Assembly: GCA_013298075.1 (NCBI GenBank) | Contig: JAAFJG010000037.1 | Location: 1-44,978, forward strand | Length of the DNA stretch: 44,978 bases | Origin: Cytophagales bacterium | GTDB taxonomy: Bacteria; Bacteroidota; Bacteroidia; Cytophagales; Microscillaceae | Direction of reading: 5' to 3' | Shown: positions 1 to 44,978 of the stretch, one piece after another | How the letters are laid out: each line of letters begins with the position of its first letter | Numbering within the stretch: the first letter of the stretch is position 1 | Translations under genes and position numbers: made by a program | The notes under the pieces: model-generated | What the model was told of the DNA's origin: nothing | The model's database searches: none | What the model saw: the letters and a program-made list of their open reading frames with translations, nothing else

Positions 1-48
1 ATGAGTATTATCGTTGAAATTCGAGAATTTATTGGCAAAATCATCTAA
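1..48 (+). CDS. possible 3' end of an upstream gene, or a 15-codon chance ORF
   Basis: The frame is open from the first base and ends at a TAA at 46-48. It would encode MSIIVEIREFIGKII. Because the window begins here, it cannot be told whether this is the tail of a longer gene or a chance ORF. No family is recognised. Confidence 0.2.
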   Translation: MSIIVEIREFIGKII

Positions 49-553
49 TAAATTTTATTTTAACAATAATCTGAATAGAAATTAATAAATCGAGTAAATT
101 TTCAGATAAATTAAATATATTTTATGCGTAAAATTTTAAATATTTATACATTTTTGAGTAAATGCTCTAAACTGAAAAAAGGGTGCGGAAAGTAGGATAC
201 AAGTTAATTTCTATTTTATTTGTTAAAAAAAAGAATTTAACAACACTGACCCCAGCCCTCCCCGAAGGTGAGAGAGTTTTTTGGGGTATAATATTTTCTA
301 CTTAGTCCATTATTAGTAATACTTTTATTTTAATGAAAAATAATTGTAATCAAATATTTTAGGTTGAAAAACTATAAATTTTATCTAAAAAAATCATAAA
401 ATGTGCCTTTTTAGGTGCCTTTAACCTGGAAAATTATTATATGTTGAGAGCGAAACTATAGAAGTTTCCGAAGCCAAAAAAGCCTCAAAAAAGCAAAAAA
501 TTTAAACGTAAAAAAAAATTATCAAACATTAGAAAGTAAAATTGAGAAAATAA
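49..553. other. non-coding AT-rich stretch with possible gene relic
   Basis: No convincing gene is present. A frame at 425-505 on the plus strand follows a stop directly and reads PGKLLYVESETIEVSEAKKA, then a short Lys-rich tail and a stop. That composition resembles the basic C-terminal end of a real protein, so it may be a relic. It has no start codon and cannot be assigned to a family. Confidence 0.35.
249..287. repeat. GC-rich REP-like hairpin
   Basis: A locally GC-rich block stands out from its AT-rich surroundings. It begins ACCCCAGCCCTCCCC and closes with TTTTTTGGGGT, so the outer CCCC and GGGG can pair. Similar CCCCAGCCC...GGGG intergenic elements are common in Bacteroidota genomes. 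Only one copy is seen here, so calling it a repeat is inference. Confidence 0.35.
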
Positions 554-585
554 CTTTCCAAAAAAATTTGTGTTTTTTTGGAAAG
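554..585 (-). terminator. hairpin terminator of the restriction-modification operon
   Basis: A 13-bp perfect stem pairs 554-566 with 573-585 around a 6-base loop. It lies 9 bases past the stop of the small Cys-rich gene on the minus strand. The A/T-rich base of the stem supplies a U-rich stretch in either direction. Confidence 0.75.
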
Positions 586-594
586 ATTTTTTGG

Positions 595-792
595 TTAGAT
601 TATTACCTCCTCCTCTTCAAATTCTAATTTTTCTGAACATTCTCTACAAAAAAACTCGAATTCTTCATTTATAAATTCAGTTTTTTGTAGTAATAATTTG
701 TTATTTTCTGCTACGAAAATATCATATTTATTGGGTTGTGTAACAAACTCAACACAATCACAACTTTTGCAAGCATATTTTTCTTTTTCCAT
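595..792 (-). CDS. small Cys-rich (zinc-ribbon-like) protein of the RM operon
   Basis: This 65-residue acidic protein has a CxxCxC cluster near the N-terminus (C8, C11, C13) and a CxxC pair at C49-C52. The arrangement suggests one zinc-binding site or knuckle. No helix-turn-helix is apparent, so it does not look like a classical controller (C) protein. The ATG lies one base after the stop of the upstream endonuclease-like gene, so the two are almost certainly translationally coupled and share one transcript with the methyltransferase. The tail ends in a run of Glu (EFEEEEVII). Its function is unknown. A structural partner or regulator of the restriction system is an inference from position only. 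Confidence 0.65.
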   Translation of the reverse strand: MEKEKYACKSCDCVEFVTQPNKYDIFVAENNKLLLQKTEFINEEFEFFCRECSEKLEFEEEEVII

Positions 793-793
793 A

Positions 794-1558
794 TCAACTA
801 TTTATTTTAAATTTTGCACTTTTTAATAATTCTATACTATTATAACTGGTTGGGTCTGAAAATCCAAATTCCCATAATGAGTAAATATCTTGTCGTTTTT
901 CGAAGAAAAGTATATTTACTTTTTTCTTTGTATGTATTTGCCATTGTCGAAATGGATAATATAATTGTCTAATAATCGTATTTTTAGTAGTAGAATTTTT
1001 GGCTTCTATCAAAACGATCTGATTTTTTCCTTCATAACCTGCATCTACTTCTGTTTGTACGCTTTCGGTTGTGATAAGTTGTTGATGTTGTCCTGCGTAA
1101 AATTCAAATTTTGGTGTATATTTTCTGCCTCTAATAGTCAAAACTAAACTATCATCTTCTAAAAAACTACGAATTAAACTTGATGCATACGCAAAATCTA
1201 AATGTTGCATTTCAGAATTACCAACTTGTGATGTTTCTAATTCAAAATCAAGTTTTGAGTTATAAGTAATTATTTCTGTCGTAATTTCAGGAATATCAAT
1301 ATAACCTTCACCTTGTAAAATGCTATAAATACCATTTTTTATAGGCAAAATAAACAGATTATTATCTATAAAAACCTGCGGTCTGCTTTCTCGAGTATCT
1401 TGCTTGCACAAAACTCGCACTTCTCTTTCTGTAGTACTTGTAAAATGTGCGGTTGCTTTTTTAATCTGTTCGGCGGTTAATACAAATGGACTTATTGAAA
1501 AATTGTGTTCAGTAATTTTGTAGGTGTCAAAAATTGATTGCCAAGGTTGGTGTTTCAT
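794..1558 (-). CDS. PD-(D/E)XK type II restriction endonuclease (putative)
   Basis: A 254-residue protein encoded directly after a DNA adenine methyltransferase and overlapping its 3' end by 32 bp. The middle of the protein carries EVDAGYEG (E170, D172) followed 12 residues later by IEAKN (E185, K187). This is the expected spacing of a PD-(D/E)XK nuclease core: D-x12-E-x-K. The following helix (TIIRQLYYPFRQW) is also typical of the fold. The N-terminal ~150 residues have no motif I recognise and may bind DNA. Since the methyltransferase is Dam/DpnII-like, the likely target is a short palindrome, but specificity cannot be read from the sequence. The assignment as the cognate endonuclease rests on the motif plus context. 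Confidence 0.7.
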   Translation of the reverse strand: MKHQPWQSIFDTYKITEHNFSISPFVLTAEQIKKATAHFTSTTEREVRVLCKQDTRESRPQVFIDNNLFILPIKNGIYSILQGEGYIDIPEITTEIITYNSKLDFELETSQVGNSEMQHLDFAYASSLIRSFLEDDSLVLTIRGRKYTPKFEFYAGQHQQLITTESVQTEVDAGYEGKNQIVLIEAKNSTTKNTIIRQLYYPFRQWQIHTKKKVNILFFEKRQDIYSLWEFGFSDPTSYNSIELLKSAKFKINS

Positions 1559-2489
1559 ATTGATAATTCGTAATTAAAAGTTCGTTGATTTTTCCACGTT
1601 TTTCACCATTACAATTAATGGCTCTATTAGCAAAAACTTTAAAAATATTATATCCTGAATAAGCATTTTCAAAAAAATTGTCATCAGGATTTGAGTTTTT
1701 AGGGTCAGAATTGGATAGCATTAATTTTGCTCCTTTTTCTTTGTCTAATTTTTGAAAAAAATTCGCTAATTCTAATTGTTCTTTGTCTTTAAATTCTGTG
1801 CCTATATAAGTTGTAAAACTTGCTGTTTGGCTAATCGGTCTGTATGGCGGGTCAAAATAAACAAAGGTATTTGCATCAACTTTTTCCAAACAATTTGCAT
1901 AATTAGCATACGAAATTTCTGCTTTTTGTAAGGTTTTTGATACCGCCAAAATATTGTATTCATCAAAAATCATAGCCGTTTTATATTTTCCATAAGGCAC
2001 ATTAAATTCCCCTTTTAAATTTAAACGAAAAAGTCCATTAAAACAAGTTTTATTCAAAAAAATAAATTGTGCAGCCCTCAAAATCCAGTTATCTGAAATA
2101 TTTTTATAATTTATTTCAAATCTTTGTAAATTAAAATCTTTACGAATAGATAAAAATAAATCGTTTCGTTTTTCTTGGATCGTTTCATCATAATTTTTTT
2201 GATATTTTTCTAAAAAATTAAGCAATTCATTTGGTTTTTTTTGTATTACTTTATAAACTAACACTAAATCTTTATTCAAATCTGATAAATACGCATTTTT
2301 AATTCTAAATCTTTGAGAAAGTGCAAAAAATAAAGCACCACCACCCAAAAAAGGCTCTACATAATTTTTGATGATGCCATTTCTAAGTTCATTTGGATAA
2401 TAATTTTCAAATTGTGTCAAAAGTTGGCTTTTTCCACCTACCCATTTTATAAAAGGTTTTGCTTTTTGCATATTTTTATGATTTTCCAT
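1527..2489 (-). CDS. DNA N6-adenine methyltransferase, Dam/DpnII-like (class D12)
   Basis: Transfers a methyl group from S-adenosylmethionine to adenine in a specific DNA site, protecting host DNA from the linked nuclease. The 320-residue protein shows the family motifs in alpha-class order: KWVGGK (15-20), the SAM-binding PFLGGGALFF (46-55), the FLNKTCFNGLFR segment (144-155) characteristic of Dam/DpnII relatives, and catalytic DPPY (213-216). Length is normal for the family (about 270-330). It starts the minus-strand operon methyltransferase > endonuclease > small Cys protein, ending in a hairpin. A second Met at residue 7 just before KPFIKW is an alternative start. Expression of the methylase first is the usual safe order. 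Confidence 0.93.
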   Translation of the reverse strand: MENHKNMQKAKPFIKWVGGKSQLLTQFENYYPNELRNGIIKNYVEPFLGGGALFFALSQRFRIKNAYLSDLNKDLVLVYKVIQKKPNELLNFLEKYQKNYDETIQEKRNDLFLSIRKDFNLQRFEINYKNISDNWILRAAQFIFLNKTCFNGLFRLNLKGEFNVPYGKYKTAMIFDEYNILAVSKTLQKAEISYANYANCLEKVDANTFVYFDPPYRPISQTASFTTYIGTEFKDKEQLELANFFQKLDKEKGAKLMLSNSDPKNSNPDDNFFENAYSGYNIFKVFANRAINCNGEKRGKINELLITNYQYETPTLAINF

Positions 2490-2749
2490 TTCTCAATTTC
2501 TCCACAAAAATAACTTATTTTTTTTACAATGACAAAAAAATATTAAAACTTTGAAATATTTTTAAAGGCGTTAAATTTTTGAAGAACCAAATATTCTTCA
2601 AATTAGACATTTTATTTCATATTCTCAAATTATTGAAAATAATAATTCTCAAACTTTTGATTAACAACTTTATCAAAACAAAATCCATAAAAATCTTATA
2701 ATTATCCTAAATAATTTTGTTTAAAATCTATATTATTACTTTTTTTTAT
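2490..2749. other. AT-rich divergent intergenic region
   Basis: Lies between the divergently transcribed methyltransferase and pheT. It holds a 9-bp hairpin (2577-2585 with 2593-2601, loop CCAAATA) without a long T-run. No gene is seen. The methyltransferase promoter should be here, but I found no clear TAnnTTTG box for it on the minus strand. Confidence 0.4.
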
Positions 2750-2757
2750 TATTTTTG
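2750..2757 (+). promoter_or_regulatory. -7 box of the pheT promoter
   Basis: TATTTTTG matches the Bacteroidota -7 consensus TAnnTTTG. It lies 76 bases upstream of the preferred pheT ATG at 2833. A TTG start at 2755 would fall inside this box, which argues against the longer reading frame. No good -33 TTG is seen at the usual spacing. Confidence 0.5.
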
Positions 2758-2832
2758 CAAGTCAAATTAGAATTTTGTATTATATTATTATCAAAAAAAT
2801 CTAATTTATCATTCATAATTCCTTTAAATAAA

Positions 2833-5265
2833 ATGAATATTTCTTATAATTGGCTCAAAAATTACATCAATATCGATAAAAATCCTGAAGAATTAGGAAA
2901 AATATTAACCGCATCAGGCTTAGAAATTGAAGCCATCGAAACTTTTGAAAGCATAAAAGGTGGTTTAGATGGTTTGGTCATCGGAAAAGTATTGACTTGC
3001 GAACAACACCCAAACGCGGATAGATTGCGTTGCACAACGGTTGATGTCGGACAAAATACGCCTTTGAAAATAGTTTGCGGAGCGCCCAATGTAGCACAAG
3101 GACAAACCGTAGGAATAGCTTTAGTAGGAGCAACTTTATATCCTACAAATGGCGAAAGTTTTACAATTAAAAAGTCAAAAATTAGAGGAGAAGAATCAGA
3201 AGGAATGATTTGTGCAGAAGACGAAATTGGCTTGGGAACTTCTCACGAAGGCATTATGATTTTGGATACTGATTTGCCATTAGGAACGCCTTTAGCAAAA
3301 TATTTTAACATCGAAAATGATTTTGTTTTTGTGATTGGTCTTACGCCTAATCGTGCAGATGCAGCCTCACACGTAGGCGTGGCGAGAGATTTAGTTGTTT
3401 TATTGAATGAAAAAATATCTAAACCAAACGTAGAAAATTTTAAAATAGATAACAAAAATATGCCTTTTGAGGTTGTTATTGAACATCAAGAGGCTTGTCC
3501 AAGATATTCTGGCGTGGCTATTTCAGGTATAAAAGTTGAAAATTCTCCTGAATGGTTGCAAAATAGATTAAAATCAATCGGCTTAAAACCTATCAATAAT
3601 ATTGTAGATATTACAAATTTTGTGTTGCACGAATTGGGACAACCTTTGCACGCTTTTGATGCTCATAAAATTAAAAATCAAACCATCAAAGTAAAAACAT
3701 TGCCCGCAAATACAAAATTTTTTACGTTGGATAATGTAGAAAGAACATTAAATACTGATGATTTAATGATTTGTGATGGTGAAAGTAATCCTATGTGTAT
3801 GGCAGGAATTTTTGGTGGAAAAGATTCAGGAATTACCAATAATACGACTGATATTTTTTTAGAAAGTGCCTATTTTTCTCCTGCATATATTCGCAAAACA
3901 GGACAAAGACATTTGTTAAAAACCGATGCGTCTTTTCGTTTTGAGCGTGGAACAGATGTAAATATCACCGTTTTTGCACTCAAAAGAGCGGCTTTATTGA
4001 TACAAGAAATAGCAGGCGGAAAAATTAGTTCAGAAATAATCGATATTTATCCTCAAAAAATAAATGATTTCGAAGTAAATTTGAGATATGTACAAATTGA
4101 TAGAATTTTAGGTAAAAAATTGGATAAATCTATCATCAAAAATATTTTGACAGGGTTAGAAATCAATATTGTAAATGAAAATGACGAGAAATTAACGTTA
4201 CAAATTCCACCTTATCGAGTCGATGTGCAAAGAGAAATTGATGTGATTGAAGAAATTGGACGTTTGTATGGGTATGATAATATTGAATTTGGAGAAAATT
4301 TGGGGTCGCAATTTTTATCGAATTTTCCAAAAGTAAGTCCACATATTTTACAACAAAAAATTACTTTGCATTTGGTAGGACAAGGTTTTATAGAAATGTG
4401 GAATAATTCTTTGACAAAATCAACGTATTATGAAAATTTGGAAAGTTTTAAACCCGAAAATTCTGTAGAAATTTTAAATAAATTGAGTGAAGATTTGGGC
4501 GTGATGCGTCAAAGTTTGCTTTTTTCAGGCTTAGAAGTGGTCGCACACAATGTCAATCGTAAACAAAATGATTTAAAATTATTCGAAATTGCGAAAGTAT
4601 ATAAAAAACAATTAGAAAGCGAAGGATTGGCAAAATACAAAGAAGAAACTAGACTTTCTATGTTTTTGGTCGGAAAAATTACGCCTGAAACGTGGAGAAA
4701 AACGGATAAAAATGTAGCATTTCACGATTTATCAGCGTCAGTTTTGAGCGTTTTACAAAAATTAAATATCAAAGATGTTAAAACAGAATTAGTTCAAAAT
4801 GATATTTTTACTTTTGGAGTTAATTATATGCGTGGCAAACATATTTTAGCAACTGTTGGGCAAATCAATAAAAATATTCTCAAAAAAACAGACATAAAAG
4901 TCAATGTTTTGTATGCAGATATTCATTGGGATATGTTGGTAAAAGGCTATCAAGACAAAGTAATGTATCAAGAAATTTCAAAATTCCCTGAAGTTCGCAG
5001 AGATTTATCTTTGGTATTAGATAGGCATATTAGTTTTCAACAGGTAAAAGAATTGGCTTTTCAAAAAGAAAGAAAATTATTGAAACAAGTCAATGTTTTT
5101 GATGTGTATGAAGGCGAAAATTTAGGAAAAAATAAAAAATCTTATTCTGTGAGTTTTATTTTAGAAGACACAGAAACCACTCTTAATGAACAAACGATTG
5201 ATAAAGTGATGCAAAAACTCATCGAAAGTTATGAAAAAGAATTAGGAGCAATGATAAGAAAATAA
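2833..5265 (+). CDS. pheT: phenylalanine--tRNA ligase beta subunit
   Basis: Beta subunit of the tetrameric cytosolic enzyme that charges tRNA-Phe. The protein has 810 residues from the ATG at 2833 (MNISYNWLKNYI), the usual length and N-terminus. In order it shows the EMAP/OB-like tRNA-binding domain (VIGKVLTCEQHPNADRLR...VCGAPNV), the B3/B4 editing region, the B5 domain, the catalytic-like core, and a C-terminal anticodon-binding FDX-ACB domain (KFPEVRRDLSLVLDR...). The frame is open upstream to a TTG at 2755, but those residues overlap the promoter box and have no counterpart in the family. It is monocistronic here, with a strong terminator straight after; pheS is not in the window. Confidence 0.97.
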   Translation: MNISYNWLKNYINIDKNPEELGKILTASGLEIEAIETFESIKGGLDGLVIGKVLTCEQHPNADRLRCTTVDVGQNTPLKIVCGAPNVAQGQTVGIALVGATLYPTNGESFTIKKSKIRGEESEGMICAEDEIGLGTSHEGIMILDTDLPLGTPLAKYFNIENDFVFVIGLTPNRADAASHVGVARDLVVLLNEKISKPNVENFKIDNKNMPFEVVIEHQEACPRYSGVAISGIKVENSPEWLQNRLKSIGLKPINNIVDITNFVLHELGQPLHAFDAHKIKNQTIKVKTLPANTKFFTLDNVERTLNTDDLMICDGESNPMCMAGIFGGKDSGITNNTTDIFLESAYFSPAYIRKTGQRHLLKTDASFRFERGTDVNITVFALKRAALLIQEIAGGKISSEIIDIYPQKINDFEVNLRYVQIDRILGKKLDKSIIKNILTGLEINIVNENDEKLTLQIPPYRVDVQREIDVIEEIGRLYGYDNIEFGENLGSQFLSNFPKVSPHILQQKITLHLVGQGFIEMWNNSLTKSTYYENLESFKPENSVEILNKLSEDLGVMRQSLLFSGLEVVAHNVNRKQNDLKLFEIAKVYKKQLESEGLAKYKEETRLSMFLVGKITPETWRKTDKNVAFHDLSASVLSVLQKLNIKDVKTELVQNDIFTFGVNYMRGKHILATVGQINKNILKKTDIKVNVLYADIHWDMLVKGYQDKVMYQEISKFPEVRRDLSLVLDRHISFQQVKELAFQKERKLLKQVNVFDVYEGENLGKNKKSYSVSFILEDTETTLNEQTIDKVMQKLIESYEKELGAMIRK

Positions 5266-5273
5266 AAAGATAA

Positions 5274-5308
5274 AAAAACTATGAAGCCAAAAAAACTTCA
5301 TAGTTTTT
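5274..5308 (+). terminator. rho-independent terminator of pheT
   Basis: A 13-bp perfect stem (5274-5286 with 5296-5308) closes a 9-base loop. The 3' arm ends in five T residues. It starts 8 bases after the pheT stop. Confidence 0.9.
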
Positions 5309-5367
5309 AAACACAAGTGTTTTGTTTTAGTTAATATTATTCATACATTTAATTCAAAATATTTACT

Positions 5368-6393
5368 ATGGAATCTCCACAATCCACCATCAAAGATATA
5401 GCAAAGGCGTTAAATATCTCGCCTTCTACCGTATCGCGCGCTTTAAAAAACCACCCTGACATCAGCCAAGAAACCAAAAGAGTAGTGTTAGAGATGGCGG
5501 AAAAATTTGATTATCAGCCTAATATTGTGGCTTTGAGCCTTCGCAAAAGCACAAGTTTTATGATTGGTATTGTTATTCCTAAAATTGTTCATCATTTTTT
5601 TTCTACCATTATTAGTGGCATAGAGGACGTTGTGAATGAAAAAGGCTACAGAATTATCATCACACAATCGAATGAAAATGCGAAAAAAGAATCCGAATGT
5701 GTGCATACTTTAGCGGCAAGTCGTGTTGATGGAATTTTTATGTCTTTGGCAAGTCAAGGCGAAAATCACGAGCATTTAAAACATATCAAAAAAAGAAATA
5801 TTCCTTTGGTATTTTTTGATAGAATTTCAGACGAAATAGAAGCAAGCTGTGTGATTGTGAATGATTATGAAGGGGCATTTCAAGCTACTGAACATTTAAT
5901 TTATCAAGGTAGAAAAAATATTTTGCATTTGGCGGGACCAAAAGGACTTAAAATCACAGAAAATAGAACAAATGGATATATTGATGCACTCAAAAAACAC
6001 AATATCGAAGTAAAAGAAGAATTGATTATTCCTTGCGATAATTCGAAATCAGCCAAAGAATTGATGAAAAATTTATTGGATAAAAATTTATTTTTTGATG
6101 GAATTTTTGCGGTCAATGATGACACTGCGATTGGTGCAATGATGACTTTGAAAGAAAATAATAAAGAAATTCCTAAAGACGTTGCCATTATTGGATTTGG
6201 AGATGATCCATTGGCAGAGTTAGTCAGTCCTGCTTTGAGTAGTATTAGTCAGTCAGGTTTTGATATGGGGCGAGAAGTGGCTAATATTTTTTTGGACGAA
6301 TTAGAAAAGAAACAAAAAAGCATAAAAATAGAATATGTTACTCAAATTATTCCAACAACTTTGGTCATTCGAGAATCATCAAGCAAAAACTAA
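5368..6393 (+). CDS. LacI/GalR-family transcriptional regulator
   Basis: A 341-residue DNA-binding repressor or activator. The N-terminal LacI helix-turn-helix is clear (TIKDIAKALNISPSTVSRAL, about residues 7-26), followed by the hinge region (FDYQPN). The rest is a periplasmic-binding-protein-like ligand domain with typical elements: IGIVIPKIVHHFFSTIISGI, VDGIFMSLA, FFDRI, the AFQATEHLIYQG helix, and DGIFAVNDDTAIGAM. The C-terminal PTTLVIRESS is a family signature. The length is normal. Such proteins in Bacteroidota usually respond to a sugar or sugar phosphate. No sugar-use genes lie next to it, so the regulon is unknown. Confidence 0.93.
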   Translation: MESPQSTIKDIAKALNISPSTVSRALKNHPDISQETKRVVLEMAEKFDYQPNIVALSLRKSTSFMIGIVIPKIVHHFFSTIISGIEDVVNEKGYRIIITQSNENAKKESECVHTLAASRVDGIFMSLASQGENHEHLKHIKKRNIPLVFFDRISDEIEASCVIVNDYEGAFQATEHLIYQGRKNILHLAGPKGLKITENRTNGYIDALKKHNIEVKEELIIPCDNSKSAKELMKNLLDKNLFFDGIFAVNDDTAIGAMMTLKENNKEIPKDVAIIGFGDDPLAELVSPALSSISQSGFDMGREVANIFLDELEKKQKSIKIEYVTQIIPTTLVIRESSSKN

Positions 6394-6426
6394 AATCTTT
6401 ACTAAAAAAACGTATAAAATAATATT

Positions 6427-7317
6427 ATGGACGCAGAAAATCTGGAATCAAACGAAAATTCAAAAAAGAAATACGCCAAGGCTTACGATAAAATTTTAAA
6501 AGAGAATTTGATTGAAACAATCAAACCTTTTTTTAAACAATTATTTCAAATTGATGTAGAAAATACAGAAATGGAATATATTTTACCTGCTTTACAAAAA
6601 ACATTGGAAACAGAAGCGGATTTTATTGCCAAAATAAAACATAAAAATCCTACTGATGATTTTATTTTGCACGTAGAATTTCAGACGCAGGATCATTTAA
6701 CGATGCAACTTCGAATGAATTTTTATCAAGCTTTCATTCGAACTTTACACAATATTTCGATTAGACAATACGTTATTTATTTGGGGAAAGGGAAATCAAA
6801 AATGATAACTTTTATCAAAGATAAAGATTTGGATTTTCGTTATACAATCATTAATTTTGAGGACATAGATATTGATGAATTTATCAATTCTGATGTTCCT
6901 GAAGTAGTTATTTTAGGGATTTTAGCCAATTATAAAGGACAAACTTCCCAAAAAATAGTTGATATGATTGTTGAAAAAATACTCAAAACAAATGTGAGTT
7001 TGGAGAAGAAACAAAAGTGTATCAAACAATTAGAAGTCTTATCAAAATTAAGAAATTTGCAGGAAACAATTAAACAAAAAATAAATAAAATGGCTTTTGT
7101 ATATGATTTAAAAACTGATATTCGATATCTTGAGGGAGTCGAAGAGGGTATCGATAAAGGTATCGAAATAGGTGTCGATAAAGGTGTCGAGAAAACAATT
7201 ATAGCATCTGTTTTAAATGGGTATAAACAGCAAATGGATATTTCTATTATTGCGAACATACTTAATATTACAGAAGAAAAAGTAATCGAAATTATCAATC
7301 AGCAAACTAAGAAATAG
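6427..7317 (+). CDS. Rpn-family recombination-promoting nuclease / PD-(D/E)XK transposase-like protein
   Basis: A 296-residue member of the Rpn (YhgA-like, PD-(D/E)XK) family. The N-terminus carries KAYDKILKENL, a usual opening for this family. The nuclease core is visible as E63-A-D65 followed by ILHVEFQTQDH, giving E84 and Q86 in the D...E-x-Q form typical of Rpn proteins. The C-terminal part has Gly-rich short repeats (GVEEGIDKGIEIGVDKGVEK) and a final helical module (DISIIANILNITEEKVIEII). An in-frame ATG at 7090 (M222, MAFVYDL) with an A-rich leader could start an internal small protein, as known for enterobacterial RpnA. Immediately after its stop, the last 248 bp are duplicated. Family members act in DNA cleavage, RecA-independent transfer and anti-phage toxicity. 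Confidence 0.85.
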   Translation: MDAENLESNENSKKKYAKAYDKILKENLIETIKPFFKQLFQIDVENTEMEYILPALQKTLETEADFIAKIKHKNPTDDFILHVEFQTQDHLTMQLRMNFYQAFIRTLHNISIRQYVIYLGKGKSKMITFIKDKDLDFRYTIINFEDIDIDEFINSDVPEVVILGILANYKGQTSQKIVDMIVEKILKTNVSLEKKQKCIKQLEVLSKLRNLQETIKQKINKMAFVYDLKTDIRYLEGVEEGIDKGIEIGVDKGVEKTIIASVLNGYKQQMDISIIANILNITEEKVIEIINQQTKK

Positions 7318-7532
7318 TTAAACAAAAAATAAATAAAATGGCTTTTGTATATGATTTAAAAACCGATATTCGATATCTTGAGGGAGTCGAAGAAGGATTA
7401 AAAGGTGTCGAGAAAACAATTATAGCGTCTGTTTTAAAGATGTATAAAAAGCAAATGGATATTTCTACGATTGCTGATTTACTTAGTATCACAGAACAAA
7501 AAGTAGTTGAGATAATCCAAGCAACCAACTAA
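7070..7532 (+). repeat. tandem duplication of the Rpn gene 3' end
   Basis: Copy 1 is 7070-7317 and copy 2 is 7318-7532, directly abutting. Copy 2 begins on the base after the stop codon of copy 1. The first ~68 bases differ at one position; later parts drift, and copy 2 lacks 27 bases of the Gly-rich repeat (EEGLKGVEK against EEGIDKGIEIGVDKGVEK). The duplicated unit includes the A-rich leader and ATG of the internal small ORF. Confidence 0.92.
7338..7532 (+). CDS. free-standing copy of the Rpn C-terminal module (possible antitoxin or inert duplicate)
   Basis: A 64-residue ORF starting MAFVYDLKTDIRYLEGVEEG and ending EIIQATN. It is a diverged copy of the C-terminus of the preceding Rpn protein (from M222), with its own ATG and the same A-rich leader. 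In enterobacterial Rpn loci, a small C-terminal protein made from an internal start blocks the full-length toxin by binding it. A separately encoded copy here could do the same, or could swap into the parent gene by recombination. Substitutions between the copies leave the frame intact (for example NGYKQQMDISIIANILNITEE to KMYKKQMDISTIADLLSITEQ), which suggests selection. It could also be a decaying duplicate. Confidence 0.55.
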   Translation: MAFVYDLKTDIRYLEGVEEGLKGVEKTIIASVLKMYKKQMDISTIADLLSITEQKVVEIIQATN

Positions 7533-7625
7533 AAAGTAAAATTCTTAGGAAACTTGTATGGAAAATGAAAGTATTTTTTTCAAATGTTTTGCTTGAGTTA
7601 TTTTCAAATTTATATCGAGGACAAA

Positions 7626-8696
7626 TTATAATCTATCAAAACTAAATTTGATAGAAAAAATATTAGAATACAAAGCATTAGCATTTTTATCCGTATTGTT
7701 TCGAGTCAAAGCGTAATCAATCGTAAAATCTTTGATATTTACTCCCAAACCAAAACTATAATGTGCTTGTGCGTATTGTGTGCCATCAAAATTTTTAATT
7801 TTTTGATATTGATTAGCCCCTGCTCTCAAAAAAACAATTTTTTGATAATCTAATTCGAAGCCCAAAGAAGGACTTAATGAAAAATAATCGTTTGCTAACA
7901 ATGTATTTCTACGTCCATCAGAAGTAATAGAGGCATCAAAAGCCAATAAAACATTCAAATCTTTGCTGATTTTAACATTTTTACCTATGCCCAAAATGGC
8001 TCTCGGCAAAGTTAATTCGGTAGAAGTGCGAGGAATTTGATTGCCTGTTTGCGTATATACATTATATAACAAAGACGTGTTGTGTGTCCAAGTATTAAAA
8101 GTTGTACTTACATCTCTCAACAATAAACCTAATTGCCAAGTTCCGAATTTACGTTGTGCGCCTGCATCAATCCCAAAACCAAAAGCGTTGGCAAAATTTC
8201 CTGCATTTCTATAAATGATTTTAAAGTTTCCGCCCAATTCCCAACCTTTTATTTTTCGACTATACGTTACCAAAAAACCATAATCTGCTGAACTAAAAAA
8301 TTTTACATTATTATAGTTGATATTTCCGTTGGCATCATACAAAAAACGCGTATCGGGAATATCATCAACGCCAAAACGAATGGCAGTAATACCAATACAA
8401 CTATTGCTATCAACTCTGGTAGCAAAAGATGCAAAATCATATTTAGCAATTCCTCCAAATTGTTCGGAGTGCATCAAAGCGGCTTCATATTTTTTTTTGA
8501 TGCCCAAAAGTCCCGCAGGATTCCAATATCCTGAGGTAACATCTTTGACAATTCCCACTTGCGTATTACCCATCGCTAAGGCTCTTCCACCGACTCCAAT
8601 ATTTAAAAATTCGTTACTATAAATGGGCGTTGTTTGGGCTTGTAACATATTGATAACACAAAAAAAACAAAATACAATATAATACAATCGTTTCAT
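7626..8696 (-). CDS. PorV/PorQ-family outer-membrane beta-barrel protein
   Basis: A 356-residue protein with a Sec signal peptide (MKRLYYIVFCFFCVINMLQAQ). The opening of the mature protein (NEFLNIGVGGRALAMGNTQVGIVKDVTSGYWNPAGL) is the hallmark of the PorV/PorQ/UPF0164 family of FadL-like barrels. Alternating hydrophobic strands run to the C-terminal FSFDRL, which ends in a typical barrel strand. In Bacteroidota, PorV (LptO) and relatives shuttle T9SS cargo at the cell surface. Whether this is the core PorV or an accessory paralogue cannot be settled. It is 26 bp downstream of the HAMP-GAF gene and may be co-transcribed with it. Confidence 0.82.
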   Translation of the reverse strand: MKRLYYIVFCFFCVINMLQAQTTPIYSNEFLNIGVGGRALAMGNTQVGIVKDVTSGYWNPAGLLGIKKKYEAALMHSEQFGGIAKYDFASFATRVDSNSCIGITAIRFGVDDIPDTRFLYDANGNINYNNVKFFSSADYGFLVTYSRKIKGWELGGNFKIIYRNAGNFANAFGFGIDAGAQRKFGTWQLGLLLRDVSTTFNTWTHNTSLLYNVYTQTGNQIPRTSTELTLPRAILGIGKNVKISKDLNVLLAFDASITSDGRRNTLLANDYFSLSPSLGFELDYQKIVFLRAGANQYQKIKNFDGTQYAQAHYSFGLGVNIKDFTIDYALTRNNTDKNANALYSNIFSIKFSFDRL

Positions 8697-8722
8697 TTTT
8701 ATTTTTAAGAAATAGGTTGAAC

Positions 8723-10381
8723 TTATTTTAGTTTATACACTTGTTTTAGTTTTTCTAATTCGGTTTGGTGTTCTTTTGATTCCTTTTCCTTTTGCTTTAT
8801 TTCGAGCAATAATTTTTCTTTTTCTAATTTTTGCTCTTCTATTTCGGTTTTATCCTTTATAATAATCAATACTCCTATTACTTCGGTTGCTTGTTTGATA
8901 GGTATAAAATAGAAAGTGAAATAGTTTGTTTTATTTTCTTCGTTTGGATTTTTAATTACAAATTCCTGCGAATTTTCTTCATTGATTAGTGCTTTTTCAA
9001 TACTGATAATACAATATTGTTTAATATAATTATTCAATATTTTCCCAATATGTGCATTTTTAGAGGGAGATGCAATCTGTCCCCAAAAATTATTTTCAGA
9101 AAAATGATTGAAAGCCAAGATATATTGCTCTTTATCTAAAATAATTTTTGGGTGTAAATCATTGATTAAAAGGCTATCGAACCAAAATTTTCTTTTTTCT
9201 AAATCATACATATCTACACTTACTTTTTCATATTTTTCTCGAATATTTTTGAGATCATTCTCCAATTCTTTTTTTTGTTTTTCTGCTATTTTTTGTTTGT
9301 GGTTTACTTGTTCTTGAGTGGCTTGTAATTGCTCTACACTTTCGACTAATTCAGCTTCTTGTTTTTGTAAAATTTTTCGTTGTTTTTGGCTTTCTTCCAA
9401 TAGTTTTTTAGTTTGTGAATTTATTTTAGCTGATAAAATAGTAGTGGCTAATGTTTCTGCTAATTTTTCTATAAATTCTATATGATAACTTTCCAAGGGC
9501 GAAAACATAGCTATCTCAATAACTCCTTGTGATTGTTTATCATTTTTCAAAGGGACTAACAATAAATAATTAGGCGTAGCAGTTCCTAAACCTGATTTTA
9601 CTTGGATATAATCTTCAGGAATTTGTTCGAGATAAATGGTTTGTTTTTCTTGAAAAGCCTGCCCAATTAGTCCTTCATCGGTAGGAATAATTTTTCTGAG
9701 ATATTTTTTTTTGTCGTATGCATAACAAGCAATGAGTTCTAAAGATTCTTCTTTTCCCTCATTTTCTTCATTTAATACAAATATTCCACCTTGATTTGCT
9801 TTGATATATTTAACTAATTTTTCTATCAAAATATCAGAAGTAATACTAAAATCTTGTGAATCACTTCCTAAAATTTCGACAAAATTTGCCAATCCGTTGC
9901 TCACCCAACTTCTTCTTTCTTCTTGTTGTCTGATGGTTTGTGCTTGTTTTTGTGCTTTGACTAATGATTCTATAATTTCATTATCTTTATCAGAATAAGT
10001 TAAATTATCTAAATTTTCGTTATTTTCTAAGTTTTGTGCAAACACTCTAATTTTTTGAAAACTTTGGGAAATTTGATACAAATCTCTGTTTAAGTCTCCT
10101 AATTCATTATTACCTTCTTCTCGATAATATAAAGACCCTTGCTCTCCTTTTAAAATGGTATTGCTAATATCTCGCATACGCTCGATAGGTGCAATCAATC
10201 GATGATACAACATATTTCTTAACCAAAACATACTTCCTATATAAAATATGGTCATAATTTCATCAACATAACTTTTTGTATTCAATCCTAATACATAATT
10301 GAAAGCAATTAATATCAATAAAACAATTAAACTTATATTAAGAATTTCTCTTAATTTTAGATTTTTCAATAAATTATACAT
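8723..10381 (-). CDS. membrane-anchored HAMP-GAF-coiled-coil-PAS-like protein without a kinase domain
   Basis: A 552-residue protein with two N-terminal hydrophobic segments (about 14-33 and 41-57). A HAMP-like stretch follows (HRLIAPIERMRDISNTIL, about 60-115), then a GAF domain (about 160-310, including LLVPLKNDKQSQGVIEIAMF). A coiled coil spans about 312-395. A PAS-like domain (about 396-510: LINDLHPKIILDKEQYILAFN ... FIPIKQATEVIGVLIIIKD) and a last coiled coil complete it. No His-kinase, GGDEF, phosphatase or methyl-accepting region is seen, so output must be by protein contact. Such sensor-only proteins occur in Cytophagales. The ligand is unknown. Confidence 0.72.
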   Translation of the reverse strand: MYNLLKNLKLREILNISLIVLLILIAFNYVLGLNTKSYVDEIMTIFYIGSMFWLRNMLYHRLIAPIERMRDISNTILKGEQGSLYYREEGNNELGDLNRDLYQISQSFQKIRVFAQNLENNENLDNLTYSDKDNEIIESLVKAQKQAQTIRQQEERRSWVSNGLANFVEILGSDSQDFSITSDILIEKLVKYIKANQGGIFVLNEENEGKEESLELIACYAYDKKKYLRKIIPTDEGLIGQAFQEKQTIYLEQIPEDYIQVKSGLGTATPNYLLLVPLKNDKQSQGVIEIAMFSPLESYHIEFIEKLAETLATTILSAKINSQTKKLLEESQKQRKILQKQEAELVESVEQLQATQEQVNHKQKIAEKQKKELENDLKNIREKYEKVSVDMYDLEKRKFWFDSLLINDLHPKIILDKEQYILAFNHFSENNFWGQIASPSKNAHIGKILNNYIKQYCIISIEKALINEENSQEFVIKNPNEENKTNYFTFYFIPIKQATEVIGVLIIIKDKTEIEEQKLEKEKLLLEIKQKEKESKEHQTELEKLKQVYKLK

Positions 10382-10492
10382 ATTTTTTAAGCCTTTACTT
10401 TTATTTTTTTTACTTTTATTTTTTAGGGAATGATTTTTTTATTTAAAATTAGATAAAAAAGTATATATCGATACTTTCAAAAACTATGCAAA

Positions 10493-11407
10493 TTAAAAAT
10501 ATAACCAAAACCAATTCCAATTTCCTCTTTCATTATATTCTAAAGTTGGGGCAGGCAAACGAAACATATTCACTACATATAACATTTTTTTGACCCATTT
10601 TTTATTCGTTTTGATAGCCGTTAAATCCCAATCTAAACCCAAAAAAAATCTTCTATACGGATTATAACCTGCCTTTATATTTTTACTATCTTCTGCAAAT
10701 ATCATATCTCGTGCCGAATAACCCAAAGAAATATTGAGCCATTTTGGAAATATAGACGTTTTTCGAAGAAATTTATCTATATCAATCGAATACCAATACG
10801 TTTGTGCATTATAATCTTTGATAAATTGTTCTGCCAAAGTTTTGCCTAATAAATTTGGTCTTAATGGCGCATATCCCGAAGGATAAAATGAAAATTTTGG
10901 GTGAATACGCACTTCATTCCATAATTTATATTGTCCCCAACTAAAAAATGCGCCCGTTGTATTTGCCAAAAAATCGCCCCAAGAAGCACCATATTCTTTT
11001 GAAAATCCATCAAATACTTCAATATTTAACATCATAAAAGACGAAGAGGCAGCACTCCAAAAAAGTGCTTTTTCTTTTTTCATTCCTGCATTTTCCAAAC
11101 TATTCGCAATAGCACTTGTGAGATGAAAAGTAGTATAAAAATGTCCAAGTTTGTCCATTTGTTTCCACTCGTGATTATCATTATAAAAACGAAAACCGCC
11201 CATATCACTTTTTCCATACCAAGTAACGCCCAATAATGTCATCGCTCCCACATAACTTCCCGCACCAATCCAAGCCAATCGATTAATTTTTTTTTGTATG
11301 CTATCTTTATCAATTGTATGTATATTTATAAGTATATTCGAATTTGCTTTTACTTTTGATATTTGCAATAAAAAAAATAAAATAACACAATAATATTTTA
11401 TCATCAA
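10493..11407 (-). CDS. DUF2279-family (YfiM-like) envelope protein
   Basis: A 304-residue protein with an N-terminal signal sequence (about 1-21). The conserved core includes WKQMDKLGHFYTTFHLTSAI and LNIEVFDGFSKEYGASWGDFLANTTGAFF, the DUF2279 signature with a Lys-Leu-Gly-His motif and an acidic EVFDGF motif. The C-terminal half has strand-like aromatic segments (SLGYSARDMIFAE; RRFFLGLDWDLTAI) ending WFWLYF, suggestive of a small barrel. The function of the family is not established. It is encoded 21 bp downstream of the nucleotidyltransferase and is likely to share its transcript, which hints at a role in the cell envelope. Confidence 0.8.
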   Translation of the reverse strand: MMIKYYCVILFFLLQISKVKANSNILINIHTIDKDSIQKKINRLAWIGAGSYVGAMTLLGVTWYGKSDMGGFRFYNDNHEWKQMDKLGHFYTTFHLTSAIANSLENAGMKKEKALFWSAASSSFMMLNIEVFDGFSKEYGASWGDFLANTTGAFFSWGQYKLWNEVRIHPKFSFYPSGYAPLRPNLLGKTLAEQFIKDYNAQTYWYSIDIDKFLRKTSIFPKWLNISLGYSARDMIFAEDSKNIKAGYNPYRRFFLGLDWDLTAIKTNKKWVKKMLYVVNMFRLPAPTLEYNERGNWNWFWLYF

Positions 11408-11428
11408 TATTTTATCAATTTTAATCGT

Positions 11429-12436
11429 TTATGATTTTGTAAAATTCAATTCTGTGTCATCACCTACGTTCAGGCTTTGTACCAAACCTTTCAAAGAAGT
11501 ATCATTGCCAATAATAGAAGAATTTAAAATCACGTCCTCTAACGCACTATAAGCACCAATAATTGAATTATTGACTATCGTATTTTTCAAAGTCGTGTGA
11601 TCACCAATGGCAACATTCGGTCCGATAATGGTTTGTTCAATCTTACAATTTTGCCCGATACTGACAGGCGGAATAATAATTGTATGTTTAAATTCGTGTT
11701 TTATTTGATTTTTATTGGCAATATTATTTAATAAAATAGCATTTGCTTCTAATAAAGTTTCTTTTCTACCGCAATCAAACCAATTATCTACGTGCATTGC
11801 TTGAATAAAATGACCTTTTTCTATCAACATCATCAATACATCGGTGAGTTGATATTCATTATTTGTCTTGATATTTTTTTCGAGTAATTCTGATAAAGTA
11901 TCAAAAAATAAATTTGAATCTTTGATTTTATATACGCCCACCAAAGCCAAATTAGATTTAGGAATTTTTGGTTTTTCTATTACTTTTAATACTTGTAACG
12001 TTTCTTGATTTGCTTCTGCAATACCAAAACGCACAGGATTATTTACCTTTTTTACGCCTACGATTGTATTTTCTGCCTCTAAAATTTTTTTTAAATCGAG
12101 ATTAACAATAGAATCTCCAAAAAATATCAAAAATTCATTTTCATCTTTCAAAGTTTCTTTTGCGACCCAAATGGCGTGAGCAGAACCTTCCCTTGGTTCT
12201 TGTTGAATACAAGTAATATTGATTTTTTCTTTATAATTATCGATGACAAAATCCTCAATTTTATCACCTAAATAACCCAAAATAAATACAAAATCTTTAA
12301 TACCATTTTCTATTAAATAATCAATAATATGTCCTAAAATAGGCTTTCCTGCCACAGGCACCAACACTTTCGGTTGTGTATGCGTATGTGGACGTAAGCG
12401 AGTACCTGCTCCTGCAACGGGAATAATTACTTTCAT
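11429..12436 (-). CDS. sugar-1-phosphate nucleotidyltransferase with left-handed beta-helix tail
   Basis: Makes an NDP-sugar from a sugar-1-phosphate and an NTP, feeding polysaccharide or glycoprotein synthesis. The N-terminus MKVIIPVAGAGTRLRPHTHT is the nucleotide-binding motif, followed by QPKVLVPVAGKPILGH and the metal-binding FFGDS. A C-terminal series of hexapeptide-like repeats (IGQNCKIEQTIIGPNVAIGD ... NSIIGNDTSLKGL) forms a beta-helix. The start is placed at 12436, giving 335 residues. An upstream ATG at 12475 would lie within a perfect -7 promoter box and add residues not found in the family. It resembles the glucose-1-phosphate thymidylyl- or uridylyltransferase groups; the exact substrate is not readable. 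Confidence 0.85.
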   Translation of the reverse strand: MKVIIPVAGAGTRLRPHTHTQPKVLVPVAGKPILGHIIDYLIENGIKDFVFILGYLGDKIEDFVIDNYKEKINITCIQQEPREGSAHAIWVAKETLKDENEFLIFFGDSIVNLDLKKILEAENTIVGVKKVNNPVRFGIAEANQETLQVLKVIEKPKIPKSNLALVGVYKIKDSNLFFDTLSELLEKNIKTNNEYQLTDVLMMLIEKGHFIQAMHVDNWFDCGRKETLLEANAILLNNIANKNQIKHEFKHTIIIPPVSIGQNCKIEQTIIGPNVAIGDHTTLKNTIVNNSIIGAYSALEDVILNSSIIGNDTSLKGLVQSLNVGDDTELNFTKS

Positions 12437-12472
12437 TGAATCAATATTATTTAATATATCTAAAACTCTTTG

Positions 12473-12480
12473 CAAAAATA
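12473..12480 (-). promoter_or_regulatory. -7 box of the nucleotidyltransferase promoter
   Basis: On the minus strand this reads TATTTTTG, a perfect match to TAnnTTTG, 36 bases ahead of the ATG at 12436. It decides the start choice for the gene. No clear -33 TTG is present. Confidence 0.55.
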
Positions 12481-12711
12481 TGTTTTTTTTTTGAGAAATA
12501 AAAAAAAATTTAAGAAAGGTTATTTATTTTAGAATTTTTATTGCGTTTTTTATTTGTTTTAGAATTTTTTTGATACAAAAACAAATATATTCAAATCTGA
12601 AAAGTAATTAATTTTATATTTTTTTTAATGTAAATGCTTCGAGGTTAAGATAGTATTTATTTTAAAAATAGAACGCGAAACGTTACAGAAAAAATAGAGA
12701 AATTTAAAAAC

Positions 12712-12749
12712 AAAAAAATGATATTTGAATTTTCAAATATCATTTTTTT
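12712..12749 (-). terminator. terminator of the secreted Ig-like protein gene
   Basis: A 17-bp perfect stem (12712-12728 with 12733-12749) encloses the loop ATTT. The seven A/T pairs at its base give a U-run in both directions. It begins 9 bases after the stop of the gene at 12759-14777. The rest of the 12481-12711 gap shows no gene. Confidence 0.9.
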
Positions 12750-12758
12750 TGTTTTTGT

Positions 12759-14777
12759 CTATTCTTTTATCAAATGAATATTTTTGATACATTGTCCATT
12801 ACCAAAAATAACTTTGGCACTATACAAACCTTGCTGTAAAAATGAAACATCTGCATCACTTTCGACTGTATCTCCTTCCCATATCAATTTTTCATCGCCT
12901 TGATTATTAAATAATTTTATTTGATAGGTAAAACCTGCTGACGTTTTGCCATCTAAATTATTATAATCAATACCAGGAATATTAGTCAAACGAACTTTCA
13001 AACGACCCGAACTAATTGGATTTTTAAAAGCAATAGGCTCAATAATATACCAAGGACCTCTACCAGGTCCGACTGGCGTGCCACCTGCATAACATTCATC
13101 AATAGTCACTAAAATAGCATATTCCACCCATGAACTTGGACCACATCTGTTTTTTAGGCGCACTCGTAAAGTAACAAAAGCAGCAGAATAAGTCATCGGT
13201 AGGCTAATTCTTACACGTGAAGTGCGCGGTTTTAATCCAATATCTCCTTCGTTTTCAGTAATATGTGGATTTGGATTTGTCCCAGTGTTAGTACCACTAA
13301 AATCTTGATTCGTCAAATTATCAATTTGACTCACAATAGTAGCACCGTCCCATTCAAAAGCAGTAACTCGCGCATCTGCGCCATTAGGCAACAAATCAAA
13401 ATCTGTTTCGAAGGTAAGTACGGAACCACTACATACTTTCAAGTTACCATTAGTATCATATTTTGGATTTTCCATACCTATCAAACGTATTGGATTAGTA
13501 CCATAAGGTACTCCTACCCAAGTATCAATATTTGTTGAAGATGTGCCTCCACAGCTATTATTGGTATTACAATTTAGATTCATCAAAAATCCATTTGTAG
13601 TTGAAGGAGTATAGACTACTACATTTGAGACATTAGTAGTGATTGTTTGTAATAAACTTGTGGCAGAAAAAGAAACATTATATCCTGTCAGAGTCCAAAC
13701 AAAACTATTAGGACTACCAAAGTTTGATACTACTGAATAAGTTCTACTTGTTGCTGCACATTGTAAGGGCTGAGTATTTGTAAAACGTAACCTTCCAATT
13801 TGATTTGTAAAATCAATATTAAAAACAGGGTAATTCAAAGTATTACCACAAGCAATCGCTGAAACATTGATAGATGTGCCAGAAGTTCCATTGGGACGCA
13901 CCGTAATTTGAGAAGTCCCTTGTCCTGATAAAATAGTCCAACCATTACCCACATTCCAATTAAAATTAGTACCACAAGATAAACCAGGAGCAGTAAAAGT
14001 CAAAGGTGTAACATTATCACAAGAAGCAATATAATTACTTACACTTGGTATTATAGGTTGCAAAGTACTTCGTCTTCTTACTTGAAAAGTCAGCGGATTA
14101 CTTTTGTTAGAGTTGATACATGTATTGATGCCTCTCACGACTACATCTCCTTCTGCACAATCTGTGGGGATAGTAAAAGTAATAAACCCCACATTCCAAG
14201 AAGTACTAAATGTATTGGCTGATATAAAAGTACCAGGCGAAGTGGGAATCCAGCCTGTAGGCACACTCCATTCATATCCATCTGCGAAAGTATTATCAGT
14301 GGCAGGCATCTTCATCTGAGCAATAGACAAAGTAACTGTATTCACACAATGAGACAATATTGTCGGATTAGCAATAGCAGGAACAGGATTTACACCTGTA
14401 AGTGAACGAATTTGACACTCTCTTGGTGTTGCAGGACTTGGCACTAACACACCATCTGGTCTTCTAAAATTAACCGTTAATTTAATGAAGTCTCTTGAAG
14501 CAACGTCATTGAAACGTACAAGGGCGGAACTACCCAAAGAAGTGATATTTGCATTATCTGCTGTCCATACATAAGGATTAGTACTATCTAAACTCCAACC
14601 TTGTGGAACTCCGCTTATTACCGCAGAGGCGGTTACTTGGAAAAGACTGCCTGTGCAAAAAGGTTCTCCAAAACCTGAAATTCCAATTTGAACACTTTGA
14701 GCAGAAATTTTTGTAAAATTACTAACAAAAATTAGGAAAAGCAATAAAATTATCGGAGATGATTTTTGATTATTCAT
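12759..14777 (-). CDS. large secreted surface protein with Ig/PKD-like repeats and T9SS-like C-terminal domain
   Basis: A 672-residue exported protein with a signal peptide (to about residue 27, ISAQ). The body is rich in Ser, Thr, Asn and Gly with regularly spaced Cys and Trp residues. It has several stretches of the type GYEWSVPTGW, NFNWNVGNGW and FVWTLTGYN that recur in PKD/Ig-like repeats of SprB-type and gliding-related proteins. The C-terminal ~80 residues (NPISSGRLKVRL ... YQIKLFNNQGDEKLIWEGDT ... LQQGLYSAKVIFGNG) look like a type A T9SS sorting domain. It is encoded 12 bp after a small barrel gene, so the two probably form an operon. The ligand or adhesive role is inference. Confidence 0.75.
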   Translation of the reverse strand: MNNQKSSPIILLLFLIFVSNFTKISAQSVQIGISGFGEPFCTGSLFQVTASAVISGVPQGWSLDSTNPYVWTADNANITSLGSSALVRFNDVASRDFIKLTVNFRRPDGVLVPSPATPRECQIRSLTGVNPVPAIANPTILSHCVNTVTLSIAQMKMPATDNTFADGYEWSVPTGWIPTSPGTFISANTFSTSWNVGFITFTIPTDCAEGDVVVRGINTCINSNKSNPLTFQVRRRSTLQPIIPSVSNYIASCDNVTPLTFTAPGLSCGTNFNWNVGNGWTILSGQGTSQITVRPNGTSGTSINVSAIACGNTLNYPVFNIDFTNQIGRLRFTNTQPLQCAATSRTYSVVSNFGSPNSFVWTLTGYNVSFSATSLLQTITTNVSNVVVYTPSTTNGFLMNLNCNTNNSCGGTSSTNIDTWVGVPYGTNPIRLIGMENPKYDTNGNLKVCSGSVLTFETDFDLLPNGADARVTAFEWDGATIVSQIDNLTNQDFSGTNTGTNPNPHITENEGDIGLKPRTSRVRISLPMTYSAAFVTLRVRLKNRCGPSSWVEYAILVTIDECYAGGTPVGPGRGPWYIIEPIAFKNPISSGRLKVRLTNIPGIDYNNLDGKTSAGFTYQIKLFNNQGDEKLIWEGDTVESDADVSFLQQGLYSAKVIFGNGQCIKNIHLIKE

Positions 14778-14789
14778 AAGTAAAAGAGA

Positions 14790-15497
14790 TTAAAAATGAT
14801 AAGATAAATTAATGACTTGAAAAGGATTGAAATTCGAAATAAATGTTGCACGATTTGCACCATAACCAATAGAATTAGGATTATTTACAAGCCTCCTAAT
14901 ATACAGAGATTTGCTATCAGCATAACCAAAATTGAAAGAAGTTTCTAATGATAAAGAAATTTGAGAAGATAAGTGATATTGAAAACCAACAAAAGTAATA
15001 AATTGATAAGTTAAAATCCTATTCCCATCACTACCCTCAAAATCCCCTTGCACACCACTCCCATATACATTTTCAAATTCTCTATTTAAGTCAATAGAAG
15101 CATCTAAGCCGTAGATAAGTGTTATTTTTTCATATTTTTTTCTCCACTCATAACCAACTCTACCTACAAACTTTATTTTTTCCTGAAATGGGACTTTTGT
15201 GGAATTGTTTGCAATGGCTGGAAAGTAAGGGACATCGTGAAAATAATCTCCCCCAATTCTGACTCTAATAGCCCTATCTTTACCACTTTTAGTTTTGTAA
15301 TGATAACGACCAAATACGGTATATTTGGGAAGCGTATTTTTGTCGATAAGCCATAAAAGGTCAGTGGCGACTTCCCATTTTAATTTTTTGGTGGTGTCGG
15401 GTTGTATTGAGTTGGTTTCTTGTGCATGTAGCATTAAGAAAGAAGAAAAGTATAAAACCGTGCATATAAGTAGTTTTATACAACTTAATTGTAACAT
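14790..15497 (-). CDS. small outer-membrane beta-barrel protein
   Basis: A 235-residue protein from the ATG at 15497, where a good signal peptide begins (MLQLSCIKLLICTVLYFSSF, cleavage near LHAQ). The frame is open to 15548, but the extra 17 residues would precede a ready-made signal peptide. The mature part shows alternating amphipathic strands (YTVFGRYHYKTKSG, AIRVRIGGDYFHD, ITLIYGLDASIDL, QISLSLETSFNFGYA) and ends FQVINLSYHF with a terminal Phe, the usual barrel signature. It is the first gene of a two-gene unit with the secreted Ig-like protein and may anchor or assist it. The precise family is not recognised. Confidence 0.7.
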   Translation of the reverse strand: MLQLSCIKLLICTVLYFSSFLMLHAQETNSIQPDTTKKLKWEVATDLLWLIDKNTLPKYTVFGRYHYKTKSGKDRAIRVRIGGDYFHDVPYFPAIANNSTKVPFQEKIKFVGRVGYEWRKKYEKITLIYGLDASIDLNREFENVYGSGVQGDFEGSDGNRILTYQFITFVGFQYHLSSQISLSLETSFNFGYADSKSLYIRRLVNNPNSIGYGANRATFISNFNPFQVINLSYHF

Positions 15498-15690
15498 AAT
15501 TGTAAATATGTTTTGAATTGAATGAATAATTTTAAAAATAAAGTGCAAATAAAAGTAATATTTTTAAGAATTACAAAAAAATAATATTATTTTTTTGTGA
15601 AATGTAAGATTTATTGCAAACGATTGCAGTAATTGGTGGTTTTATGTTTTGTTTCTTAAAAAGTTTGTGAAAAATGAAAATATATATTTT

Positions 15691-15722
15691 GAATTGTCTC
15701 CAGATTTATTGGGAAGCAATTC
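15691..15722. repeat. AATTG-bounded intergenic repeat, degenerate copy
   Basis: The element is bounded by GAATTG (15691-15696) and CAATTC (15717-15722). Inside is TCCAGATTTATTGGGA, an imperfect hairpin. It matches the better copy at 17555-17599 in boundary and core. Confidence 0.5.
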
Positions 15723-15749
15723 AAAAATATAAATGCTATTCAAAAAAAA

Positions 15750-16694
15750 CTATTGCTTTTCTAAATAATTTGCGATATTATTTTTCAGTGTTTCCAATCG
15801 ATTTTCAGCCATTTCAGGAATAAATTTTTGTTGTGATATTTCTTCGTACAAAGCAATATATTCTTTAGAAATTTGATTTCTAAATTCATCGTTCATCTCA
15901 GGAATTTGCTGTCCTTCTTGTCCTTGAAAGCCATTTTTTATCAACCATTGTCTAACCATTTCTTTAGAACGTTGTGGTTGAGGTTGATTATTTTCTTGTA
16001 ATTTTTCGTAATTTTTTTTATCAAAATAACGAGCCGAATCAGGCGTATGAATTTCATCTATCAAATACACTTCATTATTTAACGTTCCAAATTCATATTT
16101 TGTATCTGCTAATATTAAATTTGCGTTGGCTGCAATTTGTTGTCCACGCTCAAAAAGGGCAAAAGTTGCTTTTTCAATCACTTCATATACTTCTTTTTTG
16201 ACCAAATTTTGTTTTAATATTTCGGTTGTTGTAATGTCTTCATCGTGAGTTCCTTGTGCGGCTTTGGTGGTTGGAGTGATGATAGGAAAAGGTAATTTTC
16301 CATTTTCTTTCAAATCATCTGGTAACATATAACCATTAAAATCACGTTGTCCATTTTTATAAGCACGCCAAGCAGTGCCAACCAAATATCCTCTAATCAC
16401 CATTTCAATCGGTAATGCTTCACATTTTAGTCCTACGCTTACGCTCACATCAGGCGAAGCTAACCACCAATTTTTGATAATATCTTTGGTATTTTGTAAC
16501 CAAAAACTTGATAATTGATTTAAAACTTGTCCTTTATGAGGAATTGGTTTGGGTAAAATTACATCAAAAGCAGAAATGCGGTCAGAGGCGATCATCACTA
16601 ATTTATCAGAGAAAATATATACTTCTCTTACTTTTCCTCTATAAAAATCGACTTGATTTTTAAAGTTAAAATGGGTGGTTGTTATATCAGACAT
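15750..16694 (-). CDS. purC: phosphoribosylaminoimidazole-succinocarboxamide synthase (SAICAR synthase)
   Basis: Catalyses the ATP-dependent joining of CAIR and aspartate in purine synthesis. The 314-residue protein has the family motifs FYRGKVREVYIF (glycine-rich ATP loop), MIASDRISAFDVILP, IEMVIRGYLVGTAWRAY, TTKAAQGTHDEDITTTE and ILADTKYEFG...VYLIDEIHTPDSARYF. The length is close to the eukaryote-like long form common in Bacteroidota. It is transcribed divergently from rluE. A good promoter lies at 16759-16788. No other purine gene is in the window. Confidence 0.97.
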   Translation of the reverse strand: MSDITTTHFNFKNQVDFYRGKVREVYIFSDKLVMIASDRISAFDVILPKPIPHKGQVLNQLSSFWLQNTKDIIKNWWLASPDVSVSVGLKCEALPIEMVIRGYLVGTAWRAYKNGQRDFNGYMLPDDLKENGKLPFPIITPTTKAAQGTHDEDITTTEILKQNLVKKEVYEVIEKATFALFERGQQIAANANLILADTKYEFGTLNNEVYLIDEIHTPDSARYFDKKNYEKLQENNQPQPQRSKEMVRQWLIKNGFQGQEGQQIPEMNDEFRNQISKEYIALYEEISQQKFIPEMAENRLETLKNNIANYLEKQ

Positions 16695-16758
16695 TGAAAA
16701 AAAATTTTTTAGGGGGTTTTTTTATGTTTTTTCGTAAAAAAAGACTTAATTTGCACTG

Positions 16759-16788
16759 CAAAGATAAAATATTTATATGAAAAATCAA
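16759..16788 (-). promoter_or_regulatory. purC promoter
   Basis: On the minus strand a -7 box TATCTTTG (16759-16766) is preceded by TTG (16786-16788) with a 19-base spacer. Both match the Bacteroidota housekeeping consensus. The upstream element overlaps the first codons of the divergent rluE gene. Confidence 0.7.
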
Positions 16789-17382
16789 AACAAATATTAC
16801 ATTGTCTATAAACCGTACAATGTTATTAATCAATTTACAGGAGATGAAGGGCAAGTTACTTTGGCTTCTTTACACGATTTTCCGGGCGATGTCTATCCTG
16901 TTGGGCGTTTAGATTTGGATAGCGAAGGGCTTTTGTTGCTTACCAATGACACAAAAATTAACCATCGATTGTTACATCCTACATTCCATCAAGAAAAAGA
17001 ATATTGGATACAAGTGGATGGACAAATTACAGAAAAGGCGTTGGCTGAACTTAGAAAAGGCGTAAATATCAGAGTTGAAAAAAAAGAATTTACGACGCGT
17101 GCTGCCAAAGCAGAAAAATTAACGAGCAATCCTAATTTGCCTGAAAGAACTCCACCAATTAGATTTAGAGCAAATATTCCAACTTCTTGGATTTCGCTTA
17201 CTATCACGGAAGGAAAAAAACATCAAGTAAGAAAAATGACCGCAGCCGTTGGTTTTCCTACGTTAAGATTGGTGCGTACTCGTATGCAAAATTTATATTT
17301 GGGACAAATGCAAGTGGGAGAGGTGAGAGAATTGGAGGAGGAAGAAATATATGAAATGCTTTTTGGGTCTCAACCAGAATAA
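16777..17382 (+). CDS. rluE: 23S rRNA pseudouridine synthase, RsuA/RluE subfamily
   Basis: Isomerises a specific uridine in ribosomal RNA. The 201-residue protein lacks an S4 domain, as in RluE. It shows the catalytic loop VGRLDLDSEGLLLLTND, where the Asp of GRLD is the nucleophile, together with YIVYKPYNV at the start, KEYWIQVDG, and the closing motif TEGKKHQVRKMTAAVGFPTLRLVR. Start at 16777 fits the family N-terminus. It diverges from purC and is followed by a long hairpin. RluE (U2457 in E. coli numbering) is the best match by architecture; RsuA/RluB relatives are less likely because they carry S4. Confidence 0.85.
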   Translation: MKNQNKYYIVYKPYNVINQFTGDEGQVTLASLHDFPGDVYPVGRLDLDSEGLLLLTNDTKINHRLLHPTFHQEKEYWIQVDGQITEKALAELRKGVNIRVEKKEFTTRAAKAEKLTSNPNLPERTPPIRFRANIPTSWISLTITEGKKHQVRKMTAAVGFPTLRLVRTRMQNLYLGQMQVGEVRELEEEEIYEMLFGSQPE

Positions 17383-17390
17383 CTAATTTA

Positions 17391-17450
17391 CCTAAAAATA
17401 AAAATAGAAATAAGCAAAAAACTTATTTCTATTTTTATTTATTTTTTAGG
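17391..17450 (+). terminator. long hairpin terminator after rluE
   Basis: A 19-bp perfect stem (17396-17414 with 17422-17440) has the 7-base loop CAAAAAA. The flanking CCTAAAAA and TTTTTTAGG extend pairing with a small bulge. It begins 8 bases after the rluE stop. Confidence 0.88.
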
Positions 17451-17542
17451 TTTATGGGAAATTACCGCGGATATAATTTTATTTTATATGAATAGAAATG
17501 CCATTTATTAAAAAAAATCAATTTGAAAAATGCAGAATTTTC

Positions 17543-17599
17543 GGCTAAAGCCAAGAATTGAATTTTATATTAACCTCCAGATAAATCTGGAGGCAATTC
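17543..17599. repeat. compound REP-like hairpin element
   Basis: Two hairpins lie in a row: GGCTAAAGCC (17543-17552), then CCTCCAGAT/ATCTGGAGG (17574-17582 with 17585-17593). The second is bracketed by GAATTG (17555-17560) and CAATTC (17594-17599). A degenerate relative of the second part occurs at 15691-15722. It sits in the 278-bp gap between rluE and ilvE, where no gene is seen. Confidence 0.6.
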
Positions 17600-17660
17600 A
17601 AAAAATACATTTTCATTGTCCGCACAAAGTTCCCAAGAATCATTTATTTTATATTTACGA

Positions 17661-18731
17661 TTATTTCATCACCGAATATAACCAACCAAATTCATCTGCT
17701 ATTTTTCCTTTGCATAGATCTTGCAAATATTTTTTTGCTTTCAAGGCAAATCCGTTTTCTTCTAATGGCTTTAGTTCAAAAACTTTATCATTGAAACCGA
17801 TTGCTTCCATTTGTGCGATGACTGCAGCCGTTCCTACGCCAAAAAATTCTTCCATTGTACCATTTTCCAAAACCGTTTTTAATTCATCAATACTCAAGGG
17901 ACGTTCTTCTACTTCATAACCCCAATGTTTTGCTAAATGTAATAAAGTACGTCTTGTAACTCCATTCAAAATTGTATCGTGGACATCAGGAGTAACAATT
18001 TTTCCATTGATTTTGAACATCAAATTCATCGTTCCTGATTCTTCTATAAATTTTCTGTGTTGGCTATCTGTCCAAATAATTTGGTCAAAACCTTGGTCTT
18101 GTGCTAATTTTGCGGGGTATAAAGAGGCTGCATAATTGCCTGCGGTCTTTGCTGCTCCAATTCCACCTGAAGCCGCTCTTACATAATCAGTTTCAACTTT
18201 CATACGCAAAGATTTTTCATAATAAGGACCAGAAGGACAACACATCACCACAAATCTGTATCCTGTTGATGGGTGCATACCTACCACCTCATCAGATGCA
18301 TACATCACAGGTCGCAAATACATAGATGAGCCAGAAGTTTGTGGCACCCAATCCGCTTCTATTTGTAATAATTTAGACATTCCACCAAAAAAAATTTCTT
18401 CAGGAATAGTAGGCATACACATACGAACGGCAGAGGCGTTCATACGTTGAAAATTAAGTTCTGGGCGAAACATTACAATTTCTCCATCTTCTTTTCTGTG
18501 GGCTTTCATTCCTTCAAATATAGATTGACCATAATGAATTGCCAACATTGAGGGAGCAATTTCTAATTTGCCGTAAGGAAGGATTTGTGGCGTTTTCCAT
18601 TCGTTATCTTCGTATTCTACCACTAACATGTGGTCAGAAAATACACGTCCGAATGGCAGCTTATTAAAGTCTGTACCCGCCAATTTTGAGTTTTTTGTGC
18701 GAGTAATATGAAAATCTAAGGTGGCTATCAT
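17661..18731 (-). CDS. ilvE: branched-chain amino acid aminotransferase
   Basis: A PLP-dependent enzyme interconverting Leu, Ile and Val with their 2-oxo acids. The 356-residue length and the motifs place it in the longer BCAT-type (eukaryote-like) class IV aminotransferases. Key segments are HYGQSIFEGMKAHR, FRPELNFQRMNASAVRMCMP, YLRPVMYASDE, and GIGAAKTAGNYAASLYPAK with the probable Schiff-base lysine K195. EESGTMNLMF, GVTRRTLLHLA and EEFFGVGTAAVIAQM follow. It is monocistronic with its own well-formed promoter at 18860-18890. Confidence 0.96.
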   Translation of the reverse strand: MIATLDFHITRTKNSKLAGTDFNKLPFGRVFSDHMLVVEYEDNEWKTPQILPYGKLEIAPSMLAIHYGQSIFEGMKAHRKEDGEIVMFRPELNFQRMNASAVRMCMPTIPEEIFFGGMSKLLQIEADWVPQTSGSSMYLRPVMYASDEVVGMHPSTGYRFVVMCCPSGPYYEKSLRMKVETDYVRAASGGIGAAKTAGNYAASLYPAKLAQDQGFDQIIWTDSQHRKFIEESGTMNLMFKINGKIVTPDVHDTILNGVTRRTLLHLAKHWGYEVEERPLSIDELKTVLENGTMEEFFGVGTAAVIAQMEAIGFNDKVFELKPLEENGFALKAKKYLQDLCKGKIADEFGWLYSVMK

Positions 18732-18859
18732 ATATTGAAATAATTTAAAAAGTTTAAAAATTTTTATTTTGTTTATTTATAGCGTTTATTTAATAATGGT
18801 AAAATATATTTTTAGAAAATTATATTTTAAGACTAAAAAATTAATCGATTGTAAACCTA

Positions 18860-18890
18860 CAAAGTTAAAACATTATTTTTTAAAAAACAA
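18860..18890 (-). promoter_or_regulatory. ilvE promoter
   Basis: On the minus strand the -7 box TAACTTTG (18860-18867) is preceded by TTG (18888-18890) with a 20-base spacer, a full match to the Bacteroidota consensus. It gives a leader of about 120 bases. I saw no attenuator hairpin in the leader. Confidence 0.72.
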
Positions 18891-18941
18891 AATAAATGAT
18901 TAAAAAAGAAAAATGATTAAAAAAATAAATCAAAATCATAA

Positions 18942-18982
18942 AAAAAATGGATTGATTTTAAAGAAAAATCAACCCATTTTTT
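18942..18982 (-). terminator. terminator downstream of the fasciclin gene
   Basis: AAAAAATGG-A-TTGATTTT (18942-18959) pairs with 18965-18982. There is one internal mismatch and a 5-base loop, and the stem base is A/T. It lies 61 bases after the stop on the minus strand. Confidence 0.7.
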
Positions 18983-19043
18983 AAGAAAATTTTAAAACAA
19001 AATCGAACTAAATGATAGTTTTAGTTTTGTTTATTTTTTTATA

Positions 19044-20726
19044 TTAGAATGATAAAACACTATCAATTGAATGAATAACTCCGTTTGTTCCAATTACATT
19101 TCTTGTACTTAAAACAGGAATAAACACTGAATTACCACTTCCTCTTACACTAAAAAGTGCTTCTCCACCTGCTACACTAATTGTAATTTGACGATAATTG
19201 ATTACCGTTGGTGAATTAGTTTGATTAGGTATGCCTGCTGCCCCTGTTGCTGGTAAAAATGGCGTTCCATTCCATAAAAGTGTATTTTGAACGCCATTAG
19301 TAGCTGCATAAGAAAAGAAACGAGTTGGTAATATATGGTAACGCAAAAGATTTGCTAAAGTAACTTTACTAGGACTTCCCGCAGGTAATGCTGCAATAGA
19401 TGTTAAACTTGCTGCATCATACCCAGCAGCTGTAAGTGCTGCATTTGAAGGAGCAAATACTGTATAAGGTCCGCCCAAAGCTGTGGGTGCATTTGGTGCT
19501 GCTATTGTTCCAATACTTGCACCTGTTAAACTTAGTCCTGCTGCTGTCAAAGCTTGTGCGAATAAGGTAAGATTAGGATTACCAGCTGCAACTAGTTCAA
19601 TAGTTGTAGGAGTAGCTATTGGTGTTAAAACAGCATTTATTTCATGTAAAATACCGTTGATAGCCATTTGGTCTACTCTCCCTGTTCTACTAATTGCACC
19701 TAACATTCTTGCAGAAGGATTATTATTAAAAATTATATCATTGACTACAGTTGTTGTAACTAATCCAAATCCTGAAGTTACGATTGGTGAAATAGTTGTA
19801 TTAGTAATACCAGTAGAAAAAATACGTGTTGAGTTAATATGATAATTGGCTATGGCTGTTGCGGCTGCTACATTCGCATCAATAGAAGTTGTTGTAATTG
19901 CTGCTGCATCAAAAGCCGCATCTGTAGGAATAAAAATAGTACGTATACTTGTTAGCGTTTTTAAAGTTGTAACGGTACCAGGAGTTTTATCTATAATATA
20001 TTTAAAACGAGAATAATTAGGATTACTAGCTATCAAATCATAAATACTTCCATCAGGTGGTGATGTTTGTCCTACAATAAAAGGAGGCATTAATACTCTA
20101 TCAATCCCATGAAATATACCATTGGCACAAATTACATTTGGAAAATTAATTCTTGCAATACCATTGATATTTGTAGCACTATTAATAAAAATACGATTGT
20201 TATTATTAGTAGGTACAGTAGCGGGAAAGGTTTCAGAAAGTATTGGTAATGGTGATGGTGTGTTACGCATACGTAAAAATGCTTCTCCATTAGGAAGTAT
20301 ATTTGGCATTTGTCCATTTCTAAAAGCATTGACTGATGATGCACCAATCGCAGGAGTGCCAATGCCTAATTCACGTCCTACCAAAGGCACGTGATATAAA
20401 AGTACTTGCGTCAAAGTAGCTAAATCAATCGTATTTACGTTGATATTTGCTCTTGTAAAAGCATCATTATCAGGGGCTAACAAAGTAATAGAATCACCTA
20501 CTGCTCCTTCTGATACTACAGGATTTAAAGCCGTATTAAAAGTAGATACTAAACCTGCTCTTTCGATACCTGCTACCAAAGTAGAATATCTCATATCGCT
20601 TCGTAAAACTTCCATCACCGTTTTATTGATAATAGGTTGATTTACTTCAGGGTCTTTGGGTTGGCACGCAAACAACATCATTGTTAATACTGCCAAAATA
20701 CTAAGAGAATTTATAATTTTTTTCAT
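19044..20726 (-). CDS. lipoprotein with three fasciclin (FAS1) domains
   Basis: A 560-residue exported lipoprotein. The signal ends in a lipobox (MMLFAC, Cys21). Three FAS1 domains follow: about 36-225 (TLVAGIERAGLV ... LLAPDNDAFTRANI ... VLLYHV ... GIFHGIDRVLMPP), about 228-375 (FKYIIDKT ... IFIPTDAAF ... ANYHI ... GILHEINAVLTP) and about 378-560 (LFAQALTAAGLS ... TVFAPSNAALTAAGY ... LLRYHILPTRFF ... GVIHSIDSVLSF). Each has the YH motif of the fold. FAS1 proteins mediate adhesion or bind surface ligands. It follows the Oar-like receptor gene by 88 bp with a hairpin between, so partial co-expression is possible. The composition is rich in Ala, Thr and Asn. Confidence 0.9.
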   Translation of the reverse strand: MKKIINSLSILAVLTMMLFACQPKDPEVNQPIINKTVMEVLRSDMRYSTLVAGIERAGLVSTFNTALNPVVSEGAVGDSITLLAPDNDAFTRANINVNTIDLATLTQVLLYHVPLVGRELGIGTPAIGASSVNAFRNGQMPNILPNGEAFLRMRNTPSPLPILSETFPATVPTNNNNRIFINSATNINGIARINFPNVICANGIFHGIDRVLMPPFIVGQTSPPDGSIYDLIASNPNYSRFKYIIDKTPGTVTTLKTLTSIRTIFIPTDAAFDAAAITTTSIDANVAAATAIANYHINSTRIFSTGITNTTISPIVTSGFGLVTTTVVNDIIFNNNPSARMLGAISRTGRVDQMAINGILHEINAVLTPIATPTTIELVAAGNPNLTLFAQALTAAGLSLTGASIGTIAAPNAPTALGGPYTVFAPSNAALTAAGYDAASLTSIAALPAGSPSKVTLANLLRYHILPTRFFSYAATNGVQNTLLWNGTPFLPATGAAGIPNQTNSPTVINYRQITISVAGGEALFSVRGSGNSVFIPVLSTRNVIGTNGVIHSIDSVLSF

Positions 20727-20750
20727 ATAAATAAAATAAAATTTATGTAT

Positions 20751-20803
20751 AAACTTATAAGACTAACAAAAAATGAATGATTAAATTGTTGTCTTATAAG
20801 TTT
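20751..20803 (-). terminator. hairpin between the TonB receptor and fasciclin genes
   Basis: A 13-bp perfect stem (20751-20763 with 20791-20803) encloses a 27-base loop. It lies 11 bases after the receptor stop on the minus strand. The large loop makes it either a weak terminator or an mRNA processing/stability element that lets some transcripts reach the fasciclin gene. Confidence 0.6.
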
Positions 20804-20814
20804 TTTGTGAAATA

Positions 20815-23800
20815 TTAGTTGAAAATATAACGAATACCAAATTGCATTTGCCAACGAGAAGCCAAACCTGTACTATTTTGGAACGTTGTAGTCATTACTT
20901 GTTGACGTGTGGCATCTTGATAAGGGAATGTATAACGTGGACGACCTTCTGGGTCATATCCTTGGAAAGATAATAATTGAGTACGAATAGGCACTCTTTC
21001 CACTCCCCAATTAGAATTAACAAAATTCAATACGTTAAATATATCCAAACTTAATTGCAATGTATTTTTTTTGCCACCTGCCATAATATAAAAATCTTGC
21101 ATAATACGCACATCTACACGATTGTACCAAGGTGCTACCAGTCCATTTCTAGCTGCATATTTTCCACGATTAGCACTCAAATAAGGGTCTTGTGCAATAT
21201 AAGCATCTAATTGTTGCCAAAGCATATCAGGTGTACGATTATCTACAGGAGTAGTAGCCGTAGCAGCACCTGTAGCAGCTACTAAAATAAGATCACTTCT
21301 ATTCGCAGGAATAAACATCAAATCATTTGGAAAACCGTCTCCATTCATATCTCCAGCATAAGTATATGAAGACCTATCTCCTTGGCGACCTTCCCAGAAA
21401 GCAGCAATAGAAGTTTTGAAACGTTTTGCGTATTCTTTTTCATAGCCAACTGAAGCAATCATTCTATGTTGTAACATAAAAGTTGAATAACTTAATACAG
21501 GCGCATTTGGGTCTCCCGAAATTTGATTGCCAGCATAAGCAGAAGCAGCAATAGAAGCACCTGATAAACTGTTCAAATCTCTTGCATTCCCATAATTATA
21601 AGCAATCATACTAAAAAATCCATTCGCAAATGTTTTTTGTACTTGTGCTGTTAAATTTAATTGATAACCTCTGTTGTTATTTCTCAACATAATTGCTCCA
21701 TCATTGGTAGAAATAATCGCATTATTGATACGGTTAATTGTATAACGAGGTCTATTATCTGCGCCTGATACGTTGCCTGTTGCATCTGGTAAGTTAGCAT
21801 TTTGATAATATACGGCATTGACATCTTTGCTATAAATTGCCTCAAAAGTAGCTGTCCAACCATTTTTCATTTTATAATCTACCGCAACGTTTGTACGCCA
21901 AACTTGTGGAATTTTAAAATTAGGGTCAGTGGCTGCAATATTAAAAGAAGTTTGAGCAGTAGGATTAGCAGGTATCCAAGAAGGAGTAACCGAGTTAGTA
22001 AATGGTCTATTTGTTGGGTTAGTGCTTGCTTCTACATTGAAAAGTACTCCATTATTAGACGCTTGATTAGAAATCCAAACGAAAGGTACACGACCTGTAA
22101 ATATACCTGTTCCACCTCGTACTTGTAAAGTTTGGTTTTTCAAAGCGTCCCAATTAAATCCAATGCGTGGAGAGAATAAAGGCACAGTTTTCGCAAATTT
22201 ACTTACGTCAATTTTTTCACCATTTCTAAAAGTCATATTTTCCACCGTTTCATTGCGTTGTAATACGCTATTATCATACGTAGGCAAATCTATACGCAAA
22301 CCTCCCGTCAATTTCAAATAATCATTGACTTGAAATTCATCTTGAGCATAAAAACCTAAAATAGCGGCTCTTAATTTTACTAATGGCACAGGGTTATTAG
22401 GTTGTACTGAATAACGCAAATCATATAAAGTAGCATTTGAAATACCACCATTTGCACTTGTATAAAAATCACTCAACGTATTGAAACGATAACGACCAAA
22501 GAATAAAGGCATAAATCCATTTTCTGTTTGATAAAATTCGAAGGCAAAACCACCTGTAATCGTGTGTTTTCCCATGAAATAAGTCAAATTGTTAGAAATT
22601 TGGAAAATGTTTGTATTCAATTTATTATTAGGAGAAAAAGGCTCATATCCAAAAGTAGTGACAGTTTGGTTATTACCATTTTCAATATCTACCGTTGGAA
22701 AATTACCGCTTGTACTTTCTCTAAAATCACGCATTGCTGTATAACCAATCGTAAAAGTATTTGTTAATTTATTTCCAAAACGACTATTTAACTCTCCAAT
22801 CACAGAGTTCATATTGTTATTGATACGATAAAAACTACCTGAGAAAGGTAAAGTTATACGACTTGGTGCACGTGGAGTTTGCGCACCCGAACCAGATGGA
22901 GCAATATCTCTATAAGATTGTAAAAAATTATAACGAACATTCAATTTATGATTATTATTGATGTTATAATCGATACGTGCTGTAATATTATTGGCATAAG
23001 TCAAAGCACTGTATCCTTCATATTGACCCGGATTAAAATTATAACGGCTCATTAAAAAGCTTTTCAAACCATCAAGTTCAGAAGCATCTACGGCTGAAAC
23101 ATTATCCCCTGAAACTCCCGGACGACGAGCAACAAATGTACTTCCTGGCTCTGTACGGCGGTTTGACTCTGCATTGACAAAGAAAAATAATTTATTTTTG
23201 ATGATTGGTCCGCCTACTCTAAAACCATATTGACGTTGGCTAAAATCATTTTGAACAATATCAACTCCGCCCAATCTTGTTCCGACCATACTTTGGTCAC
23301 GAAAGAAATAATAAACAGAACCTTTAAACTCGTTTGTACCTGCTTTTGTAACGGCATTGATACCTGCTCCTGTAAATTGTGCTTGGCGTACATCAAAAGG
23401 GGCTAAATTGATTTGCACCTCTTCAATCGCATCTAAACTAATTGGATTGGCATTTGCTTGTCCGCCTACTGAATTAGATAAACCGAAAGCGTTATTAAAG
23501 GCAGAACCATCAACGGTAAAGTTGTTAAATCTATCATTTCTACCCCCAAAACTACTCGAACTACCACCACCTGATTGCGGAGTCAAACGTGTATAGTCTG
23601 ACAAACTACGATTCAAAGTAGGTAAAGCACGAATTTGCTCGTTACCAATGTTTGTCGCAGCACCTGTACGGTCTGCATTCATCAAAGGGTCTCTTTTACC
23701 TGATACGACTACCTCGCTCAATTCGGTAGTGGCTTCTGACACATCAACATTATACGATTTCGTTTCGCCCAATGTCAATAAACCGATAATTTCTTTTTTG

Positions 23801-24066
23801 TCTGCATTGCCCACAGATTGTATCGTTACCTCGTAAGGTCCGCCAATACGCATACCTGGAATCAAATAACGTCCATCATCATTAGTAGTTGCTCCGTATT
23901 GAGAACCTGATGAGGTATGAACCGCAGTTACAGTTGCCCCTGGAATTGCATTTCCAGTTGCATCTCTAACTACGCCACTCAAACTTGCTGTTGTAATTTG
24001 TGCAAATACGTTTTGTATCGACAATATAAACAAACAAAAAGAGAGAATTAGTAAACACTTTCTCAT
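20815..24066 (-). CDS. Oar-type TonB-dependent receptor
   Basis: A 1083-residue outer-membrane transporter. It has a signal peptide (cleavage after NVFAQ) and a carboxypeptidase-regulatory/CarbopepD domain (about 25-105: ASLSGVVRDATGNAIPGATV). A plug domain follows (about 125-245, with RALPTLNRSLSDYTRLTPQ, NDRFNNFTVDGSAFNN and AIEEVQINLAPFDVRQAQFTG). A long barrel ends WQMQFGIRYIFN with terminal aromatics. The plug sequence places it with Oar-like receptors of Bacteroidota and myxobacteria, which take up or export peptides and proteins. SusD is absent, so this is not a SusCD glycan pair. The downstream fasciclin lipoprotein may be a partner. Confidence 0.93.
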   Translation of the reverse strand: MRKCLLILSFCLFILSIQNVFAQITTASLSGVVRDATGNAIPGATVTAVHTSSGSQYGATTNDDGRYLIPGMRIGGPYEVTIQSVGNADKKEIIGLLTLGETKSYNVDVSEATTELSEVVVSGKRDPLMNADRTGAATNIGNEQIRALPTLNRSLSDYTRLTPQSGGGSSSSFGGRNDRFNNFTVDGSAFNNAFGLSNSVGGQANANPISLDAIEEVQINLAPFDVRQAQFTGAGINAVTKAGTNEFKGSVYYFFRDQSMVGTRLGGVDIVQNDFSQRQYGFRVGGPIIKNKLFFFVNAESNRRTEPGSTFVARRPGVSGDNVSAVDASELDGLKSFLMSRYNFNPGQYEGYSALTYANNITARIDYNINNNHKLNVRYNFLQSYRDIAPSGSGAQTPRAPSRITLPFSGSFYRINNNMNSVIGELNSRFGNKLTNTFTIGYTAMRDFRESTSGNFPTVDIENGNNQTVTTFGYEPFSPNNKLNTNIFQISNNLTYFMGKHTITGGFAFEFYQTENGFMPLFFGRYRFNTLSDFYTSANGGISNATLYDLRYSVQPNNPVPLVKLRAAILGFYAQDEFQVNDYLKLTGGLRIDLPTYDNSVLQRNETVENMTFRNGEKIDVSKFAKTVPLFSPRIGFNWDALKNQTLQVRGGTGIFTGRVPFVWISNQASNNGVLFNVEASTNPTNRPFTNSVTPSWIPANPTAQTSFNIAATDPNFKIPQVWRTNVAVDYKMKNGWTATFEAIYSKDVNAVYYQNANLPDATGNVSGADNRPRYTINRINNAIISTNDGAIMLRNNNRGYQLNLTAQVQKTFANGFFSMIAYNYGNARDLNSLSGASIAASAYAGNQISGDPNAPVLSYSTFMLQHRMIASVGYEKEYAKRFKTSIAAFWEGRQGDRSSYTYAGDMNGDGFPNDLMFIPANRSDLILVAATGAATATTPVDNRTPDMLWQQLDAYIAQDPYLSANRGKYAARNGLVAPWYNRVDVRIMQDFYIMAGGKKNTLQLSLDIFNVLNFVNSNWGVERVPIRTQLLSFQGYDPEGRPRYTFPYQDATRQQVMTTTFQNSTGLASRWQMQFGIRYIFN

Positions 24067-24182
24067 AAAAATTGGAATAAATAGTTATATTTAAAAGAAA
24101 AACAATAAAAAATTTTAAAAAGTAACTTTTGTAATAGAGTAAATTTCGAATTTATGTTTAATTGTTTTTAATTTTTAACGTG

Positions 24183-24190
24183 CAAAGGTA
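24183..24190 (-). promoter_or_regulatory. -7 box for the TonB receptor gene
   Basis: The minus strand reads TACCTTTG, a perfect TAnnTTTG, with a leader of about 110 bases to the ATG. No good upstream TTG is seen. The remainder of 24067-24300 is AT-rich and shows no gene. Confidence 0.5.
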
Positions 24191-24304
24191 AAGTTTTTTT
24201 TGCTGTAATTAGCTAAAAATCGGTATTATTAAATTGTTAAATTTGAAAAAAAAGGTTATTTTGATTTTAAATGATAGAAATAAAAAATTTTTTTGAAAGA
24301 AAGG

Positions 24305-24335
24305 TTGTTTTTTTAGATTTTGAGGTTTACTTTTG
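24305..24335 (+). promoter_or_regulatory. promoter of the four-helix membrane protein gene
   Basis: TTG (24305-24307) and TACTTTTG (24328-24335) are separated by 20 bases. This matches both parts of the Bacteroidota promoter. The ATG follows about 40 bases downstream. Confidence 0.65.
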
Positions 24336-24375
24336 AGCTTTCATTTAGAAATTCTTATTAAAATTTTGAAATAAA

Positions 24376-24819
24376 ATGTATCCATATTTAGTATATGCAC
24401 ACTCTTGGACGCGCTGGATTGTGTTAGTTTTAATCGTTTTAGTGATTTTTCAATCGTGGTTAGGTTGGTTAAATAAACAAAAATTCACGAATAGCAACCG
24501 TAAAGCATCTATTTTTTTATTGATTTTTAGTCATTTGCAATTAGTGATGGGACTTTTGTTGTATTTTATATATAGTCCCGTTGTTCAGCAAGCATTCAAA
24601 GATTTTAAAGTGGCTATGAAAGATAAATCGTTGCGTTTTTGGGCAGTAGAACATATTTCGATGATGTTGATTGCGATTGTTTTAATTCAAATCGGATATA
24701 GCAGAGCAAAAAGAGCCTCAACCGACCAAGCCAAACATAAAAGTTTAGCTGTTTTTACTACGATTGCAGTAGTTGTAATTTTATTGGGCGTTAATTGGAC
24801 TCCTTTGTTTAGGTTTTAG
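24376..24819 (+). CDS. four-helix inner-membrane protein (cytochrome-b-like, conserved in Bacteroidota)
   Basis: A 147-residue integral membrane protein with four hydrophobic helices (about 13-31, 45-67, 88-106, 121-138). It opens MYPYLVYAHSWTRWIVL. Histidines H9, H53 and H93 lie near membrane boundaries, as does SHLQLVMGLLLYF. Homologues in this phylum are commonly labelled cytochrome b-like, but haem binding is not established. It stands alone between a clear promoter and a hairpin with a T-run. The role is unknown; a redox or quinone-linked function is only a guess. Confidence 0.75.
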   Translation: MYPYLVYAHSWTRWIVLVLIVLVIFQSWLGWLNKQKFTNSNRKASIFLLIFSHLQLVMGLLLYFIYSPVVQQAFKDFKVAMKDKSLRFWAVEHISMMLIAIVLIQIGYSRAKRASTDQAKHKSLAVFTTIAVVVILLGVNWTPLFRF

Positions 24820-24890
24820 GGAGTATTTAAAAAAGCAAAACTATTTATAGAAGTTATTACTTTTCGAATGGAAGGTCGAATAAAATATCA

Positions 24891-24932
24891 GGTTTAAGTA
24901 AATATTCACTTAATTCTTAAACCAGTTTTTTT
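24891..24932 (+). terminator. probable terminator; contains a dispersed 20-base repeat
   Basis: GGTTTAAG (24891-24898) pairs with CTTAAACC (24916-24923). After AG come seven T residues. Bases 24908-24927 (ACTTAATTCTTAAACCAGTT) recur with one change at 28308-28327. Confidence 0.5.
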
Positions 24933-24936
24933 GTTC

Positions 24937-25189
24937 AAAACTATTTCAATTATTTGTGAAATCAATATGGGTGACATAGTTGTAAAGGCTATAAAGGCTT
25001 AAATTTAGTATAAAAGAATTTTTTGTATTTAAAACATTAATTAAAAATAGATACGACAAATTCCCGTAAGTATTTTTTATTCATTTAACCAAATACTAAA
25101 ATTTAAAAGTATTGAAAAATGCCTTAATCATCTTTAAATAGCCTTTTTATGTTAAATTCAAAATGTCACTCATATTGTGAAATAGTTTT
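24937..25189. mobile_element. inverted-repeat element (MITE-like or IS relic)
   Basis: The ends are inverted copies. Outer AAAACTATTTCA (24937-24948) matches 25178-25189 perfectly. Inner CAATATGGGTGACAT (24963-24977) matches 25163-25177 with one mismatch. The left arm has 14 extra bases between the two blocks. The 185-bp interior has no ORF of note. The structure fits a non-autonomous mobile element or a large RNA hairpin. It occupies most of the 24820-25282 gap, which is otherwise empty. Confidence 0.5.
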
Positions 25190-25282
25190 TATAAGTTAAG
25201 AGTTTTTAAAATGTAATGATTTAGCTTTCTCTTTTTGTTGAAAAGTTAGAGTTTTAGTGAAAAAACAAGATAAATATTATTT

Positions 25283-25861
25283 TTAAAAAGTACAATCTGT
25301 CATATCTTTCAAATCGGGAATACGTTTTCCGTTATAAAAACCTACCACATAGGTTTGTGCTCCAATTTGGTTAAGATATTTACTAAAACTTTTAGCTTCC
25401 CAATAAGATGTAAAAAAACCTAACATATATTTTTTATATCCTTTTTCGTCGGTTTCGATACCAAAATTAGGATTATTTTCGATGTATTGTGCTAAATCTT
25501 TACTTCTATACGCCCCAACTTGTACACTAAACGAGCATTTTGTGCTGGCTCTTTCAGGTTTTGCGGCATTTACGTCAGGTCTATCTTTTTTTACTTTTCT
25601 TAATTGTTCCTCAAAATAAGCAATTCCTTCATCACGTTTTTTGATGTCTTCATTATTTAATCTATCCAATTCGGCTTTTTTGACATTGATTTGTGCTATT
25701 TTAGTAGCGGTTTCTTCGTCGGCTTTGGCAGCTTCATCTTTTAATTTTTTGAGTTGTTCGATTTTTAGTTTTTTAACTTCTTTTTTTAGTTCTTTTGTAT
25801 CTTGTGCTGTTGCCAAAAGAGTAATAAAAATCAATGCAGTTGTGAAAAATAATTGTTTCAT
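25283..25861 (-). CDS. exported coiled-coil protein with SPOR-like C-terminal domain
   Basis: A 192-residue protein with a signal peptide (MKQLFFTTALIFITLLATAQ). A highly charged coiled coil spans about 21-95 (repeating KKL, KKE and EL). The C-terminal domain reads FSVQVGAYRSKDLAQYI ... KKYMLGFFTSYWEAKSFSKYLNQIGAQTYVVGFYNG, which has the beta-alpha-beta pattern of SPOR domains. SPOR domains bind denuded septal peptidoglycan glycans. Two Cys residues (about C108 and C190) could form a disulfide. No division genes are adjacent, so a link to division is inference from the domain. Confidence 0.75.
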   Translation of the reverse strand: MKQLFFTTALIFITLLATAQDTKELKKEVKKLKIEQLKKLKDEAAKADEETATKIAQINVKKAELDRLNNEDIKKRDEGIAYFEEQLRKVKKDRPDVNAAKPERASTKCSFSVQVGAYRSKDLAQYIENNPNFGIETDEKGYKKYMLGFFTSYWEAKSFSKYLNQIGAQTYVVGFYNGKRIPDLKDMTDCTF

Positions 25862-25898
25862 AGTTTGAAAAATAATTGATAAATAAAATAAATAATGA

Positions 25899-26810
25899 TT
25901 ATAATTGCATATTACTCAAATCAAAACCTTGTTCTTGTAACAATTTTTTGATTTGTTCTATTTGAAGTTGTGTTGCTTGTGCTTTTTCTTCGGCGGCTTT
26001 TGTTTCTTCCTCCAATTCTTTTGTTTTTTCTTCGGCTGCTTTTGTTTCCTCTTGCAACTCTTTTTCTAATTCTTTTGTTTTTTCGTTTGCAATTCTTGTT
26101 TCTTCGTTTGCAATTCTTGTTTTTTCATCAGAAATTCTTGCCTTTTCATCAGAAATTCTTGCATTTTCATCAGAAATTTTTGCTTTCTCTTCTGCTTCTT
26201 CTCTTTTTTGAACTTGTTGCACAAAAGTAAGAAATTGCGTTCCATCAGGATTATAAATTTTTAACTTTGAATTTTCATGTATTTCAAAAGTAATGCCTAA
26301 TAGTGGACTTGTAAAAGTTGGCATTACTAAAATAGTTCCTAATTTATTATTTTCCCGCGAATATCCATAAAACTCATTTTTAATATGGTCATAAATATAA
26401 TATTCTTGCACGCCATATTTTTGATAAAAAATAAATTTACGCATCATTTCAGAGAAAGAATTGGATTTTGATAAAATCTCAAATACAACTGCAGGGGCTA
26501 TATTTTCCTCATTCCATTGTTGATAACTATCTCTATGACCTTTTGGTCGCCCAAAAACAACCATTGTATCAGGAGCAGCACAAATATAAGGATTTCCCTC
26601 TTCAGGATACCATAATAAATCACCAGCCACAAAAACATCTGTTTTGTGTGCAAATAAAGTATCTAAATTACCCTCGATTGTGGTAATATGTTTGAAATGT
26701 TCAGTAGTTTCTGCCATTGGTTTTCCGTCACTCGATGGATAAATAATTTCTCCTGTAACTTCATCTATATATTCTGCCAATAATTCGCTTTCTAAAACTT
26801 GAGTTCCCAT
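25899..26810 (-). CDS. Uma2-family (DUF820) PD-(D/E)XK protein with repeat coiled-coil tail
   Basis: A 303-residue protein. The first ~190 residues form a Uma2 domain of the restriction-endonuclease fold: VAGDLLWYPEEGNPYICAAPDTMVVFGRPKG supplies the PD-type Asp, and NIAPAVVFEILSKSNSF supplies the E-x-x-S/K part. FYQKYGVQEYYIYD is the typical next segment. The C-terminal ~110 residues are a coiled coil of heptads (ISDEKAR/IANEETR, five units) followed by KTKELEEETKAAEE repeats. Uma2 proteins are abundant in Bacteroidota and Cyanobacteria; biological function is unproven, although the fold suggests a nuclease. The long repeat tail with matching 21-bp DNA units is unusual and could vary in copy number. 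Confidence 0.85.
   Translation of the reverse strand: MGTQVLESELLAEYIDEVTGEIIYPSSDGKPMAETTEHFKHITTIEGNLDTLFAHKTDVFVAGDLLWYPEEGNPYICAAPDTMVVFGRPKGHRDSYQQWNEENIAPAVVFEILSKSNSFSEMMRKFIFYQKYGVQEYYIYDHIKNEFYGYSRENNKLGTILVMPTFTSPLLGITFEIHENSKLKIYNPDGTQFLTFVQQVQKREEAEEKAKISDENARISDEKARISDEKTRIANEETRIANEKTKELEKELQEETKAAEEKTKELEEETKAAEEKAQATQLQIEQIKKLLQEQGFDLSNMQL
26083..26183 (-). repeat. 21-bp tandem repeats inside the Uma2 gene
   Basis: About five 21-bp units encode one coiled-coil heptad each (ISDENAR, ISDEKAR, ISDEKTR, IANEETR, IANEKTK). Adjacent units are nearly identical in DNA. Because the unit is a multiple of 3, slippage would lengthen or shorten the coil without breaking the frame. A second 39-bp-type repeat (EETKAAEEKTKELE) lies at about 25989-26055. 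Confidence 0.85.
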
Positions 26811-26876
26811 AATTTTATCGCTGTTTATTTATATAAATAATTTTACATCAAAACGAAAAAAAATACTTTTTATTTT

Positions 26877-26921
26877 AAAATTTTAGCAAAATAATGATGA
26901 AAATTATTTTGCTAAAATTTT
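26877..26921 (-). terminator. terminator of the transaldolase-CBS gene
   Basis: A 19-bp perfect stem (26877-26895 with 26903-26921) has the loop GATGAAA. It begins 5 bases past the stop on the minus strand. Confidence 0.9.
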
Positions 26922-26926
26922 TATTT

Positions 26927-27955
26927 TTATCCAATCAAATTCATTTTTACAAAGTCTTGAATATCAATCATTCCCAAAGGTTTGTTATTGTCCAATACCA
27001 CAATATTATCGATATTTTTATCTTTGAAAACTTTCACTGCTTCATATAATAAAGCATCTGCATTGATAGTAATTGGCGATTGATTTTGAACCATTTCACC
27101 GATATTTGTATCCAAAAACGCTTTTCCTTTTTCTTTCAAATTACGTCTCAAATCTCCATCAGTAAAAATACCTTTCAAATTATTGTCATTATCCACGACC
27201 GTAATTGCCCCCATTCCCGAATCAGTCATTTCTGTCAAAGCATCAAAAATACTACCCGAAACATTGATTTTTGGATTTTTTGAGCTAATTACTTCTTTTA
27301 CTTTTACAGTCATCAATTTTGTATGTTCTATAAATTGGTCTGTTCCTACGGTTGTAAAATGGTTTTCAGTCAATTTTTTCATCACGCCCCAAGGGGCAGT
27401 AATGGTATGAACACCACTCAAAATAGCCGTTCTTACGTGTTCCGCATGACGCACAGATGAGAACATAATTTTTGTATCATAACCATAGGTTTTGACGGTT
27501 TCTACGCATTGTTTTATCAAAGCCAACGCATCATGTCCTTGGTCTTGCCAACGACCAACCAACGGACACACATAAGTAGCCCCCGCAGCCATTGCCATAT
27601 ATGCTTGGCTCAAGGTATAAACCAAATGCACATTGACTAACAAACCTTTATTTCTCAACATTTTACAACCTCTCAAACCTTCATTTGATACAGGAATTTT
27701 GAATACGGTTGTTTTTGCGTCAAGTCCGAGTGCTAATAATCTTTCTGCTTCAGCCAAAATTTCTTCTGCTGTATCTCCTAATGCTTCTACCTGTAACACA
27801 GGTACAATTTTAGATAATTTTACAATTGCTCCATCAATATCAGTAATTCCTTGACGGTGCATAAAAGTTGGGGTAGTGGTCAAACCAGCCAAAAAGCCTA
27901 ATTTAAAAGCTTCTTCAATTTCTTTAAAATCAACAGAGTCTAAATATAATTCCAT
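26927..27955 (-). CDS. transaldolase / fructose-6-phosphate aldolase-like domain fused to a CBS-domain pair
   Basis: A 342-residue fusion. Residues 1-215 are a TalC/FSA-type transaldolase barrel: MELYLDSVDFKEIEEAF, GLTTTPTFMH, FKIPVS with the Schiff-base Lys K86, VHLVYTLSQAYMAMAAGATYVCPLVGR and MFSSVRHAEHV. Residues about 218-342 are two CBS domains: KINVSGSIFDALTEMTDSGMGAITVVD...LKGIFTDGDLRR, then PITINADALLYEAVKVFKDKNIDNIVVLD. The CBS pair closely resembles the tail of arabinose-5-phosphate isomerase (KdsD/KpsF). CBS pairs bind adenylates or nucleotide sugars, so allosteric control of a sugar-phosphate aldol reaction is likely. It stands alone with its own terminator. The in vivo substrate cannot be read. 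Confidence 0.9.
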   Translation of the reverse strand: MELYLDSVDFKEIEEAFKLGFLAGLTTTPTFMHRQGITDIDGAIVKLSKIVPVLQVEALGDTAEEILAEAERLLALGLDAKTTVFKIPVSNEGLRGCKMLRNKGLLVNVHLVYTLSQAYMAMAAGATYVCPLVGRWQDQGHDALALIKQCVETVKTYGYDTKIMFSSVRHAEHVRTAILSGVHTITAPWGVMKKLTENHFTTVGTDQFIEHTKLMTVKVKEVISSKNPKINVSGSIFDALTEMTDSGMGAITVVDNDNNLKGIFTDGDLRRNLKEKGKAFLDTNIGEMVQNQSPITINADALLYEAVKVFKDKNIDNIVVLDNNKPLGMIDIQDFVKMNLIG

Positions 27956-28363
27956 GTATTAAGTATTTTCGAATTTTAAAATTTGTGCAAATTAAAATAA
28001 TTTTATGATATTTTGCAAATGATTAGGTAAAAACCTTTGATTTTTGTGATATTTTGGAACAAAAAATTATCAATCAAAAGAAGAAGAAATGCTATTTCCA
28101 CTCAGCCACCAACACAATATTTTGTTAATCATTGCACTTTTTTTGTGCAAATCAATGTATTTTTTCTTCAAAATACAAGAAATAGATTTGTTATTTTGAT
28201 GAAAATATATCATTTTCTATCCTTATAACAAGCTTATTTTTCGTAATATTACCATTCTTCGAAATGATGAATTTTGGAGGTTTCGGTTTTTTAGGTAGTA
28301 ACGCTTTACTTAATACTTAAACCAGTTGGGGTTGTCTGAAGAAATGAATAAAATAAAATAATC
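27956..28363. other. intergenic region flanking the RM array
   Basis: No convincing gene. It contains a 22-base exact match (28063-28084) to 38805-38826, the 3' end of the Ser-rich gene on the far side of the array. On the minus strand that match again spells SSSFD followed by a stop, in a 20-codon frame starting MINKILCWW. An 18-codon plus-strand ORF (28264-28320, MMNFGGFGFLGSNALLNT) ends within the dispersed 20-mer. Neither ORF is supported as a gene. Confidence 0.4.
28308..28327. repeat. second copy of the dispersed 20-mer
   Basis: ACTTAATACTTAAACCAGTT matches 24908-24927 at 19 of 20 positions. The flanks are unrelated: a T-run follows the first copy and GGGGTTG follows this one. Confidence 0.55.
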
Positions 28364-28402
28364 AAAAAAAAAGCAACTTAATTTTGTCAAGTTGCTTTTT
28401 TT
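28364..28402 (-). terminator. terminator of the three-gene RM array
   Basis: GCAACTT (28373-28379) pairs with AAGTTGC (28389-28395) around a 9-base loop. A/T pairs extend the stem to 14 bp with a U-run. It lies 46 bases past the stop of the last array gene. No comparable hairpin occurs between the array genes. Confidence 0.85.
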
Positions 28403-28448
28403 CAATTTAAAAATCAAAAATTTACTTTTACCAAATCAATACTTATTT

Positions 28449-31400
28449 TCATTCAATCTCTATTTTATCAATTTCGTTCATCAACCTGTCCGTTTCGCTA
28501 AGAGCCACAATTATTTTCTGATAGTGTAAAATATCGTCAAATTCAAGTGTACGTTCTTTGCGGTCTTTGAGCCACTTTTGTGCGGGTTGATAACCTCCAA
28601 TATAAAATTCCCATGCCTTTTGTGGCACATTTTCAAAATATTGTGTTTCATTAATATATACCCTGCCTTTTTCGTATTTTACTTTTGCTACTACGTTATT
28701 TCCATCTTCGGGATATTGCGTAATGTATTGCTCAACGATTGGACTTTCTAATAAATGTATTTGTTTAATAGTTCCACCTAATTTTACCAACTGCCAAAAA
28801 GTATCCTTGTCTTTTGGATAAGGAACTCTTGGAAAATCAATTTTTAAAAATTCTTTATATTTCTCACGATATGTGGGAGAATGTAAAACCGCATAAATAT
28901 AATCCAAAACATCAATCGGTGCAAAAGTATTTTCTTTTATTTCTTTTTCATTGGTAAAAGTTAAACCTAATTGCTCGGCTATTTGATTTACAATTTCTTT
29001 ATTGAAGTTTGGCTTGCGGCTTTCTTCCTCAAAAAGTACATTCATTTCACAAGATGATAACTCTTGCTCTATACTTTCCAATCCCTTTTTTAAGAAATTG
29101 AAATGCTTTTTTTGTTTGTTGTATAATTTTGTGATTTCAATATCTGGGTTTGTATAACCTTTATACATTTTTTCAATAGTTATAAAAGTAGCCTTGAAAT
29201 TTTCTATAATGGCTCGCTGCTCTTCCAACCTAAATAATGCACTTCTGCGTTTTTCAGCCATTTCTTCCTCTTGATTTTCGGGATAGAGATAAAGGGGAAA
29301 TAAATAGGGGGTCCCATTAGTACTATACATTGCCCTGTCAGTAAGAACATACTTTGTTACTAAAATTTGACAAGGTTCTTTTGAACCTGAAATTTGTTTT
29401 AAAGTAGCCAATGTATAGTTGTCTTGCAATACTGAATGAGTTAATGATTTTCTAGGATAGGCTATAAATCCTTTTGAATTACCAGTATAAAAGGAGTGCC
29501 TAAAATCAAAGGGTTTATACTGTATTTTGAAAAAACATCCGTTTTTTGAATTAATAATATCTTTTTTGGCATAGTCAATTTTCCAGTCGCGCCCATCTTT
29601 ACGTATTGAATACTTTTTTTTCAAAGTATCAGCATCTAAATTGCGAAGATTTTCTAATACATTTTTTAATTCATCTTTATTAAAGTGAATAGTTAACTCA
29701 TCATTCTGTGTCTGAATACCAGAATTAAAATAATTAAACAACTCATCAAACTTAAACCCCTTTTCATATATTTTTATCCCATCAAAATTCTTTGGAACAA
29801 AAAATAAATTGGGTTGTGTGTATTCCAGTTCCTTCCAATCCAATGATTTTATAGAATTCTTATTTAAAAAATCATATTTGAACTCTCGTTTTCCTTGCAA
29901 ATCCAAATGAAAAACTTTACCTAATTCATTTACTTTTTTCTTTCCTGATTTTACAAAAATATTGATTGAAACGCCTTGCATAATATCAAAAACGTTTTGG
30001 TCAGGACTTCCATCAGCACAAACTTCTTTTTTCTTTGCGTTTCCATGTAAATCTAAAATATAAATTTTATCAAAACTTTGTAATAAACTTTTTCGCATTT
30101 GGCGATGGGTAATGCCATCTATAAAACTATTATTAGAAATATAAGCTAAAATTCCACTACCATTTTTATCAATAAAATATTGTCCGTAACGAATGAATTT
30201 TATATAATCATCGTCCAAATTTATTTTACGTTCATTCAGATTTTTTTTATAATCTGCAATCAAATTTTGAATCCATTTTCCTTTATTTTGGCTACTTACC
30301 GCATACGGTGGATTTCCAATCACACACATCACAGGCGCATCACGTTTGATATGATTGGCTTCATTCGCTTCTATACTTAACCAATTCGCAAATAAAGATT
30401 TTGTTTCAGGATGACTTTCTTCAAGGCTATTAGTCAAATAAACTCTAAATCGTTGGTTAGCAGTTGGTTTGTAACCTGTTTCAGTTAAAAGTAAATCTAA
30501 TTGCAAATGTGCCATTGCATAACTTGCCATTAACAATTCGAAACCATTCAATCGAGGTAATAAATGTGTTTCTACATAACTGCTCCAAACTCCTTTTTGT
30601 CCTACAAATTTTTTGTGAATATGTTTTATTACTTCAGCCAAAAAAGTTCCTGTACCCGTCGCAGGGTCAAGAATTTGTACGTTATGAACTTCTTGTTCTA
30701 TTTTTTTGCCTTTTATGTCAACCTTTATTTTTGTTTTGCTATTGTCAGCAAGCCCTTGTGGTAAATCAAATTCTGTTTTCAAAATATCATCAACAGCACG
30801 CACAATAAAATTCACAACAGGGGCAGGAGTGTACCAAACGCCACGAGATTTTCTTAGATTTGGGTCATATTCACTCAAAAAAGTTTCGTAAAAATGAATA
30901 ATGGGGTCTTCCATTTTAGTCGATTTTCCATAATTTTTTAGAATTTCCTCTACATTACACGCTAAAAATACTTCCACTAAACTATCTACTATCCATTTGA
31001 TACGGTCATCGAGGTCGGGTCCTGCAATATAACTAAATAATTTTCGTAAAAACGGATTTGATTTTGGGATTAATTCAGCTGCTTCTTGTCGGCTAAACGT
31101 CGATAAACTGGCATCATGTAAACGTGCTGCAAACATTCCATAAGCAATCGTTTGAGCATATACATCTGCAAATCCTTTGGGTGTAATGTCGTGAATAAGA
31201 ATTTCTCTAAAGGCATTCATCTGGTCTTTAAGCGTACTATCTTCCTGATTAGTTTCATCACTTGTCAATGCTTTTTCAATGACATCAGAAAGTAAACGCG
31301 CTTTTCCCGCCATCATTTCTGCTAATTTTTTTGAACTTTTTATAGTTTCTCCAATATAAGCACAAAAATCTTTTATCAAATTAATGAACGCATTAAAATT

Positions 31401-31802
31401 ATGAGGTAATGGGATAATAGTTCCATTTCGTACTTCACCAATGGCAATTTTTGTAATAAAAATAGCATCAATATATAAATAAAAATCTAAATAATCTGTA
31501 AAAATTATATTATTTAAAGACGCTTTGTAACGGTCAAATTGTTCTTTATTGCCCGTTTTTTTTGTTCCTTCCAAATCTTTATCACCAATATCTTTTGCCT
31601 CAATAAAACCAACAGGAATATCTTTTTTAGTCAAAATATAGTCAGGCGCACCGCAGGCTTGTCTTTTAGGTTCGTTAGTGGCACTAATTTCAGGCACTAA
31701 ACTTTCTATAAGTTGTTGCAAATCGCCACGAAAAGTATGTTCGGTTGCATTGCCAAGTTTGTATCGTTTATTTATTTTGTCGATATATTCTGTTATATTC
31801 AT
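28449..31802 (-). CDS. single-chain restriction-modification enzyme, array copy A (type IIG / type ISP-like)
   Basis: A 1117-residue enzyme predicted both to cut and to methylate DNA. The N-terminal nuclease has APDYILTKKDIPVGFIEAKD (D54, E68, K70; PD-x13-ExK). A linker and helical region follow (about 150-320). The N6-adenine methylase has SAM motif ILDPATGTGTF (377-387) and catalytic NPPY (497-500). Residues 501-835 are the variable, target-recognising part. The C-terminal domain (VLDYIYAVLHSPTYREKYKEFLKIDFPRVPYP...) matches the specificity domain of type ISP enzymes. No helicase motifs are seen, unlike LlaGI-type enzymes. It is the last gene of the array. Copy A differs from B and C between about 501 and 690, so a different target site is expected. 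Confidence 0.9.
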   Translation of the reverse strand: MNITEYIDKINKRYKLGNATEHTFRGDLQQLIESLVPEISATNEPKRQACGAPDYILTKKDIPVGFIEAKDIGDKDLEGTKKTGNKEQFDRYKASLNNIIFTDYLDFYLYIDAIFITKIAIGEVRNGTIIPLPHNFNAFINLIKDFCAYIGETIKSSKKLAEMMAGKARLLSDVIEKALTSDETNQEDSTLKDQMNAFREILIHDITPKGFADVYAQTIAYGMFAARLHDASLSTFSRQEAAELIPKSNPFLRKLFSYIAGPDLDDRIKWIVDSLVEVFLACNVEEILKNYGKSTKMEDPIIHFYETFLSEYDPNLRKSRGVWYTPAPVVNFIVRAVDDILKTEFDLPQGLADNSKTKIKVDIKGKKIEQEVHNVQILDPATGTGTFLAEVIKHIHKKFVGQKGVWSSYVETHLLPRLNGFELLMASYAMAHLQLDLLLTETGYKPTANQRFRVYLTNSLEESHPETKSLFANWLSIEANEANHIKRDAPVMCVIGNPPYAVSSQNKGKWIQNLIADYKKNLNERKINLDDDYIKFIRYGQYFIDKNGSGILAYISNNSFIDGITHRQMRKSLLQSFDKIYILDLHGNAKKKEVCADGSPDQNVFDIMQGVSINIFVKSGKKKVNELGKVFHLDLQGKREFKYDFLNKNSIKSLDWKELEYTQPNLFFVPKNFDGIKIYEKGFKFDELFNYFNSGIQTQNDELTIHFNKDELKNVLENLRNLDADTLKKKYSIRKDGRDWKIDYAKKDIINSKNGCFFKIQYKPFDFRHSFYTGNSKGFIAYPRKSLTHSVLQDNYTLATLKQISGSKEPCQILVTKYVLTDRAMYSTNGTPYLFPLYLYPENQEEEMAEKRRSALFRLEEQRAIIENFKATFITIEKMYKGYTNPDIEITKLYNKQKKHFNFLKKGLESIEQELSSCEMNVLFEEESRKPNFNKEIVNQIAEQLGLTFTNEKEIKENTFAPIDVLDYIYAVLHSPTYREKYKEFLKIDFPRVPYPKDKDTFWQLVKLGGTIKQIHLLESPIVEQYITQYPEDGNNVVAKVKYEKGRVYINETQYFENVPQKAWEFYIGGYQPAQKWLKDRKERTLEFDDILHYQKIIVALSETDRLMNEIDKIEIE

Positions 31803-31829
31803 TGGTTTTATAGTTTAAATTTTAGAGTG

Positions 31830-31837
31830 CAAAGTTA
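31830..31837 (-). promoter_or_regulatory. -7 box ahead of array copy A
   Basis: The minus strand reads TAACTTTG, a perfect TAnnTTTG, 28 bases before the ATG and 10 bases after the stop of copy B. No TTG lies at the usual -33 spacing. Confidence 0.5.
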
Positions 31838-31847
31838 GTTTTTTTTC

Positions 31848-34800
31848 TTATTCGATTTCTATTTTATCAATCTCATTCATCAACCTATCTGTTTCACTAA
31901 GAGCCACAATTATTTTCTGATAATGTAAAATATCATCAAATTCAAGAGTACGTTCTTTGCGGTCTTTGAGCCACTTTTGTGCGGGTTGATAACCTCCAAT
32001 ATAAAATTCCCATGCCTTTTGTGGCACATTTTCAAAATATTGTGTGTCATTAATATATACCCTGCCTTTTTCGTATTTTACTTTTGTTACTACGTTATTT
32101 CCATTTTCAGGATATTGTGTAATGTATTGCTCAACGATTGGACTTTCTAATAAATGTATGGCTCTGATTTGTCCGCCCAATTTAACGAGTTGCCAAAAGG
32201 TATTTTCATCTTTTGGATAAGGAATTCGTGGAAAATCAATTTTTAAAAATTCTTTATATTTCTCACGATATGTGGGCGAATGTAAAACCGCATAAATATA
32301 ATCTAAAACATCAATCGGTGCAAAAGTGCCTTTGGTTGTTTCTTTTTCATTGGTAAAAGTTAAACCTAATTGCTGGGCGATTTGATTTACAATTTCTTTA
32401 TTGAAGTTTGGTTTGCGGCTTTCTTCCTCAAAAAGTACATTCATTTCACAAGATGATAACTCTTGCTCTATACTTTCCAATCCCTTTTTTAAGAAATTGA
32501 AATGCTTTTTTTGTTTGTTGTATAATTTTGTGATTTCAATATCTGGGTTTGTATAACCTTTATACATTTTTTCAATAGTTATAAAAGTAGCCTTGAAATT
32601 TTCTATAATGGCTCGCTGCTCTTCCAACCTAAATAATGCACTTCTGCGTTTTTCAGCCATTTCTTCCTCTTGATTTTCGGGATAGAGGTAAAGTGGAAAT
32701 GTAGATGTTATTTCACTCGTTCTATTAGATACATACGAACTTTCAAATATTTTGTTTGAAATAAAGGCATGATAATAATTATCGCCAGTCTTGAATTGTT
32801 TGCAAAGTGCTAATCCAATATTTTCACCTTTTAAAAAATGTTGCATAACATCTAATCTCCAACGCCAAACTATTTTATTATCAAAATAAGTATATTTATT
32901 ATCAAAGGGACGATAAGAACATTGAATTATTTTTTCATCATCAATAATCAATTTTTTTTTATTATTGAGGATAAATTCAGCATAATTTTTCCCTAAATTA
33001 AATTTTATTTTTAATTCATTTTCTGATAGATTATTATTTTTGAATTCATGTAATCTACTTTTTAAATCTGACTTTGATTCACTAAAAGCAAATTCATCAC
33101 CCATTGTTACAATTCCTGTAACATTTTTTGAGAATAGTTTATCAACACTAAAACCTTTCTCATATAAAAATCTTCCATCATCATTTTTAGGTACAAAGAA
33201 AAAATTAGGTTTATTATATGCCAATTCTTTAAAATCGATAGTTTTCAATGAATTATCATAAAGAAAATCATATTTCATTTCCCTTTTTCCATATAAATCA
33301 AAATGAAAAACTTTGCCTAATTCATTATTTTTTTTCTTTCCTGTTTTTACAAATATATTTATGGATACTCCTTGCATAATATCAAATACATTTACATCTG
33401 CACTTCCATCTGGTGCAGTTTCTTTCTTTTTACTATTACCATGTAAATCTATCGTATAAATTTTATCATAAGTTTTTAGCAAGTTCCAACGCATACCGCG
33501 AAAAGTAGGATTGTCTAAAAAGCCATGAGGATTGATAAACGCTAAAATTCCACTGCCATTTTTTTCGATAAAATATTGTCCAAAACGCAAAAATTTAACA
33601 TAGTCATCATTCAGCCAATGTTTACGTTCATTAAAATGAACACCATCAACATATTTATAATCTTCAATCAGTTTACTTATCCATTCTCCATTGTTAGAAG
33701 ATATTCCGCTATACGGCGGATTTCCAATCACACACATCACAGGCGCATCACGTTTAATATGATTGGCTTCATTCGCCTCTGTACTTAACCAATTAGCAAA
33801 TAAAGATTTTGTTTCAGGATGGCTCTCTTCAAGGCTATTGGTCAAATAAACTCTAAATCGTTGGTTAGCAGTTGGTTTGTAGCCTGTTTCAGTCAATAGC
33901 AAATCTAATTGTAAATGTGCCATTGCATAACTTGCCATCAACAATTCAAAACCATTCAAACGAGGTAATAAATGTGTTTCTACATAAGTACTCCAAACTC
34001 CTTTTTGTCCTACAAATTTTTTGTGAATATGTTTTATTACTTCAGCCAAAAAAGTTCCTGTTCCCGTCGCAGGGTCAAGAATTTGTACGTTATGAACTTC
34101 TTGTTCTGTCTTTTTACCTTTTATATCAACCTTTATTTTTGTTTTGCTATTGTCAGCAAGTCCTTGCGGTAAATCAAATTCTGTTTTTAAAATATCATCA
34201 ACGGCACGCACAATAAAATTGACTACAGGGGCAGGAGTGTACCAAACACCTCTCGCTTTGCGTAAATTTGGGTCATATTCACTCAAAAAAGTTTCGTAAA
34301 AATGAATAATGGGGTCTTCCATTTTAGTCGATTTGCCATAATTTTTTAGAATTTCCTCTACATTACACGCTAAAAATACTTCCACTAAACTATCTACAAT
34401 CCATTTGATACGGTCATCGAGGTCGGGTCCTGCAATATAACTAAACAATTTTCGTAAAAACGGATTTGATTTTGGGATAAGTTCAGCCGCTTCTTGTCTG
34501 CTAAATGTTTCTATGGTTTGGTCGTGTAAACGTGCCGCAAACATTCCATAAGCAATCGTTTGAGCATATACATCGGCAAATCCTTTGGGTGTAATGTCGT
34601 GAATAAGAATTTCTCTAAAGGCATTCATCTGGTCTTTAAGCGTGCTATCTTCCTGATTAGTTTCATCACTTGTCAATGCTTTTTCAATCACATCAGAAAG
34701 TAAACGTGCTTTTCCCGCCATCATTTCTGCTAATTTTTTTGAACTTTTTATCGTTTCTCCAATATAAGCACAAAAATCTTTTATCAAATTAATGAACTTA

Positions 34801-35210
34801 CTAAAATTGTTTGGCAATGGAACAATACTTCCATTTCGCACTTCGCCAATGGCTATTTTTGTAATAAAAATAGCATCAATATATAAATAAAAATCTAAAT
34901 AATCTGTAAAAATTATATTATTTAAAGACGCTTTGTAACGGTCAAATTGTTCTTTATTGCCCGTTTTTTTTGTTCCTTCCAAATCTTTATCACCAATATC
35001 TTTCGCCTCAATAAAACCTACAGGAATATCTTTTTTAGTCAAAATATAATCGGGCGCACCGCAGGCTTGTCTTTTAGGTTCGTTAGTCGCACTGATTTCA
35101 GGCACTAAACTTTCTAAAAGTTGTTGCAAATCTCCCCGAAAAGTATGTTCGGTTGCATTGCCAAGCATATATCTTTTGTTTATACTGTCTATATATTCTG
35201 TTATATTCAT
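31848..35210 (-). CDS. single-chain restriction-modification enzyme, array copy B (type IIG / type ISP-like)
   Basis: A 1120-residue paralogue with the same architecture as copy A: nuclease core D54/E68/K70, SAM motif ILDPATGTGTF, catalytic NPPY near 33711-33722, variable region, then the type ISP-like C-terminal domain. Residues about 500-690 (NPHGFLDNPTFRGMRWNLLKTYDKIYTIDLHGN) are shared with C but not A. From PLYLYPENQ onward (about 839-1000) it is almost identical to A and unlike C. Residues about 690-838 are unique. Patches such as VRNGSIVPLPNNFSKF and the last ~90 residues (PENGNNVVTKVKYEKG) are peculiar to B. The frame is intact, so the protein is presumably active, with its own recognition site. 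Confidence 0.9.
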   Translation of the reverse strand: MNITEYIDSINKRYMLGNATEHTFRGDLQQLLESLVPEISATNEPKRQACGAPDYILTKKDIPVGFIEAKDIGDKDLEGTKKTGNKEQFDRYKASLNNIIFTDYLDFYLYIDAIFITKIAIGEVRNGSIVPLPNNFSKFINLIKDFCAYIGETIKSSKKLAEMMAGKARLLSDVIEKALTSDETNQEDSTLKDQMNAFREILIHDITPKGFADVYAQTIAYGMFAARLHDQTIETFSRQEAAELIPKSNPFLRKLFSYIAGPDLDDRIKWIVDSLVEVFLACNVEEILKNYGKSTKMEDPIIHFYETFLSEYDPNLRKARGVWYTPAPVVNFIVRAVDDILKTEFDLPQGLADNSKTKIKVDIKGKKTEQEVHNVQILDPATGTGTFLAEVIKHIHKKFVGQKGVWSTYVETHLLPRLNGFELLMASYAMAHLQLDLLLTETGYKPTANQRFRVYLTNSLEESHPETKSLFANWLSTEANEANHIKRDAPVMCVIGNPPYSGISSNNGEWISKLIEDYKYVDGVHFNERKHWLNDDYVKFLRFGQYFIEKNGSGILAFINPHGFLDNPTFRGMRWNLLKTYDKIYTIDLHGNSKKKETAPDGSADVNVFDIMQGVSINIFVKTGKKKNNELGKVFHFDLYGKREMKYDFLYDNSLKTIDFKELAYNKPNFFFVPKNDDGRFLYEKGFSVDKLFSKNVTGIVTMGDEFAFSESKSDLKSRLHEFKNNNLSENELKIKFNLGKNYAEFILNNKKKLIIDDEKIIQCSYRPFDNKYTYFDNKIVWRWRLDVMQHFLKGENIGLALCKQFKTGDNYYHAFISNKIFESSYVSNRTSEITSTFPLYLYPENQEEEMAEKRRSALFRLEEQRAIIENFKATFITIEKMYKGYTNPDIEITKLYNKQKKHFNFLKKGLESIEQELSSCEMNVLFEEESRKPNFNKEIVNQIAQQLGLTFTNEKETTKGTFAPIDVLDYIYAVLHSPTYREKYKEFLKIDFPRIPYPKDENTFWQLVKLGGQIRAIHLLESPIVEQYITQYPENGNNVVTKVKYEKGRVYINDTQYFENVPQKAWEFYIGGYQPAQKWLKDRKERTLEFDDILHYQKIIVALSETDRLMNEIDKIEIE

Positions 35211-35237
35211 TGGTTTTATGGTTTAAATTTTAGAGTG

Positions 35238-35245
35238 CAAAGTTA
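35238..35245 (-). promoter_or_regulatory. -7 box ahead of array copy B
   Basis: The minus strand reads TAACTTTG, perfect to consensus and in the same position relative to the ATG as in copy A. Confidence 0.5.
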
Positions 35246-35255
35246 GGTTTTTTTC

Positions 35256-38200
35256 TTATTCAATCTCTATTTTATTGATTTCGTTCATCAACCTGTCCGT
35301 TTCGCTAAGAGCCACAATTATTTTCTGATAGTGTAAAATATCGTCAAATTCAAGTGTACGTTCTTTGCGGTCTTTGAGCCACTTTTGTGCGGGTTGATAA
35401 CCTCCAATATAAAATTCCCATGCCTTTTGTGGCACATTTTCAAAATATTGTGTTTCATTAATATATACCCTGCCTTTTTCGTATTTTACTTTTGCTACTA
35501 CGTTATTTCCATCTTCGGGATATTGCGTAATGTATTGCTCAACGATTGGACTTTCCAATAAATGTATAGATCTGATTTGTCCGCCCAATTTTACTAATTT
35601 CCAAAAAGTATCCTTGTCTTTTGGATAAGGAATTCGTGGAAAATCAATTTTTAAAAATTCTTTATATTTCTCACGATAGGTGGGAGAATGTAAAACTGCA
35701 TAAATATAATCTAAAACATCAATCGGTGCAAAAGTATTTTCTTTTGTTTCTTTTTCGTTGGTAAAAGTTAAACCTACATTTTGAGAAAATTTCTTGACAA
35801 TTTCTGGACTTAGATTAGGTTTACGAGTTTGATTTTTTTGCATAAAAAGACCTTGATTACTTTGTTGAGGAGTTAGCAAATTTTGAATTTTTTCTAATTC
35901 TTGTTGTAATTTTAGGTATTCTTTTTCCTGCCCTTCATAAAGTTTTTGAGTAGTTTTATCAGGATTCTTCACTATTTTAAAAATTTTTTTGAAGGCTAAA
36001 AAACCCTTTTCAAACTGCTCGATGAGCATTTTTGTTTCTTCTAGTTCTAACTCCAAATCCTTTTTTTTCTCTAGCGAAAGTTCCTTTATTGGTTTTTCAG
36101 TTTTGGGATAGAGGTAGAGAGGGCAAATAGGAGCACCATTTCCAACCCTACTTGCCATAATACCAAACTCTGTAATATTTTTTGTTACTTGAATGTCTGC
36201 CCATTTATAATCACCAACGACAGTTCTTGAAATTATCAACCCTACATTGTCCCCTTTAAAGAAATGTTGCATCACCTCATTTCTTGGATAACAATGAAAC
36301 CCTTTTGATTTTCCTGTGTAAAATGTCCATTTGTTATCAAATGGTCTGTAATAAATTTTTGTAAAAACACCTTTATCTGGAAAGTGATTTTGTAAATCTT
36401 TCTTTGCAAAATTTACTTGCCAATCTCTCACATCTTTTCCTAAATTGAATTTTGCTCTTGCTTGTTCGTCATCTAGTTTTAAAAAATCCGTGATAGTATT
36501 TTCAACTTCTTGTTTTGAATTATGAATTGTAAATCCATCTCGTGCTGTAACTATTCCTACATTGTTTAAAGTAAAAAGTGCATTAACTAAAAATCCTTTG
36601 TCATAAGAAGTTTGCTCATCAAAGTCTTTATTTACAAAAAAATAATTGGGTGCAGTTGGTCGTAATTCTTTATAATCAACTGTTTTTAAAGAGTTACTAA
36701 TTAGAAAATCGTACTTTATTTCTCTTTTGCCATACAAATCAAAATGAAAAACTTTACCTAATTCATTAGCCTTTTTCTTTCCTGTTTTTACAAATATATT
36801 TATGGAAACTCCTTGCTGAATATCAAAAACATTTATATCTGCACTTCCATCTGGTGCAGTTTCTTTCTTTTTACTATTACCATGTAAATCTATCGTATAA
36901 ATTTTATCATACGTTTTTAGCAAATTCCAACGCATACCACGAAAAGTAGGATTGTCTAAAAAGCCATGAGGATTGATAAACGCTAAAATTCCACTGCCAT
37001 TTTTTTCTATAAAGTATTGTCCATAACGCAAAAATTTAACATAGTCATCATTTATCCATTTTGGATTTTTTTCTTGTAATTTGATTTTTCCTTCAGGCTC
37101 TTTTTTATAATCTTCCATCAAATTCATAATCCATTGTCCTTTATTTTGGCTTTCGCCACTATATGGCGGATTTCCAATAATGCACATCACAGGCGTATCT
37201 CTTTTGATTTGATTGGCTTCGTTTGCTTCATTACTCAGCCAATTAGCAAAAAGTGTGGTTGTATCAGCGTTACTTTCCTCCAAACTATTGGTTAAATAAA
37301 CCCTAAATCGTTCGTTGTTTGTTGGTTTGTAGCCTGTTTGAGTCAATAATAAATCTAATTGTAAATGTGCCATCGCATAACTCGCCATCAACAATTCGAA
37401 ACCATTCAAACGAGGCAATAAATGTGTTTCTACATAACTACTCCAAACTCCTTTTTGCTCTGCAAATTTTTTGTGAATGTGTTTTATTACTTCAGCCAAA
37501 AAAGTTCCTGTACCTGTGGCAGGGTCAAGAATTTGTACTTTATGAACTTCTTGTTCTATTTTTTTGCCTTTTATATCAACCTTTATTTTTGTTTTGCTAT
37601 TGTCAGCAAGTCCTTGCGGTAAATCAAATTCTGTTTTTAAAATATCATCAACAGCCCGCACAATAAAATTGACCACAGGAGCAGGGGTGTACCAAACGCC
37701 TCTCGCTTTGCGTAAATTTGGGTCATATTCACTCAAAAAAGTTTCGTAAAAATGGATAATAGGGTCTTCCATTTTGGTCGATTTGCCATAATTTTTTAGA
37801 ATTTCCTCTACATTGCAAGCCAAAAACACTTCCACTAAACTATCTACTATCCATTTGATACGGTCATCGAGGTCGGGTCCTGCAATATAACTAAACAATT
37901 TTCGTAAAAATGGATTTGATTTTGGGATAAGTTCAGCCGCTTCTTGTCTGCTAAATGTTTCTATGGTTTGGTCGTGCAAACGAGCCGCAAACATTCCGTA
38001 AGCAATCGTTTGCGCATATACATCTGCAAATCCTTTGGGTGTAATGTCGTGAATAAGAATTTCTCTAAAGGCATTCATCTGGTCTTTAAGCGTACTATCT
38101 TCCTGATTAGTTTCATCACTTGTCAATGCTTTTTCAATGACATCAGAAAGTAAACGCGCTTTTCCCGCCATCATTTCTGCTAATTTTTTTGAACTTTTTA

Positions 38201-38660
38201 TAGTTTCTCCAATATAAGCACAAAAATCTTTTATCAAATTAATGAACGCATTAAAATTATGAGGTAATGGGATAATAGTTCCATTTCGTACTTCACCAAT
38301 GGCAATTTTTGTAATAAAAATAGCATCAATATATAAATAAAAATCTAAATAATCTGTAAAAATTATATTATTTAAAGACGCTTTGTAACGGTCAAATTGT
38401 TCTTTATTGCCCGTTTTTTTTGTTCCTTCCAAATCTTTATCACCAATATCTTTCGCCTCAATAAAACCTACAGGAATATCTTTTTTAGTCAAAATATAAT
38501 CGGGCGCACCGCAGGCTTGTCTTTTAGGTTCGTTAGTCGCACTGATTTCAGGCACTAAACTTTCTAAAAGTTGTTGCAAATCGCCACGAAAAGTATGCTC
38601 GGTGGCATTACCAAGTGTATACCTTTTATTGATATTGTCGATATATTCTGCTATATTCAT
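35256..38660 (-). CDS. single-chain restriction-modification enzyme, array copy C (type IIG / type ISP-like)
   Basis: A 1134-residue paralogue and the first gene of the array. It has the same nuclease (D54/E68/K70), methylase (ILDPATGTGTF; NPPY near 37161-37172) and C-terminal domain. It shares the 5' end and the QTIETF patch with B, but the TIIPLPHNFNAF patch and the last ~90 residues with A. Residues about 439-495 (TNNERFRVYLTNSLEESNAD) are its own. The region after PLYLYPKTEK is a different, longer coiled coil (LSLEKKKDLELELEETKMLI) than in A and B; coiled coils here usually space the two halves of the target-recognition region. The specificity is therefore expected to differ. The leader has TAACTTTA in place of TAACTTTG. 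Confidence 0.9.
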   Translation of the reverse strand: MNIAEYIDNINKRYTLGNATEHTFRGDLQQLLESLVPEISATNEPKRQACGAPDYILTKKDIPVGFIEAKDIGDKDLEGTKKTGNKEQFDRYKASLNNIIFTDYLDFYLYIDAIFITKIAIGEVRNGTIIPLPHNFNAFINLIKDFCAYIGETIKSSKKLAEMMAGKARLLSDVIEKALTSDETNQEDSTLKDQMNAFREILIHDITPKGFADVYAQTIAYGMFAARLHDQTIETFSRQEAAELIPKSNPFLRKLFSYIAGPDLDDRIKWIVDSLVEVFLACNVEEILKNYGKSTKMEDPIIHFYETFLSEYDPNLRKARGVWYTPAPVVNFIVRAVDDILKTEFDLPQGLADNSKTKIKVDIKGKKIEQEVHKVQILDPATGTGTFLAEVIKHIHKKFAEQKGVWSSYVETHLLPRLNGFELLMASYAMAHLQLDLLLTQTGYKPTNNERFRVYLTNSLEESNADTTTLFANWLSNEANEANQIKRDTPVMCIIGNPPYSGESQNKGQWIMNLMEDYKKEPEGKIKLQEKNPKWINDDYVKFLRYGQYFIEKNGSGILAFINPHGFLDNPTFRGMRWNLLKTYDKIYTIDLHGNSKKKETAPDGSADINVFDIQQGVSINIFVKTGKKKANELGKVFHFDLYGKREIKYDFLISNSLKTVDYKELRPTAPNYFFVNKDFDEQTSYDKGFLVNALFTLNNVGIVTARDGFTIHNSKQEVENTITDFLKLDDEQARAKFNLGKDVRDWQVNFAKKDLQNHFPDKGVFTKIYYRPFDNKWTFYTGKSKGFHCYPRNEVMQHFFKGDNVGLIISRTVVGDYKWADIQVTKNITEFGIMASRVGNGAPICPLYLYPKTEKPIKELSLEKKKDLELELEETKMLIEQFEKGFLAFKKIFKIVKNPDKTTQKLYEGQEKEYLKLQQELEKIQNLLTPQQSNQGLFMQKNQTRKPNLSPEIVKKFSQNVGLTFTNEKETKENTFAPIDVLDYIYAVLHSPTYREKYKEFLKIDFPRIPYPKDKDTFWKLVKLGGQIRSIHLLESPIVEQYITQYPEDGNNVVAKVKYEKGRVYINETQYFENVPQKAWEFYIGGYQPAQKWLKDRKERTLEFDDILHYQKIIVALSETDRLMNEINKIEIE

Positions 38661-38811
38661 TGGTTTTATGGTTTAAATTTTAGAGTTTAAAGTTAGTTTT
38701 TTGTTGATAAAGTTTATTTTTTATCATATTTTTATATAATTATATTTTTTTGTATATTTGCAAAAAACAATATTAAACAAAATCAATATAATTTTCTAAG
38801 AACCAAAATTA
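38661..38811. promoter_or_regulatory. leader and promoter region of the RM array
   Basis: The third copy of the leader ends near 38697. Its -7 position (38688-38695) reads TAACTTTA on the minus strand, one base off consensus at the conserved G. A consensus TATATTTG occurs at 38753-38760 on the opposite (plus) strand, with no plus-strand gene to serve. Confidence 0.45.
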
Positions 38812-39210
38812 TCAATCAAAAGAAGATGAACTGCTACTGCTATCAGAGGACGAACTACTTCCGCTGTCATAAGAAGATGAATCGTTACTTCCATTATCAG
38901 AAGAACTATTATCCGACGAAGATTCAAACTCAATATTTTTATTTATTTGTTCTTCTATATTTTCATTCTCAATTGGTTGATAATCAATGATTTCATCATT
39001 CATTGCAGGCATTTCATTATCAGTATCTAATAACATTATTTTGTCTTGTGTATGCGAATGTATGCGACTATTTTGGAGAGAAGAATGAGAATGATTAGCA
39101 CTTGGCATCGTATTTTTATGAATATTATGCACAGAATAACCATTTGCCGCCACAGAAAGTATCACCAAAATACCTGTGATAAAGATAAAACCGACAATCA
39201 TTAAAATCAT
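38812..39210 (-). CDS. small membrane protein with Ser/Asp-rich low-complexity tail
   Basis: A 132-residue protein. One N-terminal hydrophobic helix (MILMIVGFIFITGILVILSV, about 1-21) is followed by a His- and Ser-containing linker (NANHSHSS-like). An acidic stretch follows, then a tail of about 35 residues made almost wholly of Ser, Asp and Asn, ending SSSFD. No family is recognised. The tail could be extracytoplasmic and metal-binding, or simply disordered. It starts 27 bp after the sufE stop and is probably co-transcribed with it. The last 22 bases or so are duplicated at 28063-28084 across the RM array. Confidence 0.6.
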   Translation of the reverse strand: MILMIVGFIFITGILVILSVAANGYSVHNIHKNTMPSANHSHSSLQNSRIHSHTQDKIMLLDTDNEMPAMNDEIIDYQPIENENIEEQINKNIEFESSSDNSSSDNGSNDSSSYDSGSSSSSDSSSSSSSFD

Positions 39211-39237
39211 TATTTTATTTGTTTTAAGTGTGAATTT

Positions 39238-39660
39238 TTACTGATTTTGATAAGCCATTGCGTCCATTTTCATTTGTTTTATCATCGAAGACAATCCGTT
39301 GGCTCTTGTCATAGATAAATTTTGGGTCATACCAATTTTTTCCATAAAATATAAATTACTATGGGTAATATCTAAGGCGGTTTGGTTAGAAAATACAGAC
39401 AATAACAAACTTACTAAACCTTTCACAATCACCGCATCACTATCGCCTTCATAAATAACTTTGTTGTCTTTTTGGCTCGATTTTACCCAAACATTCGATT
39501 GACAACCTTTTATTTTGTATATATCTGTTTTATAATCTTCAGAAATAGGCGTTAATTTTTTGCCCAATTCTATCAAATAACCATATTTATCTTCCCAATT
39601 ATCAAATAAAGAAAAATCTTCAATGATTTGATTTTGAATTTCGTCTATTGATGTTGCCAT
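39238..39660 (-). CDS. sufE: SufE-type sulfur acceptor for Fe-S cluster assembly
   Basis: Accepts persulfide sulfur from the cysteine desulfurase SufS and passes it to the Fe-S scaffold. The 140-residue protein has the SufE fold and motifs: NWEDKYGYLIELGKKL, the active-site Cys in IKGCQSNVWV, and the late SMTRANGLSSMIKQM helix. The length matches the family. A strong promoter lies just upstream. The other suf genes are not in the window. Confidence 0.95.
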   Translation of the reverse strand: MATSIDEIQNQIIEDFSLFDNWEDKYGYLIELGKKLTPISEDYKTDIYKIKGCQSNVWVKSSQKDNKVIYEGDSDAVIVKGLVSLLLSVFSNQTALDITHSNLYFMEKIGMTQNLSMTRANGLSSMIKQMKMDAMAYQNQ

Positions 39661-39682
39661 TATTTTTTTTTAATTTTATTTG

Positions 39683-39714
39683 CAAAGATACTATATTTTT
39701 TGTTTTCAAATCAA
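39683..39714 (-). promoter_or_regulatory. sufE promoter
   Basis: The -7 box TATCTTTG (39683-39690, minus) has a TTG at 39712-39714 with a 21-base spacer. The transcript leader would be very short. The rest of the 39661-39918 divergent gap is AT-rich with no gene; I found no matching plus-strand box for apaG. Confidence 0.65.
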
Positions 39715-39918
39715 TTTTTCGATAAAAATATTGTGAATAAATCACAAAAACTCACATATATTTTTTATAAAAATAAAAAAATAAAAAATATTTTAATAAA
39801 TAATACATTGATAATCAATAGATTATAAAAAATAAATTAATAAATATACAGAATAAAAAAAATTGGCTTTTATTTTGATAAATTATAAATCATATAAATA
39901 AATATCAAAATTAAATAT

Positions 39919-40311
39919 ATGGTAGCAAGCACTAAAATCACAGATGGCGTAAAAGTAACCGTATTGACAGAATACGAAAAAAATTACTCTTGTCCATTAC
40001 AAGGACATTACGTATTTACTTATAAAATAACGATTGAAAATTGTAGTGATAATACAGTTCAATTACATAGAAGGTTTTGGAATGTGCATGACTCAAACGG
40101 AATGTCAAAAAAAATAGAAGGAGAAGGCGTAGTAGGAAAAAAACCAATCTTAGAACCGGGCGAAAAACACCATTACATTTCAAGTTGTAATCTTAGAACA
40201 GGAATTGGTAAAATGTTAGGGTCTTATACGATGGAAAGATTATTAGATGGACAAAAATTTAAGGTGGCTATTCCAGAATTTACTTTGATGGTGCCTTTTT
40301 TATATAATTAG
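39919..40311 (+). CDS. apaG: ApaG-domain protein
   Basis: A 130-residue cytosolic protein made of a single fibronectin-III-like ApaG domain. The family core is clear: VFTYKITIENCSDNTVQLHRRFWNVHDSNG, then EGVVGKKPILEPGEKHHYISSCNLRTGIGKMLGSYTM and AIPEFTLMVP. ApaG affects Co2+ and Mg2+ sensitivity in enterobacteria and binds nucleotides, but its molecular role is not settled. It is usually next to apaH or ksgA in Proteobacteria; here it stands alone. Start at 39919 gives the usual short N-terminus. Confidence 0.93.
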   Translation: MVASTKITDGVKVTVLTEYEKNYSCPLQGHYVFTYKITIENCSDNTVQLHRRFWNVHDSNGMSKKIEGEGVVGKKPILEPGEKHHYISSCNLRTGIGKMLGSYTMERLLDGQKFKVAIPEFTLMVPFLYN

Positions 40312-40719
40312 TTAGAAAAAAAAAAAGAAATAGTTTGTTTTTTTATAGTTTACTTGTAAAGGGTTATTAGGTTTGCCAGATTTCTTTGAAGTCTGGTAAA
40401 TTTTTTTGTATCTAATCTATATTTCCTAAAAATTAAATTGATAAAAGAATACAATTATCCTGATGTAGATATAGAAAAAATAATGGTATTTAATTTGGTA
40501 AATGTTTAAAATTATCTTAAAAAAATAATAGTATTTTTTAAATGAAAGAGATTTTAGCACACGGATTTAGCGGATTAATACCGATTTTTTTTCTTTTTTC
40601 TCGAATTTTTAATGATTTTTGTCAATTTTTGGCTACCATTTAAAAAACTCTATTATTTATTAAAGAAAAAATTTTGATTTCTCAAAAAAAATACTTTTCT
40701 TTGCATCTCAAATAAAATA
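40312..40719. other. 408-bp gap with hairpin and possible gene relics
   Basis: Beyond the hairpin at 40372-40407, a plus-strand frame at 40438-40509 reads LIKEYNYPDVDIEKIMVFNL, then three residues and a stop. It looks protein-like, faintly like the N-terminus of type I restriction HsdR-type nuclease domains, and lacks a good start. At 40558-40592 the sequence CACGGATTTAGCGGATTAAT followed by a T-run resembles the degenerate CGGATTT repeats scattered in Bacteroidota. Both are weak, and no functional gene is seen. Confidence 0.3.
40372..40407 (+). terminator. hairpin with T-run after apaG
   Basis: TTTGCCAGATTTC (40372-40384) pairs with GAAGTCTGGTAAA (40388-40400), with one G-T pair and one mismatch. 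Seven T residues follow. It lies 60 bases after the apaG stop, so it could be the apaG terminator or a REP-type element. Confidence 0.55.
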
Positions 40720-41103
40720 ATGATGAAAAAATATCAATTAAATATCTCAAAACCAATATTTCTTTATGCAATGCTATTTTTAGTGTTGATTATAGGGCAG
40801 TTATCGGTTGCGATGGCAGTTGATATATTTGGCAAAGAAAAGATTTCATCAACTCAAAAAAAAGAAAAAAATGCTAATTCTGAACAAGAAAACGACAATC
40901 AATTAGTTGTTTTGGAGGAGATGAGTTTTGAGGCGGTAATGCCTGTTCTGCATATTTCTCCTTTTGTATTGCAAATAATTTATTCTTTTGATTTCAAATT
41001 TCCTCAAATTCTTACCATAGGAAAGGTTTTTTCACCTTCTCCAACGCTTTTGTCTTATTTTGCACAACTTTTTGAGCATCATATCGCACCGAATGCTCCT
41101 TAA
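40720..41103 (+). CDS. small single-pass membrane or exported protein, unknown
   Basis: A 127-residue protein with an N-terminal hydrophobic helix (about 13-33: IFLYAMLFLVLIIGQLSVAMA), which could be an uncleaved anchor or a signal peptide. A charged Lys/Glu/Asn-rich linker and a hydrophobic second half (MPVLHISPFVLQIIYSFDFKF) follow. It ends AQLFEHHIAPNAP. No family is recognised. The ATG at 40720 is followed by another at 40723; either could be used. It precedes secDF by 128 bp in the same direction, but there is no other evidence that it takes part in secretion. Confidence 0.55.
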   Translation: MMKKYQLNISKPIFLYAMLFLVLIIGQLSVAMAVDIFGKEKISSTQKKEKNANSEQENDNQLVVLEEMSFEAVMPVLHISPFVLQIIYSFDFKFPQILTIGKVFSPSPTLLSYFAQLFEHHIAPNAP

Positions 41104-41231
41104 TTTTTTTATTTATTCTCCAAAAAATATTCGTTTTTACAAGTATTAAAAAATTATTTAATGCTTTGTAATTCATTCTTTTTAAATAAATAAAAAAAAT
41201 TCTCAAAAATTTTAAATTTCTCAATATATAT

Positions 41232-44200
41232 ATGAATCGTAGTGTAATTATTACATTGGCACTTATAATCTCGTTGATTTGTGCCTATTATTTATCTTTC
41301 ACGTATCGCGCTCGCGTCGTACAAGCAGAGATTAAACAAAAATCAACCAATAAAGTAGGCGTTTTGGATACTAAAAAACGTCAAAAAATGATTGATTCTT
41401 TATGGAATAAACCTGTTGCTAATTTTTTAGGAATAGAATATACATACAAACAAATCAAAGATTATGAATTGGCGTTGGGTTTGGATTTACAAGGTGGTAT
41501 GCACGCAACGCTTGAGGTTTCTCCTGTGGAAATTTTGAAAGCATTGGCAGGAAATACGACTGATGCCAAATTTAATGAAGCAGTAAAACAAGCAGAAGTA
41601 GCTCAAAAAACAAGTAATGCTAATTTTGTAGATTTATTTGCAACGGCTTATCAAAAAGTTGATCCAGCAGGTTCGTTGGCAAATGTATTTACAAATGCTT
41701 CAAACAAAGGTAAAATCGACCTAAAATCTTCTAACGCACAAGTTATTGCGGTGATTAAAGAAGAAGTGGCGGGGGCAATTGATAGGTCTTTTGATATTAT
41801 TCGTACTCGTATCGATAAATTTGGCGTTACTAATCCAACTATTCAAAAAATACCGGGAACTGGACGTATTTTAGTAGAATTACCGGGCGTTGAAAATCCT
41901 GACAGGGTGCGTAAATTATTATCAGGAACTGCTAAATTGGAGTTTTATGAAATGTTTGAAGGCAATGAATTATTAAATTCACTGGAACAATTAAATGCTT
42001 ATTTGGTCAAAGAAAACGCAAAAAATTCTTCTAAAAAAGAAAATAAAGAAGAAGCAAAAAAAGACACGAAAGATGATTTGATTGGTGAAACAGGCAAAAA
42101 AGACACCATCAAAAACAAAGAAGATGATTTAGTCGCTAAAAAAGATACAGGTAAAACTGAAGCTGATAAAGTAGCCGCTAAAAAAGATACAGGCAAAAAA
42201 GATACTGCCAACAAAACCGCTGCCAAAAAAGACAAACAAAAAGATAAAAAAGATTCTTTGAGCCAAGCCTCACCAATTATGCAACTTTTGATGCCTAATT
42301 ATGATGGATTTGCAGTGAAATTAACGGATACCGCAAGAGTAAACGAACTTTTATCACGCGATGCAGTGAAAAATATGTTCCCTTCAAGCCTTAAATTATT
42401 GTGGGCTGTAAAACCTGATTCGAAAGCAAATACAATTAGTTTGTTTACTATTAGACAAGGAAGAGGTGGAAAAGCACCACTTGATGGAAGTGTAATCACG
42501 AATGCGTACAAAGATTTTGACCAAAAACAAATCGCAGTAAGTATGCAAATGAATACAACAGGTGCAAAAATTTGGAAAAAAATGACAGAAAAAAATATCA
42601 ACAAACGCATTGCGATTGTGTTAGATAATTATGTGTATTCTGCTCCAAATGTAAATGGTGTTATTCCAAATGGTAGTTCTCAAATCACTGGTAATTTTAC
42701 GATTGAAGAAGGAAATGACTTAGCAAATGTATTGAAAGCGGGTAAATTACCTGCTCCTACACGCATTGTAGAAGAAGCAACTTTGGGGGCAAGTTTGGGA
42801 GGTGAGTCTATTTCACAAGGTTTAAATTCAATGTTATTGGGTTTGACTTTGGTGATTATATTTATGATTTTGTATTATAAAACAAGTGGAATTATTGCTA
42901 ATTTGGCTTTATTATTCAATATATTTTTTATTATTGGTTTATTGGCAGGTTTTCACGCCGTTTTAACTTTGGCTGGTTTGGCTGGTATCGTTTTAACGAT
43001 TGGTATGTCAGTCGATGCCAATGTATTGATTTTTGAAAGGGTAAAAGAAGAATTACGCAACGGAAAAACATTGAAAGAAGCAACCGATTTAGGATATGAA
43101 AAAGCATATAGTTCGATTGTTGATGCCAATATTACTACGTTTTTGATTGGAGTAATGTTGTATGCATTTGGGACAGGTGGTATCAAAGGTTTTGCCTTAA
43201 CTTTAATGATTGGTATCGTTTCATCGGTATTTACGGCTGTATTTATCACAAGAGCGATTATTGAATTTTTCGAAAAACGTGGAAAAAATATCAGTTTCGA
43301 TTCTTTTATTTTGAATAATGCTTTTGTAGGTTCAACATTAAATTTCGTTACTTTGCGTTCAAAAGCCTATATATTTTCAGGAGTATTGATTGTAATTGGA
43401 GCAGTTTTATGGGTAGTACAAGGTGGTTTTAATTTGGGCGTAGATTTCAAAGGCGGTCGTTCTTATGTAGTTGAATTTGAAAAAGTAGTTTCTTTGAACG
43501 AAACACGTGCCGAATTAGTGAAAAATTTAGGAAGTGTAGAAGTAAAAACGTATAATGGCGATAGCAAATTCAAAATCACCACAAGTTATTTGACAGAAGA
43601 CGAAACCGAAGCAGCCGACAAAAAAGCAGAAGCAGCCGTAGTTGCGTCTTTGAAAAAATTTGACAATGCGAAACCTAAAATCGTTAGTTTCTCAAAAGTA
43701 GGAGCAACCATTGCTGATGATATTTATAAATCGTCTTTATGGACAATTTTCTTTTCTTTGGTGTCTATTTTCTTATATATTTTGGTTCGTTTCAAACGTT
43801 GGCAATATAGTTTGGCAGCGGTTTTAGCCTTGTTACATGATGTTTTGATTGTGTTTGCAGGTATGACGATTGCCAGAGCATTAGGTTTTGCTTACGAAGT
43901 TGACCAAGTATTTATTGCAGCAATGCTAACCGTTATCGGTTATTCTATCAATGATACGGTGGTTGTTTTTGACCGTATTCGTGAGTTTGCGGGTGATACA
44001 CGTGAGGGTGATTTTGGAGCAAAATTAAACTCAGCTATCAATGATACTTTGAGCCGTACCATTATGACATCAGGAACTACTTTGATAGTAGTGGCTGTGT
44101 TATTTTTCTTCGGTGGACAAGTGTTGAGCGGTTTTTCTTATGCTTTATTAGTAGGAATTATTATCGGTACTTATTCATCTATTTTTATTGCTTCTCCTAT

Positions 44201-44270
44201 CGTGTTAGATATTTCTAACTATTTGCAACGCAAAAAAGCAGAAGTTGCATTGGTAGCAGAGCAAAAATAA
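41232..44270 (+). CDS. secDF: SecDF fusion, proton-driven accessory of the Sec translocon
   Basis: Pulls exported proteins through SecYEG using the proton gradient, at the inner membrane. The 1012-residue chain fuses SecD and SecF, the normal state in Bacteroidota. Visible SecD marks: [14 protein letters not shown], the periplasmic P1 segment ([32 protein letters not shown]) and [24 protein letters not shown]. SecF marks: [15 protein letters not shown] and [20 protein letters not shown]. About 12 membrane helices are expected. An unusual Lys/Asp-rich insert (about residues 260-345, with repeated KKDTGK) interrupts P1. A hairpin terminator follows the stop. Confidence 0.96.
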   Translation: [1012 protein letters not shown]

Positions 44271-44280
44271 TTTCTCATTA

Positions 44281-44329
44281 TTTATTTTTTGGGGTTATCA
44301 AGTTTCGATTTGATAATCTCCAAAAAATA
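44281..44329 (+). terminator. secDF terminator
   Basis: TTATCAA (44295-44301) pairs with TTGATAA (44310-44316). The outer GG/CC and TTTTTT/AAAAAA extend it with a small internal loop. It lies about 10 bases after the secDF stop. Confidence 0.65.
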
Positions 44330-44368
44330 TTTGATAAAGTCTAATTTAAGTTGGTGTTATTTACAAAG

Positions 44369-44674
44369 TTATTCTTCAAATGTACCTATTCCTGTATTAA
44401 AATCAAGACAAATATGATGATTTCGTAAAAATGTTAATCCAATAAATCCATCATACATATTAATTTTTTGAGAAAATTTATAGGCTAAAATAAGAGCATT
44501 TTCTTTGACAAAACCAAATATTTCTAAACTTTTAACTTGTATTACATCTGCTTCTATTGTTCCTTTTCCTGTGTTTACGGTTTTTTTATGATTATTATTA
44601 GTTAAATCATACCCTATATCTTGAATAATTTTACTATTGATAATAGAGTTTTTTAAATGAGGTAAATTAGGCAA
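44369..44674 (-). pseudogene. N-terminally truncated retropepsin-like aspartyl protease
   Basis: The frame encodes about 100 residues. The C-terminal part matches bacterial retropepsin-like proteins: SIINSKIIQDIGYDL, TGKGTIEADVIQVKSLEIFG, and MYDGFIGLTFLRNHHICLDFNTG, the hydrophobic-Gly loop near the end. The catalytic DTG(A/S) segment that should precede SIINSKII is absent. In its place is LPNLPHLKN and AT-rich sequence without a family match. The only start is a TTG at 44674. A deletion or insertion seems to have removed the 5' half; the breakpoint lies near 44650, next to a transposase-like fragment. Confidence 0.6.
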
Positions 44675-44690
44675 ATGTATAAAAAATTAG

Positions 44691-44698
44691 TAACTTTG
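44691..44698 (+). promoter_or_regulatory. -7 box ahead of the transposase-like fragment
   Basis: TAACTTTG is a perfect TAnnTTTG located 39 bases before the ATG at 44737. Confidence 0.45.
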
Positions 44699-44736
44699 CA
44701 TCAAAAAAGTTCCCATATTTTAAAAAAAGTATAAAA

Positions 44737-44880
44737 ATGGAAAAAGTAGATAAAAAACGAGTTACCAAAGTAAGTATTTACCAAAACTTATCAAATGATC
44801 AACAATACAAAGCAAGTACAGGTTTAACGATTTCAGAGTTTTCTACTTTATTCTTGGCTTTGACACGATTTTTGACGTAA
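44737..44880 (+). pseudogene. short ORF resembling a transposase N-terminus
   Basis: 47 codons from the ATG at 44737 to a TAA at 44878-44880. The segment QYKASTGLTISEFSTLFLAL resembles the first helix-turn-helix of IS5-like/HTH_Tnp_4 transposases (pattern FKxLTGLxxxEFxxL). The DDE catalytic part is missing from the 98 bases left in the window, so it is probably a remnant or the first ORF of a split transposase. It may also be a chance resemblance. Confidence 0.4.
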
Positions 44881-44978
44881 AACGTTGATTATCAAGGATT
44901 TATGCTTAAAAAAATGGGCATAATTCCCAACACAAATTAGGCTAAGTAATTGATTATCAATGTTTTATCATTTATATC
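44881..44978. other. window end; palindromic TTGATTATCAA twice
   Basis: No gene is seen. The near-palindrome TTGATTATCAA occurs at 44885-44895 and 44950-44960. It might belong to the ends of the mobile element suggested by the adjacent ORF, but it is short and AT-rich. Confidence 0.25.

Follow-up and report, generated by a model that had tools for sequence, protein, structure and literature searches.

How does a single bacterial genome come to hold, side by side, several restriction enzymes that are nearly alike in their catalytic parts and different in the part that reads DNA? This question is raised by a 44,978-nucleotide stretch of a Cytophagales contig, here called the window, on whose minus strand three genes lie head to tail: gene C, the first (35256..38660, 1134 aa), gene B in the middle (31848..35210, 1120 aa), and gene A, the third and last (28449..31802, 1117 aa). 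As a sequence-only reading had described, an ORF check finds all three intact, with no internal stops, and both spacers (31803..31847 between B and A, and 35211..35255 between C and B, minus strand) are 45 bp long. Each chain is predicted to combine a nuclease, an N6-adenine methylase and a recognition domain (TRD). The nuclease motif D-x13-E-x-K (residues 54–70; minus strand, 31593..31643 in gene A, 35001..35051 in gene B and 38451..38501 in gene C), DPATGTG (379–385) and NPPY (497–500) are present in all three genes, the first and last having been pointed out in that reading.

Protein identity among the three is 95–97% over residues 1–240, 93–98% over 241–500 and 62–76% over 501–690; it is only 27–36% in the TRD (residues 700–850), where divergent centres had been reported, and 92–96% at the C-terminal end (951–1120). 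The catalytic halves, earlier called near-identical, deserve that name as proteins and less so as DNA, with dS values of 0.27–0.34 over residues 1–480. These values rule out a very recent duplication of the window genes as wholes. Patches of exact identity inside the array reach 440, 278, 278 and 275 nt. The central TRD had been taken as the swapped region, and it is; additionally, gene C differs in a coiled-coil segment 3' of the TRD. This segment is 99% identical between gene A (28962..29261) and gene B (32361..32660), whereas that of gene C (35769..36077; all minus strand) is only 33–34% identical to either and represents a different allele, forming a helical hairpin in the gene C structure model, which is of moderate confidence (pLDDT 73.6, pTM 0.54).

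The Type IIG assignment made earlier, in which one polypeptide combines nuclease, methylase and a single TRD, is borne out at the level of sequence by these motifs, by the Pfam families N6_Mtase and Type_ISP_C (PF18135; E 8.8e-82, 1.6e-80 and 4.1e-89 in the three proteins), and by the PADLOC profile REase_MTase_IIG, whose scores of 1133–1240 bits exclude a chance match. The methylase profile match starts at residue 299. A C-terminal specificity domain is present as in Type ISP enzymes, but their SF2 helicase/translocase is missing, and a Pfam scan at E 0.01 found no helicase family in any of the three proteins. The lack of a helicase had been offered as a distinguishing feature; we reject it as such, because the TspGWI/TaqII family of Thermus, TaqII and TaqIII included, and DrdV are likewise helicase-free single chains. 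The window proteins agree with that family in size (about 1.1 kaa), in the order nuclease–helical–methylase–TRD and in having no helicase, as judged from its description rather than from sequence comparison. BREX PglX, a methylase without a nuclease domain, fits less well: the nuclease motif is present here, and the PglX profile matches gene A weakly (E 0.0054). No brx/pgl genes were seen among the five neighbouring ORFs scanned. Type IIL enzymes protect their DNA by methylating one strand of an asymmetric site, without a second methylase; the five ORFs matched no methylase family. Type IIG (IIC) enzymes cut at a fixed distance outside the site. We predict from the sequence that the window genes encode helicase-free single-chain Type IIG/IIL-like enzymes with a Type ISP-like specificity domain.

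The sequence-only reading saw an array of three genes expanded from a single lineage. The single lineage and the three distinct TRDs stand, but the extent was understated, as the genome holds at least four arrays, the triplet among them. Other contigs carry seven further full-length copies, together with six pieces located at contig ends, giving 10 full-length copies and at least 13 genes in the assembly. Nine of the full-length paralogs are at least 70% identical to gene B, and C65 is 62% identical. Type IIG profiles and catalytic motifs were found in 10 of 10 full-length copies. The 12 sequences that carry a TRD all differ from one another in it, no pair exceeding 72% identity (C38_A, which has no TRD, does not enter these counts). 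The nuclease–methylase part (residues 1–480) is under purifying selection, with a mean dN/dS of 0.10 over the 36 pairs formed by nine array genes, a set without C65 and the partial genes; residues 23–97, around the nuclease motif, are among the most conserved stretches (mean identity 0.95–0.96 over 55 pairs). The pieces on C134, C41 and C105 were too short for the protein alignment, and the distant C143 (38%) was omitted from the module comparison. Further arrays might be assembled from the contig pieces, C136 with C105 and C134 with C41 and C38 being plausible neighbours, but the k-mers at their ends are common only to interior copies. In the genome G002, the flanks of C136 and C105 are not collinear with a C136–C105 join.

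The arrays also have a common layout between their genes. The spacer measures 44–45 bp at all seven array junctions seen, and a −7-like box, TAACTTTG in both window spacers, lies at −35 relative to the start codon in spacer B/A and in 10 of 12 array genes; among the 15 gene starts checked, the three outside these 12 (C65 and the C143 pair) have no box at −35. In the leader of gene C (38661..38790, minus strand), the box is TAACTTTA, and a 92-nt stretch upstream of it is exactly common to the leader of the piece on C105. A TTG at −52/−53 precedes the box in six of the 12 array genes. Its spacing to the box is closer than is usual in Bacteroidota promoters, so that the leader promoters remain putative.

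Within the TRD, two halves appear often to be joined near a conserved helix, VMQHFLKGEN, at residue ~800. On the minus strand of the window, half 1 and half 2 occupy 29415..29720 and 29268..29414 in gene A (71% identity of half 2 to locus L078), 32817..33116 and 32667..32816 in gene B (77% to L075 and 89% to L068), and 36243..36557 and 36093..36242 in gene C (81% to L097, and a best match of 48%). The set contains no close counterpart of gene A half 1 (best match 47%, L084) or of either half of C76_A (40% and 43%). No half is common to any two of genes A, B and C, and half exchange is thus seen in other arrays and in relatives, not inside the triplet. In another array, the neighbours C72_A and C72_B have a common half 1 (93%) and different second halves, which are 98% and 100% identical as proteins to copies in two further arrays. 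Their DNA is 94–98% identical in windows 705–755 and 38% identical at 805, where C72_A matches C76_B (95–96%) and C72_B matches C136_A (88–94%). MaxChi placed the breakpoints at residues 801 and 798 (0 of 10000 permutations). For three other triplets the switch fell at 799, 817 and 835; the five triplets were all picked after the mosaics had been seen. Exact matches run to at most 83 nt for C72_A/C72_B, 65 nt for C72_B/C136_A and 134 nt for C72_A/C76_B (at residues 1012–1055); since there is no exact match of 127 nt at the joints themselves, these are unlikely to have misled an assembler.

Among 82 family sequences, 115 pairs have only half 1 in common, 67 only half 2 and 30 both, and the correlation between halves (r 0.17) is lower than that within half 1 (0.66) or within half 2 (0.48). 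Ten of 80 relatives were dropped as having no intact ORF of >900 aa with the motifs, and alignment A2 left out 19 of the remaining 70. A sliding correlation dips to 0.22 at ~802; this dip is not unique, because the value is lower at residue 838 (0.12) and similar at 648–664 (0.20–0.29). Two half-1 groups, of six and four members, each keep a single half-2 group. Overall, the TRDs are mosaic, and the exchanged unit elsewhere in the family is often a half-TRD. A threshold measure gave a different picture: of 458 pairs, 87 (0.19) are alike at the two ends of half 2, and of 246 pairs, 33 (0.13) are alike in half 1 and half 2, as against 0.58 inside half 1. By this measure the ends of half 2 are barely more linked than half 1 is to half 2, which counts against the half model, as do the non-unique dip and the two linked groups.

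We consider it probable that the triplet belongs, as one array, to a multigene family of helicase-free Type IIG/IIL-like enzymes that extends over the genome, in which TRD pieces are exchanged and the members form a stacked barrier. The copies would have arisen by duplication and then spread to several loci; homologous exchange via the conserved blocks would afterwards have moved parts of TRDs from copy to copy and from locus to locus. The N-terminal nuclease of each chain, whose motif is of the PD-(D/E)XK type, and its N6-adenine methylase of the gamma class would use a common C-terminal recognition domain; because both use the same domain, a change of TRD should shift cutting and protection together and should not be self-destructive. 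Every array gene carries its own leader, so that all are most likely run at once. If the enzymes are active, the result would be a barrier in which about a dozen different sites carry m6A on one strand, probably serving in defence; as the sequence-only reading supposed, a phage might then have to be modified at three sites to escape the window's triplet. This family shows how restriction specificities, a dozen of them and each self-consistent, could accumulate within one lineage.

The base contacts of LlaGI and TaqII have been published (PMC4872093, PMC5587805), and going by them one would expect half 1 to recognize three bases and half 2 to recognize two. Half 1 would face the distal bases of the site and half 2 those adjoining the methylated adenine, a code inferred with loops mapped from the alignment and the moderate-confidence model. 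With two interchangeable halves, a small stock of pieces could give a large number of target sequences. Should each half read independently, the family would offer single-chain restriction enzymes a modular code of natural origin, and the halves could be used to predict methylation motifs; C72_A, C72_B, C76_B and C136_A form an in-built exchange set, with pairs that have one half in common and differ in the other. More tentatively, restriction might be combinatorial, with half-TRD modules circulating between arrays and genera, and a six-base site composed of a three-base word, a two-base word and the methylated A. Since the nuclease domain is common to the array copies (85–97% identical), enzymes bound at different sites could pair to cut, and restriction would then depend on combinations of sites.

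The same data bear on other explanations. Each array might express one gene and keep the others silent, as a store from which recombination brings a new TRD into the expressed gene, as in pilin cassettes or hsdS-like phase variation. The exact tracts of up to 440 nt between copies and the mosaic TRDs fit such continuing exchange, and the altered box of the first gene would also be in keeping with it. However, silent cassettes need neither the catalytic motifs retained in all full-length copies, nor the low dN/dS of the nine array genes, nor the leader box kept in most array genes, and no recombinase was matched among the five neighbouring ORFs scanned, so that we regard this explanation as unlikely.

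The distribution of the family bears on whether the genes multiplied passively, as selfish restriction-modification genes whose extra specificities bring no benefit. A comparison of copy number with sister genomes, proposed in the sequence-only reading, supports expansion here: the nearest sister, G001, has one full copy, against at least 13 genes, and dS is 0.27–0.48 within arrays but 0.70–0.78 for flank genes of the sister species. GmrSD_N and HEPN ORFs lie beside the C76 flank gene in G001, where there is no array, and G002 has no array within the 1.0 kb before its contig ends. At the C85 site, the G001 contig stops 135 nt beyond transaldolase-CBS, and a search of G001 for SufE at E 1e-15 gave no match; in G002, transaldolase-CBS was not found and SufE has a different neighbour. 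The flanks of the 80 loci kept of 351 relatives, many of them short and contig-limited, contain no second full-length copy; a short extra 3' fragment lies downstream in four of 11 of these loci inspected (L063, L072, L095 and L125), and the nearest approach to an array elsewhere is a second, incomplete copy near the first in G048 (contig C131) and G126 (contig C312). Counting the present genome, matches occur in 19 of 37 relatives at E 0.001 (up to 20 candidates scored per genome), and at 1e-100 in 50 of 390 genomes of the order (two candidates scored per genome) and, for the class, in 11 of 119 (at most six), so that most genomes are without the family. In 18 genomes of the order, full rescoring gave one to six matching stretches at 1e-60; several of these stretches are parts of a single gene, and each genome is read as holding one to about four genes. 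This dispersed, lineage-specific expansion would suit passive multiplication, as would the 340 plasmid records of family relatives (339 of them below 60% identity). Passive copies should, however, keep their TRD or decay, and here catalysis is strongly conserved while the 12 TRDs have all diverged, which makes this reading very unlikely.

An artefact of assembly or binning, in which strain variants or several genomes were collapsed into false arrays, must also be weighed. The assembly looks short-read: contig ends are of that kind, in several cases with 126–127 nt common to other copies, and the C143 pair, differing at two of 3183 nt, should not be resolved by short-read assembly. With exact repeats of 275–440 nt inside it, the window array could be mis-phased between its 5' and 3' parts. 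Nevertheless, array copies differ by whole TRDs and by dS values of 0.27–0.48, and the flank genes of C85, C76, C136 and C105, on which this comparison was run, match a sister species at 83–95% protein identity. The GC content of nine contig stretches is 0.285–0.341, and the assembly is 97.9% complete and 1.1% contaminated. False arrays are highly improbable on these grounds. Least probable of all is that the genes are mainly epigenetic regulators with a dispensable nuclease, since, although one-strand m6A marks from many enzymes would reshape the methylome and the methylase part resembles the orphan CamA and BREX BrxX by fold, the nuclease motif sits in one of the most conserved stretches.

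Among known systems, relatives with known structures are DrdV, LlaGI and LlaBIII. DrdV, called Type IIL in PMC11842806, is the best PDB sequence match (7lo5, E 7.5e-36) and the best Foldseek hit, with nuclease, methylase and TRD in one chain; it is only ~18–25% identical to the window proteins, and no arrays of it are reported in the literature searched. Type ISP enzymes have a like methylase–TRD unit (Pfam Type_ISP_C; 4xqk, Z 32.2; 5ffj, Z 30.6) and differ in their helicase/translocase domain. The TspGWI/TaqII family (Type IIC/IIG), whose cutting mechanism is other than that of Type ISP enzymes, has the same design, a single chain of ~1105 aa with a PD-(D/E)XK nuclease, helical domain, methylase and Type ISP-like TRD (PMC5587805). 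TaqII and TaqIII are paralogs in one strain that recognize different sites and differ mainly in the TRD; they are two genes, 93% identical, on two plasmids (PMC5587805), whereas the present genome has at least 13 genes, many of which stand in tandem arrays and carry mosaic TRDs. Borrelia burgdorferi likewise brings many Type IIG systems together, up to 20 genes per strain; the available text of PMC3874165 mentions neither tandem arrays nor half-TRD exchange. Of the 340 plasmid records, 59 are from Borrelia and 26 from Borreliella. Among the titles and abstract openings listed in our search, which covered few subscription papers, none describes tandem single-chain Type IIG arrays or half-TRD exchange in this family. 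The closest parallel in exchange is Helicobacter pylori, in which the two TRD units of Type I and Type IIG S genes recombine, also between loci, to give new specificities (PMC3077401); in that species the exchange involves two complete TRDs on a separate S subunit, whereas here the exchanged pieces are parts of a single TRD within one chain.

The three single-chain enzyme genes of the window lie head to tail on the minus strand, in the 5' to 3' order C (35256-38660), B (31848-35210) and A (28449-31802), and are separated by 45-bp spacers. Each contains the D-x13-E-x-K nuclease motif, a SAM motif and NPPY, Pfam finds N6_Mtase and Type_ISP_C in all three proteins, and the PADLOC Type IIG model gives 1133-1240 bits for the three, so that the sequence-only reading of three intact tandem genes is borne out. 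A profile search of A, B and C found no helicase family at E 0.01. The neighbours scanned encode SufE, a 132-aa ORF, a transaldolase-CBS protein, a Uma2 protein (putative nuclease) and a 192-aa ORF. The Uma2-type gene (25899-26810), with short repeats within 26005-26210, was not found at the corresponding place in the sister genome G001.

A genome-wide search at the protein level (assembly of 4.71 Mb in 153 contigs, 97.9% complete) revealed close copies amounting to 10 full-length genes and six pieces: three genes each on C85 (the window contig) and C76, two on C72, one plus a cut copy on C136, one (62%) on C65, two cut copies on C38, and pieces on C134, C41 and C105. Distinct starts (the 10 plus C38_A, C41 and C105) and distinct ends (the 10 plus C136_B, C38_B and C134) both give at least 13 genes. 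Several contig ends have a stretch of exactly 126-127 nt in common with other copies, which resembles a short-read assembly with k=127; the total copy number, the gene order near exact repeats and the pair on C143 described below are provisional. Adjacent copies stand beside ordinary flanks on four contigs (C85, C76, C72 and C136), and C38 has two more adjacent copies, without flanks. The same 44-45 bp spacer occurs at all seven close-copy junctions, and of the 12 array genes (the close-copy starts other than that of C65) 10 have, at -35, a TAnnTTTG box, which matches the -7 consensus of Bacteroidota; in the C41 piece and in gene C, which opens the window array, the box is a variant. C143 carries a tandem pair of a distant subfamily (L042:4934-11448), 1060 aa each and 38% identical to the window genes; the two differ by 2 nt over 3183, and are either a true recent duplication or an assembly artefact. 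Relatives of 28-31% identity are found on five more contigs, one short weak match aside. At the place of the C76 array, G001 has a GmrSD_N ORF and a HEPN ORF (L179:7710-9375), as if this site took different defence genes.

Over residues 1-480, nine array genes (36 pairs) have a mean dN of 0.051 and a mean dS of 0.49, with dS of 0.27-0.34 inside the window array. Since dS between flank genes and those of the sister species G001 is higher (0.70-0.78), the copies separated from one another, or were homogenised for the last time, later than the split from G001. By these values they are not recent and are under selection, and they have kept their catalytic domains. Exact tracts between copies reach 440 nt, which suggests gene conversion; part of them could be assembly mis-phasing.

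The target-recognition parts (TRDs; residues 700-850) of 12 copies share 72% pairwise identity at most, and their pattern is modular. Between the neighbours C72_A and C72_B, DNA identity is 94-98% in windows 705-755 and drops to 38% at 805; from that window on C72_A tracks C76_B (95-96%) and C72_B tracks C136_A (88-94%). MaxChi, applied to triplets picked after inspection of the mosaics, places the switches of the C72 set at residues 801 and 798, and those of three other triplets at 799, 817 and 835, with none of 10000 permutations as strong in each case. In the C72 set the joint offered a k=127 assembler no exact match to jump on, the longest ones measuring 83 nt (residues 556-582), 65 nt, and 134 nt (residues 1012-1055). 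C76_C and C38_B have half 1 in common (90%) and different second halves, that of C38_B being 74% like C65. The coiled-coil segment is variable too: A and B are 99% identical, and C has another allele. The specificity regions of A, B and C had been read as swapped; their TRDs do differ, and mosaics occur in other arrays, but no TRD half is common to any two of the three.

Of 80 loci of relatives (genome_contigs), 70 have an intact ORF; when these and the 12 copies of this genome were clustered by single linkage at 60%, half 1 fell into 44 groups and half 2 into 39. A half-1 group of 14 combines with 11 half-2 groups, and one half-2 group of 7 with six half-1 groups; two half-1 groups, of 6 and of 4 members, have a single half-2 group each. 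Pairs sharing half 1 only number 115, half 2 only 67, and both 30. Identities of half 1 and half 2 correlate at r 0.17; the corresponding values within half 1 and within half 2 are 0.66 and 0.48. The controls weaken the reading of two half modules: at a 0.55 threshold, half 1 and half 2 are both similar in 33 of 246 pairs and the two ends of half 2 hardly more often, in 87 of 458 (inside half 1, 135 of 231). The sliding correlation, too, 0.22 at residue 802 and up to 0.37 at 811, is lower at 838 (0.12) and at 648-664 is similar to that at 802. Half 2 may itself be patchy, given the weak linkage of its two ends and the low correlation at 838. Pieces of the TRD seem to move between genera, as half 2 of C136_B and its counterpart in Psychroflexus tropicus (L054) are 98% identical.

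The model of gene C (pLDDT 73.6, pTM 0.54) has a helix at 794-802 between two strand groups, and the half-TRD switch adjoins it. Its top Foldseek match is DrdV, and the top VIA rows are LlaBIII (Z 32.2), LlaGI (30.6) and DrdV (30.4); their large rmsd is probably due to different domain placement. In LlaGI, TRD loops IV, V and VI read particular bases (PMC4872093). For TaqII, the authors of PMC5587805 let the residues that align with loop IV, helix H and loop V read positions 0-2, and those of loop VI positions 3-4, partly as predictions. By alignment and model, loops IV and V would fall in half 1 and loop VI in half 2; by analogy we infer that half 1 may read a three-base word and half 2 a two-base word.

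One TRD would aim both cutting and methylation, so that every exchange would yield a self-consistent enzyme. Tandem copies, each with its own leader, would probably be expressed together. The array copies are 85-97% identical over residues 1-240, and copies might pair across different sites for cutting; Type IIG cleavage likely proceeds via transient dimers, according to PMC3874165.

Relatives also include other arrangements. In other Cytophagales (L188, L190, L191 and L192; G048, G126 and G033) the gene is broken near residue 625, so that nuclease and methylase are in one ORF and the Type_ISP_C specificity part is in another; a YhcG (DUF1016) nuclease ORF lies between the two or next to them. 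Versions of 1238-1295 aa (L065, L108, L115 and L122) exceed most relatives by ~100-200 aa, the extra sequence seemingly lying in the C-terminal half. Eight viral contigs (L193-L200) encode relatives, 55-69% in the best segment.

Among the matches listed in a literature search, none concerned tandem arrays of single-chain Type IIG genes or half-TRD exchange in this enzyme family; for S subunits, shuffling of TRDs has been described (PMC3077401). Most genomes searched are without the family, and carriers show one to about four genes among the matches scored. In Borrelia, a genome can have up to 20 Type IIG enzymes (PMC3874165). The absence of a helicase, proposed earlier as a distinguishing mark, does not set the window enzymes apart, because the TaqII family and DrdV are already known as helicase-free single chains with such a TRD.
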